NCBI RefSeq assembly: GCF_002813295.1
Contig: NZ_PHUE01000001.1
Location: 3,844,001-3,908,000 of the forward strand
Length of the DNA: 64,000 nucleotides
Source of the DNA: Flavobacterium sp. 5
Lineage (GTDB): Bacteria; Bacteroidota; Bacteroidia; Flavobacteriales; Flavobacteriaceae
Reading direction: 5' to 3'
Shown here piece after piece: positions 1 through 64,000 of the stretch (position 1 is the stretch's first letter; every line of letters begins with the position of its first letter). A program made the position numbers and the translations under genes. Under the pieces are notes generated by a model. The model ran no database searches. It was not told where the DNA came from and saw nothing but the letters and a program-made list of their open reading frames with translations.

Positions 1-264
1 CCTTTCACGAAAGTGTATTATAAATTGGAGAAACCTAAGAAAGGATTAAATCTTCTTTTTGATAAACATGGAAAAATATTTTTAGATGGAGTTTTGATTG
101 AAAGTAATCAAATTCAAAAATATATTAATAACACGAACGAAACAAGTCTAGATGTTTCATATTGTTTTGATAAAAATATGTCTTTTGATAATTATATTAA
201 AGCTAAAATTATTTTAGAAAGTATTGAGTTAAAATTTGTGACTCCAAATGAGTTTATTTATTAA
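1..264 (+). CDS. ExbD/TolR-like protein, C-terminal fragment (5' end outside window)
   Basis: The reading frame is open from base 1, so the gene most likely begins to the left; the GTG at 13 is only an internal possibility. The visible part of about 87 residues resembles the periplasmic domain of ExbD/TolR proteins: a short strand with a DKxGKIFLDG turn, a helix, then a DKNMSFDNY segment where ExbD proteins usually have an aDk.vpy..vv motif, and a final helix and strand. ExbD works with ExbB and TonB to pass proton-motive force to outer-membrane receptors. The membrane helix that would settle the family is not in the window, so this is a resemblance, not a firm assignment. It converges with rlmH, 20 bp away. 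Confidence 0.5.
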   Translation, partial: PFTKVYYKLEKPKKGLNLLFDKHGKIFLDGVLIESNQIQKYINNTNETSLDVSYCFDKNMSFDNYIKAKIILESIELKFVTPNEFIY

Positions 265-284
265 ATTACAGTAAACTGATTACT

Positions 285-758
285 TTATTGATGATGATAG
301 GGTTCATTTCTTAAAATAGTGAACCCACGATATAATTGTTCTATAAAAAACAAACGTACCATTTGATGTGAAAAAGTCATTAGCGAAAGCGAGATTTTGC
401 CATTTGCTTTAGCATATACAGTATTCGAAAAACCATAAGGCCCACCAATTACAAAAACTAATGTTTTTACACCTGAGTTCATTTTCTTTTGTAATTCGGA
501 TGAAAATGCGACGCTTGAAAATGTTTTTCCATTTTCATCCAATAAAATAAGTTGGTCCGTAGGAGTTATTTTAGATAAAATAAGCTCTCCTTCTTTTTCT
601 TTTTGTTGACTTTCGGATAAGTTTTTTACATTTTTGATATCGGGAATAATTTCCAAATCAAATTTGATATAAAAAGACAATCGCTTAGTATAATCGTCAA
701 TTAAGGTTTGTAATGATTTATTGTCGGTTTTTCCGATTGCGATAAGTTTGATATTCAT
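285..758 (-). CDS. rlmH: 23S rRNA (pseudouridine1915-N3)-methyltransferase RlmH
   Basis: RlmH is a SPOUT-fold, SAM-dependent enzyme that methylates pseudouridine 1915 in helix 69 of 23S rRNA on the assembled 70S ribosome. The protein of 157 residues has the usual family length when started at the ATG at 758 (MNIKLIAIGK); an upstream in-frame ATG at 773 would add five residues that the family lacks. Family signatures are the opening MNIKLIAIGKT strand, the LLDENGKTFSS segment, the SAM-binding knot loop FVIGGPYGFS, and the C-terminal block SLMTFSHQMVRLFFIEQLYR ending in RNEPYHH. It stands alone on the minus strand, facing the ExbD-like fragment. The assignment is secure. Confidence 0.97.
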   Translation of the reverse strand: MNIKLIAIGKTDNKSLQTLIDDYTKRLSFYIKFDLEIIPDIKNVKNLSESQQKEKEGELILSKITPTDQLILLDENGKTFSSVAFSSELQKKMNSGVKTLVFVIGGPYGFSNTVYAKANGKISLSLMTFSHQMVRLFFIEQLYRGFTILRNEPYHHQ

Positions 759-773
759 CTGAATTGTTTTCAA

Positions 774-1239
774 AATGCGAAGTTACAAAAAAGCATTTTG
801 TGTTTTAAGTCTCTAATTATTCCTTACTCATAATAATAAAGGATGATTTTCTAAATTCTTTCTTTATAAAAATGAGATTTCTCTTATTTTCCACTCACAT
901 TTTTATTATTATTTGATTCTAATTTTTAAGATTAAAGTTTATTTGTGTAAGAAAATATTTTCTTATTGTTTTTTTAACACATTTGATTTAAATTTTTTAA
1001 TCAATTCTATATAATCTATTAAGTCCATAGGGTAATTAATGAATTGATAAAAATACTTGTATAAATGATGTAATTTCTATGGTTTTAGTAGAATTTGAAA
1101 TGATTTTGTTAGCAGATTGCTTTTATGAACTGTAATGCCTAATCTAAAATAATGTTTTTTTATAGTTTAAAGTAATGAATTTGAATAACTGAAGGTCATG
1201 TCATGAGCAGCACAATGCCTGAAATAAAGTTGTTTTTTC
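774..1239. other. AT-rich intergenic region between divergent rlmH and TauE genes
   Basis: About 470 bases without a convincing gene. The only structure I see is a perfect 18-base palindrome at 948-965 (TAAGAAAATATTTTCTTA) followed by a T-rich run; it is AT-only, so it may be a weak hairpin or chance. An open frame on the minus strand across 1196-1435 is antisense to the exporter gene and was not accepted. Confidence 0.4.
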
Positions 1240-1247
1240 TATTTTTG
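1240..1247 (+). promoter_or_regulatory. Candidate -7 promoter box (TATTTTTG) for the TauE/SafE gene
   Basis: The octamer fits the Bacteroidetes -7 consensus TAnnTTTG and ends 24 bases before the ATG at 1272. I see no TTTG at the expected 17-23 base spacing upstream, so the call rests on one box only. If correct, it excludes the longer frame that begins at 1203. Confidence 0.35.
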
Positions 1248-1271
1248 CAAAAAAAAAACATAGTCTCATTT

Positions 1272-2054
1272 ATGGATTTACAAGCGGGTTTAATTGTTGC
1301 AGGATTATTAGTTGGATTTATTGTTGGTATGACAGGAGTAGGAGGAGGGTCTTTAATGACGCCTATTTTATTGTGGTTTGGTATTCCGCCATCGACGGCA
1401 GTTGGAACTGACTTATTATATGCTGCGATTACCAAATCTGGGGGTATTTTAGTTCATAATAAAAAAAAGAATATTAATTGGACTATAACAGGATGGCTTT
1501 CGCTTGGAAGTGTTCCTGCTGCTTTGATAACATTGTGGATTCTACATACTTTAAATGCCGATACAACTGCATTAAATAATACAATTAAGTATAGTTTGGG
1601 CTGGGCTTTAGTCTTTACTTCGGTAGCTATTTTGTTCAAAAAGAAACTGATGGTTTTATCTCAAAAACATTCAGGAGATAAATTTCATAGCGAAAGTAGA
1701 ACTCAAAATTTATTGACCGTTGCAATTGGTGTAATGTTGGGAGCAACAGTAACACTTACTTCAATTGGTGCAGGAGCATTAGGAACGGTTACTTTATTTT
1801 TCTTGTATCCGCTTTTGCCAACACCTCGTTTGGTTGGTACCGAAATTGCTCATGCTGTACCATTAACACTAGTTGCAGGATTAGGACATGCCTCCATGGG
1901 TAATATCGATTTGACTATTTTGGGTCAATTATTATTGGGATCACTTCCAGGTATTTATATTGGAAGTATGTTAAGCGGTAAGCTTCCTGATTTATTGCTT
2001 AGAAATGCTATCGCAATAATGCTCTTTTTTGTTGGATTTAAATTAATTAGTTAG
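1272..2054 (+). CDS. TauE/SafE family sulfite/sulfonate exporter-like membrane protein
   Basis: A 260-residue inner-membrane protein of the TauE/SafE family (older name DUF81), whose members move sulfite, sulfoacetate or other organosulfur anions. The N-terminal half carries the family hallmark of a first helix followed by VGMTGVGGGSLMTPILL and a second helix with GTDLLYAAITK. The second half repeats the plan (GAGALGTVTLFFLYPLLPTPRLVGTEIAHAVPL). I count about seven to eight hydrophobic segments. The ATG at 1272 was chosen because the membrane domain starts directly after it and a promoter-like box lies at 1240-1247. A frame extending to 1203 would add 23 residues not typical of the family. 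Substrate cannot be read from sequence; no sulfur-metabolism gene is adjacent. Confidence 0.88.
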   Translation: MDLQAGLIVAGLLVGFIVGMTGVGGGSLMTPILLWFGIPPSTAVGTDLLYAAITKSGGILVHNKKKNINWTITGWLSLGSVPAALITLWILHTLNADTTALNNTIKYSLGWALVFTSVAILFKKKLMVLSQKHSGDKFHSESRTQNLLTVAIGVMLGATVTLTSIGAGALGTVTLFFLYPLLPTPRLVGTEIAHAVPLTLVAGLGHASMGNIDLTILGQLLLGSLPGIYIGSMLSGKLPDLLLRNAIAIMLFFVGFKLIS

Positions 2055-2094
2055 CAAATAGTAATGATTTGAATTATTAAATAAAAAAAGCATT

Positions 2095-2141
2095 AAAAAA
2101 AGAGACTCATAAAAACGAATGTTTTATGAGTCTCTTTTTTT
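2095..2141. terminator. Bidirectional rho-independent terminator
   Basis: A near-perfect hairpin with arms AGAGACTCATAAAA (2101-2114) and TTTTATGAGTCTCT (2122-2135) is flanked by A6 on the left and T-rich sequence on the right. It lies between the plus-strand exporter and the minus-strand GNAT gene and can serve both; its right flank touches the GNAT stop codon at 2140. Confidence 0.9.
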
Positions 2142-2592
2142 AATTAGATACTTTTTTTAAACAAACACTAGTTTCAATATTTTCGTATTGATCATAATTT
2201 GGAATTATTTTGTAACCTGATTTTTTATATAAGGCTATAGCAACGGGATTGTTTTTTCCAGTTTCAAGGATAAAACTATTATAATTGAATTCTTTTGCCC
2301 AAGTTTCTAATGCTCCAAGAACCGTACTCGCAATTCCTTTTCCTCTATAATCTGGATCTATAAACATTCTTTTGATTTCTACAGTTTTCGAATCATATTC
2401 TTTGAAAGCACCACAGCCAATTGCGACATCATCCTGATAACAAACAATAACGTGGTTGATTTTTTCTAATTTATCAAATTGAGCATAAAAAGCATGATCT
2501 TCACCATCTCTTATTGCTAAATCCTGATCAAGTAAAACGACAAGTTTTTGAAAGTCTTTGCTATCGGTGGTTGTTCTTTTTATGGTTTGCAT
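2140..2592 (-). CDS. GNAT family N-acetyltransferase
   Basis: A 150-residue stand-alone GNAT protein. The acetyl-CoA pyrophosphate-binding motif is visible as RGKGIA (residues 83-88), preceded by the beta-4 strand VEIKRMFIDPDY and followed by helix 3. The later ETGKNNPVAIALYKKSGYK block is the usual motif B with its conserved Asn and Tyr. Members transfer an acetyl group from acetyl-CoA to an amine; the acceptor here is unknown. The DUF4386 gene lies 49 bp upstream on the same strand, so the two may be co-transcribed. The family call is firm, the substrate is open. Confidence 0.9.
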   Translation of the reverse strand: MQTIKRTTTDSKDFQKLVVLLDQDLAIRDGEDHAFYAQFDKLEKINHVIVCYQDDVAIGCGAFKEYDSKTVEIKRMFIDPDYRGKGIASTVLGALETWAKEFNYNSFILETGKNNPVAIALYKKSGYKIIPNYDQYENIETSVCLKKVSN

Positions 2593-2641
2593 GTTTTATG
2601 TATTGAATTCAATTTGGCTATTGTAAGTGATTCTGTTTTAC

Positions 2642-3349
2642 TTATGCGTTTTCAAGTGAATGCTCTGATTTTGATGTGTCTATGCCTTTTATTAGTAACC
2701 ACAGACAAAGTGAAAATTCTCCAATAAAAATAGGTATAGCAAGATAAATAAACAATGGATTTGCAAAACCTTTTGATAGAAACATTGCAAAACTATTTAT
2801 GAGGTAACACAAACCAGAAATAGCATAAAATATTCCAAGAAATTTAGGTAACATTTTTGAATTGTAAAGCACATAAGCAACTATCAAACAATAAAAGCCA
2901 AAAAATACCAATCCAACTGCGTATCCTTGCGCTTGTATATTTAGTGACAATAGTGAAAGTGTCGCAAGTTGGTTAGGTTGAAATGAATTAAGATACGTTT
3001 CGTTACTTAAATATAGTAAAGGGTTTATTTGATTTAAAAGATTGACAGCAATGATAGCAGTTTGAATAATTACGAGTGCTAATGAAATTTGAAGTAAAAG
3101 TTTATTTACTCTCTTGAATAAAAAATATAGTATCAATACACAAGGTATTCCTATTACAAAATTAAAAAGATCTGCTACAAATCCCCAACGATAGAGCATT
3201 TCGTGCGCTTGAATGTTCTGAGCAGTCGCGATTGCATCATTTGATACTCTTAATGCTTGCCTCACAAATATTTCTGAAAATGCGCCTGTAATTATTACTA
3301 TTAAATAACAAAAACCGGCAATGCGAGCTAAATTTTTATCTGAAATCAT
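2642..3349 (-). CDS. DUF4386 family membrane protein
   Basis: A 235-residue integral membrane protein of unknown function. It matches the DUF4386 pattern: a short cytoplasmic start (SDKNLARIAGFCYLIVIITG), an extracytoplasmic stretch with ATAQNIQAHEMLYRWGFVADL, then several long hydrophobic helices; I count six. The ATG at 3349 is preferred over the one at 3391 because SDKxLARIAG is the normal family start. The end lies 49 bp before the GNAT gene. It sits downstream of the SRPBCC-MarR pair with a 158-bp gap, so co-regulation with that pair is possible but not shown. Confidence 0.8.
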   Translation of the reverse strand: MISDKNLARIAGFCYLIVIITGAFSEIFVRQALRVSNDAIATAQNIQAHEMLYRWGFVADLFNFVIGIPCVLILYFLFKRVNKLLLQISLALVIIQTAIIAVNLLNQINPLLYLSNETYLNSFQPNQLATLSLLSLNIQAQGYAVGLVFFGFYCLIVAYVLYNSKMLPKFLGIFYAISGLCYLINSFAMFLSKGFANPLFIYLAIPIFIGEFSLCLWLLIKGIDTSKSEHSLENA

Positions 3350-3507
3350 TTCTTGTAGAGTAAAATATAGTTTAGAGTAAAATATTTTCAATTTATCAAT
3401 TAGGCGTGAACTTTCAGATTTGTTACATTCAATTTGTTAAGTTTTTTTATCTGATTGGAAACTTATTTTTTGCTGGTTAATAGTAAAGTTTATGTTTGCT
3501 TTTGATT

Positions 3508-3966
3508 TTATTTTTTTTGCTGAAGTAGAATTAATAATTGTTCATTGAATGATGTTGTTTTCGCACCAAGGGTTGAAAAAAATGTCTTATCGAAAGTTTC
3601 GACTGTTTTGATGGCTTCTTTAATAATATTTGTTCCATTGATAGTGAGTTCAACGGTTTTGGCTCTGGTGTCGGTGGAGTGTTCTTGCCGTTGCAGAAAC
3701 GCTTTTGTTTGTAATGTTCTTAAAACAGTCGAAGTGGTCATTGGGTCTATCTTTGTGTGGGAAGACAATACTATTTGAGTTACTTGTTGTTTATGTAAGG
3801 TTAGCCAATGGATGCTAGCCATTAGAACGAATTGTGAATGTGTTAAGCCGTATGGTTTCAAAGCCTTTTTTATTTCTCTTTGCCAAAGATTGGTTACTTG
3901 CCACAATAAAAAGCCGGAACTGTCTTCGGCTTTTTCTACAGTAAATGTATTATCGTTTGAGGTCAT
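3508..3966 (-). CDS. MarR family transcriptional regulator
   Basis: A 152-residue winged-helix regulator. After an N-terminal dimerisation helix (SGFLLWQVTNLWQREIKKAL) come the MarR landmarks LTHSQFVLMASIHWL, the recognition-helix region KIDPMTTSTVLRTLQTKAFLQR, and the wing with DTRAKTVELTINGTNII. MarR proteins usually repress their own operon and release DNA when a small ligand or oxidant binds. Its ATG overlaps the stop of the upstream SRPBCC gene by four bases (ATGA), so the two are translationally coupled. The 22-bp inverted repeat ahead of that operon (4419-4440) is the obvious candidate operator. Ligand unknown. Confidence 0.92.
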   Translation of the reverse strand: MTSNDNTFTVEKAEDSSGFLLWQVTNLWQREIKKALKPYGLTHSQFVLMASIHWLTLHKQQVTQIVLSSHTKIDPMTTSTVLRTLQTKAFLQRQEHSTDTRAKTVELTINGTNIIKEAIKTVETFDKTFFSTLGAKTTSFNEQLLILLQQKK

Positions 3967-4382
3967 AAATTTTTAGCTGATTTAATTTGTTGTTGCATAT
4001 CTTTTGGTAAATTATCTACTATATTTTGAGCTACTAATTTACGCCATAAGAATCCTAAAATACCTGTTACTGTTATAGTATTAGTAATTTTCAATCCTTC
4101 CGATGTTTCTTCAAAAGTATGTTCGTCATACATTTTGGCCAGCGGAAATTTTGTGACGTCAAGAAACATTTTATTTTCGACTGTTTCAAGTAACTCTACT
4201 TTTACGTTTGGTCCGCCTTTTGGTCTTAAAATAAAGAAGTTTCCTTTTTCAAATTTACCTTCCAGTTTGGCGAACTCTATTCCATCGTCCCAAATATGCC
4301 AATTGTTTACGTCTGAAAAGAGTTTCCATATTTGTTCTCTTGTTATCTCTTTGGTTACGATCGAATGCGATTTTGTCCACAT
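3963..4382 (-). CDS. SRPBCC (START/Bet v1-like) domain protein
   Basis: A 139-residue single-domain protein of the helix-grip fold that binds hydrophobic ligands in a central cavity. It shows the typical opening KSHSIVTKEITREQIWKLFSDVNNWHIWDDGIEFAKLEG and a long C-terminal amphipathic helix. The ATG at 4382 (MWTKSH) is chosen; an upstream ATG at 4445 would place the likely operator and -7 box inside the gene and would add an unrelated hydrophobic tail. The MarR gene overlaps its stop codon, so this is the first gene of a two-gene operon. The pairing suggests the SRPBCC protein handles the compound sensed by the MarR protein; that is inference. Confidence 0.82.
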   Translation of the reverse strand: MWTKSHSIVTKEITREQIWKLFSDVNNWHIWDDGIEFAKLEGKFEKGNFFILRPKGGPNVKVELLETVENKMFLDVTKFPLAKMYDEHTFEETSEGLKITNTITVTGILGFLWRKLVAQNIVDNLPKDMQQQIKSAKNL

Positions 4383-4418
4383 ATTTTTTTGAATTAAATT
4401 AATTATTATAAGTGTAAA

Positions 4419-4440
4419 TATAATAAGTGTACTTATTATA
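4419..4440 (-). promoter_or_regulatory. Candidate MarR operator, perfect 10-bp inverted repeat
   Basis: Arms TATAATAAGT (4419-4428) and ACTTATTATA (4431-4440) are perfectly complementary with a 2-bp spacer, typical of a dimeric winged-helix regulator site. It lies between the candidate -7 box (4443-4450) and the SRPBCC start codon (4382), so a bound protein would cover the transcription start. A partial direct repeat of ATAAGTGTA sits 15 bp nearer the gene. Confidence 0.7.
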
Positions 4441-4442
4441 TG

Positions 4443-4450
4443 CAAATTTA
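4443..4450 (-). promoter_or_regulatory. Candidate -7 promoter box (TAAATTTG) of the SRPBCC-marR operon
   Basis: On the minus strand the octamer matches TAnnTTTG exactly and abuts the palindromic operator. I do not see a clear -33 TTTG at the normal distance, so the promoter is only partly supported. Confidence 0.5.
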
Positions 4451-4575
4451 TTTTAATTCAAATTAATTTGTCTTGTGAATGTTTAGAAAATTATAATTAA
4501 GGTTCAGTCTCCCTGCAAGTATATTTTTGAAGGGTTTTAATAAAATAAAAGTAAATGGGATTGTAATCTCTACTG

Positions 4576-5070
4576 TTAAGATTTATTTTTGGGGCTATTC
4601 TTTGTACGCATTTTGCTTCTGGTTTGGTCTTTTTTTTCGTGTTGCTGATGCGCTTCTGCGATTGAATGTGATGATCTTATGCTTTCGTCTTTTTTGGCTA
4701 ATTCACTAAGTCTGTGATAATATTTTTGGACAATAATCATTTCTTCCTCAGTCATACTTTCAATATCAACCAGACTATTACTGGAATATTCATTGGAAGC
4801 AACCAATTCATTTAATTTCAATTGAATAGCAAGTGAATCTTTATTTTGAGCTTTCTGAATTAAAAAAACCATCAAAAAAGTTATGATCGTCGTTCCTGTG
4901 TTAATAACTAATTGCCAGGTTTCCGAATAATCAAAAAAAGGTCCTGATATGGCCCAAACGAGAACAATTAAAAATGCTGTTATAAATGCTGTTGTACTCC
5001 CTGTTGCTTTTGAGACCTTTGAAGCAAATTTTTCGAATACGCTATTTTGATTTTGTTTTTTACTTTTCAT
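4576..5070 (-). CDS. Low-affinity iron permease family protein
   Basis: A 164-residue protein with two adjacent membrane helices (TAFITAFLIVLVWAISGPFF and WQLVINTGTTIITFLMVFLI) followed by the strongly conserved family segment QKAQNKDSLAIQLKLNELVA. This arrangement defines the bacterial branch of the low-affinity iron permease family. The C-terminal third is highly charged (SHSIAEAHQQHEKKDQ and a Lys/Arg-rich tail) and probably cytoplasmic. Iron transport has not generally been shown for these short bacterial homologues, so the name is a family label. It is a single gene, downstream of a terminator (5228-5259). Confidence 0.85.
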   Translation of the reverse strand: MKSKKQNQNSVFEKFASKVSKATGSTTAFITAFLIVLVWAISGPFFDYSETWQLVINTGTTIITFLMVFLIQKAQNKDSLAIQLKLNELVASNEYSSNSLVDIESMTEEEMIIVQKYYHRLSELAKKDESIRSSHSIAEAHQQHEKKDQTRSKMRTKNSPKNKS

Positions 5071-5227
5071 TTTGATTAACTTTTTTGTTTACTGAATTTT
5101 TATTTCAATAACTAAAGTTAATTCCGTAAATAAGATAACCTATTATACAACTTTAAAGGATATTTATATAATTTAAATTAAGTTTAGCAAAGTAACCAAA
5201 ATAGATTTTTGTAAATCGATTTTAAAT

Positions 5228-5259
5228 AAAAAATCCCTTTGATTGAAGGGATTTTTTTT
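5228..5259 (-). terminator. Rho-independent terminator after the 170-aa gene
   Basis: Arms AAAAAATCCCTT (5228-5239) and AAGGGATTTTTT (5246-5257) enclose a 6-base loop. Read on the minus strand it is a hairpin ending in U-rich sequence about 60 bases after the stop at 5316. The T-run on the plus side could also act in the other direction. Confidence 0.85.
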
Positions 5260-5315
5260 CAATAAATTGGATTTGGATATGACCTTTAACCTGACTTAAC
5301 AGATTAAGAAATCTT

Positions 5316-5828
5316 TTACTTTTTCTTTTCGTCTTCGATAATTAGTTTCAAAGAATTGATATAATCTGTATCAAACTCTATAGCCCTTATTTTATTAAGT
5401 TTGAAACTCATTTCGCCATCAAATTTTCCTTCCGTTCCTAAAAAATCAATGATTAATTCATCTTCATTTAGTTCGATGAGTTTACCTAGATAAACAGCTT
5501 TGTCAGATTTTTTTGCAATCTGAAAAACCTCATGTTTTTTATCAAGAAAATTAATAATTGTGTATACATCTTTAAGCGGAATAATTTCTTCTGCACTTGT
5601 TTTTAAACCTTTAAGTTTAATAACTTTTTCTGTAAATTCATGATCTTCTTCTTGAATAATTGATTTTAAATTTTTATTTTTTAAAATAGTGTATCCATCA
5701 ATTATAAAATCAAAAGGATTATTTTTTAATAATATCCAGTCTTCGGTCCAGTCAATAAGAAATCCAGTGAAAATTTCCTTTTTATCTTCAAATTCTATTG
5801 AAATTAATTGGCGCAAATATTTTTCCAT
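5316..5828 (-). CDS. Hypothetical protein with two similar beta-strand-rich halves
   Basis: I do not recognise this 170-residue protein. It has no signal peptide and no membrane segment and is rich in Glu, Lys and Ile. Two segments look alike: FTGFLIDWTEDWILLKNN near residues 20-37, and YLGKLIELNEDELIIDFLG near residues 113-131. Both read as a strand-turn-strand of the SH3-like or Sm-like kind, and both are followed by a short strand ending in LKSI or IRAIEF. A tandem pair of small beta-barrels is therefore likely. It is a single gene followed by its own terminator, just downstream of the trp operon end. Function unknown. Confidence 0.75.
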   Translation of the reverse strand: MEKYLRQLISIEFEDKKEIFTGFLIDWTEDWILLKNNPFDFIIDGYTILKNKNLKSIIQEEDHEFTEKVIKLKGLKTSAEEIIPLKDVYTIINFLDKKHEVFQIAKKSDKAVYLGKLIELNEDELIIDFLGTEGKFDGEMSFKLNKIRAIEFDTDYINSLKLIIEDEKKK

Positions 5829-5907
5829 AATGTTTTTTCAAGTTGAAGTTGCAGCTAACTAGTATTTATGCTTAATAAACGTCAGACTGATTTTTAAGCT
5901 AAAATAT

Positions 5908-5945
5908 AAAAAAGGTACTTAAAATTTATTTAAGTACCATTTTTA
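5908..5945 (-). terminator. trp operon terminator
   Basis: Arms GGTACTTA (5914-5921) and TAAGTACC (5931-5938) with a 9-base loop; the A-rich flank on the plus strand gives a U-run on the minus transcript. It lies 21 bases past the trpA stop and marks the end of the operon. Confidence 0.85.
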
Positions 5946-5965
5946 GTTTTATATAAAGATGTAAA

Positions 5966-6727
5966 TTATCGAATTGCTTTTACAAACTCGCTAATTTTAC
6001 CTGTTCCTTCTTCTGATAAATGCTTGATAAATGCACTTCCTATAATAGCTCCTTTCGCATATTGTGTGGCTTGGTTGAAAGTTTCGGCATTGTTGATTCC
6101 GAAGCCAATTACTTGAGGGTTTTTTAGATTCATTTTGGCAATGCGTTCAAAGTAAGTTGACTGAGTACTTCCAAAACCAGATTGCGAACCAGTAACACTT
6201 GCAGAACTTACCATATAAATAAATCCGCTGGAAACGCTGTCGATAAAACGAATACGCTCATCTGAAGTTTGTGGTGTAATCAGGAACACATTGATTAACC
6301 CATATCTATCGAAAGTAGCTTTATATTCGTCGGCATAAACATCTACGGGAAGATCAGGAATTATTAAACCATCAATACCAATTTCTGCGCATTTTTTGCA
6401 GAAATTTTCCACACCATATTGCAGCATTGGGTTGAAATATCCCATAATAACAAGTGGAATCTTTACGCTTTTGCGAATGTCTTTTAGCTGATCAAATAAA
6501 ATTTGAGTGGTCATTCCGTTATGTAAAGCCGTTGTTGAACTGGCTTGAATAGTTGGTCCATCTGCCAATGGATCGCTAAATGGTAATCCTATTTCGATCA
6601 TGTCGATACCATTTTTTTCTAAGTCTTGGATGATTTGTACGGTATCATTCAAGTTGGGATATCCAGCTGAAAAGTATATGGAAAGTATCTTTTTGTCTTC
6701 TTGTAATTTTTGACTTATTCTGTTCAT
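5966..6727 (-). CDS. trpA: Tryptophan synthase alpha chain
   Basis: The alpha subunit cleaves indole-3-glycerol phosphate to indole and glyceraldehyde 3-phosphate and passes indole through a tunnel to TrpB. The 253-residue TIM barrel shows the catalytic Glu in MIEIGLPFSDPLADGPTIQ (Glu45) and the second acid (Asp56, the equivalent of Asp60 in the enteric enzyme). The phosphate loops GLIIPDLPVD and SVTGSQSGFG are also present. The ATG at 6727 (MNRISQKL) was chosen; the longer frame from 6832 would overlap the upstream GGCT gene and has no family support. It is the last gene of the trp operon, separated from trpB by a small extra gene and a repeat. Confidence 0.97.
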   Translation of the reverse strand: MNRISQKLQEDKKILSIYFSAGYPNLNDTVQIIQDLEKNGIDMIEIGLPFSDPLADGPTIQASSTTALHNGMTTQILFDQLKDIRKSVKIPLVIMGYFNPMLQYGVENFCKKCAEIGIDGLIIPDLPVDVYADEYKATFDRYGLINVFLITPQTSDERIRFIDSVSSGFIYMVSSASVTGSQSGFGSTQSTYFERIAKMNLKNPQVIGFGINNAETFNQATQYAKGAIIGSAFIKHLSEEGTGKISEFVKAIR

Positions 6728-6803
6728 TTTAATTTCTGATTTTAGATATTGGATGTGCGATATTTCGATATCAGTACCTAATATTTTATTTTTATTTTCT
6801 AAT

Positions 6804-7124
6804 TTAGATTGCAGCACTATACGCCCACGCATTTTGATTAGATTGCAAATGTACTTCTACACGTTTGTAATGTAATCCTTCATAGAGATCCGTTTGACGA
6901 AGTTCACTTTGCGTTACTTCGTACAAGGTTCCATTAATGGTGTCATTTGAGTTTTCGGTTTCTTTAATAATAGGGTAATGCACGATTCCAAATTCTTCTT
7001 CAATCTGAATTTCGTTTAGTTCATAACCTACTAATGTTTCTGGGGTTCCTTCAAGAATACGACCAAAAAGATCTTGTTGTACATCCTCATGTTGTAAGGT
7101 ACCGTAAGCGAATAATTTTTGCAT
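6804..7124 (-). CDS. Gamma-glutamylcyclotransferase (AIG2-like) family protein
   Basis: A 106-residue protein that begins MQKLFAYGTLQHEDVQ, matching the substrate-binding signature YGTL of the GGCT/AIG2 fold. It continues with TLVGYELNEI and TINGTLYEVTQSELRQTDLYEGLHYKRVEV, where the Glu of YEG is the expected catalytic acid. Members cyclise gamma-glutamyl amines to 5-oxoproline or act on related amides. The ATG at 7124 is chosen; the frame extending to 7271 runs into the repeat element at 7175-7271. It lies between trpB and trpA on the same strand, with no known role in tryptophan synthesis, so it is a passenger of the operon. Confidence 0.85.
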   Translation of the reverse strand: MQKLFAYGTLQHEDVQQDLFGRILEGTPETLVGYELNEIQIEEEFGIVHYPIIKETENSNDTINGTLYEVTQSELRQTDLYEGLHYKRVEVHLQSNQNAWAYSAAI

Positions 7125-7174
7125 AGAATTCAATTTTTGAAAATGTTTTACACTAAATTTTATATATCTCGAAT

Positions 7175-7271
7175 GTGCGTTAGGGATGGCAGTGGAGCTC
7201 TTTTTTGAGGCGATTTTTTTTCGTCTCAAAAAAAGCGGGAACGTACAGCCCGACCCTTGGGGAACGCCCAA
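7175..7271 (-). repeat. Dispersed structured repeat of Flavobacterium type (trpB-GGCT spacer)
   Basis: This stretch is much richer in G and C than its surroundings. On the minus strand it starts TTGGGCGTTCCCCAAGGGTC, contains a long hairpin with arms TTTTTTGAGACGA and TCGCCTCAAAAAA around a T/A-rich loop, and ends CATCCCTAACGCAC. The outer GGGCGTT and AACGC ends can also pair. I recall the same ends bracketing a variable hairpin many times in Flavobacterium genomes, which I cannot verify here. It could be a mobile palindromic element or a conserved RNA such as the Flavo-1 motif. Confidence 0.7.
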
Positions 7272-7280
7272 ATTATTATA

Positions 7281-8462
7281 TTACAATTTGAAATAATCGA
7301 TATAATTGTCTAAATCTTTGTCACCACGCCCTGAAAGGCTGATCACCACAATATCAGTTGGTTTGAATTTTTTCTGATCTAAAACTGCAAAAGCATGCGC
7401 ACTTTCAATCGCAGGAATTATACCTTCTAATTTTGTAAGCTGCAGACCAGCATTCATCGCTTCGTCATCGGTTACTGAAAAGAATTCGCCACGGCCTGTT
7501 TGTGCCAAATGGGCGTGCATAGGACCAACTCCAGGGTAATCAAGACCTGCTGAAATTGAGTAAGGCTCAGTGATTTGACCATCGGGAGTCTGCATCAATA
7601 GGGTTTTGCAACCATGAATAACGCCCACTTTTCCTAATTTACTTGTAGCTGCACTATGACCGCTGTTTACACCTTTTCCAGCAGCTTCGACAGCAATGAT
7701 TCCAACTTCTGGCTCGTGCAAAAAATGATAATATGTTCCTGCAGCGTTACTACCTCCACCAATACAAGCTACTACATAATCTGGGTTTTCGCGTCCTTCT
7801 TTCTCTTTTAACTGCCATTTGATTTCTTCGGAAATAATGCTTTGAAAACGGGTTACCATATCTGGATAAGGATGTGGTCCGATGGCAGATCCGATAATAT
7901 AATGTGTGTCTACAGGGTTGTTGATCCAATCGCGGATGGCCTCATTTGTTGCATCTTTTAGCGTTCGTGAACCGGAAAGTGCCGGACGGACTTCTGCTCC
8001 AAGCATTTTCATGCGGGCAACGTTTGGTGCTTGGCGTGCAATGTCGATTTCGCCCATGTACACGATGCAATCCATGCCCATTAAGGCACAAACCGTTGCT
8101 GTTGCTACTCCGTGCTGACCTGCGCCAGTTTCGGCAATAATTCGTTTTTTGCCTAAACGTTTTGCAACTAATATTTGTCCAATGGTGTTGTTGACTTTGT
8201 GTGCACCTGTATGATTTAAGTCTTCTCTTTTGAGATAGATTTTGGTATTGTATTTTTCTGAAAGTCTTTTAGCAAAGTATAGTGGGCTAGGACGTCCTAC
8301 GTAATCTTTCAGCAGTTGGTCAAACTCTGCTTTAAAGCTTGGCTCAGCTGTGATTTCTAAATATTTCTGGCGTAATTCTTCTACATTTGGATATAACATT
8401 TCGGGAATGTAGGCTCCACCAAATTCACCATAATAGCCTTTTTCGTTAACGTTGTATTGCAT
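7281..8462 (-). CDS. trpB: Tryptophan synthase beta chain
   Basis: TrpB is the PLP enzyme that condenses indole with L-serine to give L-tryptophan. The protein has 393 residues, the normal length. The PLP Schiff-base lysine is Lys89 in LNHTGAHKVNN. Other visible motifs are the catalytic Glu region ETGAGQHGVATA, the phosphate-binding loop CIGGGSNAAG and the C-terminal SLSGRGDKD. The conserved start YGEFGGAYIPEML supports the ATG at 8462. It follows trpF by 11 bp and precedes a repeat element, the GGCT gene and trpA. The sequence shows no damage. Confidence 0.98.
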   Translation of the reverse strand: MQYNVNEKGYYGEFGGAYIPEMLYPNVEELRQKYLEITAEPSFKAEFDQLLKDYVGRPSPLYFAKRLSEKYNTKIYLKREDLNHTGAHKVNNTIGQILVAKRLGKKRIIAETGAGQHGVATATVCALMGMDCIVYMGEIDIARQAPNVARMKMLGAEVRPALSGSRTLKDATNEAIRDWINNPVDTHYIIGSAIGPHPYPDMVTRFQSIISEEIKWQLKEKEGRENPDYVVACIGGGSNAAGTYYHFLHEPEVGIIAVEAAGKGVNSGHSAATSKLGKVGVIHGCKTLLMQTPDGQITEPYSISAGLDYPGVGPMHAHLAQTGRGEFFSVTDDEAMNAGLQLTKLEGIIPAIESAHAFAVLDQKKFKPTDIVVISLSGRGDKDLDNYIDYFKL

Positions 8463-8473
8463 TTTTTTATTTT

Positions 8474-9106
8474 TTATTTATTTATAGTAGTGATGCGATT
8501 AATCGCGTCCGTACATAATTCTATATTTTTTAATCCTGGTTCAATTTCAAATTTACTATTTATATCAATTGCATAAATGGGTAAATTGGTTTTCAAAATT
8601 TCGGTTACAGCATCCAATTCCTCGATTCCAATTCCGCCACTAAGGAAGAAAGGTTTTGTGGATGAATAATTTTTCAATATTTGCCAATCAAATGTTGTTC
8701 CGTTTCCTCCGGGTAATTTTCCTTTGGTGTCAAAAAGAAAATAATCGCAAACGGCTTCGAACGGTTTTAAAACGCTAAAGTCAAAATTCTCGTCAGCCGA
8801 AAAAACTTTGATGATTTCAATTGAAGCTACTAATTTAGTTTTTAATTCTGAACAAAATTCAGGCGATTCATGACCGTGTAATTGTATGGCTTGTAAATTA
8901 TATTTCTCTGTTTTTTTCAAAATTACAGGAATACTTTCGTTAACAAAAACACCAGTTTTTTTAATTGATTTAGGTAATTCTGGCATTGTTCCATCAAAAT
9001 AACGAGCCGATTTTTCCCAGAATATAAAGCCCATATAATCGGGCAGGAGCGAACCTACTTCGAGTATATTGTCGGGATATTTCATTCCGCAGATTTTGAG
9101 TTTCAT
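8474..9106 (-). CDS. trpF: Phosphoribosylanthranilate isomerase
   Basis: TrpF performs the Amadori rearrangement of N-(5-phosphoribosyl)anthranilate to CdRP. The 210-residue TIM barrel opens with MKLKICGMKYPDNI, which carries the catalytic Cys of the KICG motif. The catalytic Asp lies in FLFDTKGKLPGGNGTTFDW, and the phosphate-binding loop is FLSGGIG. The following ELDAVTEI and IDINSKFEIEPGLK blocks match the family end, where the usual Ser-Ser-Gly-Val-Glu is varied to INSKFE. It lies between trpC and trpB on the minus strand; a short 7-bp tandem repeat fills the spacer to trpC. Confidence 0.96.
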   Translation of the reverse strand: MKLKICGMKYPDNILEVGSLLPDYMGFIFWEKSARYFDGTMPELPKSIKKTGVFVNESIPVILKKTEKYNLQAIQLHGHESPEFCSELKTKLVASIEIIKVFSADENFDFSVLKPFEAVCDYFLFDTKGKLPGGNGTTFDWQILKNYSSTKPFFLSGGIGIEELDAVTEILKTNLPIYAIDINSKFEIEPGLKNIELCTDAINRITTINK

Positions 9107-9114
9107 TTTTATTT

Positions 9115-9135
9115 GCTTTGAGCTTTGAGCTTTGA
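9115..9135 (-). repeat. 7-bp tandem repeat (GCTTTGA x3) in trpC-trpF spacer
   Basis: Three head-to-tail copies of GCTTTGA fill part of the 59-bp trpC-trpF spacer and grade into a short imperfect inverted sequence (GGGCTGATTGCCC). The 7-bp unit does not continue into either coding region. Confidence 0.75.
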
Positions 9136-9165
9136 GCTTCGGGCTGATTGCCCATTGCTCAAGGC

Positions 9166-9945
9166 TTATAGCTGATTAATAAAATCAGTAGCGGCTTTAC
9201 CTGCATTATCAGTTTTCATGAAATTTTCTCCAATCAAGAAACCTTTGTATCCGTATGGTTTTAGTTCGTTAATTGCTTCAATTGTACTGATACCGCTTTC
9301 GGAAACTTTTACAAAATCATTTGGAATTTGGTCAGCCAATTGTTTACTGAAGTCCAAACTAACTTCAAATGTTTTTAGGTTTCTGTTATTTACGCCAATC
9401 ATATCTAATGTCGGCATGATTGATTTTTCTAATTCTTCTTGATTATGAACTTCTAATAAAACTTCTAATCCTAAACCTTTGGCAAACTCCGATAAGGATT
9501 TGATTTCCTCACGGGTTAAAACCGCTGCAATTAATAAAATTAAATCAGCCCCGTGTGCTTTGGCTTCTAGGATTTGATATTCATCTACAATAAATTCTTT
9601 ACGTAAAAGGGGAATGTTTACTGAAGCTCTTGCTAATAATAAATCATCCAAAGAACCTCCAAAATACTTTCCATCCGTTAGAACAGAAATTCCGCAAGCA
9701 CCTGCGTCTTCATATCCTTTTACTACTTCTTCTACGGTAAAACCATGATTGATTACTGCTTTTGATGGCGAACGACGTTTGTGCTCGGCAATGATTCCAG
9801 AATTACTGTTTCTTAAATTTTGACTTAATGAAATTGTCTTTTTACCAAAGAAAACAGAAGCTTCTAATTGTGAAACTGGAATGATGGATTTCTTGAGAAT
9901 GACTTCTCTTTTTTTGTCAACGATTATTTTATCTAATATGTTCAT
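9166..9945 (-). CDS. trpC: Indole-3-glycerol-phosphate synthase
   Basis: TrpC closes the indole ring from CdRP with loss of CO2 and water. The 259-residue TIM barrel has the typical start MNILDKIIVDKKREV, the catalytic lysine region IIAEHKRRSPSKAVI, the second catalytic lysine in LLRKEFIVDEYQI, and the catalytic Glu in VLLEVHNQEEL. The C-terminal phosphate-binding blocks VSESGIST and GFLIGENFMKTDN are also present. Full length and undamaged. It lies in the trp operon between the methyltransferase-like gene and trpF. Confidence 0.97.
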   Translation of the reverse strand: MNILDKIIVDKKREVILKKSIIPVSQLEASVFFGKKTISLSQNLRNSNSGIIAEHKRRSPSKAVINHGFTVEEVVKGYEDAGACGISVLTDGKYFGGSLDDLLLARASVNIPLLRKEFIVDEYQILEAKAHGADLILLIAAVLTREEIKSLSEFAKGLGLEVLLEVHNQEELEKSIMPTLDMIGVNNRNLKTFEVSLDFSKQLADQIPNDFVKVSESGISTIEAINELKPYGYKGFLIGENFMKTDNAGKAATDFINQL

Positions 9946-9970
9946 TTTGTATTTGTTTAAAGTTTTCTTT

Positions 9971-10040
9971 GTTTAAAGTTTAAAGTTGTTCATTATTCTG
10001 AATCGTCTTATACAACAACTTTAAGCCTTAAACTTTAAAC
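9971..10040 (-). repeat. Inverted repeat in the methyltransferase-trpC spacer
   Basis: A left arm of GTTTAAAGTTTAAAGTTGTT (9971-9990) faces a right arm at 10014-10040 that reads AACAACTTTAAG-CC-TTAAACTTTAAAC, complementary except for a few bases. The transcript could form a long AU-rich hairpin inside the operon, perhaps affecting mRNA stability between the two genes. Confidence 0.6.
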
Positions 10041-10727
10041 TATTTTTTTATTTCTTTTAATTACCAGCATTTTGTTTCCACCTTTTTGAAACTCATAGTC
10101 AGAAGATTCAATATTCACAATGAAATCAGTATTAAAATGAGTAATGATGTCATCTAAAACTTCCGATTTTAGTGCGTTTAAATTCAATATCGGAAATATT
10201 CTAATTTCTTTGCATATCCGAAGCATTTCGGTAATTGCCTTTATGTGAAAATCTAATCCAAGTTGTGAATATAGAATCAAGAAATGAGAGCTTAAACCCA
10301 AGTCAAATTCTAAATTATTATATGTTGTTCTATTAGGTAACTCATGATAAATATATCTTTCTTGATTTTTCCCTAAGTCAAAATCTTGAATAAAGTTACT
10401 CATTGCCCGCATCCGAATTAGTTCTAATTCTTCAACATTTTTAATATTTTTCCAAATGAAATTTTCTTGATTGGCTTTCATTTGTTCAATAACAGTTTCT
10501 TTAGTTTCATTAATCCTTTGTTTTAATTCACTTTTTGTAAATTGATAAATAGGATCTAATGAAATTACCGTTTTATCAAGTTTTGTCATTTCTGAATTGA
10601 AACTTGCCGGACCATCTCCGAAACTGATAATTTTTAGTTTTAAATCAGAATCTGTCAATTTGAAAATTTGGATATATTCTTCTAAAGTTCGTCCCCAAGG
10701 AACTACATTTTCTAATTCAAAAGCCAT
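10035..10727 (-). CDS. SAM-dependent methyltransferase-like protein in the trp operon
   Basis: A 230-residue protein without signal peptide. The segment LKIISFGDGPASFNSEMTK has the shape of motif I of class I methyltransferases (strand then GxGxxS/A loop). TVISLDPIYQFTKSELKQR follows like motif II, where an acidic residue binds the SAM ribose. A later FDLGLSSHFLILYSQLGLDFHIKAITEMLRICKEIRIFPI resembles motifs IV-V, with a strand then an arginine-rich helix as in a methyltransferase that handles a polar acceptor. Substrate unknown. It begins 3 bp after the trpD stop and precedes trpC, so it is tightly inserted in the operon. The fold call is reasonable; activity is unproven. Confidence 0.75.
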   Translation of the reverse strand: MAFELENVVPWGRTLEEYIQIFKLTDSDLKLKIISFGDGPASFNSEMTKLDKTVISLDPIYQFTKSELKQRINETKETVIEQMKANQENFIWKNIKNVEELELIRMRAMSNFIQDFDLGKNQERYIYHELPNRTTYNNLEFDLGLSSHFLILYSQLGLDFHIKAITEMLRICKEIRIFPILNLNALKSEVLDDIITHFNTDFIVNIESSDYEFQKGGNKMLVIKRNKKIV

Positions 10728-10730
10728 GAC

Positions 10731-11726
10731 TTATATTTTACTAAATTCTTGTAATTTATTCAATGCTTTTAATCCTTTTCCAGAAAATAAACTCTCTTTG
10801 GCTAATTCAAAACTTTCTGAAATTGAACTTCCGTTAACGGTTGCAATTGCCATTGCTGCATTGGCACAAACCACATTATTTTGAGCTTCATTTCCTTTTC
10901 CAGAAATGATATTTAAAAACATCTCTGCCGATTCATCAATGGTTTTCCCTCCTTCAATTTCACTTTGTAACAATTGTCGAACACCAAAATCAGAAGGATT
11001 TAGCATTCCTTCTTTGGTGCTTGTAATAATTTTAGTAGGACAAGTCAAAGATACTTCATCATAACCATCAAGAGAATGCAAAATTGTAAAATTGACAGGG
11101 GTGTTTTGATATAAATAGCCATACATTCTAGCCAACTCAAGATTGAAAACCCCTACCAATTGGTTTTGTGGAAACGATGGATTAACCATAGGTCCCAACA
11201 TATTGAAAAAGGTTTTTACTCCTAATTCTTTTCGAATTGGTCCCACATTTTTCATAGCAGGGTGAAACAATGGCGCATGTAAAATTGCAATTCCAGCCTG
11301 ATCAATACATTTCTCTATGAAATTATTATCATTACTGAATTTAATGCCTAGTTTTTCCATCACGTTGCTAGAACCCGAAATCGATGAAACTCCGTAATTA
11401 CCGTGTTTAGCTACTTTTATTCCTGCTCCTGCTGCAACAAAAGACGCTAAAGTCGAAATATTAAAAGTGTCTTTTCCGTCACCACCTGTACCGCACAAAT
11501 CGATAGTATTGTAATTTGATAAATCCATTCGAATACATAATTCTAAAAGGGCCTCTCTAAATCCCGCCAATTCTTCAATACTAATGCTTCGCATCATATA
11601 TACGGTTAAAAATGCCGAAATCTGGCTCGGATTATAGTTCCCGCTAGAGATATTTACCAATACATTTTTGGCTTCTTCCTTAGAAAGTATTTCGTGATTG
11701 ATTAATCTGTTTAATATATTTTTCAT
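10731..11726 (-). CDS. trpD: Anthranilate phosphoribosyltransferase
   Basis: TrpD joins anthranilate to PRPP, the second step of the pathway. The 331-residue protein shows the glycine-rich PRPP loop DLCGTGGDGKDTFNIST (Gly79-Gly84 core) and the anthranilate/PRPP-binding block AKHGNYGVSSISGSSNVMEKLG. GIAILHAPLFHPAMKNVGPIRKELGVKTFFNMLGPMVNP and LDGYDEVSLT also match the family. The N-terminal helical domain includes LTVYMMRSISIEELAGF. It lacks the GATase fusion seen in some bacteria; trpG is a separate gene two positions upstream. Confidence 0.98.
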   Translation of the reverse strand: MKNILNRLINHEILSKEEAKNVLVNISSGNYNPSQISAFLTVYMMRSISIEELAGFREALLELCIRMDLSNYNTIDLCGTGGDGKDTFNISTLASFVAAGAGIKVAKHGNYGVSSISGSSNVMEKLGIKFSNDNNFIEKCIDQAGIAILHAPLFHPAMKNVGPIRKELGVKTFFNMLGPMVNPSFPQNQLVGVFNLELARMYGYLYQNTPVNFTILHSLDGYDEVSLTCPTKIITSTKEGMLNPSDFGVRQLLQSEIEGGKTIDESAEMFLNIISGKGNEAQNNVVCANAAMAIATVNGSSISESFELAKESLFSGKGLKALNKLQEFSKI

Positions 11727-11740
11727 TTTTTTAAAAGTTG

Positions 11741-11769
11741 CTAAGACTCTAAGTGTCTAAGATTCTAAG
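11741..11769 (-). repeat. 8-bp tandem repeat (CTAAGNNT) upstream of trpD
   Basis: About 3.6 head-to-tail units of the form CTAAGNNT fill the spacer between the GNAT gene and trpD. A related CTAAGATT/CTTAGAATC pattern recurs in the pta-ackA spacer (37216-37315), so the unit appears to be dispersed. Confidence 0.65.
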
Positions 11770-11825
11770 TTTTTTTTATCTACAAATTTTGACTGCTAAC
11801 TAAATACTGAAAACTGCCTGCTTAT

Positions 11826-12233
11826 TTAATGTTCATTTCCTTGATAAATCCACATTGGTTCTGTGTTTCCTGCTCGCTCAAAACCATTTTTTTTATAAAA
11901 ATCAACTGATTTTCCATCAGCTGTTAGCATTTGCATGTGAAAGTCACGATATTTCTCTTGCATTTTATCTAAAATCATTTTCCCAATTCCTTTTCCTTGA
12001 TATTCTGGTAGTACTAATAAATGAGGATAATAAACAGTTAAATGACCATCTGAAATTGCATTTCCAAGTCCAATCAGTTTTTTATTTTTCCAAGCCGTAA
12101 TTAGTGTTTCAGAATTTAGTAAACCATTGTATAATTGAGTTGGTTTTTCTGCGGAACTCCAATTATTAGCTTTGTAAAGGATTAATATATCATCAATATT
12201 GATGTCTTTAGTTTCGGAAATAATAATATTCAT
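11826..12233 (-). CDS. GNAT family N-acetyltransferase in the trp operon
   Basis: A 135-residue single-domain GNAT protein. The acetyl-CoA loop is QGKGIG (residues 79-84) after the strand TVYYPHLLVLPEYQ, followed by GKMILDKMQEKY and then the C-terminal strand with LTADGKSVDFYKKNGFERAG, the usual motif B. The short N-terminal DILILYKANNWSSAEKP matches a common small subfamily. The acceptor is unknown. It begins 6 bp after the cytochrome-c gene and precedes trpD, so it is co-transcribed with the trp genes without an obvious role in the pathway. Confidence 0.9.
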   Translation of the reverse strand: MNIIISETKDINIDDILILYKANNWSSAEKPTQLYNGLLNSETLITAWKNKKLIGLGNAISDGHLTVYYPHLLVLPEYQGKGIGKMILDKMQEKYRDFHMQMLTADGKSVDFYKKNGFERAGNTEPMWIYQGNEH

Positions 12234-12239
12234 CTCGAG

Positions 12240-13076
12240 TTATATTTTCTTTTTATGTTCTGACATGTATTTCAAATAATCAACAATTTCTTGTGATTGT
12301 TGTTTTGTAATTCCTAATGTTGGCATTTTTACTTTATGTCTAAAAGATGCTGGATTTACAATATAATCGACCAATTCAGTTTCTTTCCAATACTCAGTAA
12401 CGTTTTTGGGATAATTTAATTCAGGTCCCATTTCTCCTCCAATTCCGTTTATGGCATGACAGGTAATGCAATATTTTTGATATAATACAAAACCTTTTGT
12501 TGCTTTTTCATCGTTTTTTGGCTCCAAAGCATTGTTAATATTTTTTGATACCAATTGAAACTTAATCACATTATACGGCCATTTGTATTCTTGATTAGTT
12601 GTTGCAATCGATGATGTGTAAACCAAATAAAAAGGATCAGCATTCATCTCGTTTCCATTTTTGATAATCCTTTCCCAATTAGAATCTTTTGGCGCATCGG
12701 CATCTTTAAACGCCAGATATGGTTTGGCTTGTAAAAATAATTCAAGAGGCATTTCAGGTTTGTATCCATCAATACATTCGAAAATAATTACTGTATTTTT
12801 GACATCTATTTTAGATAAATCAATTTCCCTTTTTATAATGTTCACTGCGTTTACAGCTTGATATTTTTTTGTTTTATGATAAACAGGATCATTGTTAACA
12901 GTTACCAAAGTGTCTTTTCCTAATTTGTTTTTCTTTTGTAAATCCAATAAATCCAAAATAATTTTGGGTTGGACAATAATTACTGATTCTATTTTTTGCT
13001 CTTTCTTTTGGTCACAGGAAATTAAACCTAAAATAGATACACAAATAAAGACAAGATAGATTTTGGTTGCTTTCAT
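12240..13076 (-). CDS. Lipoprotein with C-terminal cytochrome c domain
   Basis: A 278-residue exported lipoprotein, started at the ATG at 13076 because that gives a clean lipoprotein signal peptide (KATKIYLVFICVSILGLISC, lipidated Cys21); ten more residues upstream would come from the repeat region. The C-terminal part is a c-type cytochrome: haem-attachment motif CITCH at residues 203-207, then the downstream KMPTLGITKQQSQEIVDYLKYM, whose Met is the probable sixth haem ligand. The middle section (roughly 40-180), with ECIDGYKPEMPLELFL and PYLAFKDADAPKDSNW, loosely resembles a molybdopterin-oxidoreductase-like beta domain. That is uncertain. An electron carrier inside a trp operon is unexpected. 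Confidence 0.85.
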   Translation of the reverse strand: MKATKIYLVFICVSILGLISCDQKKEQKIESVIIVQPKIILDLLDLQKKNKLGKDTLVTVNNDPVYHKTKKYQAVNAVNIIKREIDLSKIDVKNTVIIFECIDGYKPEMPLELFLQAKPYLAFKDADAPKDSNWERIIKNGNEMNADPFYLVYTSSIATTNQEYKWPYNVIKFQLVSKNINNALEPKNDEKATKGFVLYQKYCITCHAINGIGGEMGPELNYPKNVTEYWKETELVDYIVNPASFRHKVKMPTLGITKQQSQEIVDYLKYMSEHKKKI

Positions 13077-13095
13077 TGTTTTTAATACAATGTAC

Positions 13096-13116
13096 AGACG
13101 TTGCATTGCAACGTCT
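13096..13116. repeat. REP-like perfect palindrome between trpG and the cytochrome gene
   Basis: Arms AGACGTTGCA (13096-13105) and TGCAACGTCT (13107-13116) flank a single T. I recall the same core (GAGACGTTGCA) as a dispersed palindrome in Bacteroidetes genomes, which cannot be checked here. It ends directly at the trpG stop codon (13117-13119). Confidence 0.7.
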
Positions 13117-13683
13117 CTACGAATTTACCCAATTTTCTAACATCTTTTTTCCATTAGGTGTCAAAACACTTTCCGGATGAAATTGAACACCTCTTACATC
13201 GTATGTTTTATGTCTCAAAGACATAACCTGACCGTTTTCGTCAAAAGAAGTGGCTTCCAAAACATCTGGTAAGTTAGTATCAACTACCCAGGAATGGTAA
13301 CGGCCAACTTCAAATTCGTTTCCTAATCCTTCGAATAACAACTCGTCATCTACTACGGTTTTTACCATTGTAGCTACACCATGATATACTTTATCCAAAT
13401 TTGAAAGCGTCCCTCCAAAAACTTCTCCAATAGCCTGTTGACCAAGACACACTCCGAAAATACTTTTGGTTGGTGCGTATTTTGAAATTACTGCTTTCAA
13501 TAATCCAGCCTCATCTGGTATTCCAGGTCCAGGCGAAAGTAAAATTTTATCGAAAACTGAGATTTCGTCAATATCAAATTCGTCGTTTCTATAAACGGTT
13601 ACTTCGCAATTTAAATCTTCCAGATAGTGTACCAAATTATAAGTGAAACTATCGTAATTGTCTATAACTAATATTTTTTTCAT
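13117..13683 (-). CDS. trpG: Anthranilate synthase component II (glutamine amidotransferase)
   Basis: TrpG supplies ammonia from glutamine to TrpE. The 188-residue class I glutamine amidotransferase shows the start KKILVIDNYDSFTYNLVHYL, the oxyanion region LLSPGPGIPDEAG, the nucleophile Cys79 in FGVCLGQQAIGEVFGG, and the catalytic His-Glu pair in VRGVQFHPESVLT. The full triad and the usual length indicate an active enzyme. It is a stand-alone subunit and may also serve 4-amino-4-deoxychorismate synthase, as in many bacteria; no pabB gene is visible here. It is separated from trpE by two unrelated genes. Confidence 0.97.
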   Translation of the reverse strand: MKKILVIDNYDSFTYNLVHYLEDLNCEVTVYRNDEFDIDEISVFDKILLSPGPGIPDEAGLLKAVISKYAPTKSIFGVCLGQQAIGEVFGGTLSNLDKVYHGVATMVKTVVDDELLFEGLGNEFEVGRYHSWVVDTNLPDVLEATSFDENGQVMSLRHKTYDVRGVQFHPESVLTPNGKKMLENWVNS

Positions 13684-13692
13684 GATGCTTTT

Positions 13693-14142
13693 TTAATTTT
13701 TTTCTCGAACGTATTTTTCGATAATAATTCTGTCTACTCCTAATTTTTCTACTTTTTCAACTCCTTTTTGAATAAGTGTATCGTTTTTGATTTTCACTAC
13801 AAACTCAAATGTATTGTTTTCCCAAGCACGATTATTAAAATATTCTAAGCTTTCTGTGTAAACGCTATCTTTTAGAGTATACTTTCCGCCTCCTCCAAAA
13901 AATACTGCTGAACTGTCTTTTCCGTTATTTAAATCATGATTAAAAAAAGCAAAATGCGAATCATTTAGAATTTTAATCATTTTGGTTTTTGGATTAAAAG
14001 TTGAAAAAGTAGAATCTTTTTGAGTTGCTGTTGCCGAAACCAATCGCCAAGTTCCTTCTATAGCATTTTGTTCTTTATTTGAATTACAAGCTGAAATTGC
14101 AATTATTAAAATTAAAACGGATATTATTTTTTTTAGATTCAT
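13693..14142 (-). CDS. Lipocalin-like lipoprotein
   Basis: A 149-residue lipoprotein: signal peptide KKIISVLILIIAISAC with lipobox ISAC (Cys19). The mature part opens IEGTWRLVSATATQKD and continues with alternating strands (KMIKILNDSHFAFFNHDL, GKYTLKDSVYTESLEYF, FEFVVKIKNDTLIQKG), ending IIEKYVRE. The GTWrL start and the strand pattern match small lipocalin-like or DUF4488-type proteins that bind hydrophobic ligands in the envelope. Function unknown. It is located between trpG and the tautomerase gene in the trp operon. Confidence 0.75.
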   Translation of the reverse strand: MNLKKIISVLILIIAISACNSNKEQNAIEGTWRLVSATATQKDSTFSTFNPKTKMIKILNDSHFAFFNHDLNNGKDSSAVFFGGGGKYTLKDSVYTESLEYFNNRAWENNTFEFVVKIKNDTLIQKGVEKVEKLGVDRIIIEKYVREKN

Positions 14143-14147
14143 TTTTT

Positions 14148-14537
14148 TTAAATATTTACTTTATAATTTAAAGATAGTTCATCTCCGCTTTTTCCTCTGA
14201 TTCCCCAATTGTGTTTTGGAGTTTCAAAAATGGTTATTTCAAGATCCATAGGAGTTATTTGTAACTGATTTTCAAATTTTTCAAATAAAAATTGATATAG
14301 TTTCTTTTTAGCTTCAATACTTCTGCCTTCAAAAGCGTTGATTTCAATGATTGTATGTTTTGTTGTTCTCCCTTCAAAATAATAAAAGCTATCTTCTTCT
14401 ATATAAATAAATCGATGTGCTTTTTTTTCTTTTGGATACTCAAAAGCTTCAAACATGCATTCTTGAATTATCGTCGAAACGGTTTCTCTAATTTGGTGCA
14501 ATTCATTTTTTATTCCAAAAATCTTAATTTGTCCCAT
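14148..14537 (-). CDS. Tautomerase family protein
   Basis: A 129-residue member of the Tautomerase_2 group, recognised from KKAHRFIYIEEDSFYYFEGR, HTIIEINAFEGRSIEAKKKLYQFLFEKFENQL, MDLEITIFETPKHNWGIRGKSGDEL and LNYKVNI. Tautomerases of the 4-OT/MIF superfamily use the N-terminal proline as general base. Here the residue after the initiator Met is Gly (MGQIKIFG), not Pro, so either the reaction differs or catalysis does not use Pro1. The start is well supported: the ATG lies 11 bp after the trpE stop and no alternative ATG-Pro is near. It is the second structural gene of the trp operon. Confidence 0.88.
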   Translation of the reverse strand: MGQIKIFGIKNELHQIRETVSTIIQECMFEAFEYPKEKKAHRFIYIEEDSFYYFEGRTTKHTIIEINAFEGRSIEAKKKLYQFLFEKFENQLQITPMDLEITIFETPKHNWGIRGKSGDELSLNYKVNI

Positions 14538-14548
14538 TTTCTTTAGTG

Positions 14549-15949
14549 TTAAATTGTTTCAGCTAAATCTAAAGCAGTATTTAATGCTCTTAGTTTATTA
14601 TATACTTCCTGCATTTCGTTTTCTTCATCAGAACTTGCAACTATTCCAGCTCCAGCCTGTGAATGTAATTGGTGATTTTTACTCAGGAAAGTTCGAATCA
14701 TAATAGCGTGATTAAAATTACCTTCAAAATCCATAAAACCAATAGCACCACCATAAAAATTACGATTTGTTTTTTCGTAATCTTCTATCAATTGCATCGC
14801 TCTGTGTTTTGGAGCTCCGCTCAAAGTTCCAGCTGGAAAAGTATCAGCAACTACTTGCATAGTTGTTGCTTTTTCGTGTAAATGACCAGTTACTTTCGAA
14901 ACCAGATGGATAACATGGGAGAAAAACTGAACTTCTCTGTACTTTTCAACATTTACATCATGTCCGTTTCTGCTTAAATCATTTCGAGCCAAATCAACCA
15001 ACATCACATGTTCGCTATTTTCTTTTTTGTCTTCAGATAATTTTTTGGCAAGAACAGCATCTTTTTCATCATCACCAGTTCTTTTAAAAGTTCCTGCAAT
15101 TGGGTGAATTTCAGCTTTACGGTTTTTGACAATAATTTGAGCTTCTGGTGAAGAACCAAAAATTTTGAAATCACCATAATCAAAGAAGAATAGGTAAGGG
15201 GATGGGTTGATGCTTCTTAAAGCTCTATAAACATTGAATTCATCACCTTTAAATCCTTGAGTAAATCTTCTGGATAAAACCAATTGAAACACATCACCAC
15301 GGAAACAATGCTTTTTAGCCAAAGCTACATTTTGCTTAAATTCTTCGTCTGTTAGATTTGAAAAACCTTCACCTTCTTTGCTAAATTTATACGAAGCGAT
15401 ATTTCTGGACTGTAAAAGTTGCTCAATCTCTGAAATGTTGTTTTTTCCATCAAGACTATGACAGAAAATATAAGCTTCATTTTTGAAATGATTGATAGCG
15501 ATGATGTTTTGGTACACCGCATAATACACATCTGGAATCGAATTACTGTTTTCTTTTTTAGCAATAGTTACTTTTTCAAAATAACGAACGGCATCATAAG
15601 AAATGTAACCAAACAAACCATTATTGATAAACTTAAAATTGTTTTTATCTGATTGAAATTGTCTGGAGAAATCTTCAATGATTTTTGGAATATTGGTATT
15701 GGAATCAATAGCAATTGTTTCAGAAACTCCATCAGGATATGTTTTATAGATGGTTTCGTTTTCGATTTTTATAGAAGCAATCGGATTACAGCACACATAG
15801 GAAAAACTGTTATCGTTTCCATGATAATCGCTACTTTCCAGTAATAAACTATTAGGGAATTTATCTCTGATTTTGAAATAAATACTCACCGGTGTTATTG
15901 TGTCGGCTAGTATTTGTTTGTATTTGGTTTGTAGTTTATAGGTTTCCAT
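14549..15949 (-). CDS. trpE: Anthranilate synthase component I
   Basis: TrpE converts chorismate to anthranilate with ammonia from TrpG. The 466-residue protein has the regulatory N-terminal LLESSDYHGNDNSFSYVC (residues about 35-52). The LLES element is the known tryptophan-binding motif, so feedback inhibition is expected. The chorismate-binding domain shows FGSSPEAQI, HPIAGTFKRTG, EHVMLVDLARNDLSRNG, GTLSGAPKHRAMQLI, YGGAIGFMDFEG and QAGAGIVASSDEENE. It is the first structural gene of the operon, following the leader peptide and attenuator at 16008-16134. The start ATG at 15949 is about 60 bases past the attenuator. Confidence 0.98.
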   Translation of the reverse strand: METYKLQTKYKQILADTITPVSIYFKIRDKFPNSLLLESSDYHGNDNSFSYVCCNPIASIKIENETIYKTYPDGVSETIAIDSNTNIPKIIEDFSRQFQSDKNNFKFINNGLFGYISYDAVRYFEKVTIAKKENSNSIPDVYYAVYQNIIAINHFKNEAYIFCHSLDGKNNISEIEQLLQSRNIASYKFSKEGEGFSNLTDEEFKQNVALAKKHCFRGDVFQLVLSRRFTQGFKGDEFNVYRALRSINPSPYLFFFDYGDFKIFGSSPEAQIIVKNRKAEIHPIAGTFKRTGDDEKDAVLAKKLSEDKKENSEHVMLVDLARNDLSRNGHDVNVEKYREVQFFSHVIHLVSKVTGHLHEKATTMQVVADTFPAGTLSGAPKHRAMQLIEDYEKTNRNFYGGAIGFMDFEGNFNHAIMIRTFLSKNHQLHSQAGAGIVASSDEENEMQEVYNKLRALNTALDLAETI

Positions 15950-16007
15950 ACTTTATATTACTTTGATAGAATGATTTTTTGTTTATGTTTTATTGCATTT
16001 TTGAAAT

Positions 16008-16040
16008 AAAAAAAAGGCTTGTCGTGATGACAAGCCTTTT
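16008..16040 (-). terminator. trp attenuator (rho-independent hairpin in the leader)
   Basis: Arms GGCTTGTC (16016-16023) and GACAAGCC (16029-16036) enclose a 5-base loop; on the minus strand the stem is followed by eight U (16015-16008). It lies after the Trp-rich leader peptide and before trpE, where an attenuator is expected. Two leader segments can compete with it: AAGCU just past the leader stop can pair with GGCUU of the first arm, and GUCGUGA at the leader stop is complementary to UCACGAC across the loop and second arm. Confidence 0.88.
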
Positions 16041-16077
16041 ATATTTATAGTTTCAAATTATACTATAGGAGCTTAGT

Positions 16078-16134
16078 TCACGACGACTGACGTAAATTAT
16101 TCCACCACCAAGTATTGTTTGTTATTGTTATCAT
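16078..16134 (-). CDS. trpL: trp operon leader peptide with three consecutive Trp codons
   Basis: An 18-codon frame on the minus strand encodes MITITNNTWWWNNLRQSS, start ATG at 16134-16132 and stop TGA at 16080-16078. The three tandem TGG codons lie at 16110-16102. It sits 20 bases downstream of a consensus promoter and 38 bases upstream of the attenuator hairpin. In the classical mechanism, a ribosome stalled at the Trp codons for lack of charged tRNA-Trp leaves the downstream strand free to form an antiterminator; a ribosome that reaches the stop covers that strand, so the terminator forms. Geometry fits: the antiterminator strand starts within a few bases of the stop codon. Confidence 0.93.
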   Translation of the reverse strand: MITITNNTWWWNNLRQSS

Positions 16135-16153
16135 ATTGTTTTTCTGTTGAATG

Positions 16154-16184
16154 CAAATATATAAATGATATTTGTTTTGACAAA
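16154..16184 (-). promoter_or_regulatory. trp operon promoter, TTTG-N19-TATATTTG
   Basis: On the minus strand a -33 TTTG (16184-16181) is followed after exactly 19 bases by a -7 box TATATTTG (16161-16154). This is a full match to the Bacteroidetes sigma-A (RpoD) consensus TTTG-N17-23-TAnnTTTG. Transcription should start near 16147, giving a leader of about 13 bases ahead of trpL. Confidence 0.88.
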
Positions 16185-16239
16185 GATATTGAATTAAAAA
16201 AAAAGATATTTTTTTTTAATTTTTGTTAAATTATGGCGT

Positions 16240-16809
16240 TTAATACACTAAAACTACATTTAGTTCAAAATCATCATAAATTGTTTTATCTCCCAAATCA
16301 TCAAAATAACTACCAGAACCATACTTAATATCATATTTGGTTCTATTGATTGTTAAAGAAGCTGTAGCTTTGTTTTTTCCAACTACAACCAAATCAAACT
16401 GTATGGAATTTGAAATTCCTTTTATAGTCAAGTCTCCAGTGATGAGATAAGTGTTGTTTCCTTTACTAGCAATACTTTTAAATACTAAAGTAGAAGTTGT
16501 ATAACTTGCAGTACTAAAAAAATCTTCTGATTTTAAATGGCCTTCTAGTTTTTGTTTGGAAGTGCCTGTTTGGTCATCATTAGATAAGGTAGTCATGTCT
16601 ACAGTGAAACTTCCTCCTGCTACTTTTTTGTCTTTGAAAACAAGATTACCATCTTTAAATTTAATACTTCCTTCATGTTCGCCTGTTATCTTTTTTCCTA
16701 TCCAGTGGATGCTACTCTTTGAAACATCAATTTTAGACGTTTGTGCATTCCCTTTGAAAAAGGAAAAAAGAACGAGTAAAACAATGCTAAGTGATTTTAA
16801 GTTTCTCAT
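16240..16809 (-). CDS. YceI family periplasmic protein (paralogue 1)
   Basis: A 189-residue secreted protein: signal peptide ending in FFKGNAQ, then the YceI beta-barrel. Typical blocks are VDVSKSSIHWIGKKITGEHEGSIKFKDGNLVF (first strands), GSFTVDMTTLS, LEGHLKSEDFFSTASYTTSTLVF, LTIKGISNSIQFDLVV and NRTKYDIKYGSGSYFDDLGDKTIYDDFEL. YceI proteins bind polyisoprenoid-type lipids in a lipocalin-like barrel. It closely resembles the product of 18755-19321 but is not next to a regulator. It ends just upstream of the trp promoter, on the same strand, with only an AT-only inverted repeat (about 16191-16225) between. Confidence 0.92.
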   Translation of the reverse strand: MRNLKSLSIVLLVLFSFFKGNAQTSKIDVSKSSIHWIGKKITGEHEGSIKFKDGNLVFKDKKVAGGSFTVDMTTLSNDDQTGTSKQKLEGHLKSEDFFSTASYTTSTLVFKSIASKGNNTYLITGDLTIKGISNSIQFDLVVVGKNKATASLTINRTKYDIKYGSGSYFDDLGDKTIYDDFELNVVLVY

Positions 16810-17041
16810 ATTTCTCTAAATTAAGTTTATAAAAGGTAAATAAAATGTAGGTTTGTTTCATTTTGAGAAAAAACACGAAATCGATTGAATAACAGTTAGT
16901 AGATTTGAAATCACTATAAAGTTAAATTAAAATTTTGTAATTTGTTTATTTTCAGTCTATTATTTTGTAGCTGTATTTTTAATATTATAAAATGTTAGAA
17001 TTTATCTTTAAAGTTTGATTTATGGATTTATTAGGAAGCCA

Positions 17042-17069
17042 AAAAAGCCCGATAGAATATCAGGCTTTT
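17042..17069 (-). terminator. Rho-independent terminator after the beta-helix gene
   Basis: Arms AAAAGCC and GGCTTTT, extended inward by GAT/ATC with one mismatch, around a 5-base loop. The A-rich flank on the plus strand gives a U-run on the minus transcript; it lies 25 bases past the stop at 17094. Confidence 0.75.
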
Positions 17070-17093
17070 GAACTTTTGAAGGTTAAAATTTTA

Positions 17094-18368
17094 TTATTTG
17101 CTCACTATTGAATTTGTATTTTTAGTTCTAAAATCGGGTGAATCTTTAACATCTGATTGAATAAATAACTCATTATTAGTTTGCTTTGTTAGTTCCAATG
17201 AGAAAGTGTCACTATTATACCAGTTGCTTAACTCTGCATTGTAGTTTGGACTTTCGCTTAAAACTACTCCGCCACATCGGTTAACTTGTATTCCTTGGAT
17301 ATTGATTTTTGCCAAATTAGAGGGGAAAGCTCCTATTTTATTTTCGAGTAAAACACAGCAGGTAAAACCATCAATTATGCTGTTGTTAATATTGAAATAG
17401 CTTTTTTCTTTAATATAAACTGCTTCTCTAACTAAACCTTGATTGTTATCTTCAGTATTGATCAGCGTCATATTGTTGGCTGTAATTTTGGTTAGTTTTT
17501 TAGTAACATCTGCATTTTCAATTTTATCAAATGAATCAATTTCAAAACAACGTGAACCAGATATGTCCGAAGAATAAGGATTACGAATAGCAATACTATT
17601 AGAGATCGTACATTGAACACCTTGAGTGAAATCAAAATCATCATCGGTTGCTCTATAGGATATTAAGTGATTAAAGTTGACATCGCCTCCATAGGATTCA
17701 AATGAATCATCATTTGAAAAACTAATCTGGATGAAATCAAACTTAGTTCCGTTTCCAACACCTCCCAGTGATAATCCGTTCAGTTCCTTAAGAGCATTGA
17801 TTTTGTGTCCTGAATATTCAATACGTACATATTTTAAAATCCCTGAATTACTGTTTGAGTCTTGTCCTCCGTAATAACTAACAGTTGGATCAAGATTGAA
17901 ATCTAAAAAACTAACACCTCCAACTTTATTGATAGGAGCTTCGCCAAGAATAATAATTCCTCCCCAATCACCTGGTTTTCTCATTAAATTAGAGCTGTTA
18001 GTCGTAAAAACAATAGGTTCTGTTACAGTACCTTCAGCTATGATTTTACAACCTTTTGTAATTACAAGTGTCCCGCATGACTCTTTATCTCCTCTAATTA
18101 CTGTTCCTGGTTCTATTGTTAAAACAGCTTTGTTGGTCACATAAACAGTTCCAATTAGTTTGTAAGTACTGTTTTTTGTCAATTTTAGGTCTTTGTCTAT
18201 AGTACCTGTTAAAATTTGGGTAGCTTCTTTGTAAATAGTAGTAGCTGGTGTAAAATTGGTCCAATTACCAAACCAATTGGTATCGCTAGTAATTCCTTTT
18301 ATTTGTTGCGCATTTAAAGGGATAATCGAAAATAAAATGATAATGATTACGAGTAGTTTTGCTTTCAT
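17094..18368 (-). CDS. Secreted parallel beta-helix-like protein
   Basis: A 424-residue exported protein with a signal peptide ending in PLNAQ. The segment YKLIGTVYVTNKAVLTIEPGTVIRGDKESCGTLVITKGCKIIAEGTVTEPIVFTT is a repetitive strand-turn pattern common in large secreted Bacteroidetes proteins with a right-handed beta-helix. Later blocks (GILKYVRIEYSGHKIN, GTKFDFIQISFSNDDSFESYGGDVNFNHLISYRATDDDFDFTQG) continue the same pattern, rich in Asn and Asp as in solvent-exposed turns. No catalytic residues can be assigned, and no T9SS C-terminal domain is obvious. Single gene with its own terminator. Function unknown; surface or periplasmic adhesion or glycan contact are possibilities. Confidence 0.75.
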   Translation of the reverse strand: MKAKLLVIIIILFSIIPLNAQQIKGITSDTNWFGNWTNFTPATTIYKEATQILTGTIDKDLKLTKNSTYKLIGTVYVTNKAVLTIEPGTVIRGDKESCGTLVITKGCKIIAEGTVTEPIVFTTNSSNLMRKPGDWGGIIILGEAPINKVGGVSFLDFNLDPTVSYYGGQDSNSNSGILKYVRIEYSGHKINALKELNGLSLGGVGNGTKFDFIQISFSNDDSFESYGGDVNFNHLISYRATDDDFDFTQGVQCTISNSIAIRNPYSSDISGSRCFEIDSFDKIENADVTKKLTKITANNMTLINTEDNNQGLVREAVYIKEKSYFNINNSIIDGFTCCVLLENKIGAFPSNLAKINIQGIQVNRCGGVVLSESPNYNAELSNWYNSDTFSLELTKQTNNELFIQSDVKDSPDFRTKNTNSIVSK

Positions 18369-18697
18369 AGCACTAATGGTTGTGAGTTTTTTGATGTTTT
18401 AGTTTTGTTTTCAAAATTACCATTACAATGTTTTAGGGATATTTTCTTAGTGTTATCGATTAGTCATTTTTAAGTTAAGGAGGAGTAGATACTAACAAAG
18501 AAGTAATATGTTTTTTTAGTCCAATTACTCTTGTAATTCCCTTTGCTTTTCTTCTAAAATAAATAATGGGCTTGGGGTATTGTATATATATGTAGCCTAT
18601 AATGTTGTATTTGAATTAGTTTTTGGGCATGCCTACAAGGGTCAGGCTGTAAATGGTATCTCGTTTAAAGACAGTTATCTGATGTTGGTTTTAGTGT
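18369..18697. other. Intergenic region upstream of the beta-helix gene
   Basis: About 330 bases between the beta-helix gene start and the terminator of the MarR-nitroreductase-YceI operon. I see no supported gene, strong promoter box or repeat here. Confidence 0.4.
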
Positions 18698-18731
18698 AAA
18701 AAAAATACCCCCAGCAAAAATGCTGAGGGTA
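18698..18731 (-). terminator. Terminator of the marR-nitroreductase-yceI operon
   Basis: Arms TACCCCCAGCA (18706-18716) and TGCTGAGGGTA (18721-18731), one mismatch, with a 4-base loop. On the minus strand the stem is followed by eight U from the A-run at 18698-18705. It lies 24 bases past the stop at 18755. Confidence 0.9.
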
Positions 18732-18754
18732 CTCTCCAATATTAAATTCTAAAA

Positions 18755-19321
18755 TTAAAATTGTAAATTCACTGTAAGTTCAAATTCGTCATAGATAGCT
18801 TTGTCTCCAATGCTGTCGAAGAATGATTTAGAGTTGTATTTAATATCATATTTAGTACGATCTACATTGAAAGTAGTAGTAGCAGTATTTCCTTTTACTG
18901 TGATATCGAAAGTAACTGGTTTAGTAATTCCTTTGATAGTCAAATCAGATGTAACAGTATAAACATCATTTCCTTTTGAAGCGATAGTTTTGAAAACTAA
19001 AGTTGAAGTTGGGAATTTTTCAGTTCCAAAGAAATCTTCTGATTTCAAGTGACCGTTTAATTTTCCTAAGTATTCACCTGTAAGATCTGTAGCTGTTAAT
19101 GAAGTCATATCAACAGTAAAAGACCCTCCTGATAATGCTTTCTTTTTGAATACTAAAGTTCCGCTTTTAAGAGCTACAGTTCCTGAATGCTCTCCTGTTA
19201 CTTTTTTAGCTAACCATTTGATACTGCTTTTTGTAACATCTACTTTTTTAGTTTGAGCAGTTACTGTTAATGTAGACAATGCTACTACGAATGCTAATGC
19301 AATTGTTTTTAAATTTTTCAT
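18755..19321 (-). CDS. YceI family periplasmic protein (paralogue 2)
   Basis: A 188-residue secreted protein with signal peptide ending in TVTAQ. The barrel is very similar to that of 16240-16809: VDVTKSSIKWLAKKVTGEHSGTVALKSGTLVF, GSFTVDMTSLTATDLTG, LNGHLKSEDFFGTEKFPTSTLVF, LTIKGITKPVTFDITV and DRTKYDIKYNSKSFFDSIGDKAIYDEFEL. It follows the nitroreductase by 44 bp on the same strand and ends at a strong terminator, so it is most likely the third gene of the marR-nitroreductase operon. A MarR, nitroreductase and YceI combination suggests a response to redox-active or lipophilic compounds; that is inference from context. Confidence 0.92.
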   Translation of the reverse strand: MKNLKTIALAFVVALSTLTVTAQTKKVDVTKSSIKWLAKKVTGEHSGTVALKSGTLVFKKKALSGGSFTVDMTSLTATDLTGEYLGKLNGHLKSEDFFGTEKFPTSTLVFKTIASKGNDVYTVTSDLTIKGITKPVTFDITVKGNTATTTFNVDRTKYDIKYNSKSFFDSIGDKAIYDEFELTVNLQF

Positions 19322-19365
19322 GTTTGATTGTTTTAAGTGTATTTAATGCGAATTAGTAATTATTA

Positions 19366-19998
19366 TTATAAAGTGATAAATAAGTCTTCTTGTGATTTTC
19401 TTACTTTTTTGTAAAACTGAGTTGTATCATCTTCATGACGGTATCCAACAGTTGCAATAAGAGAAGCATTAAGATTTAGTTTGTCTAAACCTAATATTTC
19501 GTTTACTTGAGCAGGCACAAAACCTTCCATCGGTGTTACGTCAATTTTTAATTCTGCTGCTGCATTTAGTAAGTTCCCTAAAGCTAAATACGTTTGTTTT
19601 GCTGTCCAAATGTTTTTAAGAGCTGGTTCTAATGTTGAGATTTTAGATTTCATAAAATCACCATATCCTGCCAATGATTCTAGCGGAGTCTCTCTTTCAA
19701 CACTGATTGCATTCAAAAATTCATCGATAGCGTCGTCTCCAATATTTGTATCATTAGCAAAAATGAATAGATGTGAAGCTTCTACTATTTGTGATTGTCC
19801 CCAAGCTGCAGGCTGTAATTGTGCTCTTAATTCTGGGTTTTCAACGATGATTACTTTATAAGGCTGTAATCCGTATGAAGAAGAACTCAAACGAATAGCT
19901 TCTTTTAATGTATTTAAGTCTTCAGCTGAAACTTTTTTAGTGGCATCAAATTTCTTTGTTGCGTATCTCCAATTTTGATTGTTTAAAAAATTGCTCAT
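19366..19998 (-). CDS. NAD(P)H-dependent nitroreductase family oxidoreductase
   Basis: A 210-residue FMN enzyme of the NfsB-like nitroreductase family. The start FLNNQNWRYATKKFDATKKVS carries the RyAtKkFd element that contacts FMN, followed by LKEAIRLSSSSYGLQPYKVIIVENPELR with the SxxGLQPy block. The C-terminal part (AAELKIDVTPMEGFVPAQVNEILGL and ATVGYRHEDDTTQ) matches the family, including the KVRKSQEDLF end that completes the FMN site. Such enzymes reduce nitroaromatics and quinones with two electrons. It begins 2 bp after the MarR gene, so the regulator and enzyme form one transcript, and induction by a quinone-like or nitro compound is plausible. Confidence 0.93.
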   Translation of the reverse strand: MSNFLNNQNWRYATKKFDATKKVSAEDLNTLKEAIRLSSSSYGLQPYKVIIVENPELRAQLQPAAWGQSQIVEASHLFIFANDTNIGDDAIDEFLNAISVERETPLESLAGYGDFMKSKISTLEPALKNIWTAKQTYLALGNLLNAAAELKIDVTPMEGFVPAQVNEILGLDKLNLNASLIATVGYRHEDDTTQFYKKVRKSQEDLFITL

Positions 19999-20000
19999 AA

Positions 20001-20462
20001 TTATAATTGTTTGGTTCTGTATTTTTCTAATAGTATATTTAGTTGTTCTAACTCTTCGTTGTTTAAGTTTTTAGCAAAAAACTCTTCGTGTTCTTGTACT
20101 TTAGGATCTAGTTCTGTTAATAAATCCAACCCTTTTTGGGTAATTAAAACTTCAATTTTTCTTCGGTTGTCTGGACAAACATTGCGTGTTACCAAATCTT
20201 TCAATAATAATTTATCAACTAATCGCGTTGTATTACTTGTTTTGGCTAACATTCGTTCTTGTATAATGCACATATTAGCAGGGCATCCTTTTTGTCCTCT
20301 TAATATTCGTAATACATTAAATTGTTCACTTGAGATATCATACTGTTTTATAATATCATTAAAGCGTTCTGTAATTACGTTTACAGTGTACATTATATTC
20401 AAAACGATTTGTTTTGATTTGCTATATTCAACCGTGCTTTTTAATTCATCTTCAATCTTCAT
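20001..20462 (-). CDS. MarR family transcriptional regulator with Cys-rich recognition region
   Basis: A 153-residue winged-helix regulator: dimerisation helix, then ISSEQFNVLRILRGQKGCPANMCIIQERM, the recognition helix SNTTRLVDKLLLKDLVTR, the wing CPDNRRKIEVLITQKG, and a C-terminal dimer helix. Three cysteines (60, 65, 96) lie within or next to the DNA-binding domain, an arrangement compatible with thiol redox or quinone sensing as in other MarR proteins, but not proof of it. It is the first gene of the operon with the nitroreductase and YceI genes. Two near-identical palindromes overlie its promoter (20478-20523), so autorepression is likely. Confidence 0.93.
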   Translation of the reverse strand: MKIEDELKSTVEYSKSKQIVLNIMYTVNVITERFNDIIKQYDISSEQFNVLRILRGQKGCPANMCIIQERMLAKTSNTTRLVDKLLLKDLVTRNVCPDNRRKIEVLITQKGLDLLTELDPKVQEHEEFFAKNLNNEELEQLNILLEKYRTKQL

Positions 20463-20477
20463 GGTGATATAATCTTT

Positions 20478-20523
20478 ATTTGTTGATACAAATGTAACGC
20501 TATTTATATTTGTATATACAAAT
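20478..20523 (-). promoter_or_regulatory. Promoter with two MarR operators (20478-20493 and 20508-20523)
   Basis: The palindromes ATTTGTTGATACAAAT (6-bp arms) and ATTTGTATATACAAAT (perfect 16-mer) have centres 30 bp apart, about three helical turns. On the minus strand TTTG (20522-20519) and TACATTTG (20496-20489) are separated by 22 bases, within the Bacteroidetes promoter range. One operator covers the -33 element and the other the -7 element. The start codon follows at 20462. Confidence 0.82.
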
Positions 20524-20645
20524 GTATGAGTTAATTTTTTGTTAATAGAAAAAGAGGTCGTAGTTTTGAGCGGAAGGAATTAGTAATGAAGGGGAGGTAA
20601 AGCTTTTGAAATATTGAGTTTGTGCTGTATTTATAAATTAATGTG

Positions 20646-21646
20646 AACCCGTTGGGTGCAATTAAATTATTTGATTTTTAATATTATTTATTGGTCTGTC
20701 AAATATAAATTTATTGACATATTGTATTAATGTTAATGATGCTATTTTTGCCAATATTCTAGTTTTAAATCCTTCAAAAGTTTTTGCATAATTTCTTCTG
20801 ATTAAAAATTGGTCGCATAATTGAGAAAATAATGTTTCGATTCTTTTTCTTGATTTTCTAAAAATATACGGTTGTGGTTTATAATTTTTTTGATTAATTC
20901 GTTTTGGTGTTTCCAATTTGATATTTACTGTTTGAAATAAATCCAATTGAATCGTTTCTGACAGATATCCTCTATCCCCAAGAATCACACAATCAGACAT
21001 TTGTTGTTTTATGTTTTTTAAAAAATTTACATCATGAACTTCTGCTTTTGTAATATCTAATGAATGAAAAACTCCAGTAACTGAACAAACTCCATGAAGT
21101 TTATAACCATAAAACCAGCTGTTTTGAGAAGCACAAAATCCTTTTGTAGGTGCAGTTTCAAATTCATTTTTACAGATTTTGATTCGGTTATGACGAGAAA
21201 ATTTACAGATTTCTAATGGCATGCTATCCACAATAAAATAATCTTCAAAATCAAGAAAATAAGATGCTAGTTTAATTCTAATTTCTTCAGAAAATAAAAA
21301 CAATTTCCTCCTTCTTTTATTGAATTGACTTCGTTCTATTAGATTTGGAATTTCATTAGAATTTAGCTGCTTGAAAAGTGAATTTTCGCTGTCAATTGAC
21401 ATAAATTCAGCGGTTAAACTCAATGCAAAAACTTCTAAATCAGACATTTTATCTTTTCTTCCGATACCTGATTTGAATTCTAATTCACAATTCAACGAAC
21501 TTATAACTTCTAAAACTCTTAGATAATTTTTTACTATATTTGACATAGATATTGTATTGTTTAGCGACATCAAGATGCTGAATTTTAGTATCTTGAACAA
21601 TATCTAATCCCTATTTTTTACTTCAAATAATTACACCCAACGGGTT
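20646..21646 (-). mobile_element. Complete IS982-family insertion sequence
   Basis: A 1001-bp element bounded by inverted repeats. The left end (20646) reads AACCCGTTGGGTGCAATTA and the right end, reverse-complemented from 21646, reads AACCCGTTGGGTGTAATTA: one mismatch in 19. One intact transposase gene fills it. I could not identify a target-site duplication in the flanks, and no neighbouring gene is interrupted: it lies between the marR promoter and the end of the HAD gene. Confidence 0.9.
20662..21546 (-). CDS. IS982 family transposase
   Basis: A DDE transposase of 294 residues when started at the ATG at 21546 (MSNIVKNYLRVLEV); an in-frame ATG at 21600 would add 18 residues. The three acidic residues are visible in context: Asp in DYFIVDSMPLEICK, Asp in VILGDRGYLSE, and Glu in RKSRKRIETLFSQLCDQF. 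The block KGFCASQNSWFYGYKLHGVCSVTGVFHSL between the first two Asp is a hallmark of the IS982 family. The frame is intact, so the element may still be mobile. Coding starts about 100 bases inside the right inverted repeat and stops close to the left one. Confidence 0.93.
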   Translation of the reverse strand: MSNIVKNYLRVLEVISSLNCELEFKSGIGRKDKMSDLEVFALSLTAEFMSIDSENSLFKQLNSNEIPNLIERSQFNKRRRKLFLFSEEIRIKLASYFLDFEDYFIVDSMPLEICKFSRHNRIKICKNEFETAPTKGFCASQNSWFYGYKLHGVCSVTGVFHSLDITKAEVHDVNFLKNIKQQMSDCVILGDRGYLSETIQLDLFQTVNIKLETPKRINQKNYKPQPYIFRKSRKRIETLFSQLCDQFLIRRNYAKTFEGFKTRILAKIASLTLIQYVNKFIFDRPINNIKNQII

Positions 21647-21678
21647 AATTACTAATTGTAGTTGATTAAAACGCTACT

Positions 21679-22692
21679 TTATTTATCTGAAAAAACTGTT
21701 TTCCAATCGTTTTTCATATCCACAACATGCCATTTGTTTTTGGCAGCGGCGTTTAATGAAGCATTGTCTTTTTCCTTATAGCTATATTCCCTAATAGAAT
21801 CATTATGGTTTACTAACAATTGAAATGAAGGATATTTATTGCTTTGGCAATATTCAAGCATGGCAATATCTCCTGCACCGCCTTCATTACCGCAGGCAAA
21901 TACTGGACGTTGCCCAATATGTAATTGTATTCCGACTGGTTTTGCCGTTTTATCATTAAAATGATCTAAAGCTGGCTCTCTTAAGATGGTACGATTAGCT
22001 TCGTCAAATTTGTATTTGAACGAAGTTCCGACTACCTGATCTTTTGGAATTCCATAAAAATCTAACGATATACTACGAACTAATTCAACTGTACCTCCAG
22101 TAACAATAAAGGTTTTAAAACCATTTGCTCTCAAATAAGTAAGCAATTCCAATTGTGGTTGATAACGTATTTGTTTTAAAGGAACATTTTTGCCAGGGAA
22201 TTTTGTGATGGCAGCAAAATCTTTTGCATCCGCTTCAAAAGCATCTTCTGTTGTTCCAGTATGTGTAGCTGCAACAAGTTCTATCAATGCTTTTTCGCCT
22301 CCTTTTTCAAAATAGGTTTTGTCTTTCTCGACTACTGCTTTAAAAGGTTGTTTTTTGGCTAATTCAGGATTGGCTTCTACCATTTTTTTGACACGATAAA
22401 AAGCAAATAATTCCTGTACATAAGGCTTTTCAGCCCAAAGAGTTCCATCATTATCAAAAGTGGCAATTCTGTTTTCAACAGGAATAAAATCGGGACTTCC
22501 TTCTTTGGTTACTTTTTCTATATAAGCGATAATATCACTTTTTAAGGCTCCATCATTCCAACTTGGTAATGGATCTCCAACGATAGTAGTTTCTGATGGT
22601 TTGCTATCAGTAGTAGGTGTTACAGTTTCTGATTTTTTACAGGATATAAATAGGAATACGCCAAGTAGTGGATAAAATATCTTTCTGTTCAT
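21679..22692 (-). CDS. HAD superfamily hydrolase, lipoprotein
   Basis: A 337-residue exported lipoprotein (signal peptide MNRKIFYPLLGVFLFISC, lipid Cys18, then a Ser/Thr-rich linker). HAD motifs are present: motif I RIATFDNDGTLW with nucleophile Asp80 and Asp82, motif II in FKTFIVTGGTVELVR, and motif IV in GNEGGAGDIAMLEYC. Such periplasmic HAD proteins are phosphatases related to phosphoserine phosphatase. It follows the frameshifted sulfatase on the same strand after a terminator-like hairpin, so it may or may not share its transcript. It ends 32 bp from the right inverted repeat of the IS element. Substrate unknown. Confidence 0.88.
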   Translation of the reverse strand: MNRKIFYPLLGVFLFISCKKSETVTPTTDSKPSETTIVGDPLPSWNDGALKSDIIAYIEKVTKEGSPDFIPVENRIATFDNDGTLWAEKPYVQELFAFYRVKKMVEANPELAKKQPFKAVVEKDKTYFEKGGEKALIELVAATHTGTTEDAFEADAKDFAAITKFPGKNVPLKQIRYQPQLELLTYLRANGFKTFIVTGGTVELVRSISLDFYGIPKDQVVGTSFKYKFDEANRTILREPALDHFNDKTAKPVGIQLHIGQRPVFACGNEGGAGDIAMLEYCQSNKYPSFQLLVNHNDSIREYSYKEKDNASLNAAAKNKWHVVDMKNDWKTVFSDK

Positions 22693-22721
22693 AATTTTTT
22701 ATCTTTTTTAGTTAAAAGCAT

Positions 22722-22757
22722 AAAGGTTCAGATTGATGATACAATCCAAACCTTATA
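22722..22757 (-). terminator. Hairpin copy downstream of the first sulfatase
   Basis: AAGGTT..GATTG and CAATC..AACCTT form an imperfect stem around a short loop. It is nearly the same sequence as the better hairpin at 24417-24456, as expected if the sulfatase gene was duplicated together with its terminator. Confidence 0.6.
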
Positions 22758-22811
22758 CTGTTTTAAGATTGTTGTTTTTTCGTGTGTATCAACAAGGCAA
22801 TTTTTATTTAC

Positions 22812-24379
22812 TTAATTTTTTGTTGTTGGAGTCATTTTTCTCATTATTTCATCTAAGTTGAAACTTGCTGGTTTTTGTCTTGGAGGAAATTGTTTGAAAC
22901 TAGCCATCCAATTTGCAACGTATGCTGTCGCTCCGTATGTAAGGTAAACATGGTGAACCATCCAATCAGTATATTCGAATGAAGAAGGTCCTCGTTCAAA
23001 TGGATCTGCAAGTAAGTCGTATATCCTTGGCACCCTAAGTTTTGTGTAATCTCTAGCCCAAATATCAATTCCCTCATGATATTGCTCAATGAATGAAATT
23101 TTCCAACGTTGGTAGCGAAGTGCAAAAAAGTCGCCATCGTCACTCCAATACACAAATTCTTTACGTGGATCTTCTTTTACATCTCCTTTTAGGAATGGCA
23201 ACATATTATAACCATCGAGGTGAACTTTATACGTTTTACCATTCATAGTATATCCGTTCAAACATTTTTCAACTACGTCAGTCTGACCAGCTGCAGCACA
23301 AAGCGTAGGAATAACATCTTCATGAGCGAAGATGTCATTAGAAATAGATCCGGGCTTGGTTACTCCAGGCCAACGAATTAATGTAGGAGCTCTATAGCCT
23401 CCTTCCCAGTTGGTGGCTTTTTCTCCACGGAATGGTGTACTTCCCCCATCGGGCCATGTCATCATCTCAGCACCATTATCTGTTGTAAAAATCACAATGG
23501 TATTGTCGGCTATGCCAAGATCATCTATTTTTTTTAAGAGCTTGCCTACATTGTCGTCAAGTTCTGTCATAGCATCTGCTTCTAGTCCAAAACCTGTTTT
23601 TCCTTGGTAAGCAGGGCTAAGATGTGTGTTGATATGGCATCTTGTAGAATTATAATAACAGAAGAAAGGTTTTCCTGATTTGGATTGCTTATCCATATAG
23701 TCAATGGCAGCTGTAGTGAATTCAGTATCTATAGTTTCCATACGCTTTATAGTTAGCGCACCAGTATCTTCAATTTTTTGCTTTCCTATAGGGCCAAATT
23801 TTCCTTGTACAGTAGCGTCGTTTGAGGTTGTGGCATAAGAATGCATTACACCACGCGGACCAAACATCTCCTTGTATTTTGGATCTTTAGGATAATCAGG
23901 ATCTTCTGGTTCTTCTTCGGCATTGAGGTGATAGAGATTGCCGAAGAACTCATCAAATCCATGAGCCGTTGGCAGGAATTTGTTCAAATCACCCAAATGA
24001 TTTTTGCCAAACTGACCTGTAGAATAACCAAGTGCTTTTAGGAATTCTGCTATAGAAGGATCTTCCGCACTTAGGCCAATATCAGAACCCGGGATTCCTA
24101 CTTTGGTGAGTCCTGTACGAATAGGTGATTGTCCTGTGACAAAAGCTGCGCGACCAGCGGTACAGCTTTGTTGCGCATACCAAGTATTGAATTTCATTCC
24201 TTCTTTAGCGATTCGGTCAATATTTGGTGTCATATATCCCATCATGCCCTGGTTGTAACAACTGGTGTTAAACCATCCAATATCATCACCCATTATAATG
24301 AGGATGTTTGGTTTTTTTGTGCTGTAATAGTATGAACTATCACTAACATCAATATTGTCAAAAAGTTTGTTTTTTTCAT
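22812..24379 (-). CDS. Arylsulfatase, frameshifted in an A7 tract after the signal peptide
   Basis: A sulfatase hydrolysing sulfate esters with a formylglycine residue made from Cys. The continuous frame (22812-24293) lacks an export signal. Upstream, from the ATG at 24379, a second frame encodes KKTNFLTILMLVIVHTITAQ, nearly the same signal peptide as the neighbouring sulfatase, but it shifts out of frame at an A7 run (24318-24312). The sister gene has A8 at the same place, and one more base would restore a 522-residue exported enzyme. The body is intact: metal ligands GDDIGWF, the maturation motif SCTAGRAAF, and TTDNGAEMMTWPDGG. It is either a broken gene, a homopolymer sequencing error, or a slippage-controlled gene. 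Confidence 0.85.
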
Positions 24380-24416
24380 AATCGGTGAAAAATTAAGTTA
24401 ATTACTGAAAAAGTAT

Positions 24417-24456
24417 AAAGGTTCAGATTGATAATACAATCCGAACCTTTATTATT
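24417..24456 (-). terminator. Rho-independent terminator after the second sulfatase
   Basis: Arms AAAGGTTC and GAACCTTT, extended by GATTG/CAATC with one mismatch, about ten bases past the stop at 24466. A near-copy follows the first sulfatase. Confidence 0.75.
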
Positions 24457-24465
24457 TATTGTGGT

Positions 24466-26124
24466 TTATTTTTTCTTTTTATCGGCAGCAGGTTCGGGTT
24501 GTCCATTTTCTTTAGATAAAATGTTTTTCTCGATATACTGTTTTGCTTTAATATCTTTTATGGTTTCTTCCATAATAGTATAAGCAGAGAAACTTGGTGG
24601 AATTGAGCGAGGTGGAAATTCTTTGAAGGTTTCTGCAAATACTACAACATCCTGAATGGCTCCATACATTAATTGTACGTGGTTCATTTGCCAATCCCAG
24701 AAGGTGTTTGAGGTAATATCTGCTCTTTCAAAAGGATCTTGGAATAAATTGAATATCTTTTGTAAACGCAATTTGGTAAATGGCTCTGCCCAAACGCCTA
24801 ATGTACCTCCTAAACGTTGTTCTGCAAAAACATATTTATAATCACCTTCACGTAATCCTACTAAAAGTCCGTCGTCATCTGTATAGAAGAATTTATCTCT
24901 GGCGCTTTTTGGTGTTTTGCCTCGAAGGAAATCACTTTGATCAAAACCATCCAAATGTACTTTGTAATTTTTGCCGTTTGCAGTGTATCCTGTTATTAGT
25001 TTTTTTACCAAATCAGGCTCTCCAGCAATGGACGCTAGAGTAGGCATCCAATCGTTGTGACTCATGATTTCATTAGTTACTGTTCCTGGTTTGATAACAC
25101 CAGGCCAACGTACGATGCAAGGAACTCTATAAGCGCCTTCCCAGTTTGTATTTTTTTCTGAACGAAAAGGTGTCATGGCACCATCTGGCCAGGTATTCAT
25201 GTGTGGGCCGTTGTCTGTAGAGTATACCACTATCGTATTATCAGCAATACCTAAATCATCTAAGGCTTTTAATATATCGCCAACAGTAATATCGTGTTCG
25301 ATCATACCATCGATGTATTCGCTATCACCATGCGTATATTTTCCTCTGTGTTCTGCGCGTACGTGTGTACGAAGGTGCATACGTGTAGCATTAAACCAAC
25401 AGAAAAATGGTTTGCCTGCCGAGTTTTGTCTTTTAATAAAGTCGATAGCAGCTGCTGACGTTTCATCATCAATAGTTTCCATTCTTTTTTTTGTAAGAGC
25501 ACCTGTATCTTCAATTTTTTGTTTACCTACTTTTCCAAAACGTGCATCAGTTACAGTTGCGTCGTCAGTATTAGTAGCTGTACATTTTAAGACACCTCTT
25601 GGTCCGTATTTTTTTAGATATTCAGGATCTTTAGGATAGTCTGGTAATTCAGGCTCTTCTTCAGCATTTAAGTGATATAGATTGCCGAAGAATTCATCAA
25701 AACCATTTACAGTTGGTAAACTTTCGTTTCTGTCACCCACGTGATTTTTACCAAATTGCCCAGTTGTATAACCCAATTGTTTCATAATTCCACCAATGGA
25801 GGGGTCTAATTGGCTCATACCCATTGGGGCACCAGGAAAACCAACTTTAGTAAGTCCTGTACGAAGACCATGTTGCCCAGTTAGGAATGCAGCGCGTCCA
25901 GCCGTACAACTTTGTTCACCATAATAATGCAAAAATCGCTCACCTTCATTAGCCAAACGGTCAATATTAGGAGTTGTGTATCCCATGACACCATCGCTAT
26001 AAGCACTAATGTTGGTTGTACCAATATCATCACCCCAAATAATCAGGATGTTTGGTTTTTTTTGTGCGCAAATAGTATGTACTACCACTAATAGCAATAC
26101 TGTCAAGAAGTTTGTTTTTTTCAT
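24466..26124 (-). CDS. Arylsulfatase (intact paralogue)
   Basis: A 552-residue exported sulfatase: signal peptide ending in VHTICAQ, then KKPNILIIWGDDIG (metal-binding Asp pair), and the maturation motif QSCTAGRAAFLTGQ with the Cys to be converted to formylglycine at position 73. Ala replaces the Pro of the classical CxPxR, which formylglycine enzymes accept. Further blocks are the metal-binding YSTDNGPHMNTWPDG and GKNHVGDRNESLPTVNGFDEFFGNLYHLNAEEEPE. It closely resembles the gene at 22812-24379 and lies 305 bp from the FGE gene on the same strand. Substrate, whether sulfated glycan or aryl sulfate, cannot be told. Confidence 0.95.
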   Translation of the reverse strand: MKKTNFLTVLLLVVVHTICAQKKPNILIIWGDDIGTTNISAYSDGVMGYTTPNIDRLANEGERFLHYYGEQSCTAGRAAFLTGQHGLRTGLTKVGFPGAPMGMSQLDPSIGGIMKQLGYTTGQFGKNHVGDRNESLPTVNGFDEFFGNLYHLNAEEEPELPDYPKDPEYLKKYGPRGVLKCTATNTDDATVTDARFGKVGKQKIEDTGALTKKRMETIDDETSAAAIDFIKRQNSAGKPFFCWFNATRMHLRTHVRAEHRGKYTHGDSEYIDGMIEHDITVGDILKALDDLGIADNTIVVYSTDNGPHMNTWPDGAMTPFRSEKNTNWEGAYRVPCIVRWPGVIKPGTVTNEIMSHNDWMPTLASIAGEPDLVKKLITGYTANGKNYKVHLDGFDQSDFLRGKTPKSARDKFFYTDDDGLLVGLREGDYKYVFAEQRLGGTLGVWAEPFTKLRLQKIFNLFQDPFERADITSNTFWDWQMNHVQLMYGAIQDVVVFAETFKEFPPRSIPPSFSAYTIMEETIKDIKAKQYIEKNILSKENGQPEPAADKKKK

Positions 26125-26429
26125 AATTGGTAAAAAATTAAATTGATTAAATTAATTAGTAACAAAAACGCAGGTTAAATCTATCGGTAAAAATTAGGGT
26201 AGGGGTGTAGAATAATTAATTTCTACAGTTTAAGAAGTATTGTTAAATAGGAGCGGAGTATTCATTTTTATTAATTTTTTAAGTGTTTTTAATAAAAAAA
26301 ATAATATAACTTATTCAAATATAAGTAATTATATGTTTCTCTTGTAGAAAAATATAAAATATTTATCTTACAAGAATTACTTTTATTTATTTTGAATGTT
26401 TGTTTTTGAAATAGATAAGTGTTCTGGAT
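26125..26429. other. Spacer between the FGE and sulfatase genes
   Basis: About 305 bases without a gene. A compound hairpin is possible: AAGTAATT (26323-26330) with AATTACTT (26375-26382), and inside it CTTGTA (26341-26346) with TACAAG (26369-26374). It follows the FGE stop on the minus strand and might terminate or process that transcript. Confidence 0.45.
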
Positions 26430-27533
26430 CTATTTTTTGTCTTGCACACATCGAAAACCAATATGTGAAGCTCCAGAATCATAAGCTGTTCCTCTACGTG
26501 CCGCAGGACGGAAGTTTGTACAATAATTATCCGTACAAAGGAATGAGCCTCCTTTGGTTACTCGTTTGATGGCATAAGGCTCAGAAGGGTCATACCATTT
26601 TTCAGGTCCTTTAGGGTTGTCTAAAGTTTTATTTTTATCTATTTTTTTATAATAGTCAGCATCGTACCAATCAGCACACCATTCCCAAGCGTTACCGATC
26701 ATATCATATAAACCATATCCATTTGCAGGAAAACTTTCTACAGGAGAGGTTGTCTTAAATCCGTCTTCAGCAATACCTCCTTCAGGAAATTTACCTTGGA
26801 ATGTGTTTGCCATAATTTTTCCATCACACTTAAACTGATCTCCCCAGGCATATCGTTTTTGGGCTAATCCACCTCGCGCAGCAAATTCCCACTCAGCTTC
26901 TGTTGGAAGTCTTTTTTTAGCCCATTTGCAATACGCTAGAGCATCATCATAAGCGATTTGTACTACGGGATGATTCATACGATCCGTTATATTGCTTTTT
27001 GGTCCTTCTGGATGTTTCCAATCTGCTCCTGGTACAAATGACCACCATTGAAATATATCATCCTCCGTTACTTTATGGTTCGGAGGAGTAAATACTAAAG
27101 ATGCAGGAATTAGTTCTGCCTCAGTAGGTTTTGGGGTTCCAGGAGGCACTTGTTTTTTAATTTGGTTCCAATCTGGTTTTTTTTCGGCAATAGTTACATA
27201 TCCTGTAGCATCTACAAATTTTTTGAATTGTGTGTTTGTTACTTCAGTTACATCCATAAAAAAACCATTAACACGAACAGGATGTGATGGTTTTTCTGGA
27301 GCATAAGCTTCTTCTTCATCTGTACCCATCATAAATTCATTTCCAGGAATCCATACCATGCCTTCTGGAGCAGCTACTTTTGTAGCAAAACGAGATGGAG
27401 TTTTTTCACAACTTAAAGTATTAGTATCAGAAGCGCTTGCAGAAGTTGTTTTTTTTTCAAGTTTAGAGTCTTGTTGTTTACAAGAATTGAAACTAATTAT
27501 AATAATAAATACTAAAAATTGAAACTGCTTCAT
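26430..27533 (-). CDS. Formylglycine-generating enzyme (SUMF1-type), exported lipoprotein
   Basis: FGE oxidises the Cys of CxPxR or CxAxR in sulfatases to formylglycine using O2 and copper. The 367-residue protein starts at the ATG at 27533, giving the lipoprotein signal KQFQFLVFIIIISFNSC. The FGE fold shows GMVWIPGNEFMMGTDEEEAYAPEKPSHPVRVNGFFMDVTEVTN, RLPTEAEWEFAARGG, YGLYDMIGNAWEWCADWY and GGSFLCTDNYCTNFRPAARRG. Cys333 and Cys338 correspond to the copper-binding pair of true FGEs, so this is probably not one of the non-catalytic FGE-fold proteins. It is upstream of and co-directional with both sulfatases. An exported FGE implies that modification takes place outside the cytoplasm. Confidence 0.92.
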   Translation of the reverse strand: MKQFQFLVFIIIISFNSCKQQDSKLEKKTTSASASDTNTLSCEKTPSRFATKVAAPEGMVWIPGNEFMMGTDEEEAYAPEKPSHPVRVNGFFMDVTEVTNTQFKKFVDATGYVTIAEKKPDWNQIKKQVPPGTPKPTEAELIPASLVFTPPNHKVTEDDIFQWWSFVPGADWKHPEGPKSNITDRMNHPVVQIAYDDALAYCKWAKKRLPTEAEWEFAARGGLAQKRYAWGDQFKCDGKIMANTFQGKFPEGGIAEDGFKTTSPVESFPANGYGLYDMIGNAWEWCADWYDADYYKKIDKNKTLDNPKGPEKWYDPSEPYAIKRVTKGGSFLCTDNYCTNFRPAARRGTAYDSGASHIGFRCVQDKK

Positions 27534-27652
27534 TTTGGGTGATTTTAAGGTAACAATTGTATATTTGATTATTAAAATAGTGGAAAAGTCATACACAAAC
27601 TTACTTAAACAAAATGTAATATCCTAATTATATTATGGTTAAGTAATTGTCT

Positions 27653-28123
27653 TTATTTGATTTCTTTTTGCATTATGTTTAATTCATTTTCAAGTTTATC
27701 GAAGTTTTCTTCATTTTTGTCAATCACAAAAGGCTTTAGTTTGTTGCATTCTTCAACTGAACTAAAAAGCATTTTAAAAACGATTTTTGTTTTCTCTTCA
27801 GATACTTGTTCAAATGTTGTCAATATCTGAAATAGTGGTTTGGAATGACGTTTCCATGCAATTAATGAGGGTTTCTCTATTTTGATAAATTCACATTCAT
27901 TAGCGTAATTTCCTTTGTCTGGTCCATGCATAATGAAGCTCCATTTTCCACCTACTTGGAAATCAAATTCATTAAAAGTGTTTGTGAAACCTGTTGGGCC
28001 CCACCATTTTTTTAGATGGTCTGGTTCTGACCAGGCTCTATAAACTAATTCTCTTGAGAAGTTTACAATTCTAGTGCTTACAATTTCAGAGTCTGGGGTT
28101 GTTGTTATGATTTCTGTAGCCAT
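27653..28123 (-). CDS. SRPBCC/AHSA1-like (START superfamily) protein
   Basis: A 156-residue cytoplasmic protein of the AHSA1 group. Characteristic blocks are STRIVNFSRELVYRAWSEPDHLKKWWGPTGFTNTFNEFDFQVGGKWSFIMHGPDGNY-type sequence (here KGNYANE) and LTTFEQVSEEKTKIVFKMLF, followed by the terminal helix. The WWGPxGF motif is highly typical. These proteins bind ligands in a helix-grip cavity; the AHSA1 name comes from the Hsp90 activator but is not evidence for that role. Single gene next to a repeat-filled spacer. Confidence 0.88.
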   Translation of the reverse strand: MATEIITTTPDSEIVSTRIVNFSRELVYRAWSEPDHLKKWWGPTGFTNTFNEFDFQVGGKWSFIMHGPDKGNYANECEFIKIEKPSLIAWKRHSKPLFQILTTFEQVSEEKTKIVFKMLFSSVEECNKLKPFVIDKNEENFDKLENELNIMQKEIK

Positions 28124-28140
28124 TTGGAATTGTTTTAATT

Positions 28141-28380
28141 ATTAATCTGAACTCGATTATTAATATGTTTTTATATTTCGCTCCTATGGAACTCTGGTAT
28201 AATAAGCTGTTATTTATTTCTATAAATATCCTGTCACTCTGTGACTAAATTCAATGTTGGTTAAGAAACTTTAGCTCCATAAGAGCATACTATTTATAGA
28301 TTTATAGAAGTTCAAAATGGCAGTGTTTTTTAAGCTCCATCGGAGCTACATCTATTTTAATAATCGAGCTCAGGTTATTA
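28141..28380. repeat. Candidate miniature repeat element with imperfect terminal inverted repeats
   Basis: The left end (28144-28162, reading TAATCTGAACTCGATTATTAA) and the right end (28355-28380) are imperfectly inverted: the latter reverse-complemented is TAATAACCTGAGCTCGATTA followed by TTAAAAT. Inside are several GCTCC/GGAGC motifs, including a small hairpin AGCTCC-ATC-GGAGCT near 28333. The 240-bp unit has no gene. This resembles REP or MITE-like elements described from flavobacteria. Confidence 0.55.
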
Positions 28381-28386
28381 CTTCTT

Positions 28387-28923
28387 TTATTTGTTTATTG
28401 AATTTTTGAAGGCAATCGTAAATTTAGTAAATTCTTTTTTTGTTCTATCGTCTATAAAATCACCTTGCTCGTTTATCTTTCCTTTTATTCCTTGAATTAA
28501 TAATGTTGTTTCGTTGATGAATTTTGTCATGACAGTTTTCATAATCAATTGTAATTCTTCGTGGCCTTTTTGACCACTTGCAGAAGCAGTTATAAGTCCG
28601 ATTGGTTTGTCTGTGAAAACTGTTGTAGAAACACACCATTCAATTGCGTTTTTCAGCCCGCTTGGAATACTAAAAACATATTCGGGAGTACAAATTACGA
28701 TTCCGTCTGAATTTTCAATATTCTTTCTAAATTCAACTATTTCTTTAGGAGGATTGTCTGCTGAAAGCTCTGGGTCAAAATGGGGAAGTGTTTTTAAGTC
28801 TTTAAAAATGGTTAAATTAAAGTAGTCTTCAGTTAATGTAGCAAAATTGTTTACAAGTTTCTCGTTTGCCGAATTATTGCTTGCACTTCCTATAATTATA
28901 AATATATTTTTCTTGTCTGTCAT
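28387..28923 (-). CDS. NADPH-dependent FMN reductase family protein
   Basis: A 178-residue flavodoxin-like protein. FMN-binding elements: IIIGSASNNSANEKLV (phosphate loop), then the acidic LKTLPHFDPELSADNPPKEI and ICTPEYVFSIPSGLKNAIEW, which is the hallmark of the family (tPEYn.s.pg.lKnaiDw). GLITASASGQKGHEELQLIMK follows. Such enzymes reduce FMN, quinones, chromate or azo dyes. Single gene between a repeat and an SRPBCC gene; no obvious regulator. Confidence 0.93.
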   Translation of the reverse strand: MTDKKNIFIIIGSASNNSANEKLVNNFATLTEDYFNLTIFKDLKTLPHFDPELSADNPPKEIVEFRKNIENSDGIVICTPEYVFSIPSGLKNAIEWCVSTTVFTDKPIGLITASASGQKGHEELQLIMKTVMTKFINETTLLIQGIKGKINEQGDFIDDRTKKEFTKFTIAFKNSINK

Positions 28924-28994
28924 CTTTTTTGCTGATCAGTTCCTTATTCTATTGAGTTTTGAAATCGAAGTAGAAATTTTTTGTGATGTATTTT

Positions 28995-29417
28995 TTAATT
29001 GGTTTCAGCAATTTGTTTTAGCATTTGCAAAATTGGATTCTCTTCACCTTGCTCACTTTCCTGAACTGCATTTGGTCTCTTGTCTTCTTGTGTTATTTCA
29101 AGAAGTGTCTGTTCGTTATCGGATGACAAAGTGTAAATCATTTCAAAATAATTTTCAGGTCTGTCTTCTAGTTCAGGTCTGGGTGCAAATAGAGAGTATC
29201 GCAATTTTTCAGTAGGTGTAAATTCTAAAACGGTTCCCCATTGTTCAAATATTTTGTCTTCCCATTCGGTTACAAATCGTATAGAACTTCCAACTTCCCA
29301 AGTGGTTTGTAATTTGCTTCCATACTGCCATAGCTTCACAAATTCGGCTTTGGTCAAGGTGTCCCATACTTTTTGTTTTGATGCATTGATTTTTATTCTA
29401 GAAATATTAGCTGCCAT
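28995..29417 (-). CDS. SRPBCC domain protein
   Basis: A 140-residue helix-grip protein: ANISRIKINASKQKVWDTLTKAEFVKLWQYGSKLQTTWEVGSSIRFVTEWEDKIFEQWG followed by TVLEFTPTEKLRYSLF. The pattern KvWdaLT-x-pe-lv-kxW-y matches AHSA1/START-like proteins. It lies 71 bp from the FMN reductase on the same strand and upstream of it, so the two could be co-transcribed. Ligand and role are unknown. Confidence 0.88.
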   Translation of the reverse strand: MAANISRIKINASKQKVWDTLTKAEFVKLWQYGSKLQTTWEVGSSIRFVTEWEDKIFEQWGTVLEFTPTEKLRYSLFAPRPELEDRPENYFEMIYTLSSDNEQTLLEITQEDKRPNAVQESEQGEENPILQMLKQIAETN

Positions 29418-29554
29418 ATTTTAAGTTTTAATGATTTTTTGAAATTCCTTTTAGTTATAGAGTTAATTTCAAATTTAATAAAATAATCGTTTTGGAATGT
29501 GTCGATAATATGTCAAATTTATTTTAGAAGTAATTATTTTGTTTTTTTAAAGAC

Positions 29555-29586
29555 AAAAAAAAGCTCTGAAATTTATCTCAGAGCTT
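29555..29586 (-). terminator. Rho-independent terminator after the outer-membrane protein gene
   Basis: Arms AAGCTCTGA (29561-29569) and TCAGAGCTT (29578-29586) with an 8-base loop; the plus-strand A-run before it gives U-rich sequence on the minus transcript, 24 bases past the stop at 29611. Confidence 0.88.
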
Positions 29587-29610
29587 ATTTGTATCAGCAA
29601 AATGATTGTA

Positions 29611-30045
29611 TTATAACTTCACCGTTAGTCCAATTGCAGGAGACAGGCCAGAAACATTTCCGCCGGCAATCTCTACGTATACACCCCATTTATCATTCCA
29701 GAACCAACGTCCTCCAACTTGTAGACCAAGGTTAATGTCACTTTCATCGTTATCATTATCGCCCATATAAACTGAATAACCAAGATTTGCACCTCCATAA
29801 ACATCCCATGCGGGATCTGTGATTTCAAATACATTATCAAAATAATAGTTGGCCTTAACTCCTATGTTTAACCAATCAAGGTCAAAATTGGTTCCAATTC
29901 CGGGAGCAATGGTAATATCTTTATGGACAGGGATTTCATAATTAATACCTAAAAGCCCAAAGTTTAATTCTTGTCGGGCCTGTCCAAATACATTTGCAAA
30001 ACTGAATGATAGTGCAAAAACAAATAATAATGTTATTTTTTTCAT
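29611..30045 (-). CDS. Small outer-membrane beta-barrel protein
   Basis: A 144-residue exported protein: signal peptide MKKITLLFVFALSFSFANVFGQ, then repeated amphipathic strands (ELNFGLLGINYEIPV, ITIAPGIGTNFDLDWLNIGVKANYYF, YGGANLGYSVYMG, INLGLQVGGRWFW, YVEIAGGNV) and a C-terminal GLTVKL, a typical closing strand. About eight strands are expected. Small barrels of this kind are common and mostly uncharacterised in Bacteroidetes. A TACATTTG box lies on the minus strand at 30080-30073, 28 bases before the start, and may be its -7 element. Confidence 0.82.
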   Translation of the reverse strand: MKKITLLFVFALSFSFANVFGQARQELNFGLLGINYEIPVHKDITIAPGIGTNFDLDWLNIGVKANYYFDNVFEITDPAWDVYGGANLGYSVYMGDNDNDESDINLGLQVGGRWFWNDKWGVYVEIAGGNVSGLSPAIGLTVKL

Positions 30046-30477
30046 GATGTTTTTGATTTAAAAGGTTATAAACAAATGTAAATATATTTTTTTTAACATA
30101 TTTGTAATTTGCTTATTTAGTGTGAATTATGTAACTTTTAATGATTTAAATAATACAATTGTCATTAGAATTAAAAATTTTATTAAAAATAAAATGAATA
30201 TATTAGTATTGGTACTATTGAGATAAAGAACATCTCGTTTTGTGATTTGATAAAAAACAAAAGATGCAGAAAAAATAAATTTGAAAGTATTTAAAATGTC
30301 GTTATGCAACAGTACTCTATCTAGTTAACTGTCTGTTGGATTAATGATATCTCTATATCTGTTTTTCAGTAGAAAATTGGCTTCAATTTTTCGATTACAT
30401 AATATTGCATTTGAATTCTGGTAGAAAAAGTTGAAAGTATGAAAGTCCGCACAGACTAGTAATTTTAATTATTGTTT
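30046..30477. other. Intergenic region between two outer-membrane protein genes
   Basis: 432 bases with no supported gene. A 60-codon minus-strand frame at 30127-30309 is low-complexity, hydrophobic and has no family resemblance, so I do not call it. A candidate -7 box TACATTTG (30080-30073, minus) belongs to the gene ending at 29611. Confidence 0.4.
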
Positions 30478-31557
30478 TTATCTTCCAAATGTTTCTCCAA
30501 TTCTAAAAGTCAAGCTATAATCATCCCTTCCTACACCAGCATCAAAACCAATATTAACATGCATTGAAGGAATCAGTTTGTACCGTATTCCGGCACCTAT
30601 ACCAGGTAATAATTGAGAACTAAAAACATCACTAAATTTATTTACTGCCGACGCGACACCAAGAAATCCAACAGCACCGAATTTTGATTTATTAAACATC
30701 CATCGGTATTCGGATTGAACAGCATAAACCTGATTACCTCTGTATTTTCCTTGTGAATATCCTCTTAAATCATCTCGACCTACAACTGACTGCCCTTGAA
30801 ATGGTACTTCACCAGTCCCAATTTCTGAATAAAAACGACCTAATAATATATGTCTTTTGTCTTCTTTAAGGGCGAAAAATTGAGTGTAATTTAATTGGAA
30901 TTTAACAAATTCACTGTCGCTGCCTACCCAATCACGATAAAACTGATTTTTGAAATTCATAAAAATACCTTTGGTAGGGAAAAGTACATTGTCTCTATTG
31001 TCCTGACTGATTACATAACCAATGTTATTTAGTTTTTTTACATCGAGTGAATCGTTCTTTGCAGTAAAATAGGTTTTGGTATTATTGTACTCCAAATAGA
31101 GTCCTGCGTAAAACCTTTTCCAAACATTGTATTGCACTTGAGTCAATGCCATTGTAATGTCATTACTATAGTCTTCATATTCACCAGCATTGTTATCAGC
31201 CTCAGTATTAAAATATTGATAATTAATATTTCCTTTGAATAAAAATGCCTTAATACGCCATTTATCTTCTTTTAAGTAAAGAATTTCACCAACACCTGCC
31301 ATCCAAGTTTTCTCCTGAGTATAAATTCCCATTGCAATTGTGCTTGATTTTGGCGATATGGTATCTTTTTTATTTACTCTATAAAAAGCTTGTGCCATGG
31401 CACCGGCTATAAAGCCTTGAGTTCTGTTGTAATTAATAAGTGGAACGGCTGCAAATCTTATTTTCTTAACAGTATCTGATTTGGTTTGTGCAAATGTGAT
31501 TTGTGTCGTAAATAATACAACAGCCAATAGAATAAGTTGTTGAAAGTTTTTTATCAT
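30478..31557 (-). CDS. BamA/TamA-type (Omp85 barrel) outer-membrane protein without POTRA domains
   Basis: A 359-residue exported protein with signal peptide ending in ITFAQ. It resembles the C-terminal barrel of Omp85 proteins: VISQDNRDNVLFPTKGIFMNFKNQFY is the classical d.Rdn.lfPtkG motif, and VVGRDDLRGYSQGKYRGNQVYAVQSEYRWMF corresponds to the LRGY.xG.yrg loop motif (the L6 region of BamA). The usual N-terminal POTRA repeats are absent; the barrel follows the signal peptide after a short linker. Stand-alone Omp85 barrels are known in several groups and may act in lipid or protein insertion; a role here is not shown. The frame closes with RIGETFGR. Confidence 0.85.
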   Translation of the reverse strand: MIKNFQQLILLAVVLFTTQITFAQTKSDTVKKIRFAAVPLINYNRTQGFIAGAMAQAFYRVNKKDTISPKSSTIAMGIYTQEKTWMAGVGEILYLKEDKWRIKAFLFKGNINYQYFNTEADNNAGEYEDYSNDITMALTQVQYNVWKRFYAGLYLEYNNTKTYFTAKNDSLDVKKLNNIGYVISQDNRDNVLFPTKGIFMNFKNQFYRDWVGSDSEFVKFQLNYTQFFALKEDKRHILLGRFYSEIGTGEVPFQGQSVVGRDDLRGYSQGKYRGNQVYAVQSEYRWMFNKSKFGAVGFLGVASAVNKFSDVFSSQLLPGIGAGIRYKLIPSMHVNIGFDAGVGRDDYSLTFRIGETFGR

Positions 31558-31909
31558 TTCCTTTTTTTATGAAACATTATTAAATTGTTCAATCTTGTAT
31601 TCTATGGTTATATAATGTCAGTCTATCTGCCTTAGGTTGAGATTGTAGTGTCTCGGTTTTAATTGTTTTTTCTTTGTTAAAGATACTAGTTTTTTTATTG
31701 AGACAAAGTCGAAATTCAGATTTGCACATAAAAAAATGACAATTGAAATGAGATGTCAGGGTTTTAAAATGTCATGTTGTCATATTGTTTTTGGTCAATT
31801 TTAGTATAAACTGACAATTTATTCGTATTTCTTTATCTTGGCATAAAGATTGACTATTGCATCTCGAGTTATTAAATCGAGTATACAATAAAAATTAAAT
31901 ATATTAAAA
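31558..31909 (+). promoter_or_regulatory. dnaK upstream region with clustered TGTCA/TGACA pentamers
   Basis: The 352-bp region ahead of dnaK holds five copies of the pentamer TGTCA or its complement TGACA (31737, 31754, 31770, 31778, 31812), two of them 8 bp apart. A short inverted repeat CTCGA-N9-TCGAG lies at 31863-31881 in the expected leader. No CIRCE element (TTAGCACTC-N9) is present and no sigma-32-type promoter is obvious. The pentamers may be binding sites of a heat-shock regulator; that is inference. Confidence 0.4.
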
Positions 31910-33793
31910 ATGGGTAAAATAATCGGAATTGATTTAGGTACTACAAACTCTTGTGTTTCTGTAATGGAAGGTAATGAAGCAGTTGTTATTCCTAATGCAG
32001 AAGGAAAAAGAACTACACCATCTATCATCGCTTTTGTTGAAGGTGGAGAGATTAAAGTGGGAGATCCTGCTAAAAGACAAGCAGTAACTAATCCAACTAA
32101 GACTATTGCTTCTATCAAACGTTTTATGGGTCACACTTTTGCTGAAACTACAAATGAAGCAAAAAGAGTTTCTTATTCAGTTGTAAAAGGAGATAACAAT
32201 ACACCACGTGTTGACATTGATGGTCGTTTGTACTCTGCTCAAGAATTGTCAGCTATGACACTTCAAAAAATGAAAAAAACTGCTGAAGACTATTTAGGTC
32301 AAACAGTTACTGAAGCGGTTATTACTGTTCCTGCTTACTTTAATGATGCACAACGTCAAGCTACGAAAGAAGCTGGAGAGATTGCTGGTCTTAAAGTTAT
32401 GCGTATCATCAATGAGCCAACTGCAGCTGCACTTGCTTACGGATTAGATAAAAAAGGAACTGATCAAAAAATTGCTGTTTACGATTTAGGTGGAGGTACT
32501 TTTGATATCTCTGTTCTTGAATTAGGAGACGGTGTATTCGAAGTATTGTCTACAAATGGTGATACTCACCTTGGAGGAGATGATTTTGACCACGAAATTA
32601 TTGACTGGTTAGCTGACGAATTTAAAGCTGAAGAAGGTATCGATTTACGTCTTGACCCAATGTCATTACAACGTATTAAAGAAGCTGCTGAAAAAGCTAA
32701 AATTGAATTGTCATCTTCTGCTGAAACTGAAATCAACTTACCTTACGTAACTGCTACAGCTTCAGGACCAAAACACTTAGTTAAAAAATTAACTAGAGCT
32801 CAATTTGAAAAATTAACTGATTCTTTAGTAAAACGTTCTATGGAGCCAGTTGCTAAAGCATTAAAAGATGCAGGTTTAACTGTTTCTGATATTGACGAAG
32901 TTATCTTGGTTGGAGGTTCTACTCGTATGCCAAGAATCGCTGACGAAGTTGAAAAATTCTTCGGTAAAAAAGCGTCTAAAGGAGTTAACCCTGATGAGGT
33001 TGTTGCAATTGGAGCAGCTATTCAAGGTGGAGTTCTTTCTGGAGATGTAAAAGATGTATTGTTATTAGACGTTACACCTTTATCTTTAGGTATCGAAACT
33101 ATGGGTGGAGTTATGACTATCTTAATTGAGTCTAATACTACTATTCCAACTAAAAAATCTCAAGTATTCTCTACTGCTGCAGATTCTCAACCAACAGTTG
33201 AATTGCACGTATTGCAAGGAGCTAGAGCAATGGCTGTAGATAACAAAACTATCGGTCGTTTCAACTTAGATGGTATTCCACCAGCACCAAGAGGAGTTCC
33301 TCAAATTGAAGTAACTTTTGATATTGATGCTAATGGTATCATCAAAGTTTCTGCAACTGATAAAGGAACTGGAAAATCTCACGATATCCGTATCGAAGCT
33401 TCTTCTGGATTAACAGCTGATGAAATCGAGAAAATGAAAAAAGATGCTGAAGCTAACGCTGAGTATGACAAAATCGCTAGAGAAAAAGCTGAAAAATTGA
33501 ACGAAGCAGACGGAATGATCTTCCAAACTGAGTCTCAATTGAAAGAACTTGGAGCTAAATTATCTGATGATAATAAAGTAGCTATCGAGTACGCTTTGAC
33601 TGAATTGAGAATGGCTCACCAATCTCAAGACATTCCAGCTATTCAAACTGCTCTTGACAACATCAATGCAGCTTGGAAAACAGCTACAGAAGCTATGTAT
33701 GCTCAAGGAGAACAAGGTCAAGCTGCTTCTGAGCCACAAGCTCAATCTCAAGGAGACAATGTTGAAGACGTTGAATTCGAAGAAGTAAAATAA
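31910..33793 (+). CDS. dnaK: Molecular chaperone DnaK (Hsp70)
   Basis: An Hsp70 of 627 residues, the normal length. N-terminal ATPase domain: [17 protein letters not shown] (phosphate 1), [16 protein letters not shown] (phosphate 2) and [11 protein letters not shown] (adenosine). The interdomain linker is [16 protein letters not shown], followed by the substrate-binding beta domain and helical lid. The C-terminus [10 protein letters not shown] is the bacterial DnaK tail. It works with DnaJ and GrpE, which are not in the window. The upstream region may carry heat-shock control sites; a terminator follows at 33816. Confidence 0.99.
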
Positions 33794-33815
33794 TTTACTT
33801 TTTAGTTTATAAATT

Positions 33816-33846
33816 AAAACCGAGTCAGAAATGGCTCGGTTTTTTT
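33816..33846 (+). terminator. Rho-independent terminator after dnaK
   Basis: Arms AAAACCGAG and CTCGGTTTT with a 10-base loop and a T-run, 23 bases past the dnaK stop. Confidence 0.9.
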
Positions 33847-33937
33847 GTGGAATAAATCAAATAATTAACAATTTCAAAACCAAATTTCGATTTAATAGTA
33901 TTGATTTTTTTTGTAATATTACTATACAAAATAGTTT

Positions 33938-35008
33938 ATGAGAAAGATTAAATACAAGAAAGGGAAACGCCTACAGCCCTATAGTCTCGAATATACAGGT
34001 CTGCACAAAGACAAAGAGATTGAAATGCAATTGTTTGTTTATGATGATTGTACGGTTGCTGAATATGAGAATGGTACCATTGATAATTTAGAAAAACACA
34101 TTGATTTAAGTAAGAACAATTGGTTGAATATTCATGGATTAAGTGATGTTGATTTGCTTAAAGATGTTGCTGAATATTTTGATATTAACAACTTTATGTT
34201 GGCTGATATTTTAAATACAAGCAAAAGAACCAAATTGGAAGAGGAAAGAGAGGTTTTGTTTTTTAATATAAAATCGATTTTACCTTCAGAAAGTTCAGAT
34301 AATATTCGGGTTGAACAAATTAGTTTTTTGTTAAAAAAAGGAATTCTAATTTCTTTTCAGGAAAAAAGAAGTGATTTTTTTACTCACATAAGAGAACGTA
34401 TCCGAACCAATTCAGGAATCGTTCGAACTAAGAAATCAGATTATTTATTGTATATTTTACTGGATGCAATTATTGGAAATTTCTACATAACACTAGAGGC
34501 TGAAGAGGATAAAATAGAAGAATTGATTGATTGTGCTAAAAATAGTGCGGACCCTATCATCTTGGAAAAAATTGAAAAGCACAGAGATAATTTTAATTTC
34601 TTAAAACGTTCTATTATTCCGCTTCGAGATTCTTTGTATGATATTAAAAGTATTCAGGAGGATACTGTTTTTGATGAAATTGAATCGGATAATTTTAGTT
34701 TTTTTGCCCGTTTACACCAAAAATGTTTAGAACTTTTGGAGCAAATTGAATCGGATATGGGTTCATTAGAAAGCGCCTCTAATTTCTTTTTTGCTGCACA
34801 ATCGCACAAAATGAATGAGATTATGAAAACCTTGACTGTTATTTCGGCTGTTTTTATTCCGCTGACTTTTATTGTTGGAGTTTACGGGATGAATTTTGAT
34901 AATATGCCTGAATTGAGATTTGAAAATGGTTATTATTATGTCATAGGTTTTATGTTTTTGACCGTAATTGGAATGGTTATTTATTTTAAAAAAAGAAATT
35001 GGTTTTAA
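33938..35008 (+). CDS. corA: CorA-type magnesium/cobalt transporter
   Basis: A 356-residue divalent-cation channel of the CorA family, which forms a homopentamer in the inner membrane. The large cytoplasmic N-terminal domain includes a long stalk helix; the two C-terminal membrane helices carry the essential loop YGMNFDNMPEL (GMN motif near residue 320) and end in YFKKRNWF, the basic sphincter typical of the family. The start MRKIKYKKGKRLQPY is plausible; many basic residues precede the domain. Single gene between dnaK and pta. A role in Mg2+ uptake follows from the family. Confidence 0.96.
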   Translation: MRKIKYKKGKRLQPYSLEYTGLHKDKEIEMQLFVYDDCTVAEYENGTIDNLEKHIDLSKNNWLNIHGLSDVDLLKDVAEYFDINNFMLADILNTSKRTKLEEEREVLFFNIKSILPSESSDNIRVEQISFLLKKGILISFQEKRSDFFTHIRERIRTNSGIVRTKKSDYLLYILLDAIIGNFYITLEAEEDKIEELIDCAKNSADPIILEKIEKHRDNFNFLKRSIIPLRDSLYDIKSIQEDTVFDEIESDNFSFFARLHQKCLELLEQIESDMGSLESASNFFFAAQSHKMNEIMKTLTVISAVFIPLTFIVGVYGMNFDNMPELRFENGYYYVIGFMFLTVIGMVIYFKKRNWF

Positions 35009-35076
35009 TCGTATCTGATAATTAACTTTATCATTTAAAACTGATTTTGGTCATATTTATAAGGAAATTAAACTTC

Positions 35077-35084
35077 TAATTTTG
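35077..35084 (+). promoter_or_regulatory. Candidate -7 promoter box (TAATTTTG) of pta-ackA
   Basis: Matches TAnnTTTG 37 bases ahead of the pta ATG. A TTTG occurs only at a longer spacing (27 bases), so the -33 part is not convincing. Confidence 0.4.
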
Positions 35085-35121
35085 CAAATAATATAAAATA
35101 TCAAAATATAAAATTTATAAT

Positions 35122-37215
35122 ATGAAAAAAGCTATATATATCGCAACTATTGAAGAGAATTGCGGCAAGACAATAATTACTTTAGGATTATTGAGAATGC
35201 TTTTGGGAAGGACTGCAAAAGTAGGTTATTTTAGACCTATTATTGAAGATAATGAAGAAGGAAAAAAAGATACACACATTGAGACGGTTATTTCATATTT
35301 TGATTTAGATATTAAATACGAAGATGCATATGCTATTACCAAGAGTAAATTAATCAAGAAAAAAAATAATGGTAAATTAGGTGAGGTAGTTGATTTAATT
35401 ATTGAAAAATACAAACAATTAGAAGATCGATTTGATTTTATTTTGGTTGAAGGAACTAGTTTTACAGGAGAAGGTACTGTTATAGAATTGGATATGAATG
35501 TTTTGATTGCTAAAAATCTAGGTGTTCCTACTATAATTGTTGGTTCTGGAGAAGGAAAAACTCTAGATGAATTAATCGATAATTTAAATTTAGCATATAA
35601 TTCATTTAAAATTAAAGAGGTGGAAGTATTAGCTGTAATTGCCAATAAAGTACAGCCAGAAAATATTGAGCTGGTAACTACTAGTTTACAAAAAAGCTTG
35701 CCATCATCAATTCTGATCAATTCAATACCTTTGATAGGAAGCTTAAACAATCCCACAATACATGAAATAGTAGAGATGCTGGATGCTGAAATATTATTTG
35801 GACATGAATATTTGAATAATCAGATTGGAAGCTATAGTATTGGAGCAATGCAATTATGCAATTATTTATTGCATCTTAAAGAGAATGGACTTATTATCAC
35901 TCCAGGCGACAGAGCCGATATTATTCTGGGAGCATTACAGGCAAATGAATCTGCCAATTACCCTGCAGTTTCAGGAATTGTATTGACTGGTAATATCACT
36001 CCAGAAGATAGTATTATGAAGTTAATAGAAGGGCTTTCTTCTGTAGTGCCAATCATTACTGTTGAAGGAGGAACTTATCATATTGCAAATAAAATTGGAG
36101 GCATTAAATCTAAAATCTACCCTGATAATCTCCAAAAAATTGAGACATCTATTAATACATTTGATAAATATGTTGATTTAGATGTTTTAATAGATAAGTT
36201 TAATGCTTTTGAGGCTGAAGGAATGACGCCTAAAATGTTTCAATATAACTTGGTAAAGAGAGCTAAAGCACATAGAAAGCACATTGTTTTACCCGAAGGA
36301 AATGATGAAAGAATTATCATAGCAGCTGCGCGTTTGCAAGCCATGGATGTTGTTGATTTATCAATTATTGGAAATAAAAAACAAATTGAAAGTAAAGTGG
36401 CTGAATTAGGCTTGGAGTTTGATTTTTCAAGAATTCCCATTATAAATCCAATAGAATCTGAGTTATATGAGGATTATGTAAATACGTATTATGAACTGAG
36501 AAAAGCCAAAAATGTAACACTTGGTATGGCAAGGGATTTGATGGAAGATGTCTCTTATTTTGGTACTATGATGGTGTATAAAGGACATGCAGATGGAATG
36601 GTTTCTGGTGCTGCACATACGACTCAACATACTATTTTACCAGCGTTACAATTTATTAAAACCAAGCCAAACTCCTCTGTAGTTTCCTCTATATTTTTCA
36701 TGTGTCTAGAGGATCGTGTTTCTATTTTTGGGGATTGTGCTATTAATCCAAATCCTACGGCTGAACAATTGGCAGAAATAGCTATTTCATCTGCTGATTC
36801 CAGTATTGGCTTCGGAATTGAACCTAAAATTGCAATGTTGTCGTACTCTTCTGGTTCCTCTGGAAAAGGAGATGAGGTTGATAAAGTGAGAGCTGCAACT
36901 GAGATAGTGAAACAAAAACGTCCTGATTTGAAAATTGAAGGACCAATTCAATACGATGCTGCAGTCGATTTGGAAGTAGGACAAAGTAAAATGCCAAATT
37001 CAGAGGTTGCAGGTCACGCTAGTGTATTAATTTTCCCTGATTTGAATACAGGAAATAATACCTATAAAGCCGTTCAAAGAGAAACAGGGGCATTGGCAAT
37101 TGGACCAATGCTACAAGGATTGAATAAACCTGTAAATGACTTAAGTCGTGGTTGTACAATTGATGATATTATAAACACGGTTGTCATTACAGCTATTCAG
37201 GCACAGGGATTGTAA
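35122..37215 (+). CDS. pta: Phosphate acetyltransferase (three-domain form)
   Basis: Pta converts acetyl-CoA and phosphate to acetyl phosphate. The 697-residue protein has the long architecture: an N-terminal BioD-like P-loop domain (IATIEENCGKTIITLGLL; the loop is close to a Walker A), a central DRTGG domain (from about residue 215), then the catalytic PTA_PTB domain (about 375-690). The last shows HRKHIVLPEGNDERIIIAAARL, MARDLMEDVSYFGTMMVYKGHADGMVSGAAHTTQHTILPAL, LSYSSGSSGKGDEVDKVR and FPDLNTGNNTYKAVQRETGA. It is followed by ackA after a repeat-containing 100-bp spacer, forming the acetate-overflow pair. Confidence 0.97.
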   Translation: MKKAIYIATIEENCGKTIITLGLLRMLLGRTAKVGYFRPIIEDNEEGKKDTHIETVISYFDLDIKYEDAYAITKSKLIKKKNNGKLGEVVDLIIEKYKQLEDRFDFILVEGTSFTGEGTVIELDMNVLIAKNLGVPTIIVGSGEGKTLDELIDNLNLAYNSFKIKEVEVLAVIANKVQPENIELVTTSLQKSLPSSILINSIPLIGSLNNPTIHEIVEMLDAEILFGHEYLNNQIGSYSIGAMQLCNYLLHLKENGLIITPGDRADIILGALQANESANYPAVSGIVLTGNITPEDSIMKLIEGLSSVVPIITVEGGTYHIANKIGGIKSKIYPDNLQKIETSINTFDKYVDLDVLIDKFNAFEAEGMTPKMFQYNLVKRAKAHRKHIVLPEGNDERIIIAAARLQAMDVVDLSIIGNKKQIESKVAELGLEFDFSRIPIINPIESELYEDYVNTYYELRKAKNVTLGMARDLMEDVSYFGTMMVYKGHADGMVSGAAHTTQHTILPALQFIKTKPNSSVVSSIFFMCLEDRVSIFGDCAINPNPTAEQLAEIAISSADSSIGFGIEPKIAMLSYSSGSSGKGDEVDKVRAATEIVKQKRPDLKIEGPIQYDAAVDLEVGQSKMPNSEVAGHASVLIFPDLNTGNNTYKAVQRETGALAIGPMLQGLNKPVNDLSRGCTIDDIINTVVITAIQAQGL

Positions 37216-37315
37216 AAAAAAAGTTCCTAAGATTTGAAAATAAAAATATAGGGTCTTAGTGACTCAAAATAAAAACTCAGATTCATAGAAACTTAGAATC
37301 TTTAAAAAATAAAAT
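37216..37315 (+). repeat. pta-ackA spacer with degenerate CTAAGATT/CTTAGAATC repeats
   Basis: The 100-bp spacer contains CTAAGATTT, GTCTTAGTGACTC, CTCAGATTCATAG and CTTAGAATCTTT. These are related to the 8-bp CTAAGNNT units in the trp operon (11741-11769). The two elements look like the same short dispersed sequence family, in opposite orientation. No terminator is clear, so pta and ackA are probably co-transcribed. Confidence 0.5.
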
Positions 37316-38512
37316 ATGAAAGTAGTAATTATAAACTCAGGGAGTTCTTCTATAAAATATCAATTAATTGAAATGCCTGCAGGCGAAGTGATTTGTTCTG
37401 GAATGATTGACAGAATAGGGTTGGAGACCTCCAATTTTACTTATGTGACCAAAGCTATCAAAATAGAGGAAATTCTTCCAATTGCCAATCATAAAATTGG
37501 GCTTAATAAAATAGCCCAATTATTAATGGATGAAGATAATGGAGTTATAAAAAGCACTAAAGAAATTGAAGCCGTAGGGCACAGAGTGGTGCATGGTGGA
37601 AGCTCTTTTTCTGATCCAACTTTGATTACTCCAGAAGTTAAAGAAGAAATAAGAAAATTATGTGATATAGCTCCTTTGCACAATCCAGCACATCTTCAAG
37701 GAATTATTGTTGCGGAAGAAATTTTTGTTGAAGCCAAACAAATAGCTGTTTTTGATACTGCTTTTCATCAGACAATGCCTGAATTAGCTTATAAATATGC
37801 TATTCCTACTCATTTTTTAGCAGAAAATAAACTTAGAGTATATGGCTTTCATGGAACTTCTCATAAATACGTTTCAGAAAAGGCAATTCAATATCTGAAA
37901 TCATTAAATAAACCTCATAGAAATATAATCACTGTGCATTTGGGTAATGGCTGTAGCATTACCGCTGTGAAAGATGGGAAATGTATTGATACCTCAATGG
38001 GCTTTACACCAATTAGCGGATTGATTATGGGAACTCGAAGCGGTGATATTGATCCATCTGTTTTGTTTTATATGATGAAAGCATTAAATTATACTGTAGA
38101 TGAAGTTAGTACTTTATTGCAAAAACAAAGCGGAATGCTTGGTTTAACAGGATATAGCGATTTGAGAGATATTCAATCAAATGCCGAAAAAGGAAATAAA
38201 GATTGTCAATTGGCTTTAGAAATGAATGCGTATCGAATCAAAAAATATATTGGTTCCTATGCAGCGGCTTTAAATGGTTTGGATGCTATTGTTTTTACTG
38301 CTGGAATTGGAGAAAATTCGGCTGAGATTAGAAAACTAGTGAGTACTGATATGGAGTTTTTTGGAATTGAATTAGATGATACTAAAAATGAAATTCGTTC
38401 TAAAGAAATTAGAGAAATCAATCTTCCTCAATCGAAAGCAAAAATTTTGGTTGTTCCTACCGATGAGGAAATTGAAATTGCGAATCAGGTATATGGTTTG
38501 CTTTTGAATTAA
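37316..38512 (+). CDS. ackA: Acetate kinase
   Basis: AckA converts acetyl phosphate and ADP to acetate and ATP, and the reverse. The 398-residue ASKHA-fold protein shows the N-terminal signature VVIINSGSSSIKYQLIE, the acetate-site blocks GHRVVHGGSSF and FDTAFHQTMPELAYKYAIP, the nucleotide motif HLGNGCSITAVKDGKCIDTSMGFTPISGLIMGTRSGDIDP, and FTAGIGENSAEIR. Length and motifs are complete. It is the second gene of the pta-ackA pair; a terminator follows at 38543. Confidence 0.98.
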   Translation: MKVVIINSGSSSIKYQLIEMPAGEVICSGMIDRIGLETSNFTYVTKAIKIEEILPIANHKIGLNKIAQLLMDEDNGVIKSTKEIEAVGHRVVHGGSSFSDPTLITPEVKEEIRKLCDIAPLHNPAHLQGIIVAEEIFVEAKQIAVFDTAFHQTMPELAYKYAIPTHFLAENKLRVYGFHGTSHKYVSEKAIQYLKSLNKPHRNIITVHLGNGCSITAVKDGKCIDTSMGFTPISGLIMGTRSGDIDPSVLFYMMKALNYTVDEVSTLLQKQSGMLGLTGYSDLRDIQSNAEKGNKDCQLALEMNAYRIKKYIGSYAAALNGLDAIVFTAGIGENSAEIRKLVSTDMEFFGIELDDTKNEIRSKEIREINLPQSKAKILVVPTDEEIEIANQVYGLLLN

Positions 38513-38530
38513 AATAAAATAAAATAAAAT
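38511..38530 (+). repeat. 5-bp tandem repeat (AAAAT x4) after ackA
   Basis: Four head-to-tail AAAAT units begin at the last bases of the ackA stop codon, between the gene and its terminator. A short microsatellite prone to slippage; no function is implied. Confidence 0.8.
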
Positions 38531-38542
38531 AAACGTTCAATT

Positions 38543-38570
38543 AAAGCTTCTGTATTCAGAGGCTTTTTTT
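38543..38570 (+). terminator. Rho-independent terminator after ackA
   Basis: Arms AAAGC-T-TCTG and CAGA-G-GCTTT around TATT, followed by a run of T. It separates ackA from the downstream regulator gene. Confidence 0.85.
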
Positions 38571-38621
38571 GTGGTTTTAATTGAAGAATTGTAATTATAT
38601 TTGATAAAAAAACTTCATATT

Positions 38622-41369
38622 TTGAAAGCCAAACTTCTCTATATATTTATTTTTAGTTTTATATCTCTACATCTTGCGGCTCAAGAGTTGCTTCCTTTTG
38701 TTGAAAATTACAGCAAATCAAATTATCAGGGTGATAATCAAATTTGGAATGTAGTTCAAGGGAAAGACAATGCCATGTATTTTGCCAATAATAACTATTT
38801 ATTGCGATATGATGGTGTAAAATGGGAAAAATACACATTACCCAATAAAACAATAATTCGATCGATAATGGTTGATGGTGATAAGATTTATTCGGGTTCT
38901 TATCAGGAGTTTGGCTATTGGTACCGAAAAAATGCCAAGATGCATTATGTCTCTATTTCGAAAGAAAAGAAAGTCTTTGATGAAAAGAATAATAATGATG
39001 AAATATGGAAGATATTTAAGTTTAATAACAAAATTTATTTTCAGTCCTTTAATGGGATCTTCATTTTTGATGGAAAAGTTATAAAAGAAAAAAAAATCCC
39101 TTTTTTAATTTCTTATTGTTTTGTTGTTGATAGTCAAATATTTATTGCTTCAGTCGAAAAAGGAATTTACAGACTAAATAATGGAGAGATTGAGAAAGTA
39201 GATGGATTGTCTCTTTTAGAGAAAAATGTGATTCATTCCATTCAGAAATATCAAGGGAAAACCTATTTTTTTACCAAAAAGCATGGGGTTTATGTCTTTG
39301 AAAATAATATTTTGACTCCTTGGAAAAATGGTTTAAATGAGATTTTGAAATCGGCTAATATAAATGTTGCTCAATTTATCAAAAATGATAAGTTGATTGT
39401 TGGTACAGCAAATAAAGGGGTTTATATTTTGGATTTGATTGATGGCGCTTGTAAGAATATTAATCGAAATAATGTCCTAATGAATAATTCTATTTTAAGT
39501 ATTGGACAGGATAAAGAGAATGATTTATGGTTGGGTCTCGATAATGGAATTGCTCATATTGAGGTTAATTCTCCAATTTCAATATTTTATGATAGTTCTG
39601 GAATTTTAGGGTCAGTATATTCGGTAGCAAGCACTCCAAAAGGATACTTGATGGCTTCCAATCATGGAGTCTTTAAATATGAAGAAAAAGAACTTTCTTT
39701 AATTCCCAGCACTCAAGGACAAGCTTGGGTTATCAGTAAAATAAACGATCAATATCTTATTGGCCATAATGAAGGGACTTTTATTTATAAAAACGGTCAG
39801 TTTAGTAAATTGAGCGATATTAATGGAGGTTGGAACTTATCAAAGAGCGGGATCAATAATTCATATTTGCAAGCTACTTACAGCGGAATTATAATTTATG
39901 ATGATCCTAATAATTTAAAACAAAAGGTTGCAATAAAAGGATTATTGAAACCAATAAAATATCTTGCTCAAAACAGGAAAAATGAAATTTGGGCAGCAGA
40001 TATTAATAGAGGTTTGTATCGTATTTTATATAATGATGCCTATGAAACTAAAAAAGTTGATAATGTGACCCAACGCAGTAAAATAAACAATGATTTTGGT
40101 GTTAAAATATTTGAGTTTAGGAATGAAATTCTTTTTTTGATTAATAATTCATGGTACACATATAACTCCTTTACGAATGAACTGGAGTTGAATCAATTGT
40201 TTAATGAGAATTTTAAAAACGTATCGAATATTGTCTCTATCGATGAGAATCATTTTATGGTACTTCAGGACGGACTTTTGTATCATATTTATGCTCAGGG
40301 ATCTAAATTTATTAGAAATAGTATTCAGGAGAAATACTATAAAGGAAAAATCATTAATGATAACCTGAAAGTATTTAAAGATAAAAACAATTATTTATTG
40401 AATCTTGATGATGGTTTTATATCATTGGATTTAAAATATAATACTAAAGAGAAAACTAATGTAAAAATTGAAGCTTTCAATAATGATATTTTGGTTGAAA
40501 ATAATTCAAAAATCAAGCACAATTCAGAGTTAAGAATTAATGTTATATCGGGTATTTATGGAGCTTCGAAACCTGATTTATTTTACAGAATAAACGGTAA
40601 AAAAGAGTTTATTCCCATAAAAGAAGGTTTGATACTTTTGAATAACCTTAACAGCGGTTCTCATGATGTTACCATCTATAATAATGATGGCTTACATTAT
40701 AACAAAATAACCAGTTTTCAATTTGTTGTAGCTAATGCTTGGTATTATTCAATTTGGATGATACTCGTTTATCTTATTGTGGTTGGGCTTATCTTGTATC
40801 TTTATTATAAATGGAATAAGATAAAATATATTCAAAAACTTAAATTACAAGAAGAAGAATTAAAGCATCAAAGAGAAATTCTGGAAATGGAACTGAAAGC
40901 CGAAAATGAATTAAATAGCCAGGAATATGAAAAACACATTCTGGAACTGGAATTACAATCAAAATCTTCGGAAGTAGCGGGTAAATCACTTTCTATTGCA
41001 AAACAAAGTGAAATGATTGAAAATATTCAAAAGATATTGGATACAGAATCCGATTTCAATAAACTAAAAAGCGAAATCAAAAAAGCTATAAAAATTAATG
41101 CAGTTAATAAACATGAGTGGGAGATTTTTGAAACGAATCTAAATCAAATTAATAATGAATTTATTATAGCCCTTTCAAAGAAATATCCAAATCTAACTTC
41201 AAAGGATATTAAGCTCTGTGTGTATCTCAAAATGAATCTTTCTTCCAAAGAAATTGCTCCTATGATGAATATTTCTTTCAGAGGAGTAGAGCTACATCGC
41301 TATCGTTTAAGGAAAAAATTGGGTCTACATCAAGAAGAAATGCTTTCTAAGTTTTTATTATCAATATAA
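38622..41369 (+). CDS. Membrane-spanning beta-propeller regulator with C-terminal LuxR-type HTH
   Basis: A 915-residue one-protein sensor: signal peptide (KAKLLYIFIFSFISLHLAAQ), a large periplasmic region of Reg_prop-type beta-propeller repeats (to about residue 620), a Y_Y_Y domain (about 623-703), one membrane helix (about 705-731), a cytoplasmic coiled coil, and an HTH near the end (about 856-903, LTSKDIKLCVYLKMNLSSKEIAPMMNISFRGVELHRYRLRKKLGL) of the LuxR/GerE kind. There is no histidine kinase or receiver domain. The start is TTG: no in-frame ATG precedes the signal peptide, and an upstream TTG at 38601 overlaps a -7 box (TATATTTG, 38596-38603). It precedes a SusCD locus and probably controls it. 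Confidence 0.9.
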   Translation: MKAKLLYIFIFSFISLHLAAQELLPFVENYSKSNYQGDNQIWNVVQGKDNAMYFANNNYLLRYDGVKWEKYTLPNKTIIRSIMVDGDKIYSGSYQEFGYWYRKNAKMHYVSISKEKKVFDEKNNNDEIWKIFKFNNKIYFQSFNGIFIFDGKVIKEKKIPFLISYCFVVDSQIFIASVEKGIYRLNNGEIEKVDGLSLLEKNVIHSIQKYQGKTYFFTKKHGVYVFENNILTPWKNGLNEILKSANINVAQFIKNDKLIVGTANKGVYILDLIDGACKNINRNNVLMNNSILSIGQDKENDLWLGLDNGIAHIEVNSPISIFYDSSGILGSVYSVASTPKGYLMASNHGVFKYEEKELSLIPSTQGQAWVISKINDQYLIGHNEGTFIYKNGQFSKLSDINGGWNLSKSGINNSYLQATYSGIIIYDDPNNLKQKVAIKGLLKPIKYLAQNRKNEIWAADINRGLYRILYNDAYETKKVDNVTQRSKINNDFGVKIFEFRNEILFLINNSWYTYNSFTNELELNQLFNENFKNVSNIVSIDENHFMVLQDGLLYHIYAQGSKFIRNSIQEKYYKGKIINDNLKVFKDKNNYLLNLDDGFISLDLKYNTKEKTNVKIEAFNNDILVENNSKIKHNSELRINVISGIYGASKPDLFYRINGKKEFIPIKEGLILLNNLNSGSHDVTIYNNDGLHYNKITSFQFVVANAWYYSIWMILVYLIVVGLILYLYYKWNKIKYIQKLKLQEEELKHQREILEMELKAENELNSQEYEKHILELELQSKSSEVAGKSLSIAKQSEMIENIQKILDTESDFNKLKSEIKKAIKINAVNKHEWEIFETNLNQINNEFIIALSKKYPNLTSKDIKLCVYLKMNLSSKEIAPMMNISFRGVELHRYRLRKKLGLHQEEMLSKFLLSI

Positions 41370-41556
41370 AAGTGGCTATTTTTTTACCAATAATATACTT
41401 TTTTAATATTTTTTTTATGGAATAATAACACATCATTGTTACATCATTACTCATGGATGTGACACTTCATAATCTTTGTTAATTCCTTTAAAACAAGGGT
41501 TTAAAAAAATAAAATCACGGTTTGATGTATTCATGTAGTAGTCTTGTTTTAGTTAC

Positions 41557-41568
41557 TACAACGTTGTA
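41557..41568 (+). promoter_or_regulatory. Palindrome (TACAACGTTGTA) upstream of susC
   Basis: A perfect 12-bp palindrome 28 bases before the susC start, within an otherwise AT-rich 227-bp gap. It might bind the regulator or form part of the leader; no proof in the sequence. Confidence 0.4.
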
Positions 41569-41596
41569 ATTAGCTAATTTAGCTACACTAACTAAA

Positions 41597-44596
41597 ATGT
41601 TTAACAAACCTATGAGAAATTTTATTTTTAGCTTTTTAGCACTCATTCTACTTCCAGCTTATATGTCTGGTCAAGTAATTACAGGGAAAGTATTGGATCA
41701 GACAGGACTTGGAATACCAGGAGCTTTTATTGTTTCTGGAAATGTTTCATCTGAAACTGATATTGATGGAAACTTTAATATTAAAGCCAAAGAAGGTGAT
41801 ATATTAAAAATAAGTTTAATAGGTTTTGAAGGAGTTTCTATTCCTGCAGCTTCTACGCCGATGACAGTAATGCTGAAAGAAGCAAAAGATACCAAATTAG
41901 ACGAGGTAGTTGTAATTGGGTATGGTACTGCCAAGAAGAAAGACTTGACTGGTTCAAGCGTAAAAGTAACAGGCAAAGATGTTGCAGACAAGCCTAATAC
42001 CAATCCAGTATCTTCTATACAAGGTAAAGTAGCTGGGCTTTCTGTTGTTGATACTGGAAAACCAGGTCAACCATTAGATGTACGTATCAGAGGTACTGCG
42101 AGTAGATATCAAACACAACCACTTTATGTAGTTGATGGTCTTTGGACAGATAATATTGATTTTGTAAATCCCAATGATATAGAATCGATGGAGATTCTAA
42201 AAGATGCCTCTTCTTTGGCAATTTTTGGTGCCCGCGGTGCAAATGGTGTTATTGTTGTATCGACCAAAAGAGCAAAAGAAGGTAAAACTACTATCAATTA
42301 TTCTACAAGTTTAGGAATGAAAGATATTACAGGAGAGCCTTCAATGACCAATGCTTCACAATTTAAAACATTATATGATGAGCAAAGAGCAAATCAAGGA
42401 TTAGCTCCTTATAGTTACTATAATTTATATAATGCTGATACTGATTGGTTAGACGCAATAAAAAATAAAGGGGCAACTATTATTACGCATAATATTAGTG
42501 TTACGAACGGGACTGAACACAACAAATTATATGTTGGAGCTGGTTATACGGAAGATGAAGGACTAATAAAAAATGAAGAGTATAAAAGATTTACATTCAA
42601 TGTTAATGATGAATTAAATTTGAGTGATGCGATAAAAATAGGTGTGAATTTAGGAGGTTCTAATTCTAAATTGCCTCAGTTGCATGATTTTATACGAACT
42701 CTGCAGGCAACTCCAATAGTTGAACCATACAATGCAGAAGAGGGATTATATAATCAATTGCCATCTGAAATAGGGGGGGCTCAAGTTGGAAATCCATTGC
42801 TTGATGTAGATGGAGTAGCCAATGGCACTTCTCTGGCAAGTGAATTTAGATTTATAGGGAGCGTTTTTGCAGAAATAAAATTTTTAAAAGATTTTAAATT
42901 CAGAGCTTCTTTTTCTGCTGATTTAGGTAATAAAGATGAAAGAAAATATGCCCCTGTTTATAATGTGTGGGATAATGAAACCAGTCAACCAACACTTTAT
43001 AGAAGTCTTGCATTAACACAGGTAGATCAATTAAAGACTGATGACAAAAAAACACAAGAGGATTTTTTGTTGACTTATACAAAAGCATTAGGTAATCATA
43101 ATTTTACACTTTTAGGAGGATATAATCGAAATTATCAATACTATTCGCAATTATCAGGGCAAGTAAAACAATATCCGAAGGGGGATCCAATTCCTCACGA
43201 TCCTAGATTTTGGTATGTAAATACATATCCTTATGGTGATCCTTCAACCAAATTTGCTTATTCTGACGAATGGGATCGTGCAAGTGTATCTTATTTTACT
43301 CGTTTACTGTACAACTATGATGGAAGGTATATCTTAAATGCTTCTTTTCGTAGAGACGGTTCTTCGGAGTTAAGAAAATGGCAAAATTTCTGGACTGTAG
43401 GTGCTGCATGGGATATCACTAAAGAGAAGTTTATGAAAGACCAAAAAACATTTGACAACCTAAAACTTAAAGGATCTTATGGGACTTTAGGAAATCAATA
43501 TACTGCGGTTCATTATCCGACATATCCTAATTATAAAAATGGAGAGTCGGGTGTATTTGGAGAATCGTTGGTTCCTGCTTATACGTTGGCATATATTAAT
43601 AATCCTGATTTACAATGGGAAACTGTTACTTCTTATGAAGTTGGAATTGAGGCAACAATGTTAACAAATAGGCTAAAACTTGAAGCTACAGTATATAATA
43701 AAACAACAGATGACTTATTGACATATGTTGATTTAGGAAGCACACAATTTTATGCTAATTCAGGAAAAATTGAAAATAAAGGTTTAGAATTCAGTACTTC
43801 CTGGAATGATAAGATTAATGACAATTGGAATTATTCGCTGAGCGGTAATTTTTCTACAATTGAAAACAAAGTTATATCTGTTTATACTGATGGTTTTGAG
43901 GTTTTTGATGGTCCATCTATTTTGACCGCAGGAGAACCAATTGGATCATTTTACGGATATACAGTTGAAGGATTGTATCAATCATATGCCGATGTATTGT
44001 CTTCTCCTCCAAGTACTTTAGGAGGTTATGGACCGGGTGATTTAAAATACAAAGATATTAACGGAGACGGAAGTATTACACCTGCAGACAGATCAGTAAT
44101 TGGTAATCCTACTCCAGATGTTTCTTATGGTTTTTCTGCTGGTCTTAATTATAAAAACTTTTCATTTTCTATAGATTTTGCTGGAGTTTATGGCAATGAA
44201 ATTTATAGAGATTGGGGTAATGGATCTACTTTTGCTCAACTTAACTATAGAACAGACAGATTGGATCGTTGGACTGGCGCAGGTACCTCTAATTGGGAGC
44301 CAAGAGCAAATGATGGTTCATCATACAATCAATTAGCTTCTACTTATATGATTGAAGATGGTAGTTATCTTAGATTAAGAAATATACAATTTGGATATAC
44401 TTTTAATTCTGAATTACTTGAAAAAGCAAGTATACAAAATTTGCGATTGTATTTAAACGCACAAAATCTATATACATGGACAAAAGCGTCTGGATTTACT
44501 CCTGATATTGGTGGAACACCAACTAAGTTTGGTGTTGATAATGGTGGTTATCCTGTGGCAAGAGTTATTTCAATTGGATTAAATGTAACTTTTTAA
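41597..44596 (+). CDS. SusC/RagA family TonB-dependent outer-membrane transporter
   Basis: A 999-residue receptor that imports oligosaccharides across the outer membrane with TonB energy. After the signal peptide comes a CarboxypepD-like domain (ITGKVLDQTGLGIPGAFIVSG to FEGVSIP), then the SusC hallmark LDEVVVIGYGTAKKKDLTGSSVKV and the plug (PVSSIQGKVAGLSVVDTGKPGQPLDVRIRGTASRYQTQPLYVVDG, SMEILKDASSLAIFGARGANGVIVVSTK). The rest is a 22-strand barrel ending in VISIGLNVTF. Start at 41597, or at the in-frame ATG at 41612. It pairs with the SusD gene 18 bp downstream and is the first gene of the locus after the regulator. Confidence 0.97.
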   Translation: MFNKPMRNFIFSFLALILLPAYMSGQVITGKVLDQTGLGIPGAFIVSGNVSSETDIDGNFNIKAKEGDILKISLIGFEGVSIPAASTPMTVMLKEAKDTKLDEVVVIGYGTAKKKDLTGSSVKVTGKDVADKPNTNPVSSIQGKVAGLSVVDTGKPGQPLDVRIRGTASRYQTQPLYVVDGLWTDNIDFVNPNDIESMEILKDASSLAIFGARGANGVIVVSTKRAKEGKTTINYSTSLGMKDITGEPSMTNASQFKTLYDEQRANQGLAPYSYYNLYNADTDWLDAIKNKGATIITHNISVTNGTEHNKLYVGAGYTEDEGLIKNEEYKRFTFNVNDELNLSDAIKIGVNLGGSNSKLPQLHDFIRTLQATPIVEPYNAEEGLYNQLPSEIGGAQVGNPLLDVDGVANGTSLASEFRFIGSVFAEIKFLKDFKFRASFSADLGNKDERKYAPVYNVWDNETSQPTLYRSLALTQVDQLKTDDKKTQEDFLLTYTKALGNHNFTLLGGYNRNYQYYSQLSGQVKQYPKGDPIPHDPRFWYVNTYPYGDPSTKFAYSDEWDRASVSYFTRLLYNYDGRYILNASFRRDGSSELRKWQNFWTVGAAWDITKEKFMKDQKTFDNLKLKGSYGTLGNQYTAVHYPTYPNYKNGESGVFGESLVPAYTLAYINNPDLQWETVTSYEVGIEATMLTNRLKLEATVYNKTTDDLLTYVDLGSTQFYANSGKIENKGLEFSTSWNDKINDNWNYSLSGNFSTIENKVISVYTDGFEVFDGPSILTAGEPIGSFYGYTVEGLYQSYADVLSSPPSTLGGYGPGDLKYKDINGDGSITPADRSVIGNPTPDVSYGFSAGLNYKNFSFSIDFAGVYGNEIYRDWGNGSTFAQLNYRTDRLDRWTGAGTSNWEPRANDGSSYNQLASTYMIEDGSYLRLRNIQFGYTFNSELLEKASIQNLRLYLNAQNLYTWTKASGFTPDIGGTPTKFGVDNGGYPVARVISIGLNVTF

Positions 44597-44614
44597 ATTA
44601 AATATAAATAGATT

Positions 44615-46099
44615 ATGAAAAGTATAAAATATAAAAATATAAAATATTTTCTAATAGTATTGTTGGTATTGCCTTTACTTAATTCATGTGATGATGCTGA
44701 GTTTTTGGATAGAAGGCCATTAGGAACTGCAGCAGATGGCGATATTAAGGCGGGTGGATTTGAGGAAAAAGCTTTTGGATTATATGGGCAAATTCGTACT
44801 TCCGATGGAGTTACAGATTGGTGCAGATATTTCTTTGAGTCAGTTCGGTCTGACGATGCTATTACAGGTAGTAATGCATCTGACACACAGAATTTTGATC
44901 CTTATTTTGAAAAGTATCAATATACGACTACTCATTTTATGAATACGAATAACTGGAATGGTCATTATAAAGTGATATATGCATGTAATGATTTGATTGA
45001 TGCCGTTGATACTGCGGGAGTATCAGATGAGGGGAGTTTGATAAATAAAGCTGAAGCAATGGTAATACGAGCATTTCTTTATTTTGATTTGCGTAGAGAT
45101 TATGGTGAAGTGCCAATTGTTACTAATAAAATCGTAAAACCTAGTGATGGAATAAAGCCTAAAAGTACAGTTGCCGAAGTAGATGTACAAATCATTAACG
45201 ATTTAACTTTTGCAGCAGAACATTTACCTTTGAGTTGGCCTGCTTACCCAGGACGAGCAACTAAAGGATTTGCTAACACTTTATTGGCAAAATTATATTT
45301 ATATCAAGGAAATTGGGCTAAATCTTTAGAAAAATCTCAGGAAGTGATTGATTCAGGCCAATATTCATTGTATACCTCATACGCTGATTTATTTAAAGAA
45401 GGAGGTGATAATTCACCCGAAGCTGTTTTTGAAATTCAATTTTTACGTCAGGGAGGAATAAATTATTCAAATAACTATTGGGAATCTCAAGGTGTAAGAG
45501 GTTCAGGTTCATGGGATTTAGGTTTTGGTTTAAATGTTCCTAATGATAATTTAATAGGAGCTTATGAAACTAATGACCCAAGAAGACTGGCTACTATTTT
45601 GTATTCAGGACAAGACGATGGAACTGGTTTAATTTTACCAACAAAACCGCCTTTAGACCAAGCTTACTGGAATAAAAAAGCTTACACAACGCTTAGTGTG
45701 AGACAAAATTTTGGTGAAAATAAAAACCATTGGATTAACATCAAAATACTTCGTTATGCTGATGTACTTTTGATGGCTGCGGAGGCTGCTAATGAATTAG
45801 GAAATACTGCTGCTGCTGGGGATTATTTAGAGATGGTGAGAGCAAGAGCCAGAGGAAATAATCCAGGAGTTTTACCTCCTGTTTCAGGCAGCCAATCGAT
45901 TTTGCGTACAGCAATTAAACATGAAAGAAGAATTGAGTTTGCAATGGAAGGAGAGCGTTTTTACGATTTAGTTCGTTGGGGCGATGCTGTTAATACTTTG
46001 GGAGGATTAGGTTATCAAGACAAAAACAAGTGGTATCCAATTCCTCAAACGGCTATCGACCAATTTGGTGGGGTTTTAGTACAAAATCCAAATTATTAA
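44615..46099 (+). CDS. SusD/RagB family glycan-binding lipoprotein
   Basis: A 494-residue surface lipoprotein that caps the SusC barrel and binds the oligosaccharide. Signal peptide with lipobox LPLLNSC, then the SusD start DDAEFLDRRPLGTAADGDI. It has a TPR-like helical core (AMVIRAFLYFDLRRDYGEVPIV, FANTLLAKLYLYQGNWAKSLEKSQEVID) and the C-terminal signature ILRTAIKHERRIEFAMEGERFYDLVRWGDA. It lies 18 bp after SusC. The two genes define a polysaccharide utilisation locus. Confidence 0.97.
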   Translation: MKSIKYKNIKYFLIVLLVLPLLNSCDDAEFLDRRPLGTAADGDIKAGGFEEKAFGLYGQIRTSDGVTDWCRYFFESVRSDDAITGSNASDTQNFDPYFEKYQYTTTHFMNTNNWNGHYKVIYACNDLIDAVDTAGVSDEGSLINKAEAMVIRAFLYFDLRRDYGEVPIVTNKIVKPSDGIKPKSTVAEVDVQIINDLTFAAEHLPLSWPAYPGRATKGFANTLLAKLYLYQGNWAKSLEKSQEVIDSGQYSLYTSYADLFKEGGDNSPEAVFEIQFLRQGGINYSNNYWESQGVRGSGSWDLGFGLNVPNDNLIGAYETNDPRRLATILYSGQDDGTGLILPTKPPLDQAYWNKKAYTTLSVRQNFGENKNHWINIKILRYADVLLMAAEAANELGNTAAAGDYLEMVRARARGNNPGVLPPVSGSQSILRTAIKHERRIEFAMEGERFYDLVRWGDAVNTLGGLGYQDKNKWYPIPQTAIDQFGGVLVQNPNY

Positions 46100-46118
46100 T
46101 ATCTAAAAAAATATAATT

Positions 46119-46979
46119 ATGATAAATATGATTTCTATTTTTAGAAAATCCTTGGTAATAGGATTGTTGTCTTTGGCTTTTTTTGGATGTCAAGAGATGG
46201 ACAGACCAGCATTGGGTGATTATCCGGTAGATGAAAATCCACCAGGAGGACCTCTTAAATTTTATGTGAATTTTGATGCAACTTCAACAAATCCTTTGCT
46301 GATTGCCGTTGATAATATTAAAGCTACATTCCCAACTGATAATCCTTTTAGTACTATTTCAGGTATTTCAGGTAATGCAGCCGAAGGTGTTCAAGACAAA
46401 TTTATAGCGTATCCAAAACCAAATGATTTTGGTTCAACAGCTAAAAGTTTTACCATTTCTTTTTGGGAAAAGCATGATGGACAGACTAAAAACGGTGATA
46501 ATCCAGGTGCTGAAGAAATCTTTAGTTTGCCTTCGTCTAATGGGCATTGGTCAAGTGGAACAATGTTTCTCCTCTTTGATGCTGCACCAACACCAACTGC
46601 AGCTGCTGTTAAATTTGTTCTTGTTGATGCTAATATGGCAGATACTTTTTTAACCTGGGAAGGGGCTAATTCTGTTGAAGGTCTCTTAGATAATGCATGG
46701 CATCATTGTGCTTTTGTTTATGACGCTACTACTTCCGGACTAACATTTTACAAAGATGGCACCGCTGTAAGTACGGTAACTTGGGGTACACACGGAGATG
46801 TTAATTTAGACAATTCTAAAATCACAGGATTACGAATTGGAAGTGGTCCTCAAGCACAAAATGATTCAGGGGATAATTGGTTAGCTTCTTATTGGAAGGG
46901 GGGGTTAGATCAATTCCGTATGTATGCAACTGCTCTTACTGCTGATGAAGTAATGGCTTTGTACACTAATAAAGAATAA
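46119..46979 (+). CDS. LamG-domain lipoprotein, probable surface glycan-binding protein
   Basis: A 286-residue lipoprotein at the SusE/F position. Signal peptide ending in FFGC, then a proline-rich linker (RPALGDYPVDENPPGGPL) and one LamG/concanavalin A-like jelly-roll domain: FYVNFDATSTNPLL, KSFTISFWEKHDG, NAWHHCAFVYDATTSGLTFYKDGTAVSTV, ITGLRIGSG, and the closing WKGGLDQFRMYATALTADEVMALY. The fold is typical of Laminin_G_3. It probably helps hold the glycan at the cell surface; the ligand is inferred from the neighbours. It follows SusD by 19 bp and is followed by a terminator-like hairpin. Confidence 0.87.
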   Translation: MINMISIFRKSLVIGLLSLAFFGCQEMDRPALGDYPVDENPPGGPLKFYVNFDATSTNPLLIAVDNIKATFPTDNPFSTISGISGNAAEGVQDKFIAYPKPNDFGSTAKSFTISFWEKHDGQTKNGDNPGAEEIFSLPSSNGHWSSGTMFLLFDAAPTPTAAAVKFVLVDANMADTFLTWEGANSVEGLLDNAWHHCAFVYDATTSGLTFYKDGTAVSTVTWGTHGDVNLDNSKITGLRIGSGPQAQNDSGDNWLASYWKGGLDQFRMYATALTADEVMALYTNKE

Positions 46980-46995
46980 GATTATAATTTTAAAA

Positions 46996-47037
46996 TAAAT
47001 AGTCCACGATACATTCACAATCGTGGACTATTTTTAA
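46996..47037 (+). terminator. Hairpin terminator between the LamG and GH144 genes
   Basis: Arms AAATAGTCCACGA and TCGTGGACTATTT form a 13-bp perfect stem with a T-run. It may reduce, rather than stop, transcription into the enzyme genes, giving higher expression of the SusCD-LamG surface proteins. Confidence 0.88.
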
Positions 47038-47071
47038 ATAAATGTTTTTTATCATACAAAAACGATTAAAT

Positions 47072-48424
47072 ATGAAGAATTTAATAATTCTGTTTCTATC
47101 TGTTTTTTTTATCTCTTGTGATTCTAAAAAAGAAAAGACAGAGGAACCTGTAAAAGAAATTCTGACCGATACTGAGGTTTTAGATCAAGTTCAAAAAGAT
47201 GCTATAAAATATTTTTGGGATTATGCAGAACCTAACTCTAAATTAGGAAGGGAACGCTATCACACAGAGGATCCTGGGTTCGAGGCTAACAAAGTAACTA
47301 CTGGAGGTTCAGGTTTTGGGTTAATGTCTTTGATTGTTGGAGTAGAAAGAGGTTTTATTCCAAGAGCCGAAGCCGTTACACGAATGACTACAGCTATGGA
47401 CTTTTTAGAAAAAGCAGATCGTTTTCACGGAGCTTGGGCACATTGGATGGATGGAACTACCGGAAAAGCCATTTCTTTTGGCAATAAAGATGACGGTGGA
47501 GATATAGTCGAAACAGCTTTCTTGTCTCAAGGTTTGATTGCAGTGCGTGAATATTTTAAAAATGGAAATACTCAGGAAAAGGCATTATCAGACAAAGCAG
47601 ATAAACTTTGGAAAGGAGTAGAATGGAGCTGGTATACCAACGGAGAAAATGCAATGTATTGGCATTGGTCACCTACCTATCAATGGGAAATGAAATTCAA
47701 ATTAGAAGGATATAATGAGTGTTTAATTGCTTACATTCTTGGTGCTTCTTCTACGACTCATCCAATTCCTGTAGCTGCTTATCATGAAGGTTGGACGCGA
47801 AACGGAACTATTGTAACAACAAAGACACAATACGGAATTCCTTTAGTATTCAAATACAATACTGTTAGTGGTAATGCAGGTCCCTTGTTTTGGGCGCAAT
47901 ATTCTTATCTAGGATTAGATCCTTCACAATTATCGGATAAGTATGCAAATTATTGGGAATTAACTCAAAATCAAGCAAAAATTATTAATAAGTATTGCAT
48001 TGATAATCCCAAAAAATGGAAAGGCTATTCGGAAAAATGTTGGGGTCTCACAGCGAGTTATTCTCGAAATACTGATGGAACAACAGGGTATTCTGCTCAT
48101 GATACTGACAATGATTTAGGAGTAATTACTCCAACGGCGGCACTATCTTCTTTTCCATATACACCAAGCGAAAGCATGAAGTTTTTACATTATTTATACG
48201 ATGAAAATAAAGCAAAATATATTGGAATTGCAGGGCCTTATGATGCTTTTTCGCCACATTATAATTGGGTTACCCCTCGTTATTTAGCAATAGATCAGGG
48301 AACCATAGCGCCAATGATTGAGAACTATCGAACCGGTTTATTGTGGAAGTTATTCATGAATGCTCCTGAGATAAAACAAGGATTAACAAATCTTGGATTT
48401 CATTCAGGGAAATATGGATTTTAA
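47072..48424 (+). CDS. GH144-like endo-beta-1,2-glucanase (glucoamylase-like family), lipoprotein
   Basis: A 450-residue lipoprotein started at the ATG at 47072 to give MKNLIILFLSVFFISC. The mature part is the (alpha/alpha)6 'glucoamylase-like' domain: VQKDAIKYFWDYAEPNSKLGRERYH, TTGGSGFGLMSLIVGVERGFI, AHWMDGTTGKAISF, DDGGDIVETAFLSQGLIAVREYF, NECLIAYILGASS, and PLFWAQYSYLGLDP. This family includes GH144 beta-1,2-glucanase, which releases sophorose and larger oligomers. Together with the GH3 gene downstream it points to a beta-1,2-glucan locus. A GH162-like or other glucan specificity cannot be ruled out without a family search. Confidence 0.88.
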   Translation: MKNLIILFLSVFFISCDSKKEKTEEPVKEILTDTEVLDQVQKDAIKYFWDYAEPNSKLGRERYHTEDPGFEANKVTTGGSGFGLMSLIVGVERGFIPRAEAVTRMTTAMDFLEKADRFHGAWAHWMDGTTGKAISFGNKDDGGDIVETAFLSQGLIAVREYFKNGNTQEKALSDKADKLWKGVEWSWYTNGENAMYWHWSPTYQWEMKFKLEGYNECLIAYILGASSTTHPIPVAAYHEGWTRNGTIVTTKTQYGIPLVFKYNTVSGNAGPLFWAQYSYLGLDPSQLSDKYANYWELTQNQAKIINKYCIDNPKKWKGYSEKCWGLTASYSRNTDGTTGYSAHDTDNDLGVITPTAALSSFPYTPSESMKFLHYLYDENKAKYIGIAGPYDAFSPHYNWVTPRYLAIDQGTIAPMIENYRTGLLWKLFMNAPEIKQGLTNLGFHSGKYGF

Positions 48425-49144
48425 ATGCAAATGAAATTTAAAATAACGCTATTGATACTGTTGTTTTCTGTATTTGGTTTTTCGCAAAGCGAAACTACTG
48501 GAAAAATAAAAACGGTTGTTGAAATTAAGTATGAATTAGGATATGTATTGCACAAGCCTGCTAATACAAAAGATAAAAAGCCACTAATAGTTTTTATTTC
48601 TGGAGATGGTGAAAAAGGAACTGACCTTGAAAGAGTAAAAATTCATGGACCGTTAAAGTATTTAAAAACTAATGAACTAGACGCTTACGTTTTAGCTCCA
48701 CAATGCAAAGAAGATGAAAATTGGAATATTGAGTCAATTTTTCAATTGATTGTAAAAATTCAAAAAGAAAACAATATAGATTCAAATAGAATTTATGTTA
48801 CAGGTTTAAGTTCTGGAGGTTGGGCAGCTTGGAATTTGGCTCTTTCATATCCTGATATGTTTGCAGCAATTGTGCCTATTTCGGGATTTGTTGATTTAAT
48901 TCAGTTAGATGGCGCTTGTAAAATAGCCAATATCCCAACTCGAATTTTTCATGGTTTATTGGATGATGTAGTAAAGGTAGATTACGCTATTTCTGTTTAC
49001 AAAGAGCTTAAAAAATGTAATGCAAAGGATGTTCAATTGACCATTTTTGACGATGCGGGTCACGATAGTTGGACAAGAGTTTATGACAACCCAGAAATTT
49101 ATGACTGGATGTTTAAACAGGTAAAAGTGAATACAAATAAATAA
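48425..49144 (+). CDS. Secreted alpha/beta-hydrolase (esterase-like)
   Basis: A 239-residue exported hydrolase: signal peptide ending in VFGFSQ, then the alpha/beta fold with LIVFISGDGEKG (oxyanion region) and the nucleophile elbow GLSSGGWAAWN (Ser in GxSxG-like GLSSG). The acid Asp lies in HGLLDDVVKV and His in FDDAGHDSWTRVYD. It resembles the prolyl-oligopeptidase/phospholipase-carboxylesterase type often found in beta-glucan loci. Its ATG directly follows the previous stop codon, so it is translationally coupled to the GH144 gene. It could remove substituents such as succinyl or acyl esters from the glucan; this is inference. Confidence 0.88.
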   Translation: MQMKFKITLLILLFSVFGFSQSETTGKIKTVVEIKYELGYVLHKPANTKDKKPLIVFISGDGEKGTDLERVKIHGPLKYLKTNELDAYVLAPQCKEDENWNIESIFQLIVKIQKENNIDSNRIYVTGLSSGGWAAWNLALSYPDMFAAIVPISGFVDLIQLDGACKIANIPTRIFHGLLDDVVKVDYAISVYKELKKCNAKDVQLTIFDDAGHDSWTRVYDNPEIYDWMFKQVKVNTNK

Positions 49145-49154
49145 AATTTATAGA

Positions 49155-51455
49155 ATGAAAAATACATTAGTCTTACTTTTTTTAGGATGTGCTGTTTTGG
49201 GTTACGCTCAAAAAAAGAGCACTAAAAGTACCGTAAAAATAAAACCAAAAGCTGAATTTGTAGCCGAGTTGTTATCAAAAATGACTTTGGATGAAAAATT
49301 AGGACAATTAAATTTACCCACTTCTGGAGATATTACTACGGGTCAAGCCAATAGCTCAGGTGTAGCCAAAAAAATTGAAGAAGGAAAGGTTGGTGGTTTA
49401 TTTAATATTAAATCAGTTCAAAAAATAAGAGACGTACAGCAAATAGCAGTTGAAAAAAGTCGTTTAAAAATTCCTCTAATTTTTGGGATGGATGTAATTC
49501 ATGGTTATGAAACTACTTTTCCAATTCCTCTTGGATTATCTTGTACTTGGGACATGAAACTAATCGAAAGAAGTGCTCAAATTGCTGCGCAGGAAGCGAG
49601 TGCCGACGGAATAAATTGGACTTTTTCTCCTATGGTTGATATTTCTCGCGACCCACGTTGGGGAAGAATTTCTGAAGGTTCTGGAGAAGATCCATACTTA
49701 GGAAGTCAAATAGCCAAAGCAATGGTAAACGGATACCAACAACATGACCTTTCTAAAAACAATACTATTTTGGCATGTGTTAAGCATTTTGCTTTATATG
49801 GAGCGCCAGAAGCAGGACGTGATTACAATACAGTAGATATGAGTCATATCAGAATGTTCAATGATTATTTTCCTCCTTATAAAGCAGCTGTTGATGCAGG
49901 AGTAGGATCGGTTATGGCTTCTTTTAATGAAGTTGATGGAATTCCGGCAACCGGAAATAAATGGTTGATGACAGATGTTTTAAGAAAACAATGGGGTTTC
50001 AAAGGTTTTGTAGTTACTGATTTTACTGGCATTCCTGAAATGATAGAACATGGTATGGGAGATTTGCAAGATGTATCAGCATTGTCTTTGAATGCTGGAG
50101 TCGAAATGGATATGGTGGGCGAAGGATTCTTAACAACTTTAAAAAAATCATTAGATGAAAAGAAAGTGACCATAGAGCAAATCAATAATGCGGTAACACT
50201 TATTTTAAATGCTAAATACGATTTAGGATTATTCGAAGATCCATATAAATATTGTGATAGTAACAGAGCAAAAAATGAAATTTTCACTGCTGCTAGTAGA
50301 GACGAAGCTAGAAAAACAGCAACTCAATCATTAGTTTTATTAAAAAATCAGAATCAAGTATTACCCTTAAAAAAATCAGGAACTATTGCACTTATCGGAC
50401 CATTGGCGGATGCAAAAAACAATATGTCAGGAACTTGGAGTGTAGCGACTGTTGGAGATAAATGTATTTCATTATTAGCAGGAATCCAGGAAGTGGCAGG
50501 AAAATCGACTAAAGTTCTTTATGCTAAAGGTAGTAATCTGGATTATGATGAAGCTTTTGAAACAAAAGCAACAATGTTTGGTAAAACCTTGAACAGAGAT
50601 AATCGTCCTAAAGAAGAAATGATAGCCGAAGCATTAAAGGTAGCCAACCAAGCAGATGTTATTGTAGCTGCACTTGGTGAATCTGCTGAAATGAGTGGTG
50701 AGTGTAGCAGCCGTACTAATTTAGAAATTCCACAAGCACAAAAGGATTTATTAAACGCTTTATTGAAAACTGGAAAGCCTGTGATTCTTGTTTTGTTTGA
50801 TGGTCGTCCATTAGTATTAAATGATGAAAATTCGACTGTTCCAGCTATTTTGAATGTTTGGTTTGCTGGTAGTGAAGCAGGTTATGCTATCGCCGATGTT
50901 TTGTTTGGTGATGTAAACCCTTCAGGGAAATTAACGACTACTTTCCCTAGAAGTGTTGGTCAAGTGCCAATCTATTATGCTCATAAAAATACAGGGAGAC
51001 CTTTGGAAAACACTGAGGGTAAATTTGAAAAATTCAGATCTAATTATATAGATGAAAGAAACGATCCATTATTCCCTTTTGGTTATGGATTGAGTTATAC
51101 CAATTTTGAGTATTCAAACGTGAAAATTTCGTCTGATAAAATGAATGCAAGCGGAAAAGTAACTGTTAGTGTCGAGGTTGCTAATACTGGAAATTATGAT
51201 GGTAAAGAAACCGTTCAATTGTATATAAGAGACGTTATAGGATCTGTAACCAGACCGGTTAGAGAATTGAAAGGATTTCAAAAGATAACTCTTAAAAAAG
51301 GAGAAAAGCAATCCGTAACATTTGATATCACCGTAGAAGATTTGAAGTTTTATAATTCTGATTTGAAGTTTGTTGCTGAGCCTGGACTCTTTGAGGCTTT
51401 TGTTGGTGGAAACTCAAATGCAGACAAGAAAGTTAATTTCAATTTAGTAAATTAA
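49155..51455 (+). CDS. bglX: GH3 beta-glucosidase
   Basis: A 766-residue periplasmic glucosidase of GH3: signal peptide ending in VLGYAQ, then an N-terminal TIM-barrel-like domain (VAELLSKMTLDEKLGQLNLP, IFGMDVIHGYETTFPIPLGLS, DPRWGRISEGSGEDPYLGS, ACVKHFALYGAPEAGRDYN). The nucleophile Asp lies in GFVVTDFTGIPEM, where GH3 usually has SDW. The second domain (TATQSLVLLKNQNQVLPL, LGESAEMSGECSSRTN) and a C-terminal FN3-like domain complete it. It would cleave sophorose or short beta-glucans to glucose. It is the last gene of the co-directional group, with a terminator at 51478. Confidence 0.96.
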   Translation: MKNTLVLLFLGCAVLGYAQKKSTKSTVKIKPKAEFVAELLSKMTLDEKLGQLNLPTSGDITTGQANSSGVAKKIEEGKVGGLFNIKSVQKIRDVQQIAVEKSRLKIPLIFGMDVIHGYETTFPIPLGLSCTWDMKLIERSAQIAAQEASADGINWTFSPMVDISRDPRWGRISEGSGEDPYLGSQIAKAMVNGYQQHDLSKNNTILACVKHFALYGAPEAGRDYNTVDMSHIRMFNDYFPPYKAAVDAGVGSVMASFNEVDGIPATGNKWLMTDVLRKQWGFKGFVVTDFTGIPEMIEHGMGDLQDVSALSLNAGVEMDMVGEGFLTTLKKSLDEKKVTIEQINNAVTLILNAKYDLGLFEDPYKYCDSNRAKNEIFTAASRDEARKTATQSLVLLKNQNQVLPLKKSGTIALIGPLADAKNNMSGTWSVATVGDKCISLLAGIQEVAGKSTKVLYAKGSNLDYDEAFETKATMFGKTLNRDNRPKEEMIAEALKVANQADVIVAALGESAEMSGECSSRTNLEIPQAQKDLLNALLKTGKPVILVLFDGRPLVLNDENSTVPAILNVWFAGSEAGYAIADVLFGDVNPSGKLTTTFPRSVGQVPIYYAHKNTGRPLENTEGKFEKFRSNYIDERNDPLFPFGYGLSYTNFEYSNVKISSDKMNASGKVTVSVEVANTGNYDGKETVQLYIRDVIGSVTRPVRELKGFQKITLKKGEKQSVTFDITVEDLKFYNSDLKFVAEPGLFEAFVGGNSNADKKVNFNLVN

Positions 51456-51471
51456 ATTTGGTTAGTTATGT

Positions 51472-51513
51472 TTTTTTGCCCTTCGTTTTTGGTTAGACGA
51501 AGGGCTTTTTTTA
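51472..51513 (+). terminator. Terminator ending the core of the polysaccharide locus
   Basis: A 9-bp GC-rich stem (GCCCTTCGT and ACGAAGGGC) with a 10-base loop and a run of T, 22 bases past the GH3 stop. The T-run on the left makes it bidirectional. Confidence 0.92.
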
Positions 51514-51587
51514 ATCATAATTTGCCGATTTTTTTAATTTTTTAATATCCTATAAAATTTAAAATTTATTAATTTAAATAAAAGAAA

Positions 51588-53510
51588 ATGTATAAACGAT
51601 ATTCGATAATAGTTTTGTTTTTCTTAATTGGAGTTACTACTAATATAGCAGCGCAAAACAGTACTATTACTGGAAAAACAAATTGGTTTGATCCTAATAA
51701 ACCAGCAACAACCTATTGTAATCCAATAAACATAGGGTACAATTATACCACTCAAAATCATAATGGTATTCCCGAATCCCGTCGTTCCAGCGCAGATCCT
51801 GTAATCATTACCTATAACGGAGAGTATTACTTGTTTGCAACCAATCAGGCTGGATTTTTTTGGAGTAAAGATATGTCTGACTGGAAATTTGTGTATGGAA
51901 GCTTTCAACGCAATCCTGGCGATGATGATCAGTGTGCACCTGCTGCGTGGGTTGTTAATGATACTTTATTTTACGTAGGTTCAACTTGGAAAAAAGACCA
52001 TCCAATTTGGAAGACTGCAGACCCAAAATCTGGAAGATGGACAAGACACGTAAACACAGCAATGTTGCCTACTTGGGACCCTGCTATTTTTCAGGACGAT
52101 GATAAAAAAGTATATATGTACTACGGATCAAGCGGAAAATTACCACTTGTAGGTGTAGAGGTTGACTACAAAACATGGCTTCCAAAAGGGAATCAGGAGG
52201 ATTATGCAAAACTATATACAGCAACCGAAGTAGAAGATATTCAGCATCCGTATGGCGAAGCAAAAGCAGTAGTTGGTCTAGATCCTGCAACACATGGTTG
52301 GGAACGTTTCGGACCTAATAATGATATGGAACCTGCTCCTTGGGGGAATTTTATTGAAGGAGCTTGGATGACCAAGCACAACGGGAAATATTATATGCAA
52401 TATGGGGCGCCAGCAACCGAATTCAAAGGTTATGCAAATGGTGTTCATGTAGGTAATAATCCCTTAGGACCCTTTGTGTATCAAAAACACAATCCGATGT
52501 CATATAAGCCAGGAGGTTTTGTAATTGGGGCTGGACACGGAAATACTTTTGCCGATAATTATGGTAATTATTGGAATACTGGAACCTGTAAAATCTCTAT
52601 AAAAGACCGTTTCGAACGAAGAATTAATATGTTCCCAGCTGGATTTGATAAAGATGATGTTATGTATTCTATTACAGCGTATGGAGATTTTCCAATTGTA
52701 TTGCCAACAGCGCAACGAGATCAAACAAAAGGAGCTTCTTCGGGTTGGATGTTGCTTTCTTATAAAAAGCCTGTAACAGTTTCTTCTTCTGAGGAATGCA
52801 AAGATGTTGAAACCCACAGAATGGATAATGGAGGCAAAAAAGTGTATGAAAAAATCTGCTATAATGCTTCAAATTTAACCGATGAAAACATTCAAACCTA
52901 TTGGTCTGCAACGACCGATAAACCTGGCGAGTGGCTACAGCTTGATTTAGGTAGAAAGATGGAAATTAAAGCGTTACAAGTCAATTATGCAGATCATAAG
53001 GCAACTCAGTACAATAAAGCAATGGACATTTATTATCAGTATAAAATCTATATGTCAGACGATGCTCAAAATTGGACATTAGTAGTAGATAAATCAAACA
53101 ATGATAAAGACGTGCCTCATGATTATGTTGAGTTAACAAATTCGATTACCGCTCGTTACATAAAAATGGTCAATATTCATAATGCTTCTGGTTTGTTTGC
53201 CGTTTCAGATTTTAGAGTCTTCGGAAATGGATTAGCTGAAAAACCCAAAGCAGTCGTTGATTTTAAAGTAAAAAGAAATGCCTCCGATTCTCGTAACGCA
53301 ATCATTTCTTGGAAAAAACAATCTGATGCAATTGGGTATTCAATTTATTACGGAATTGCTCCTGATAAATTGTACAACAGCATAATGGTCTACGGAGAGA
53401 ACTCTTATGATTTTAGAGGACTAGACAAAGGAACAAAGTATTATTTTACCATTGAACCTTTTAATGAAAGTGGTGTCGGACCAAGAATCAAGAATAATGT
53501 AGTCCAATAA
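51588..53510 (+). CDS. GH43 family glycosidase with F5/8 type C and FN3 domains
   Basis: A 640-residue exported enzyme: signal peptide ending in NIAAQ, then a five-bladed propeller of GH43 (about residues 45-390). Catalytic acids are in context: SADPVIITYNGEYYLF (base Asp), TWDPAIFQDDDKKVYMYYG (second Asp) and IEGAWMTKHNGKYYMQYG (acid Glu). A discoidin (F5/8C) domain follows, YNASNLTDENIQTYWSATTDKPGEWLQLDLGRK to the end of DFRVFGNG, and a C-terminal FN3 domain. GH43 enzymes act on arabinose- or xylose-type linkages and related glycans, so it need not share the beta-1,2-glucan substrate. It lies after a terminator, so it is a separate unit. Confidence 0.88.
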   Translation: MYKRYSIIVLFFLIGVTTNIAAQNSTITGKTNWFDPNKPATTYCNPINIGYNYTTQNHNGIPESRRSSADPVIITYNGEYYLFATNQAGFFWSKDMSDWKFVYGSFQRNPGDDDQCAPAAWVVNDTLFYVGSTWKKDHPIWKTADPKSGRWTRHVNTAMLPTWDPAIFQDDDKKVYMYYGSSGKLPLVGVEVDYKTWLPKGNQEDYAKLYTATEVEDIQHPYGEAKAVVGLDPATHGWERFGPNNDMEPAPWGNFIEGAWMTKHNGKYYMQYGAPATEFKGYANGVHVGNNPLGPFVYQKHNPMSYKPGGFVIGAGHGNTFADNYGNYWNTGTCKISIKDRFERRINMFPAGFDKDDVMYSITAYGDFPIVLPTAQRDQTKGASSGWMLLSYKKPVTVSSSEECKDVETHRMDNGGKKVYEKICYNASNLTDENIQTYWSATTDKPGEWLQLDLGRKMEIKALQVNYADHKATQYNKAMDIYYQYKIYMSDDAQNWTLVVDKSNNDKDVPHDYVELTNSITARYIKMVNIHNASGLFAVSDFRVFGNGLAEKPKAVVDFKVKRNASDSRNAIISWKKQSDAIGYSIYYGIAPDKLYNSIMVYGENSYDFRGLDKGTKYYFTIEPFNESGVGPRIKNNVVQ

Positions 53511-53541
53511 TATTTACAGATATTTTTTAGAAACCTATTCT

Positions 53542-53714
53542 AAACCCTACCGTGTGGACATAACTATAAAATCAACCTCATATTCTACAAATTAGCACAA
53601 GCATATAGGTCAAAATAGTCACGATAATTCATTTAGCATATCCAAATTTGTGCTAATTTGTGGAATTTGTGGTAAAAATTAATCTGTATTATTTGTATCC
53701 ACACAATAGGGTTT
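53542..53714. repeat. 173-bp miniature inverted-repeat element with nested palindrome
   Basis: Outer arms AAACCCTACCGTGTGGA (53542-53558) and TCCACACAATAGGGTTT (53698-53714) are inverted with two mismatches in 17. Nested inside, ACAAATTAGCACAA (53587-53600) and TTGTGCTAATTTGT (53648-53661) are perfect 14-bp complements. No gene lies within. Such a two-tier inverted repeat is the usual form of a non-autonomous miniature element or a processed RNA hairpin. Confidence 0.8.
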
Positions 53715-53762
53715 AGCGTAGGTTTTTAATAAATTTGTAGGTTCAATAAAACAAATAGCCAA

Positions 53763-55862
53763 ATGAAATCTTTATTTTCAATGATCTTTATTTTTGCCTT
53801 GAATCTAGTTCATGCGCAAAGTGTAAAATCACCATCCAATGCCCTTGAGGTCAATTTTAAATTAGCAAATAATGGACAACCTTCCTATTCGGTAAATTAC
53901 AATGGTAAACCCGTTATTTCAGAAAGTTCTTTGGGTATAAAACTCAAAGACAAACCAGCTCTTAATAGTAATTTCGAAATTCAGTCTTCAAAAAATACTA
54001 CTTTCAATGAATCTTGGAAGCCTGTTTTAGGACAAAAAGCATCCATTGTAAATCATTATAATGAACTTACTATTGCTCTAGTTCAAAAAGAGACCAATGT
54101 AAAAATGAATATTATCTTTAAAGTGTATGATGAGGGAGTTGCTTTCAGATATGATTTTCCAAAACAAGACAACCTAAATTATTTCATTATTTCAGATGAA
54201 GACACTCATTTCAACTTAACCGAAGATTATAAAGCCTTCTGGATTCCGGGTGATTTTGATTCCAATGAATATCCATATAGCCAAACCAAGCTTTCAGAAA
54301 TTGATAATACTAAATTAGACAAAAACTCTGGAATTGGAGTAACTACAGATCTAGGAAAAAGCAGAGTTCAAGCCCCTTTAATGTTAAAATCGCCTTCAGG
54401 ATTATATGTAAATATATTCGAAGCTGCTGTTGTCAATTATCCAGTAATGCACTTGAATGTAGATGTTACCAATTTTAAATTAACATCACAATTAGTTCCA
54501 AATGCAATAGGTGATAAAGCCTACTTGCAGGCACCTTGTGTATCACCTTGGAGAACGATTATGATTAGCAAAGACGCTCGTGACATTATTGGATCACAAA
54601 TGATTTTAAACTTAAATGAGCCTTGTAAACTGGATGATGTTTCATATATAAAACCAATGAAATATATTGGCGTTTGGTGGGAAATGCACGTTGGAGTATC
54701 AACTTGGGACTATGCAGGTTCAAAAAACGCACAGAATAGCGCTACCAATGAATTATTACCAACAGGAAAACACGGAGCTACTACCGAGAACACCAAACGA
54801 TACATAGATTTTGCCTCCAAAAATGGTTTTGATGGCGTTTTAGTAGAAGGTTGGAATGTAGGTTGGGAAGATTGGATGGGTAACTGGAAAGAGGAAGTAT
54901 TTGACTTTACAACACCTTATCCTGATTTCAATTTGGCTGAAGTTTCAGCTTATGCCAAACAAAAAAATGTAAAAATGATTATGCATAATGAAACTTCAGG
55001 TTCTGTAGCTAATTATGAACGTCATTTAGACCGTGCTTTCGATTTGATGAAAAAATATGATTATCCAGCTGTAAAAACTGGTTATGTAGGCAGAATTATT
55101 CCTCGTGGCGAATTTCATGACGGACAAACCATGGTAAATCACTTCAACTTTGTGGCCAGACGTGCTGCAGATTATAAAATATTACTTAATTCGCATGAAT
55201 CCTCTCGACCTACAGGGTATAGTCGTACCTATCCAAATTACATTGCTGCCGAAGCTGCTCGTGGTAATGAATTCAATGGTTGGAGTATAGGTAATCAGCC
55301 TAGTCATGAAACAATCTTACCATTTACAAGACTTCTTGGAGGACCAATGGATTATACTCCTGGTATCTTCGAAATTAAAATGAGCTATTACGATAAGAGT
55401 AAAACAGAACAAGTACACACTACTTTAGCAAAACAATTAGCCTTGTACGTTACCATATATTCTCCTTTGCAAATGGCTGCCGATTTGCCAGAAAGCTATG
55501 AAAAAAGGATGGATGCTTTTCAATTCATCAAAGACGTAGCTTTAGATTGGGACGATACCAAAATCCTCGAAGCCGAGCCAGGAGATTATGTTACAATTGC
55601 CAGAAAAACCAAAGGAAAAGAAACATGGTTCCTTGGAGCAATCACCGATGAAAACGCTAGAAAAACAGAAATAGCATTAGATTTTCTTAACAAAGGCCAA
55701 AAATATAAAGCTATTATTTATGAAGATGCCAAAGATGCCGATTGGAAAAATAACCCAATGGCATACAAAATAAGAACTGTTGAGGTTACAAATAAATCAA
55801 AACTAAACTTAGTTTTAGCTCCTGGCGGAGGAACAGCTATTAGTTTCGAACCTATTAAATAA
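53763..55862 (+). CDS. GH97 family glycoside hydrolase, inverting alpha-glucosidase type
   Basis: A 699-residue exported enzyme of GH97 (SusB-like). Signal peptide ending in NLVHAQ, N-terminal beta-supersandwich (to about residue 270), then the TIM barrel (GVWWEMHVGVSTWDY, FDGVLVEGWNVGWEDW). The catalytic region holds the Glu blocks KMIMHNETSGSVANYE, LLNSHESSRPTGYSRTYPN and EAARGNEFNGWS, which correspond to the Glu residues of the inverting subgroup such as SusB; a retaining enzyme would have Asp instead. It is expected to act on alpha-glucosides. It is a single gene after a miniature element, followed by a terminator. Confidence 0.94.
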   Translation: MKSLFSMIFIFALNLVHAQSVKSPSNALEVNFKLANNGQPSYSVNYNGKPVISESSLGIKLKDKPALNSNFEIQSSKNTTFNESWKPVLGQKASIVNHYNELTIALVQKETNVKMNIIFKVYDEGVAFRYDFPKQDNLNYFIISDEDTHFNLTEDYKAFWIPGDFDSNEYPYSQTKLSEIDNTKLDKNSGIGVTTDLGKSRVQAPLMLKSPSGLYVNIFEAAVVNYPVMHLNVDVTNFKLTSQLVPNAIGDKAYLQAPCVSPWRTIMISKDARDIIGSQMILNLNEPCKLDDVSYIKPMKYIGVWWEMHVGVSTWDYAGSKNAQNSATNELLPTGKHGATTENTKRYIDFASKNGFDGVLVEGWNVGWEDWMGNWKEEVFDFTTPYPDFNLAEVSAYAKQKNVKMIMHNETSGSVANYERHLDRAFDLMKKYDYPAVKTGYVGRIIPRGEFHDGQTMVNHFNFVARRAADYKILLNSHESSRPTGYSRTYPNYIAAEAARGNEFNGWSIGNQPSHETILPFTRLLGGPMDYTPGIFEIKMSYYDKSKTEQVHTTLAKQLALYVTIYSPLQMAADLPESYEKRMDAFQFIKDVALDWDDTKILEAEPGDYVTIARKTKGKETWFLGAITDENARKTEIALDFLNKGQKYKAIIYEDAKDADWKNNPMAYKIRTVEVTNKSKLNLVLAPGGGTAISFEPIK

Positions 55863-55905
55863 TGCGAATAGAATAATTTTTTAAATCATTGATTTATAAT
55901 AATAT

Positions 55906-55944
55906 AAAAATCCTGCTACACTCAAAAAGTAGCAGGATTTTTTT
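55906..55944 (+). terminator. Rho-independent terminator after the GH97 gene
   Basis: Arms AAATCCTGCTAC and GTAGCAGGATTT with a 9-base loop and T-run, about 45 bases past the stop. Confidence 0.92.
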
Positions 55945-56024
55945 GTTATTTTAATATGAATTCTGCTTTATAATCTCGAAATTGCGAAGCCAATAAAACG
56001 AATATAAATTCATACTAACTCAAA

Positions 56025-57401
56025 ATGAAAAGAAATCTATTTTTATCTCTATTTCTTGTAAATACTATTGCAGTACTTGCACAAAATAAAGACCAGCAAT
56101 TTTTTAAGGAAATCTACAATTCGACACTAACAAACTCAAAATGTTATTCTTGGTTAGATCATCTTTCAAATGATGTAGGAGCTAGATTATCAGGCTCCAC
56201 CGGTGCTCAAAAAGCAGTTGAGTATACCAAAAAACAAATGGAAACATTAGGCTTTGATAAAGTATATCTACAAGAAGTAATGGTGCCACATTGGGTTCGT
56301 GGCGAAAAAGAAACAGCTTACATCCAAGACAATAAAACCAAAATCAAAGTACCAATTTGCGCTTTGGGAGGCTCTATCGCTACACCCCAAAATGACTTAG
56401 CTGCCCAAGTGATCGAAGTTCATAGTTTCAATGAATTAAAAAGTTTAGGAGCAGATAAAATAAAAGGAAAAATAGTATTCTACAATAGACCCATGAACAA
56501 CGCCGAGATTGATGCTTTCGATGCATACTCTGGCGCAGTAGATCAACGATATGCAGGCGCTCAAGAAGCTTCAAACCTAGGAGCAGTAGGTACAATTGTA
56601 CGCTCAATGAATCTAAAATTAGATGATTACCCACATGCAGGTGGTCAAAGTTATGGTGATATTTCAAAAGATAAATACATTCCAACAGCCGCCATTAGTA
56701 CCAATGGAGCAGAATTGCTGAGCAAAACTTTAAAAACAAACCCTAATTTAAAATTCTATTTTAAACAATCTTGCCAAACCTTACCAGATGCATTGTCATA
56801 TAATGTAGTCGGAGAAATAAAAGGAACAGAACATCCAGAAAACATTATGGTCGTAGGAGGACACCTTGATTCATGGGACTTAGCAGATGGTTCTCATGAC
56901 GATGGAGCAGGAGTAGTGCAAAGTATGGAAGTAATGAATGTTTTTAAAAATCTAAATTACAAACCCAAAAACACCCTTCGAGTAGTTCTTTTTATGAACG
57001 AAGAAAACGGACTAAGAGGAGGAAATAAGTACGAAGAATTAGCTAAAGCTAATAATGAAAAACACATCTTTGCCCTAGAAAGCGACGAAGGAGGTTTTAC
57101 CCCAAGAGGATTTTCTTTAGAGTGTGATGATGCTAATTTTGATAAAATCTCAAAATGGAAACCCTTATTCGAACCGTATTTAATTCACAGTTTTACAAAA
57201 GGGCATTCAGGTTCAGACATAGGACCATTAACCTCTCCAGAAATTGTAAAAGTAGGTTTGAAACCAGATTCACAGCGTTATTTTGATTACCACCATGCGG
57301 CAAACGATAAATTTGAGGCTATAAATAAAAGAGAGTTAGAACTTGGAGCAGCAACGATGACCGCACTAATTTATATGATAGATCAAAATGATATAGACTA
57401 G
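56025..57401 (+). CDS. M28 family metallopeptidase
   Basis: A 458-residue exported aminopeptidase or carboxypeptidase Q-type enzyme. Signal peptide ending in AVLAQ, then SRLSGSTG-type start (here ARLSGSTGAQKAVEYTKKQMETLGF), a PA-like insertion (KIKGKIVFYNRPM ... GAVGTIVRSM), then the zinc sites: GGHLDSWDLADGSHDDGAGVVQSMEV (His and Asp), LFMNEENGLRGG (Glu pair), LESDEGGFTPRG (Asp) and YFDYHHAANDKF (His). All ligands are present, so it is probably active. It degrades peptides in the periplasm or outside; no partner gene is adjacent. Confidence 0.93.
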   Translation: MKRNLFLSLFLVNTIAVLAQNKDQQFFKEIYNSTLTNSKCYSWLDHLSNDVGARLSGSTGAQKAVEYTKKQMETLGFDKVYLQEVMVPHWVRGEKETAYIQDNKTKIKVPICALGGSIATPQNDLAAQVIEVHSFNELKSLGADKIKGKIVFYNRPMNNAEIDAFDAYSGAVDQRYAGAQEASNLGAVGTIVRSMNLKLDDYPHAGGQSYGDISKDKYIPTAAISTNGAELLSKTLKTNPNLKFYFKQSCQTLPDALSYNVVGEIKGTEHPENIMVVGGHLDSWDLADGSHDDGAGVVQSMEVMNVFKNLNYKPKNTLRVVLFMNEENGLRGGNKYEELAKANNEKHIFALESDEGGFTPRGFSLECDDANFDKISKWKPLFEPYLIHSFTKGHSGSDIGPLTSPEIVKVGLKPDSQRYFDYHHAANDKFEAINKRELELGAATMTALIYMIDQNDID

Positions 57402-57429
57402 TTTTTTACAATCAACAAGAACTAAACAA

Positions 57430-57468
57430 TTGAACCTGTATGGATTTTAAATCTTTACAGGTTTTCTT
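57430..57468 (+). terminator. Rho-independent terminator after the M28 gene
   Basis: Arms AACCTGTA (57433-57440) and TACAGGTT (57456-57463) with a 15-base loop, followed by TTCTTT. Beyond it (57496-57530) the direct repeat CGCTTCCGCAAAA occurs twice in the 180-bp approach to nadC. Confidence 0.75.
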
Positions 57469-57646
57469 TAACTAATAAATGTATTCGAGTTATTTCCGCT
57501 TCCGCAAAAGGAAATCTCGCTTCCGCAAAAAGACTATATCAATATACAATTTAGATATAAATAGTAAAATCCAAACTTTTCGAGCACACTTACTTTTTAA
57601 TGCATAAAATAAATCTTATTTTAGCATCATAATTAAAGATTAAAAT

Positions 57647-58504
57647 ATGATTACTGAAGAGCAGTTTCAAAACGAAATAAAGATATTGATTGCAAACGCT
57701 ATCAGAGAAGATGTAGGGACAGGTGATTACAGTTCATTAGCCTGTATACCAGCAAACGCAATGGGTAAAGCAAAATTATTGGTAAAAGAAGACGGTATTA
57801 TCGCAGGAGTATCCCTCGCAAAAATGATATTCAAATACGTAGATCCCAATATGCAAATAGAAACCTTTATTGAAGATGGAGCAACAGTCAAAAAAGGCGA
57901 TGTTGTATTTCATGTATCAGGAAGCTCTCAATCTATTTTAAAATCCGAAAGAGTAGTGCTAAATTCTATGCAACGCATGAGTGCCATTGCAACCAAAACA
58001 AATAGTTATGTACAGTTATTAAAAGGAACTAATACAAAAGTATTAGATACCCGAAAAACAACTCCAGGATTCCGCGTAGCAGAAAAGTGGGCCGTAACAA
58101 TTGGAGGCGGAGAAAATCATCGTTTTGCATTATATGATATGGTGATGCTAAAAGATAATCACATTGATTTTGCAGGAGGAATTACTTTAGCAATTGCTAA
58201 AACGCAAACCTATCTTAAACAAAACAATTTAGATTTAAAGATTATCGTCGAAGCCAGAGATCTCGAAGAAATCAAAGAAATTTTAAAAAGCGAAGGAGTC
58301 CACAGGATATTAATTGATAACTTCAATTACCAAGACACCAGAACTGCAGTAGCTTTAATCGGCGACAAATGCCAAACCGAATCTTCTGGAAATATAAATG
58401 AAGAAACCATGCGTAATTATGCAGAGTGTGGTGTAGATTATATCTCATCAGGGGCATTAACACATTCTATTTACAACATGGATTTAAGCCTAAAAGCAAT
58501 TTAA
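57647..58504 (+). CDS. nadC: Nicotinate-nucleotide diphosphorylase (carboxylating)
   Basis: NadC makes nicotinate mononucleotide from quinolinate and PRPP in de novo NAD synthesis. The 285-residue protein shows REDVGTGDYSSLACIPANA (N-terminal), the PRPP/quinolinate site DTRKTTPGFRVAEKWAVTIGGGENHRFALYDMVMLKDNH, VEARDLEEIKEI, IDNFN, ESSGNI and the end VDYISSGALTHSI. All family blocks are complete. The yihY-like gene begins 4 bp after its stop, so the two are probably co-transcribed. No other NAD gene (nadA, nadB) is in the window. Confidence 0.97.
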   Translation: MITEEQFQNEIKILIANAIREDVGTGDYSSLACIPANAMGKAKLLVKEDGIIAGVSLAKMIFKYVDPNMQIETFIEDGATVKKGDVVFHVSGSSQSILKSERVVLNSMQRMSAIATKTNSYVQLLKGTNTKVLDTRKTTPGFRVAEKWAVTIGGGENHRFALYDMVMLKDNHIDFAGGITLAIAKTQTYLKQNNLDLKIIVEARDLEEIKEILKSEGVHRILIDNFNYQDTRTAVALIGDKCQTESSGNINEETMRNYAECGVDYISSGALTHSIYNMDLSLKAI

Positions 58505-58508
58505 AAAG

Positions 58509-59435
58509 ATGACAGTTATAATTGAGAATAAACTCGAAAAAATCCCTGTTGTAAAGAACCTAATGCACGTCTTAAAGAAGATAAAAATGCCTGGTTTGGG
58601 AGGTTTCTCGTTTTATGATTTATTAGAGTTGTATTTTAATGGTATCTTAGAAGGTGCCTTTTCATATCATGCAAGTGCTGTCGCCTTTAGTTTCTTTATG
58701 GCATTGTTTCCATTTGCGTTATTTATTTTAAACTTAATACCTTATATTCCTATAGAGGGTTTTCAAAATGATTTTCTGCAGTTTGTAAAGGAGGGAGTGC
58801 CCCCAAACACATATGATGCTATTGCAAATATTATCAATGACATTCTTAATAATAGTCATTCAGGATTAGTGTCTTCGGGTTTTTTATTATCTATTTTCTT
58901 AATGGCAAATGGAATTAATGGTATCCTCGGTGGGTTTGAATCGTCTAAACACGTCTTAGAAAAAAGAGGGTTTTTCAAGCAATATTTGGTTGCCTTAGGG
59001 ATTTCAATAACATTATCTATTCTTTTACTTTTAACGGTTTCTATTATTGTTGTTTTTGAGGTTATTATTCAGAAAACAACCATTCAGGATGTATTAAGTG
59101 AGCAAATTCCTTTAATTATTTTAGGTAGGTATGTTTTTGTAGTTTTAATGATTTTGATAACTTCTTCTATCTTATTACGATACGGAACAAAACAATCACA
59201 TAAACCTCCTTTTATTAGTATTGGTTCCGTTTTTACAACGATTTTGATAGTTGTCTCTTCTTATTTTTTTGGTATTTGGGTAATTCGATTTTCAAAATAC
59301 AACGAGCTATATGGGTCAATTGGTACACTATTGATTATGATGTTTTATATCTGGATTAACTGTATGATTTTATTGTTAGGATTTGAATTGAACGCAACAA
59401 TTCATAAATTAAAAAAGAGCAAATCGGAGTATTAA
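58509..59435 (+). CDS. YihY/virulence factor BrkB family membrane protein
   Basis: A 308-residue inner-membrane protein with about six helices. The conserved block FYDLLELYFNGILEGAFSYHASAVAFSFFMALFPFALFILNLIPYIP is the family signature, and SIGTLLIMMFYIWINCMILLLGFELNATI is the typical last helix pair. The function of this family is not established (formerly mis-named ribonuclease BN). It follows nadC by 4 bp. Confidence 0.93.
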   Translation: MTVIIENKLEKIPVVKNLMHVLKKIKMPGLGGFSFYDLLELYFNGILEGAFSYHASAVAFSFFMALFPFALFILNLIPYIPIEGFQNDFLQFVKEGVPPNTYDAIANIINDILNNSHSGLVSSGFLLSIFLMANGINGILGGFESSKHVLEKRGFFKQYLVALGISITLSILLLLTVSIIVVFEVIIQKTTIQDVLSEQIPLIILGRYVFVVLMILITSSILLRYGTKQSHKPPFISIGSVFTTILIVVSSYFFGIWVIRFSKYNELYGSIGTLLIMMFYIWINCMILLLGFELNATIHKLKKSKSEY

Positions 59436-59558
59436 AGTATTTATAATAAATGCGATTTTTTGAATGAAATTTTGTATTCTTGTCATATGCAATTCGTAGG
59501 TGAATTGTGTAGATATATTTCGAATAATAAAATTTAAGAGTCAATAATTTAAGAAAAA

Positions 59559-59990
59559 ATGAAAAAAAGTATCGTATTTGGTTTAGTTGTATTCTTTTCG
59601 GTAATTTCTAATATGCAAAGTCAAACAGTTTTAGGGAAATGGAAAACTATTGATGATGAAACAGGTAAGCCTAAATCTGTGGTTGAAATCTACGAGAAGT
59701 CGGGTAAGATATATGGTAAAGTAATTGAAATTCTTGAAGCTGATAAAAAAAATAAAGTTTGTGAAGAATGTACAGGAGATGATAAAAATAAACCAATTCT
59801 TGGAATTACAGTTATTAAAGGATTGACTAAAGATGGTAAGGAGTACAATGATGGGCAAGTTTTGGATCCTCAAAATGGAAAATTATACAAATGTTTCATC
59901 ACACTAGAAGGAAATGATAAACTTAAAGTAAGAGGCTATATTGGATTTTCTTTATTAGGAAGAACACAATATTGGTATCGAGTAAAATAA
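59559..59990 (+). CDS. DUF2147 family secreted protein
   Basis: A 143-residue exported protein: signal peptide ending in NMQSQ, then VLGKWKTIDDETGKPKSVVEIYEKSGKIYGKVIEI, a CxxC pair (KVCEECTGDDKNKPILG), IKGLTKDGKEYNDGQVLDPQNGKLYKCFITLEGNDKLKVRGYIGFSLLGRTQYWYRV. The G.W.t.dd..G...s.v.i...g...yG.i and LDP..Gk.Y.. segments define DUF2147. A small beta-barrel of unknown function, present widely in Bacteroidetes and Proteobacteria. Single gene. Confidence 0.93.
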   Translation: MKKSIVFGLVVFFSVISNMQSQTVLGKWKTIDDETGKPKSVVEIYEKSGKIYGKVIEILEADKKNKVCEECTGDDKNKPILGITVIKGLTKDGKEYNDGQVLDPQNGKLYKCFITLEGNDKLKVRGYIGFSLLGRTQYWYRVK

Positions 59991-60053
59991 TACTTTTTTT
60001 GATGTTTTAGTATCTAAAACCAAAATCGACAATCTAAATTCTAATATTACTTA

Positions 60054-62504
60054 ATGCATTTCGTAGAAGTTGTTTTACCACTTTCTCTTGCCAAGACTTT
60101 TACATACAGAGTTTCGGAGGCCGAATTTCTTTTTATAAAAAAAGGAATGAGAGTTACGGTGCCTTTTGGGAAAAATAAAATCTATACGGCTTTAGTTATT
60201 GAAATTCACAATAACATACCAACTCTATATGAAGCCAAAGAGATTCATCAAATTTTAGATACAACACCTATAGTAACAGAAATTCAAATCAATCATTGGT
60301 TTTGGATTGCTGATTACTATATGTGTGCTATAGGTGATGTTTATCGTAATGCTATGCCAAGTGCATTGTTATTGGAGAGTGAAACGCTTATTACAAGAAA
60401 AAATGATTCGTATGTTGATGAAAGTCTGCTTTCAGATGATGAATATCTAGTTTACGAAGCTTTACAACAACAGAGTTCATTAAAGATACAGGATATTATT
60501 TCGATTTTGAATAAGAAAAATATTTTTCCAGTTATTCAAAAATTGATTGATAAAAATATTTTAGTATTACAAGAAGAGCTTCAGGAAAGTTACAAGCCTA
60601 AATTGGTTCGGTATGTGCGATTGCACGCAAAATACGATACTGATCAAGGTTTAAAAGATTTACTCGAAATTTTAAAAAGCGCCAATAAGCAAAAGGAAAT
60701 AGTTCTGAATTATTTTCAATTAAGTGCTACTGAAAAGAAGTCGATTACAGTTAAAAAATTAGTTGAAACGGCTCAATCTTCTCCTGCTATTGTTAAGGCA
60801 TTAGTTGAAAAGGAGATTTTAGAAGAATATTTTTTACAAGAAGATCGAATCAATTTTGCAGGCAAAGCGAAAGAAGATGAACTACAATTGAGTTCTGATC
60901 AGCAACGTGCTTTTGAATCTATAAAAGAAAGTTTTGAGCAAAAATCAGTTTGTCTCTTACACGGAATTACTTCAAGTGGAAAGACCGAAATTTACATTAA
61001 GCTTATAGAAGAATATTTGGCTATAGGGAAACAAGTCTTGTATTTGTTGCCGGAAATTGTTTTAACGGCTCAATTGGTTTCTAGAATACGAGCTCATTTT
61101 GGAAATAAAGTAGCTGTTTTTCATTCTAAATTTAATAATAATGAAAGAGTTGAGGTTTGGAATCAGGTTTTATTAAATGCTGAAAAAGCTCAAATCGTAA
61201 TTGGTGCCAGATCGGCTTTATTTTTGCCTTTTCATGATTTAGGATTTGTAATTATTGATGAAGAACACGAACAAAATTTTAAACAATCAGATCCAGCGCC
61301 CAGATTCCATGCTCGTGATTCTGCTATTGTTTTAGCAAATACACATCAGGCTAAAGTGCTTTTAGGTTCGGCTACACCAAGTATCGAAACCTATTATAAT
61401 GCAAAGTCTGATAAGTTTGGATTCGTTGAAATTTTGAAACGTTTTGGAAATGCAAGTTTGCCTGAAGTTCTATTGGTTGATTTGAAAGATAAATACTTTC
61501 GAAAAAAGATGAACGGTCATTTTAGTGATATTTTGATTGAAGAAATCACAACGTCTTTATCGGTGGGAGAGCAAGTGATTTTATTTCAAAATAGAAGAGG
61601 ATATTCACCAATTATAGAATGTATTACTTGTGGGCACGTTCCACATTGTCAGTCTTGTGATGTGAGTTTGACTTATCATAAACATAAAAATCAATTGCGT
61701 TGTCATTATTGTGGGTATTCGATTGCTAATCCAACTCATTGTCATGCTTGTCATAGCGTAGATTTAACTACAAAAGGCTTAGGAACAGAACAAATAGAAC
61801 AAGAGTTGATCACTATTTTTCCAAATGCTAAAATTGGAAGGATGGATCAGGACACAACTCGAGGAAAGTTTGGTTTTGAAAAAATAATTGATAGTTTTAA
61901 GAATCGAGAGTTTGATATTTTGGTAGGAACTCAGATGCTAGCCAAAGGATTAGATTTTGATAATGTAAATTTGGTTGGTATCATGAATGCCGATACAATG
62001 TTGTATCATCCAGATTTTAGAGCTTTCGAGCGAAGTTTTCAAATGATGACACAGGTTGCTGGACGTTCTGGGCGATCGGATAAAAAGGGCAAAGTGGTTA
62101 TTCAGACCTATAATCCTAATCATAATACAATACAGCAAGTCACTCATTCCAATTATATAGGTATGTATAATGAGCAATTATATGATAGGCAAATATATAA
62201 GTATCCACCCTATTTTAGAATTATAAAATTGACATTAAAACAGCGTGATTTTGATAAACTAAAAGAAGGTGCCATGTGGTTGTATCAAGTACTGAGTCAA
62301 AATCTTACTATGCCAGTTTTAGGTCCTGAAGAGCCTGCAATTAATAGAATACGAAATGAATATATAAGGACTATAATCATCAAAATACCGCAAAGCACTT
62401 CTATTATAAGTACAAAAAAAACTATTCAGAAGATACTGAATAGTTTTGAAGCGGTTTCTCAATACAGAGCCATTAAGGTTACTGTAAATGTTGATTTTTA
62501 TTAG
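60054..62504 (+). CDS. priA: Primosomal protein N' (replication restart helicase PriA)
   Basis: PriA recognises stalled forks and reloads the replicative helicase. The 816-residue protein has the N-terminal DNA-binding domain (VVLPLSLAKTFTYRV), then the helicase: Walker A CLLHGITSSGKTEIY, DEAH-type box VIIDEEHEQNFK, VLLGSATPSIETY. The Zn-binding insert CITCGHVPHCQSCDVSLTYHKHKNQLRCHYCGYS ... CHACHS carries paired cysteines. The last motifs are GMDQDTTRG-like GRMDQDTT, LVGTQMLAKGLDFDNVNLVGIM and MMTQVAGRSGRSDKKG. It converges with the LytTR gene, 11 bp between stops. Confidence 0.97.
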   Translation: MHFVEVVLPLSLAKTFTYRVSEAEFLFIKKGMRVTVPFGKNKIYTALVIEIHNNIPTLYEAKEIHQILDTTPIVTEIQINHWFWIADYYMCAIGDVYRNAMPSALLLESETLITRKNDSYVDESLLSDDEYLVYEALQQQSSLKIQDIISILNKKNIFPVIQKLIDKNILVLQEELQESYKPKLVRYVRLHAKYDTDQGLKDLLEILKSANKQKEIVLNYFQLSATEKKSITVKKLVETAQSSPAIVKALVEKEILEEYFLQEDRINFAGKAKEDELQLSSDQQRAFESIKESFEQKSVCLLHGITSSGKTEIYIKLIEEYLAIGKQVLYLLPEIVLTAQLVSRIRAHFGNKVAVFHSKFNNNERVEVWNQVLLNAEKAQIVIGARSALFLPFHDLGFVIIDEEHEQNFKQSDPAPRFHARDSAIVLANTHQAKVLLGSATPSIETYYNAKSDKFGFVEILKRFGNASLPEVLLVDLKDKYFRKKMNGHFSDILIEEITTSLSVGEQVILFQNRRGYSPIIECITCGHVPHCQSCDVSLTYHKHKNQLRCHYCGYSIANPTHCHACHSVDLTTKGLGTEQIEQELITIFPNAKIGRMDQDTTRGKFGFEKIIDSFKNREFDILVGTQMLAKGLDFDNVNLVGIMNADTMLYHPDFRAFERSFQMMTQVAGRSGRSDKKGKVVIQTYNPNHNTIQQVTHSNYIGMYNEQLYDRQIYKYPPYFRIIKLTLKQRDFDKLKEGAMWLYQVLSQNLTMPVLGPEEPAINRIRNEYIRTIIIKIPQSTSIISTKKTIQKILNSFEAVSQYRAIKVTVNVDFY

Positions 62505-62515
62505 AGAGTAGTTTT

Positions 62516-63211
62516 TTATGAATAGGCAAGTGCTTTTACTAAATCTTCTTTTTTGTTTCGGCTTAATGGAATTTTAGTTACTCCAATTTCGGCAAATTTA
62601 CTGTTAAAACGGTCAATCTTATCAATATTTACAATATATGATTTGTGTACCCTAATAAATTTTTCTTTTGATAAATCATTTTCAAAAGATTTCATCGTTG
62701 AGAGGACAAGATTACTGTCATCTTCGGTTACTACTTTTACATAATCACCAAAAGCTTCAATCCATTTAATTTTAGAAGTGAATATCTTCAGTTTTTTTAG
62801 ATTGCTTTTAATAAAGATATGTTCTCCTTCGTCTTCTTTGTTTTCTTTTTTAAGAAGAAAGTGGTCAATCGCTCTGCGGACAGAAGCATTAAATCGTTCA
62901 ATAGAAATAGGTTTCTGTAAATAATCAGTCGCATCATAATCAAAAGCTTTCATAGCGTATTCTGCTTTTGAAGTAATGAAAATGATTTGAGGCTTGGTTT
63001 TTAAACCGTCAAGAAAATCAAAACCGCTAATCACAGGCATTTCAATATCAAGAAATATCAAATCAACATTATGAACAGTCATACAGCTTTTTGCCTCAAT
63101 TGCATTTGAAAAATCTCCGATTAGGTTTAAATTGGTATGATTATTAACTAACTTTGCAATAATCATTCTTTGTATTGAACTATCATCAACAACAACACAG
63201 TTTAGTTTCAT
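62516..63211 (-). CDS. LytTR family response regulator
   Basis: A 231-residue two-domain regulator. The receiver domain shows VVVDDSSIQRMI (acidic pair), the phosphoacceptor Asp55 in LIFLDIEMPVISGFDFL, FITSKAEYAMKAFDYDATDYLQKPI with the conserved Thr/Ser and Lys. The LytTR DNA-binding domain follows: IFIKSNLKKLKIFTSKIKWIEAFGDYVKVVTEDD, and FIRVHKSYIVNIDKIDRF, the family hallmark. It is probably controlled by a histidine kinase of the LytS or His_kinase type elsewhere; none is adjacent, so it is an orphan in this window. On the opposite strand from priA and rpsF. Confidence 0.95.
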   Translation of the reverse strand: MKLNCVVVDDSSIQRMIIAKLVNNHTNLNLIGDFSNAIEAKSCMTVHNVDLIFLDIEMPVISGFDFLDGLKTKPQIIFITSKAEYAMKAFDYDATDYLQKPISIERFNASVRRAIDHFLLKKENKEDEGEHIFIKSNLKKLKIFTSKIKWIEAFGDYVKVVTEDDSNLVLSTMKSFENDLSKEKFIRVHKSYIVNIDKIDRFNSKFAEIGVTKIPLSRNKKEDLVKALAYS

Positions 63212-63316
63212 AGTATCAAGTTTTTGATTTGGTAGAGTAAAAATAGTTTTTTTTTTTATTTAATTTTAAAAATTCAAGTTTTTTTTCCCCGTTCATCGAT
63301 TATAGTTGTTTGGTAC

Positions 63317-63346
63317 TTGTATGTTCGAAAAAAAAGATTACTTTTG
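63317..63346 (+). promoter_or_regulatory. rpsF-rpsR operon promoter
   Basis: TTG (63317-63319) and TACTTTTG (63339-63346) are separated by 19 bases; the second box matches TAnnTTTG. It lies 30 bases ahead of the rpsF start codon. Confidence 0.65.
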
Positions 63347-63376
63347 CACCCAATTTAACAAATAAATAAATTTTTT

Positions 63377-63718
63377 ATGAATCATTATGAAACTGTTTTC
63401 ATTTTAAATCCCGTTTTATCTGAAGTTCAGGTAAAGGAAACAGTAAGCAAATTTGAAGATTTTCTTACTAGTAGAGGAGCAGAAATGGTATCTAAAGAAG
63501 ACTGGGGTCTTAAAAAGATGGCTTACGAAATCCAAAACAAGAAAAGTGGTTTTTACCATTTGTTCGAATTTAAAGTATCAGGAGAAGTTCTTATCGCTTT
63601 TGAAACTGAATTCAGACGTGACGAAAGAGTTATGCGTTTCTTAACTGTAAGTCTTGACAAACATGCTATCTCTTGGGCTGAAAGAAGAAGAGCAAAACTT
63701 AAATCTCAAAAAGCTTAA
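63377..63718 (+). CDS. rpsF: 30S ribosomal protein S6
   Basis: S6 binds S18 on the platform of the 30S subunit. The 113-residue protein shows [74 protein letters not shown] sequence and ends [35 protein letters not shown]. The [11 protein letters not shown] and RDERVMRFL blocks are strongly typical. It is the first gene of the operon, 5 bp before rpsR. Confidence 0.98.
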
Positions 63719-63723
63719 TTATC

Positions 63724-64000
63724 ATGGCAACATTACAACAATCTGCTTCAGGAAAAAAAGACGGGGATATCAGATATCTTACGCCTTTGAACATAGAAAC
63801 TAACAAGACTAAAAAATATTGTCGTTTCAAAAAATCAGGTATCAAATATATCGATTATAAAGATGCTGATTTCTTATTGAAATTCGTTAATGAGCAAGGA
63901 AAAATTCTTCCTCGTCGTTTAACAGGAACTTCATTAAAATACCAAAGAAAAGTGTCTGTAGCTGTAAAAAGAGCACGTCACTTAGCTTTAATGCCATACG
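63724..64000 (+). CDS. rpsR: 30S ribosomal protein S18 (3' end outside window)
   Basis: The frame encodes [20 protein letters not shown], then the family block [65 protein letters not shown]. The CRF, ILPRR and KRARxLALMPY motifs are diagnostic. 92 codons are visible; about six more are expected, so the gene is cut by the right edge. It follows rpsF by 5 bp; rplI usually comes next in this operon. Confidence 0.97.

Follow-up and report, generated by a model that had tools for sequence, protein, structure and literature searches.

A Probable Ribosome-Mediated trp Attenuator of the Catalogued RF01692 Family Ahead of trpE in Flavobacterium sp. 5

Introduction

The DNA directly ahead of trpE in Flavobacterium sp. 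5 carries a leader that we read, with a probability of roughly 0.92, as a ribosome-mediated transcription attenuator of the trp operon and a member of the RF01692 family. Leader and terminator would together most likely act as a switch through which the trp genes are opened only when tryptophan is short. The analysis started from a single stretch of 64,000 nucleotides, hereafter the window, and was extended to related genomes. Control by attenuation is best known from proteobacteria and actinobacteria, and a work by Lopatovskaya and colleagues from 2010 is said to deal with attenuation in bacteria.

The preliminary description of the window had proposed ribosome-mediated trp attenuation and took this control as not known to be well described in Bacteroidetes. 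Support was indeed found for a trp attenuator whose leader carries Trp codons (84/84 regions of the genus), but it is not new to Bacteroidetes: the leader is an ordinary example of an already catalogued family, RF01692, which was published in 2010 and has been mentioned for Flavobacterium psychrophilum. Weinberg et al. (2010; PMC2864571) give Bacteroid-trp in their Table 1; the available part of the main text does not mention tryptophan. As far as the accessible portions of two further papers go, a Bacteroid-Trp RNA upstream of the F. psychrophilum trp operon was compared with the E. coli leader (PMC6414381), clues for leader-peptide attenuation were reported ahead of amino-acid operons of the same species, and expression was confirmed for five Rfam cis-regulatory predictions (PMC9723704). 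Among the titles and the beginnings of abstracts surveyed, mostly from outside the subscription literature, no paper that puts trp attenuation in Bacteroidetes to an experimental test was noticed.

The trp Leader and Its Gene Cluster

The features of the locus are collected in Table 1. The trp gene cluster begins with trpE, whose closest relatives with named records belong to Flavobacterium and are 95% identical. It continues with a tautomerase-like gene, a gene of unknown function, trpG, a cytochrome c-like gene, a GNAT gene, trpD and a second unknown, followed by trpC, trpF, trpB, a GGACT-like gene and trpA, which makes a full trp gene set; the names trpG, trpD and trpB were given from Pfam domains and neighbourhood. 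Between 6804 and 15949 (minus strand), six genes without an evident role in tryptophan synthesis are mixed among the trp genes, namely the tautomerase-like, cytochrome c-like, GNAT and GGACT-like genes and two without a Pfam match.

Two further observations concern the surroundings. A match to Flavo-1 (RF01705) at 7162-7259 (plus strand) lies within the cluster, next to trpB and the GGACT-like gene. Because the genome holds at least 115 Flavo-1 matches on both strands, at least 109 of them above the cut-off (among 150 candidates scored), Flavo-1 looks like a repeat dispersed through the genome and not like a lone small RNA gene; matches in either orientation are noted in the accessible part of PMC9723704. 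At 20662-21600 (minus strand) lies a transposase-looking ORF, of the IS982 kind by eye.

Table 1. Features of the trp leader region and its gene cluster, in window positions
Feature	Position	Strand	Basis and details
trp gene cluster	5966..15949	-	Read as a single operon from gene order and strand
trpE (anthranilate synthase component I)	14549..15949	-	Pfam Anth_synt_I_N and Chorismate_bind; first gene downstream of the leader
Intrinsic terminator	16008..16040	-	AAAAGGCUUGUC / AUCAC / GACAAGCCUUUU, U-tract to 16008; fold and terminator-site scan
Candidate antiterminator, two nested helices	16021..16084	-	Outer helix GUCGUGA (16084-16078, includes the stop codon) : UCACGAC (16027-16021, terminator loop and start of 3' arm); inner helix UAAGCU (16075-16070) : GGCUUG (16036-16031, terminator 5' arm); pairing tests, comparison and folding
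RF01692 Bacteroid-trp match	16029..16154	-	Model 1-131 of 131; 76.7 bits, gathering score 49
Leader hairpin tip	16077..16096	-	UUUACG (16096-16091) : CGUGAA (16082-16077); MFE fold
Predicted leader ORF	16078..16134	-	MITITNNTWWWNNLRQSS, 18 codons; ATG at 16134, stop UGA 16080-16078; counterparts in 84/84 genus regions
TGG TGG TGG, presumed sensor	16102..16110	-	WWW in 78/84 genus leaders and 0/1680 shuffles
Putative promoter, Bacteroidetes -33/-7 type	16154..16184	-	TTTG 16184-16181, 19-nt spacer, TATATTTG 16161-16154; sequence and genus motif count

The frame for the 18-residue leader peptide with three consecutive TGG codons ahead of trpE, as first described, was found in its place on the minus strand, and so were the other elements of that description. 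The RF01692 match (E 3.5e-10) is the only one in the genome and lies directly ahead of trpE; its score above the cut-off and its position ahead of trp genes in a member of the Bacteroidetes place the leader within the family.

The promoter, which had been taken for a full consensus promoter, has the elements of the Bacteroidetes consensus but finds no support as a sigma-70 site, since the region contains 4 sigma-70 promoter-like sites where 3.3 are expected, and a sigma-70 promoter was therefore rejected. Spaced motifs of the type TTTG-N19-TATATTTG precede 34 of the 82 genus leaders and are found in 13 of 1640 shuffles. In the accessible part of PMC9723704, the -7 box of sigma-A in F. psychrophilum is given as TAnnTTTG.

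Conservation Ahead of trpE

The survey of conservation started from TrpE and was independent of the RNA model. From 121 genomes of the genus, the 84 with a TrpE at E <= 1e-100 (the window included) were kept and the other 37 left out. From 198 genomes of the phylum, 170 had a TrpE at E <= 1e-50, and the upstream DNA was fetched for 40 of them: all 35 members of the class outside the genus, including nine of the same family, and 5 chosen by hand among the higher-scoring of the 125 beyond the class. Upstream regions and their leaders are numbered with the prefix L.

A short ORF with consecutive Trp codons is present in all 84 trpE upstream regions of the genus, as opposed to 9 of 1680 dinucleotide shuffles. 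The predicted leader thus shows what is expected of an attenuator, a short conserved frame in which codons for the regulated amino acid follow one another. The preliminary description had called for a comparison of these regions and would have counted loss of the Trp codons against itself; with the run kept in 84/84, the reading has withstood that challenge. Nine of the 84 regions (L100-L108) precede a divergent TrpE (43-52% identical), and RF01692 finds no match in any of these nine at E <= 0.01. Outside the genus, a leader with consecutive Trp codons precedes trpE in 37 of 40 regions vs 15 of 800 shuffles, and in 39 of 40 vs 25 of 800 once Trp-X-Trp is allowed, a relaxation that was chosen after the Trp-Leu-Trp of L150 and L151 had been seen. 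Even under this relaxed definition, L174 has no Trp leader. Beyond the class, four of the five regions carry one.

The RF01692 model detects only a minority of these leaders, as its low match counts indicate. Among the 40 regions outside the genus, 6 reach the gathering score and 7 an E <= 0.01. A whole-genome scan at E <= 0.001 with stricter filters found the family in 8 of those 40 genomes and in 30 of 296 overall; with stricter filters, it was found in 25 of 60 relatives. Where the model does match, trpE is nearly always near: a TrpE relative accompanies the leader at 52 of the 53 loci fetched for RF01692 matches (window included), lying about 1.25 kb away in L112. The exception is L024 (genome G020), in which the leader precedes a gene read by eye as trpB, on a contig other than that of the genome's trpE; the latter has its own leaders, the tandem pair L105.

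Two Trp-codon leaders in tandem ahead of trpE were observed in L105, L107 and L025, each followed by a terminator-like hairpin (hairpins judged by eye). For Salmonella mgtCBR, attenuators in tandem have been reported in the accessible part of PMC3641672; no tandem trp attenuator was noticed among the papers listed alongside it. In L064, 351 nt separate the leader stop from trpE, and near-identical short repeats (ACAGACGG...ATTTCGT) occupy the DNA between terminator and gene.

Terminator and Proposed Antiterminator

The terminator proposed at first, an 8-bp stem GGCUUGUC/GACAAGCC followed by U8, is borne out; these 8 bp are the G+C-rich part of a stem that reaches 12 bp once the flanking A4/U4 is counted, closed by the loop AUCAC. 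The hairpin lies between the leader and the first gene, as in an attenuator, and it accounts for both terminator-like sites of the region (one per strand), where 0.1 are expected from shuffles. The 151-nt leader as a whole folds at -32.1 kcal/mol (z -4.13), which none of 200 shuffles equals. Among the 74 sequences of class I, counts of which leave out the nine divergent leaders L100-L108, the ninth pair of the terminator stem is A-U in 66 and G-C in 8, while the sixth and last pair of the leader hairpin tip is U-A in 57, C-G in 10 and unpaired in 7. This tip would compete with the antiterminator for the same letters.

Two antiterminator options had been put forward. Both pairings can form, but they fit best as the nested helices of one antiterminator, and the RNA left free downstream of a ribosome on the last Trp codon is predicted to fold with both in a single nested hairpin. 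Among 81 sequences with both anchor motifs of the outer helix, 66 have it with all 7 pairs; an inner mismatch is seen in L054, L057 and L079. Since the helix is nearly invariant within the genus, it yields little covariation there. UCGUGA is kept in all 74 aligned class I sequences, even though six of them end the ORF two codons earlier, at UAG; these six perhaps go back to one event, because one identical stretch is common to all of them. Such a pattern points to a leader end that is under constraint as RNA in class I.

The pairings were tested against shuffles in 116 of 124 regions; L074 (genus), L150, L151, L154, L155, L167, L174 and L175 lacked either a WW leader or a terminator recognised by the script and were left out. 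Pairing of the leader end with the terminator loop and 3' arm reached z < -2 in 70 of 83 genus sequences and 15 of 33 others, and pairing with the terminator 5' arm alone in 1 of 83 and 9 of 33, respectively. The predicted stop-codon helix is therefore supported beyond shuffles in the genus. AAGCU paired with the 5' arm was rejected there as a stand-alone antiterminator on the same count (1/83) and is kept as the inner helix.

In a cross-family test, whose sequences are related and not independent, the pairing of a leader with its own terminator exceeded the mean reached by leaders from other families in 30 of 34 cases (failing in L142, L149, L152 and L163) and beat all of them in 14 of 34; taken singly, the 5' arm exceeded the mean in 17 of 34 and the loop with the 3' arm in 29 of 34. 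Beyond the family, most sequences keep the pairing with other letters. For instance, CUCAGUGA of L172 pairs with UCACUGAG in the loop and 3' arm, and L176 does likewise with one G-U pair. In families f18 and f5, most members use the terminator 5' arm instead.

Proposed Mechanism

Sequence, conservation, foldability and the comparative support of the pairings are matters of observation; from these we infer ribosome stalling, coupling, kinetic competition and a response to tryptophan. Transcription would start just after TATATTTG, and the 18-codon leader would then be translated. On the one hand, when charged tRNA-Trp is plentiful, the ribosome would reach the UGA stop and cover the leader end, so that the terminator hairpin could form and transcription would end before trpE. 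On the other hand, when charged tRNA-Trp is scarce, the ribosome would stall on the TGG codons and cover UUUACG, leaving GUCGUGA-AC-UAAGCU free to capture the emerging 5' arm (GGCUUG) and the terminator loop and 3' arm (UCACGAC); with the antiterminator formed, no terminator would arise and the trp genes would be transcribed. Without translation, the hairpin UUUACG:CGUGAA could hold the leader end.

Folding at intermediate length, with an assumed ribosome footprint of 10 nt past the A-site codon, is consistent with this order of events. The antiterminator stands at 0.00 when the modelled ribosome is placed at the stop codon, and at 0.61 and 0.57 when it is placed at the last Trp codon with 3 and 5 nt of the 3' arm present, respectively; only over this span of 3 to 5 nt does the antiterminator lead. 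At intermediate length and with no ribosome, the antiterminator of the window also forms (0.73, 0.74); at loop+5, likewise with no ribosome, it reaches 0.88 and 0.89 in L172 and L173 and hardly forms in L082, L099 and L137. At full length, whichever ribosome state was modelled for the window, equilibrium gives the terminator 0.99-1.00. On this ground, equilibrium was rejected as the explanation of the switch, and antitermination would thus have to rest on the order of folding.

Alternative Explanations

Leader and terminator could be real and read-through set by a factor of the TRAP, TrpR or T-box type instead of the ribosome, for such trans-acting factors and tRNA-binding RNAs run trp switches in other bacteria. 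This is very improbable here, as the Trp-codon frame is kept in every one of the 84 genus regions and no such regulator was matched. PF02081 (TRAP) and PF01371 (TrpR) have no match in the genome at E <= 0.001, whereas control genomes were positive, and control by either was rejected; for the T-box, the window scan at gathering scores returned only RF01692 and RF01705, and there was no match at the leader up to E 1.

It is equally improbable that the leader acts by translation alone, through reinitiation at trpE or messenger stability, with the hairpin only a partial terminator. Leader ORFs near genes have been proposed to raise translation by reinitiation, but the leader stop lies 128 nt from the trpE start, as opposed to the Bacteroidetes peak of 11-14 bp given in the accessible part of that paper (PMC4833913), and the support for leader-terminator pairing also speaks against control by translation only.

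An accidental Trp-rich ORF adjoining an ordinary terminator has a negligible chance: the bare pattern ATG-N21-TGGTGGTGG (TGG3), which occurs once in the 4.97 Mb genome, at the leader, is no rarer than chance (two occurrences of the reversed control pattern), and chance is countered instead by conservation in the genus (leader in 84/84 vs 9/1680 shuffles, WWW in 78/84 vs 0/1680) and by the RF01692 match (E 3.5e-10).

Possible Attenuation Across the Phylum

Beyond the window, we lean slightly towards a joint reading in which ribosome-mediated trp attenuation is near-universal ahead of trpE across the phylum, goes mostly unseen by RF01692 and has two layouts of the antiterminator, with everything else in the device the same. 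In the first layout, that of the window's family and, from another class, of L172 and L176, the last codons of the leader and its stop would capture the terminator loop and 3' arm; in the second, that of most of f18 and f5, the terminator 5' arm would be captured. If this reading is true, attenuation is the standard control ahead of trpE in a phylum without Shine-Dalgarno sequences, and transcription and translation would have to be coupled there closely enough for attenuation. That Bacteroidetes messengers lack Shine-Dalgarno sequences is stated in the accessible part of PMC9723704.

Comparison with Known Systems

The leader of the window shows no essential difference from RF01692, with which it shares sequence and structure over 131 positions, the place before trp genes, the Trp-codon leader and the terminator 5' arm. 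In the printed consensus structure of the family, this 5' arm is unpaired and neither terminator nor antiterminator is drawn; both are proposed here. Our proposed additions to the catalogued family are the phylum count, the nested antiterminator with the stop codon and the two layouts.

The E. coli trp leader (RF00513, Trp_leader) has no match at the window up to E 1, and weak matches, below the cut-off of 41, occur in leaders L152, L102 and L104. The likeness lies in the design, that is, a leader peptide with tandem Trp codons, alternative hairpins and a terminator with a U-tract, as the E. coli system is generally described. The antiterminator of E. coli trpL takes the 5' side of the terminator, whereas that predicted for the genus Flavobacterium includes the stop codon of the leader and would take the terminator loop and 3' arm in addition to the 5' arm.
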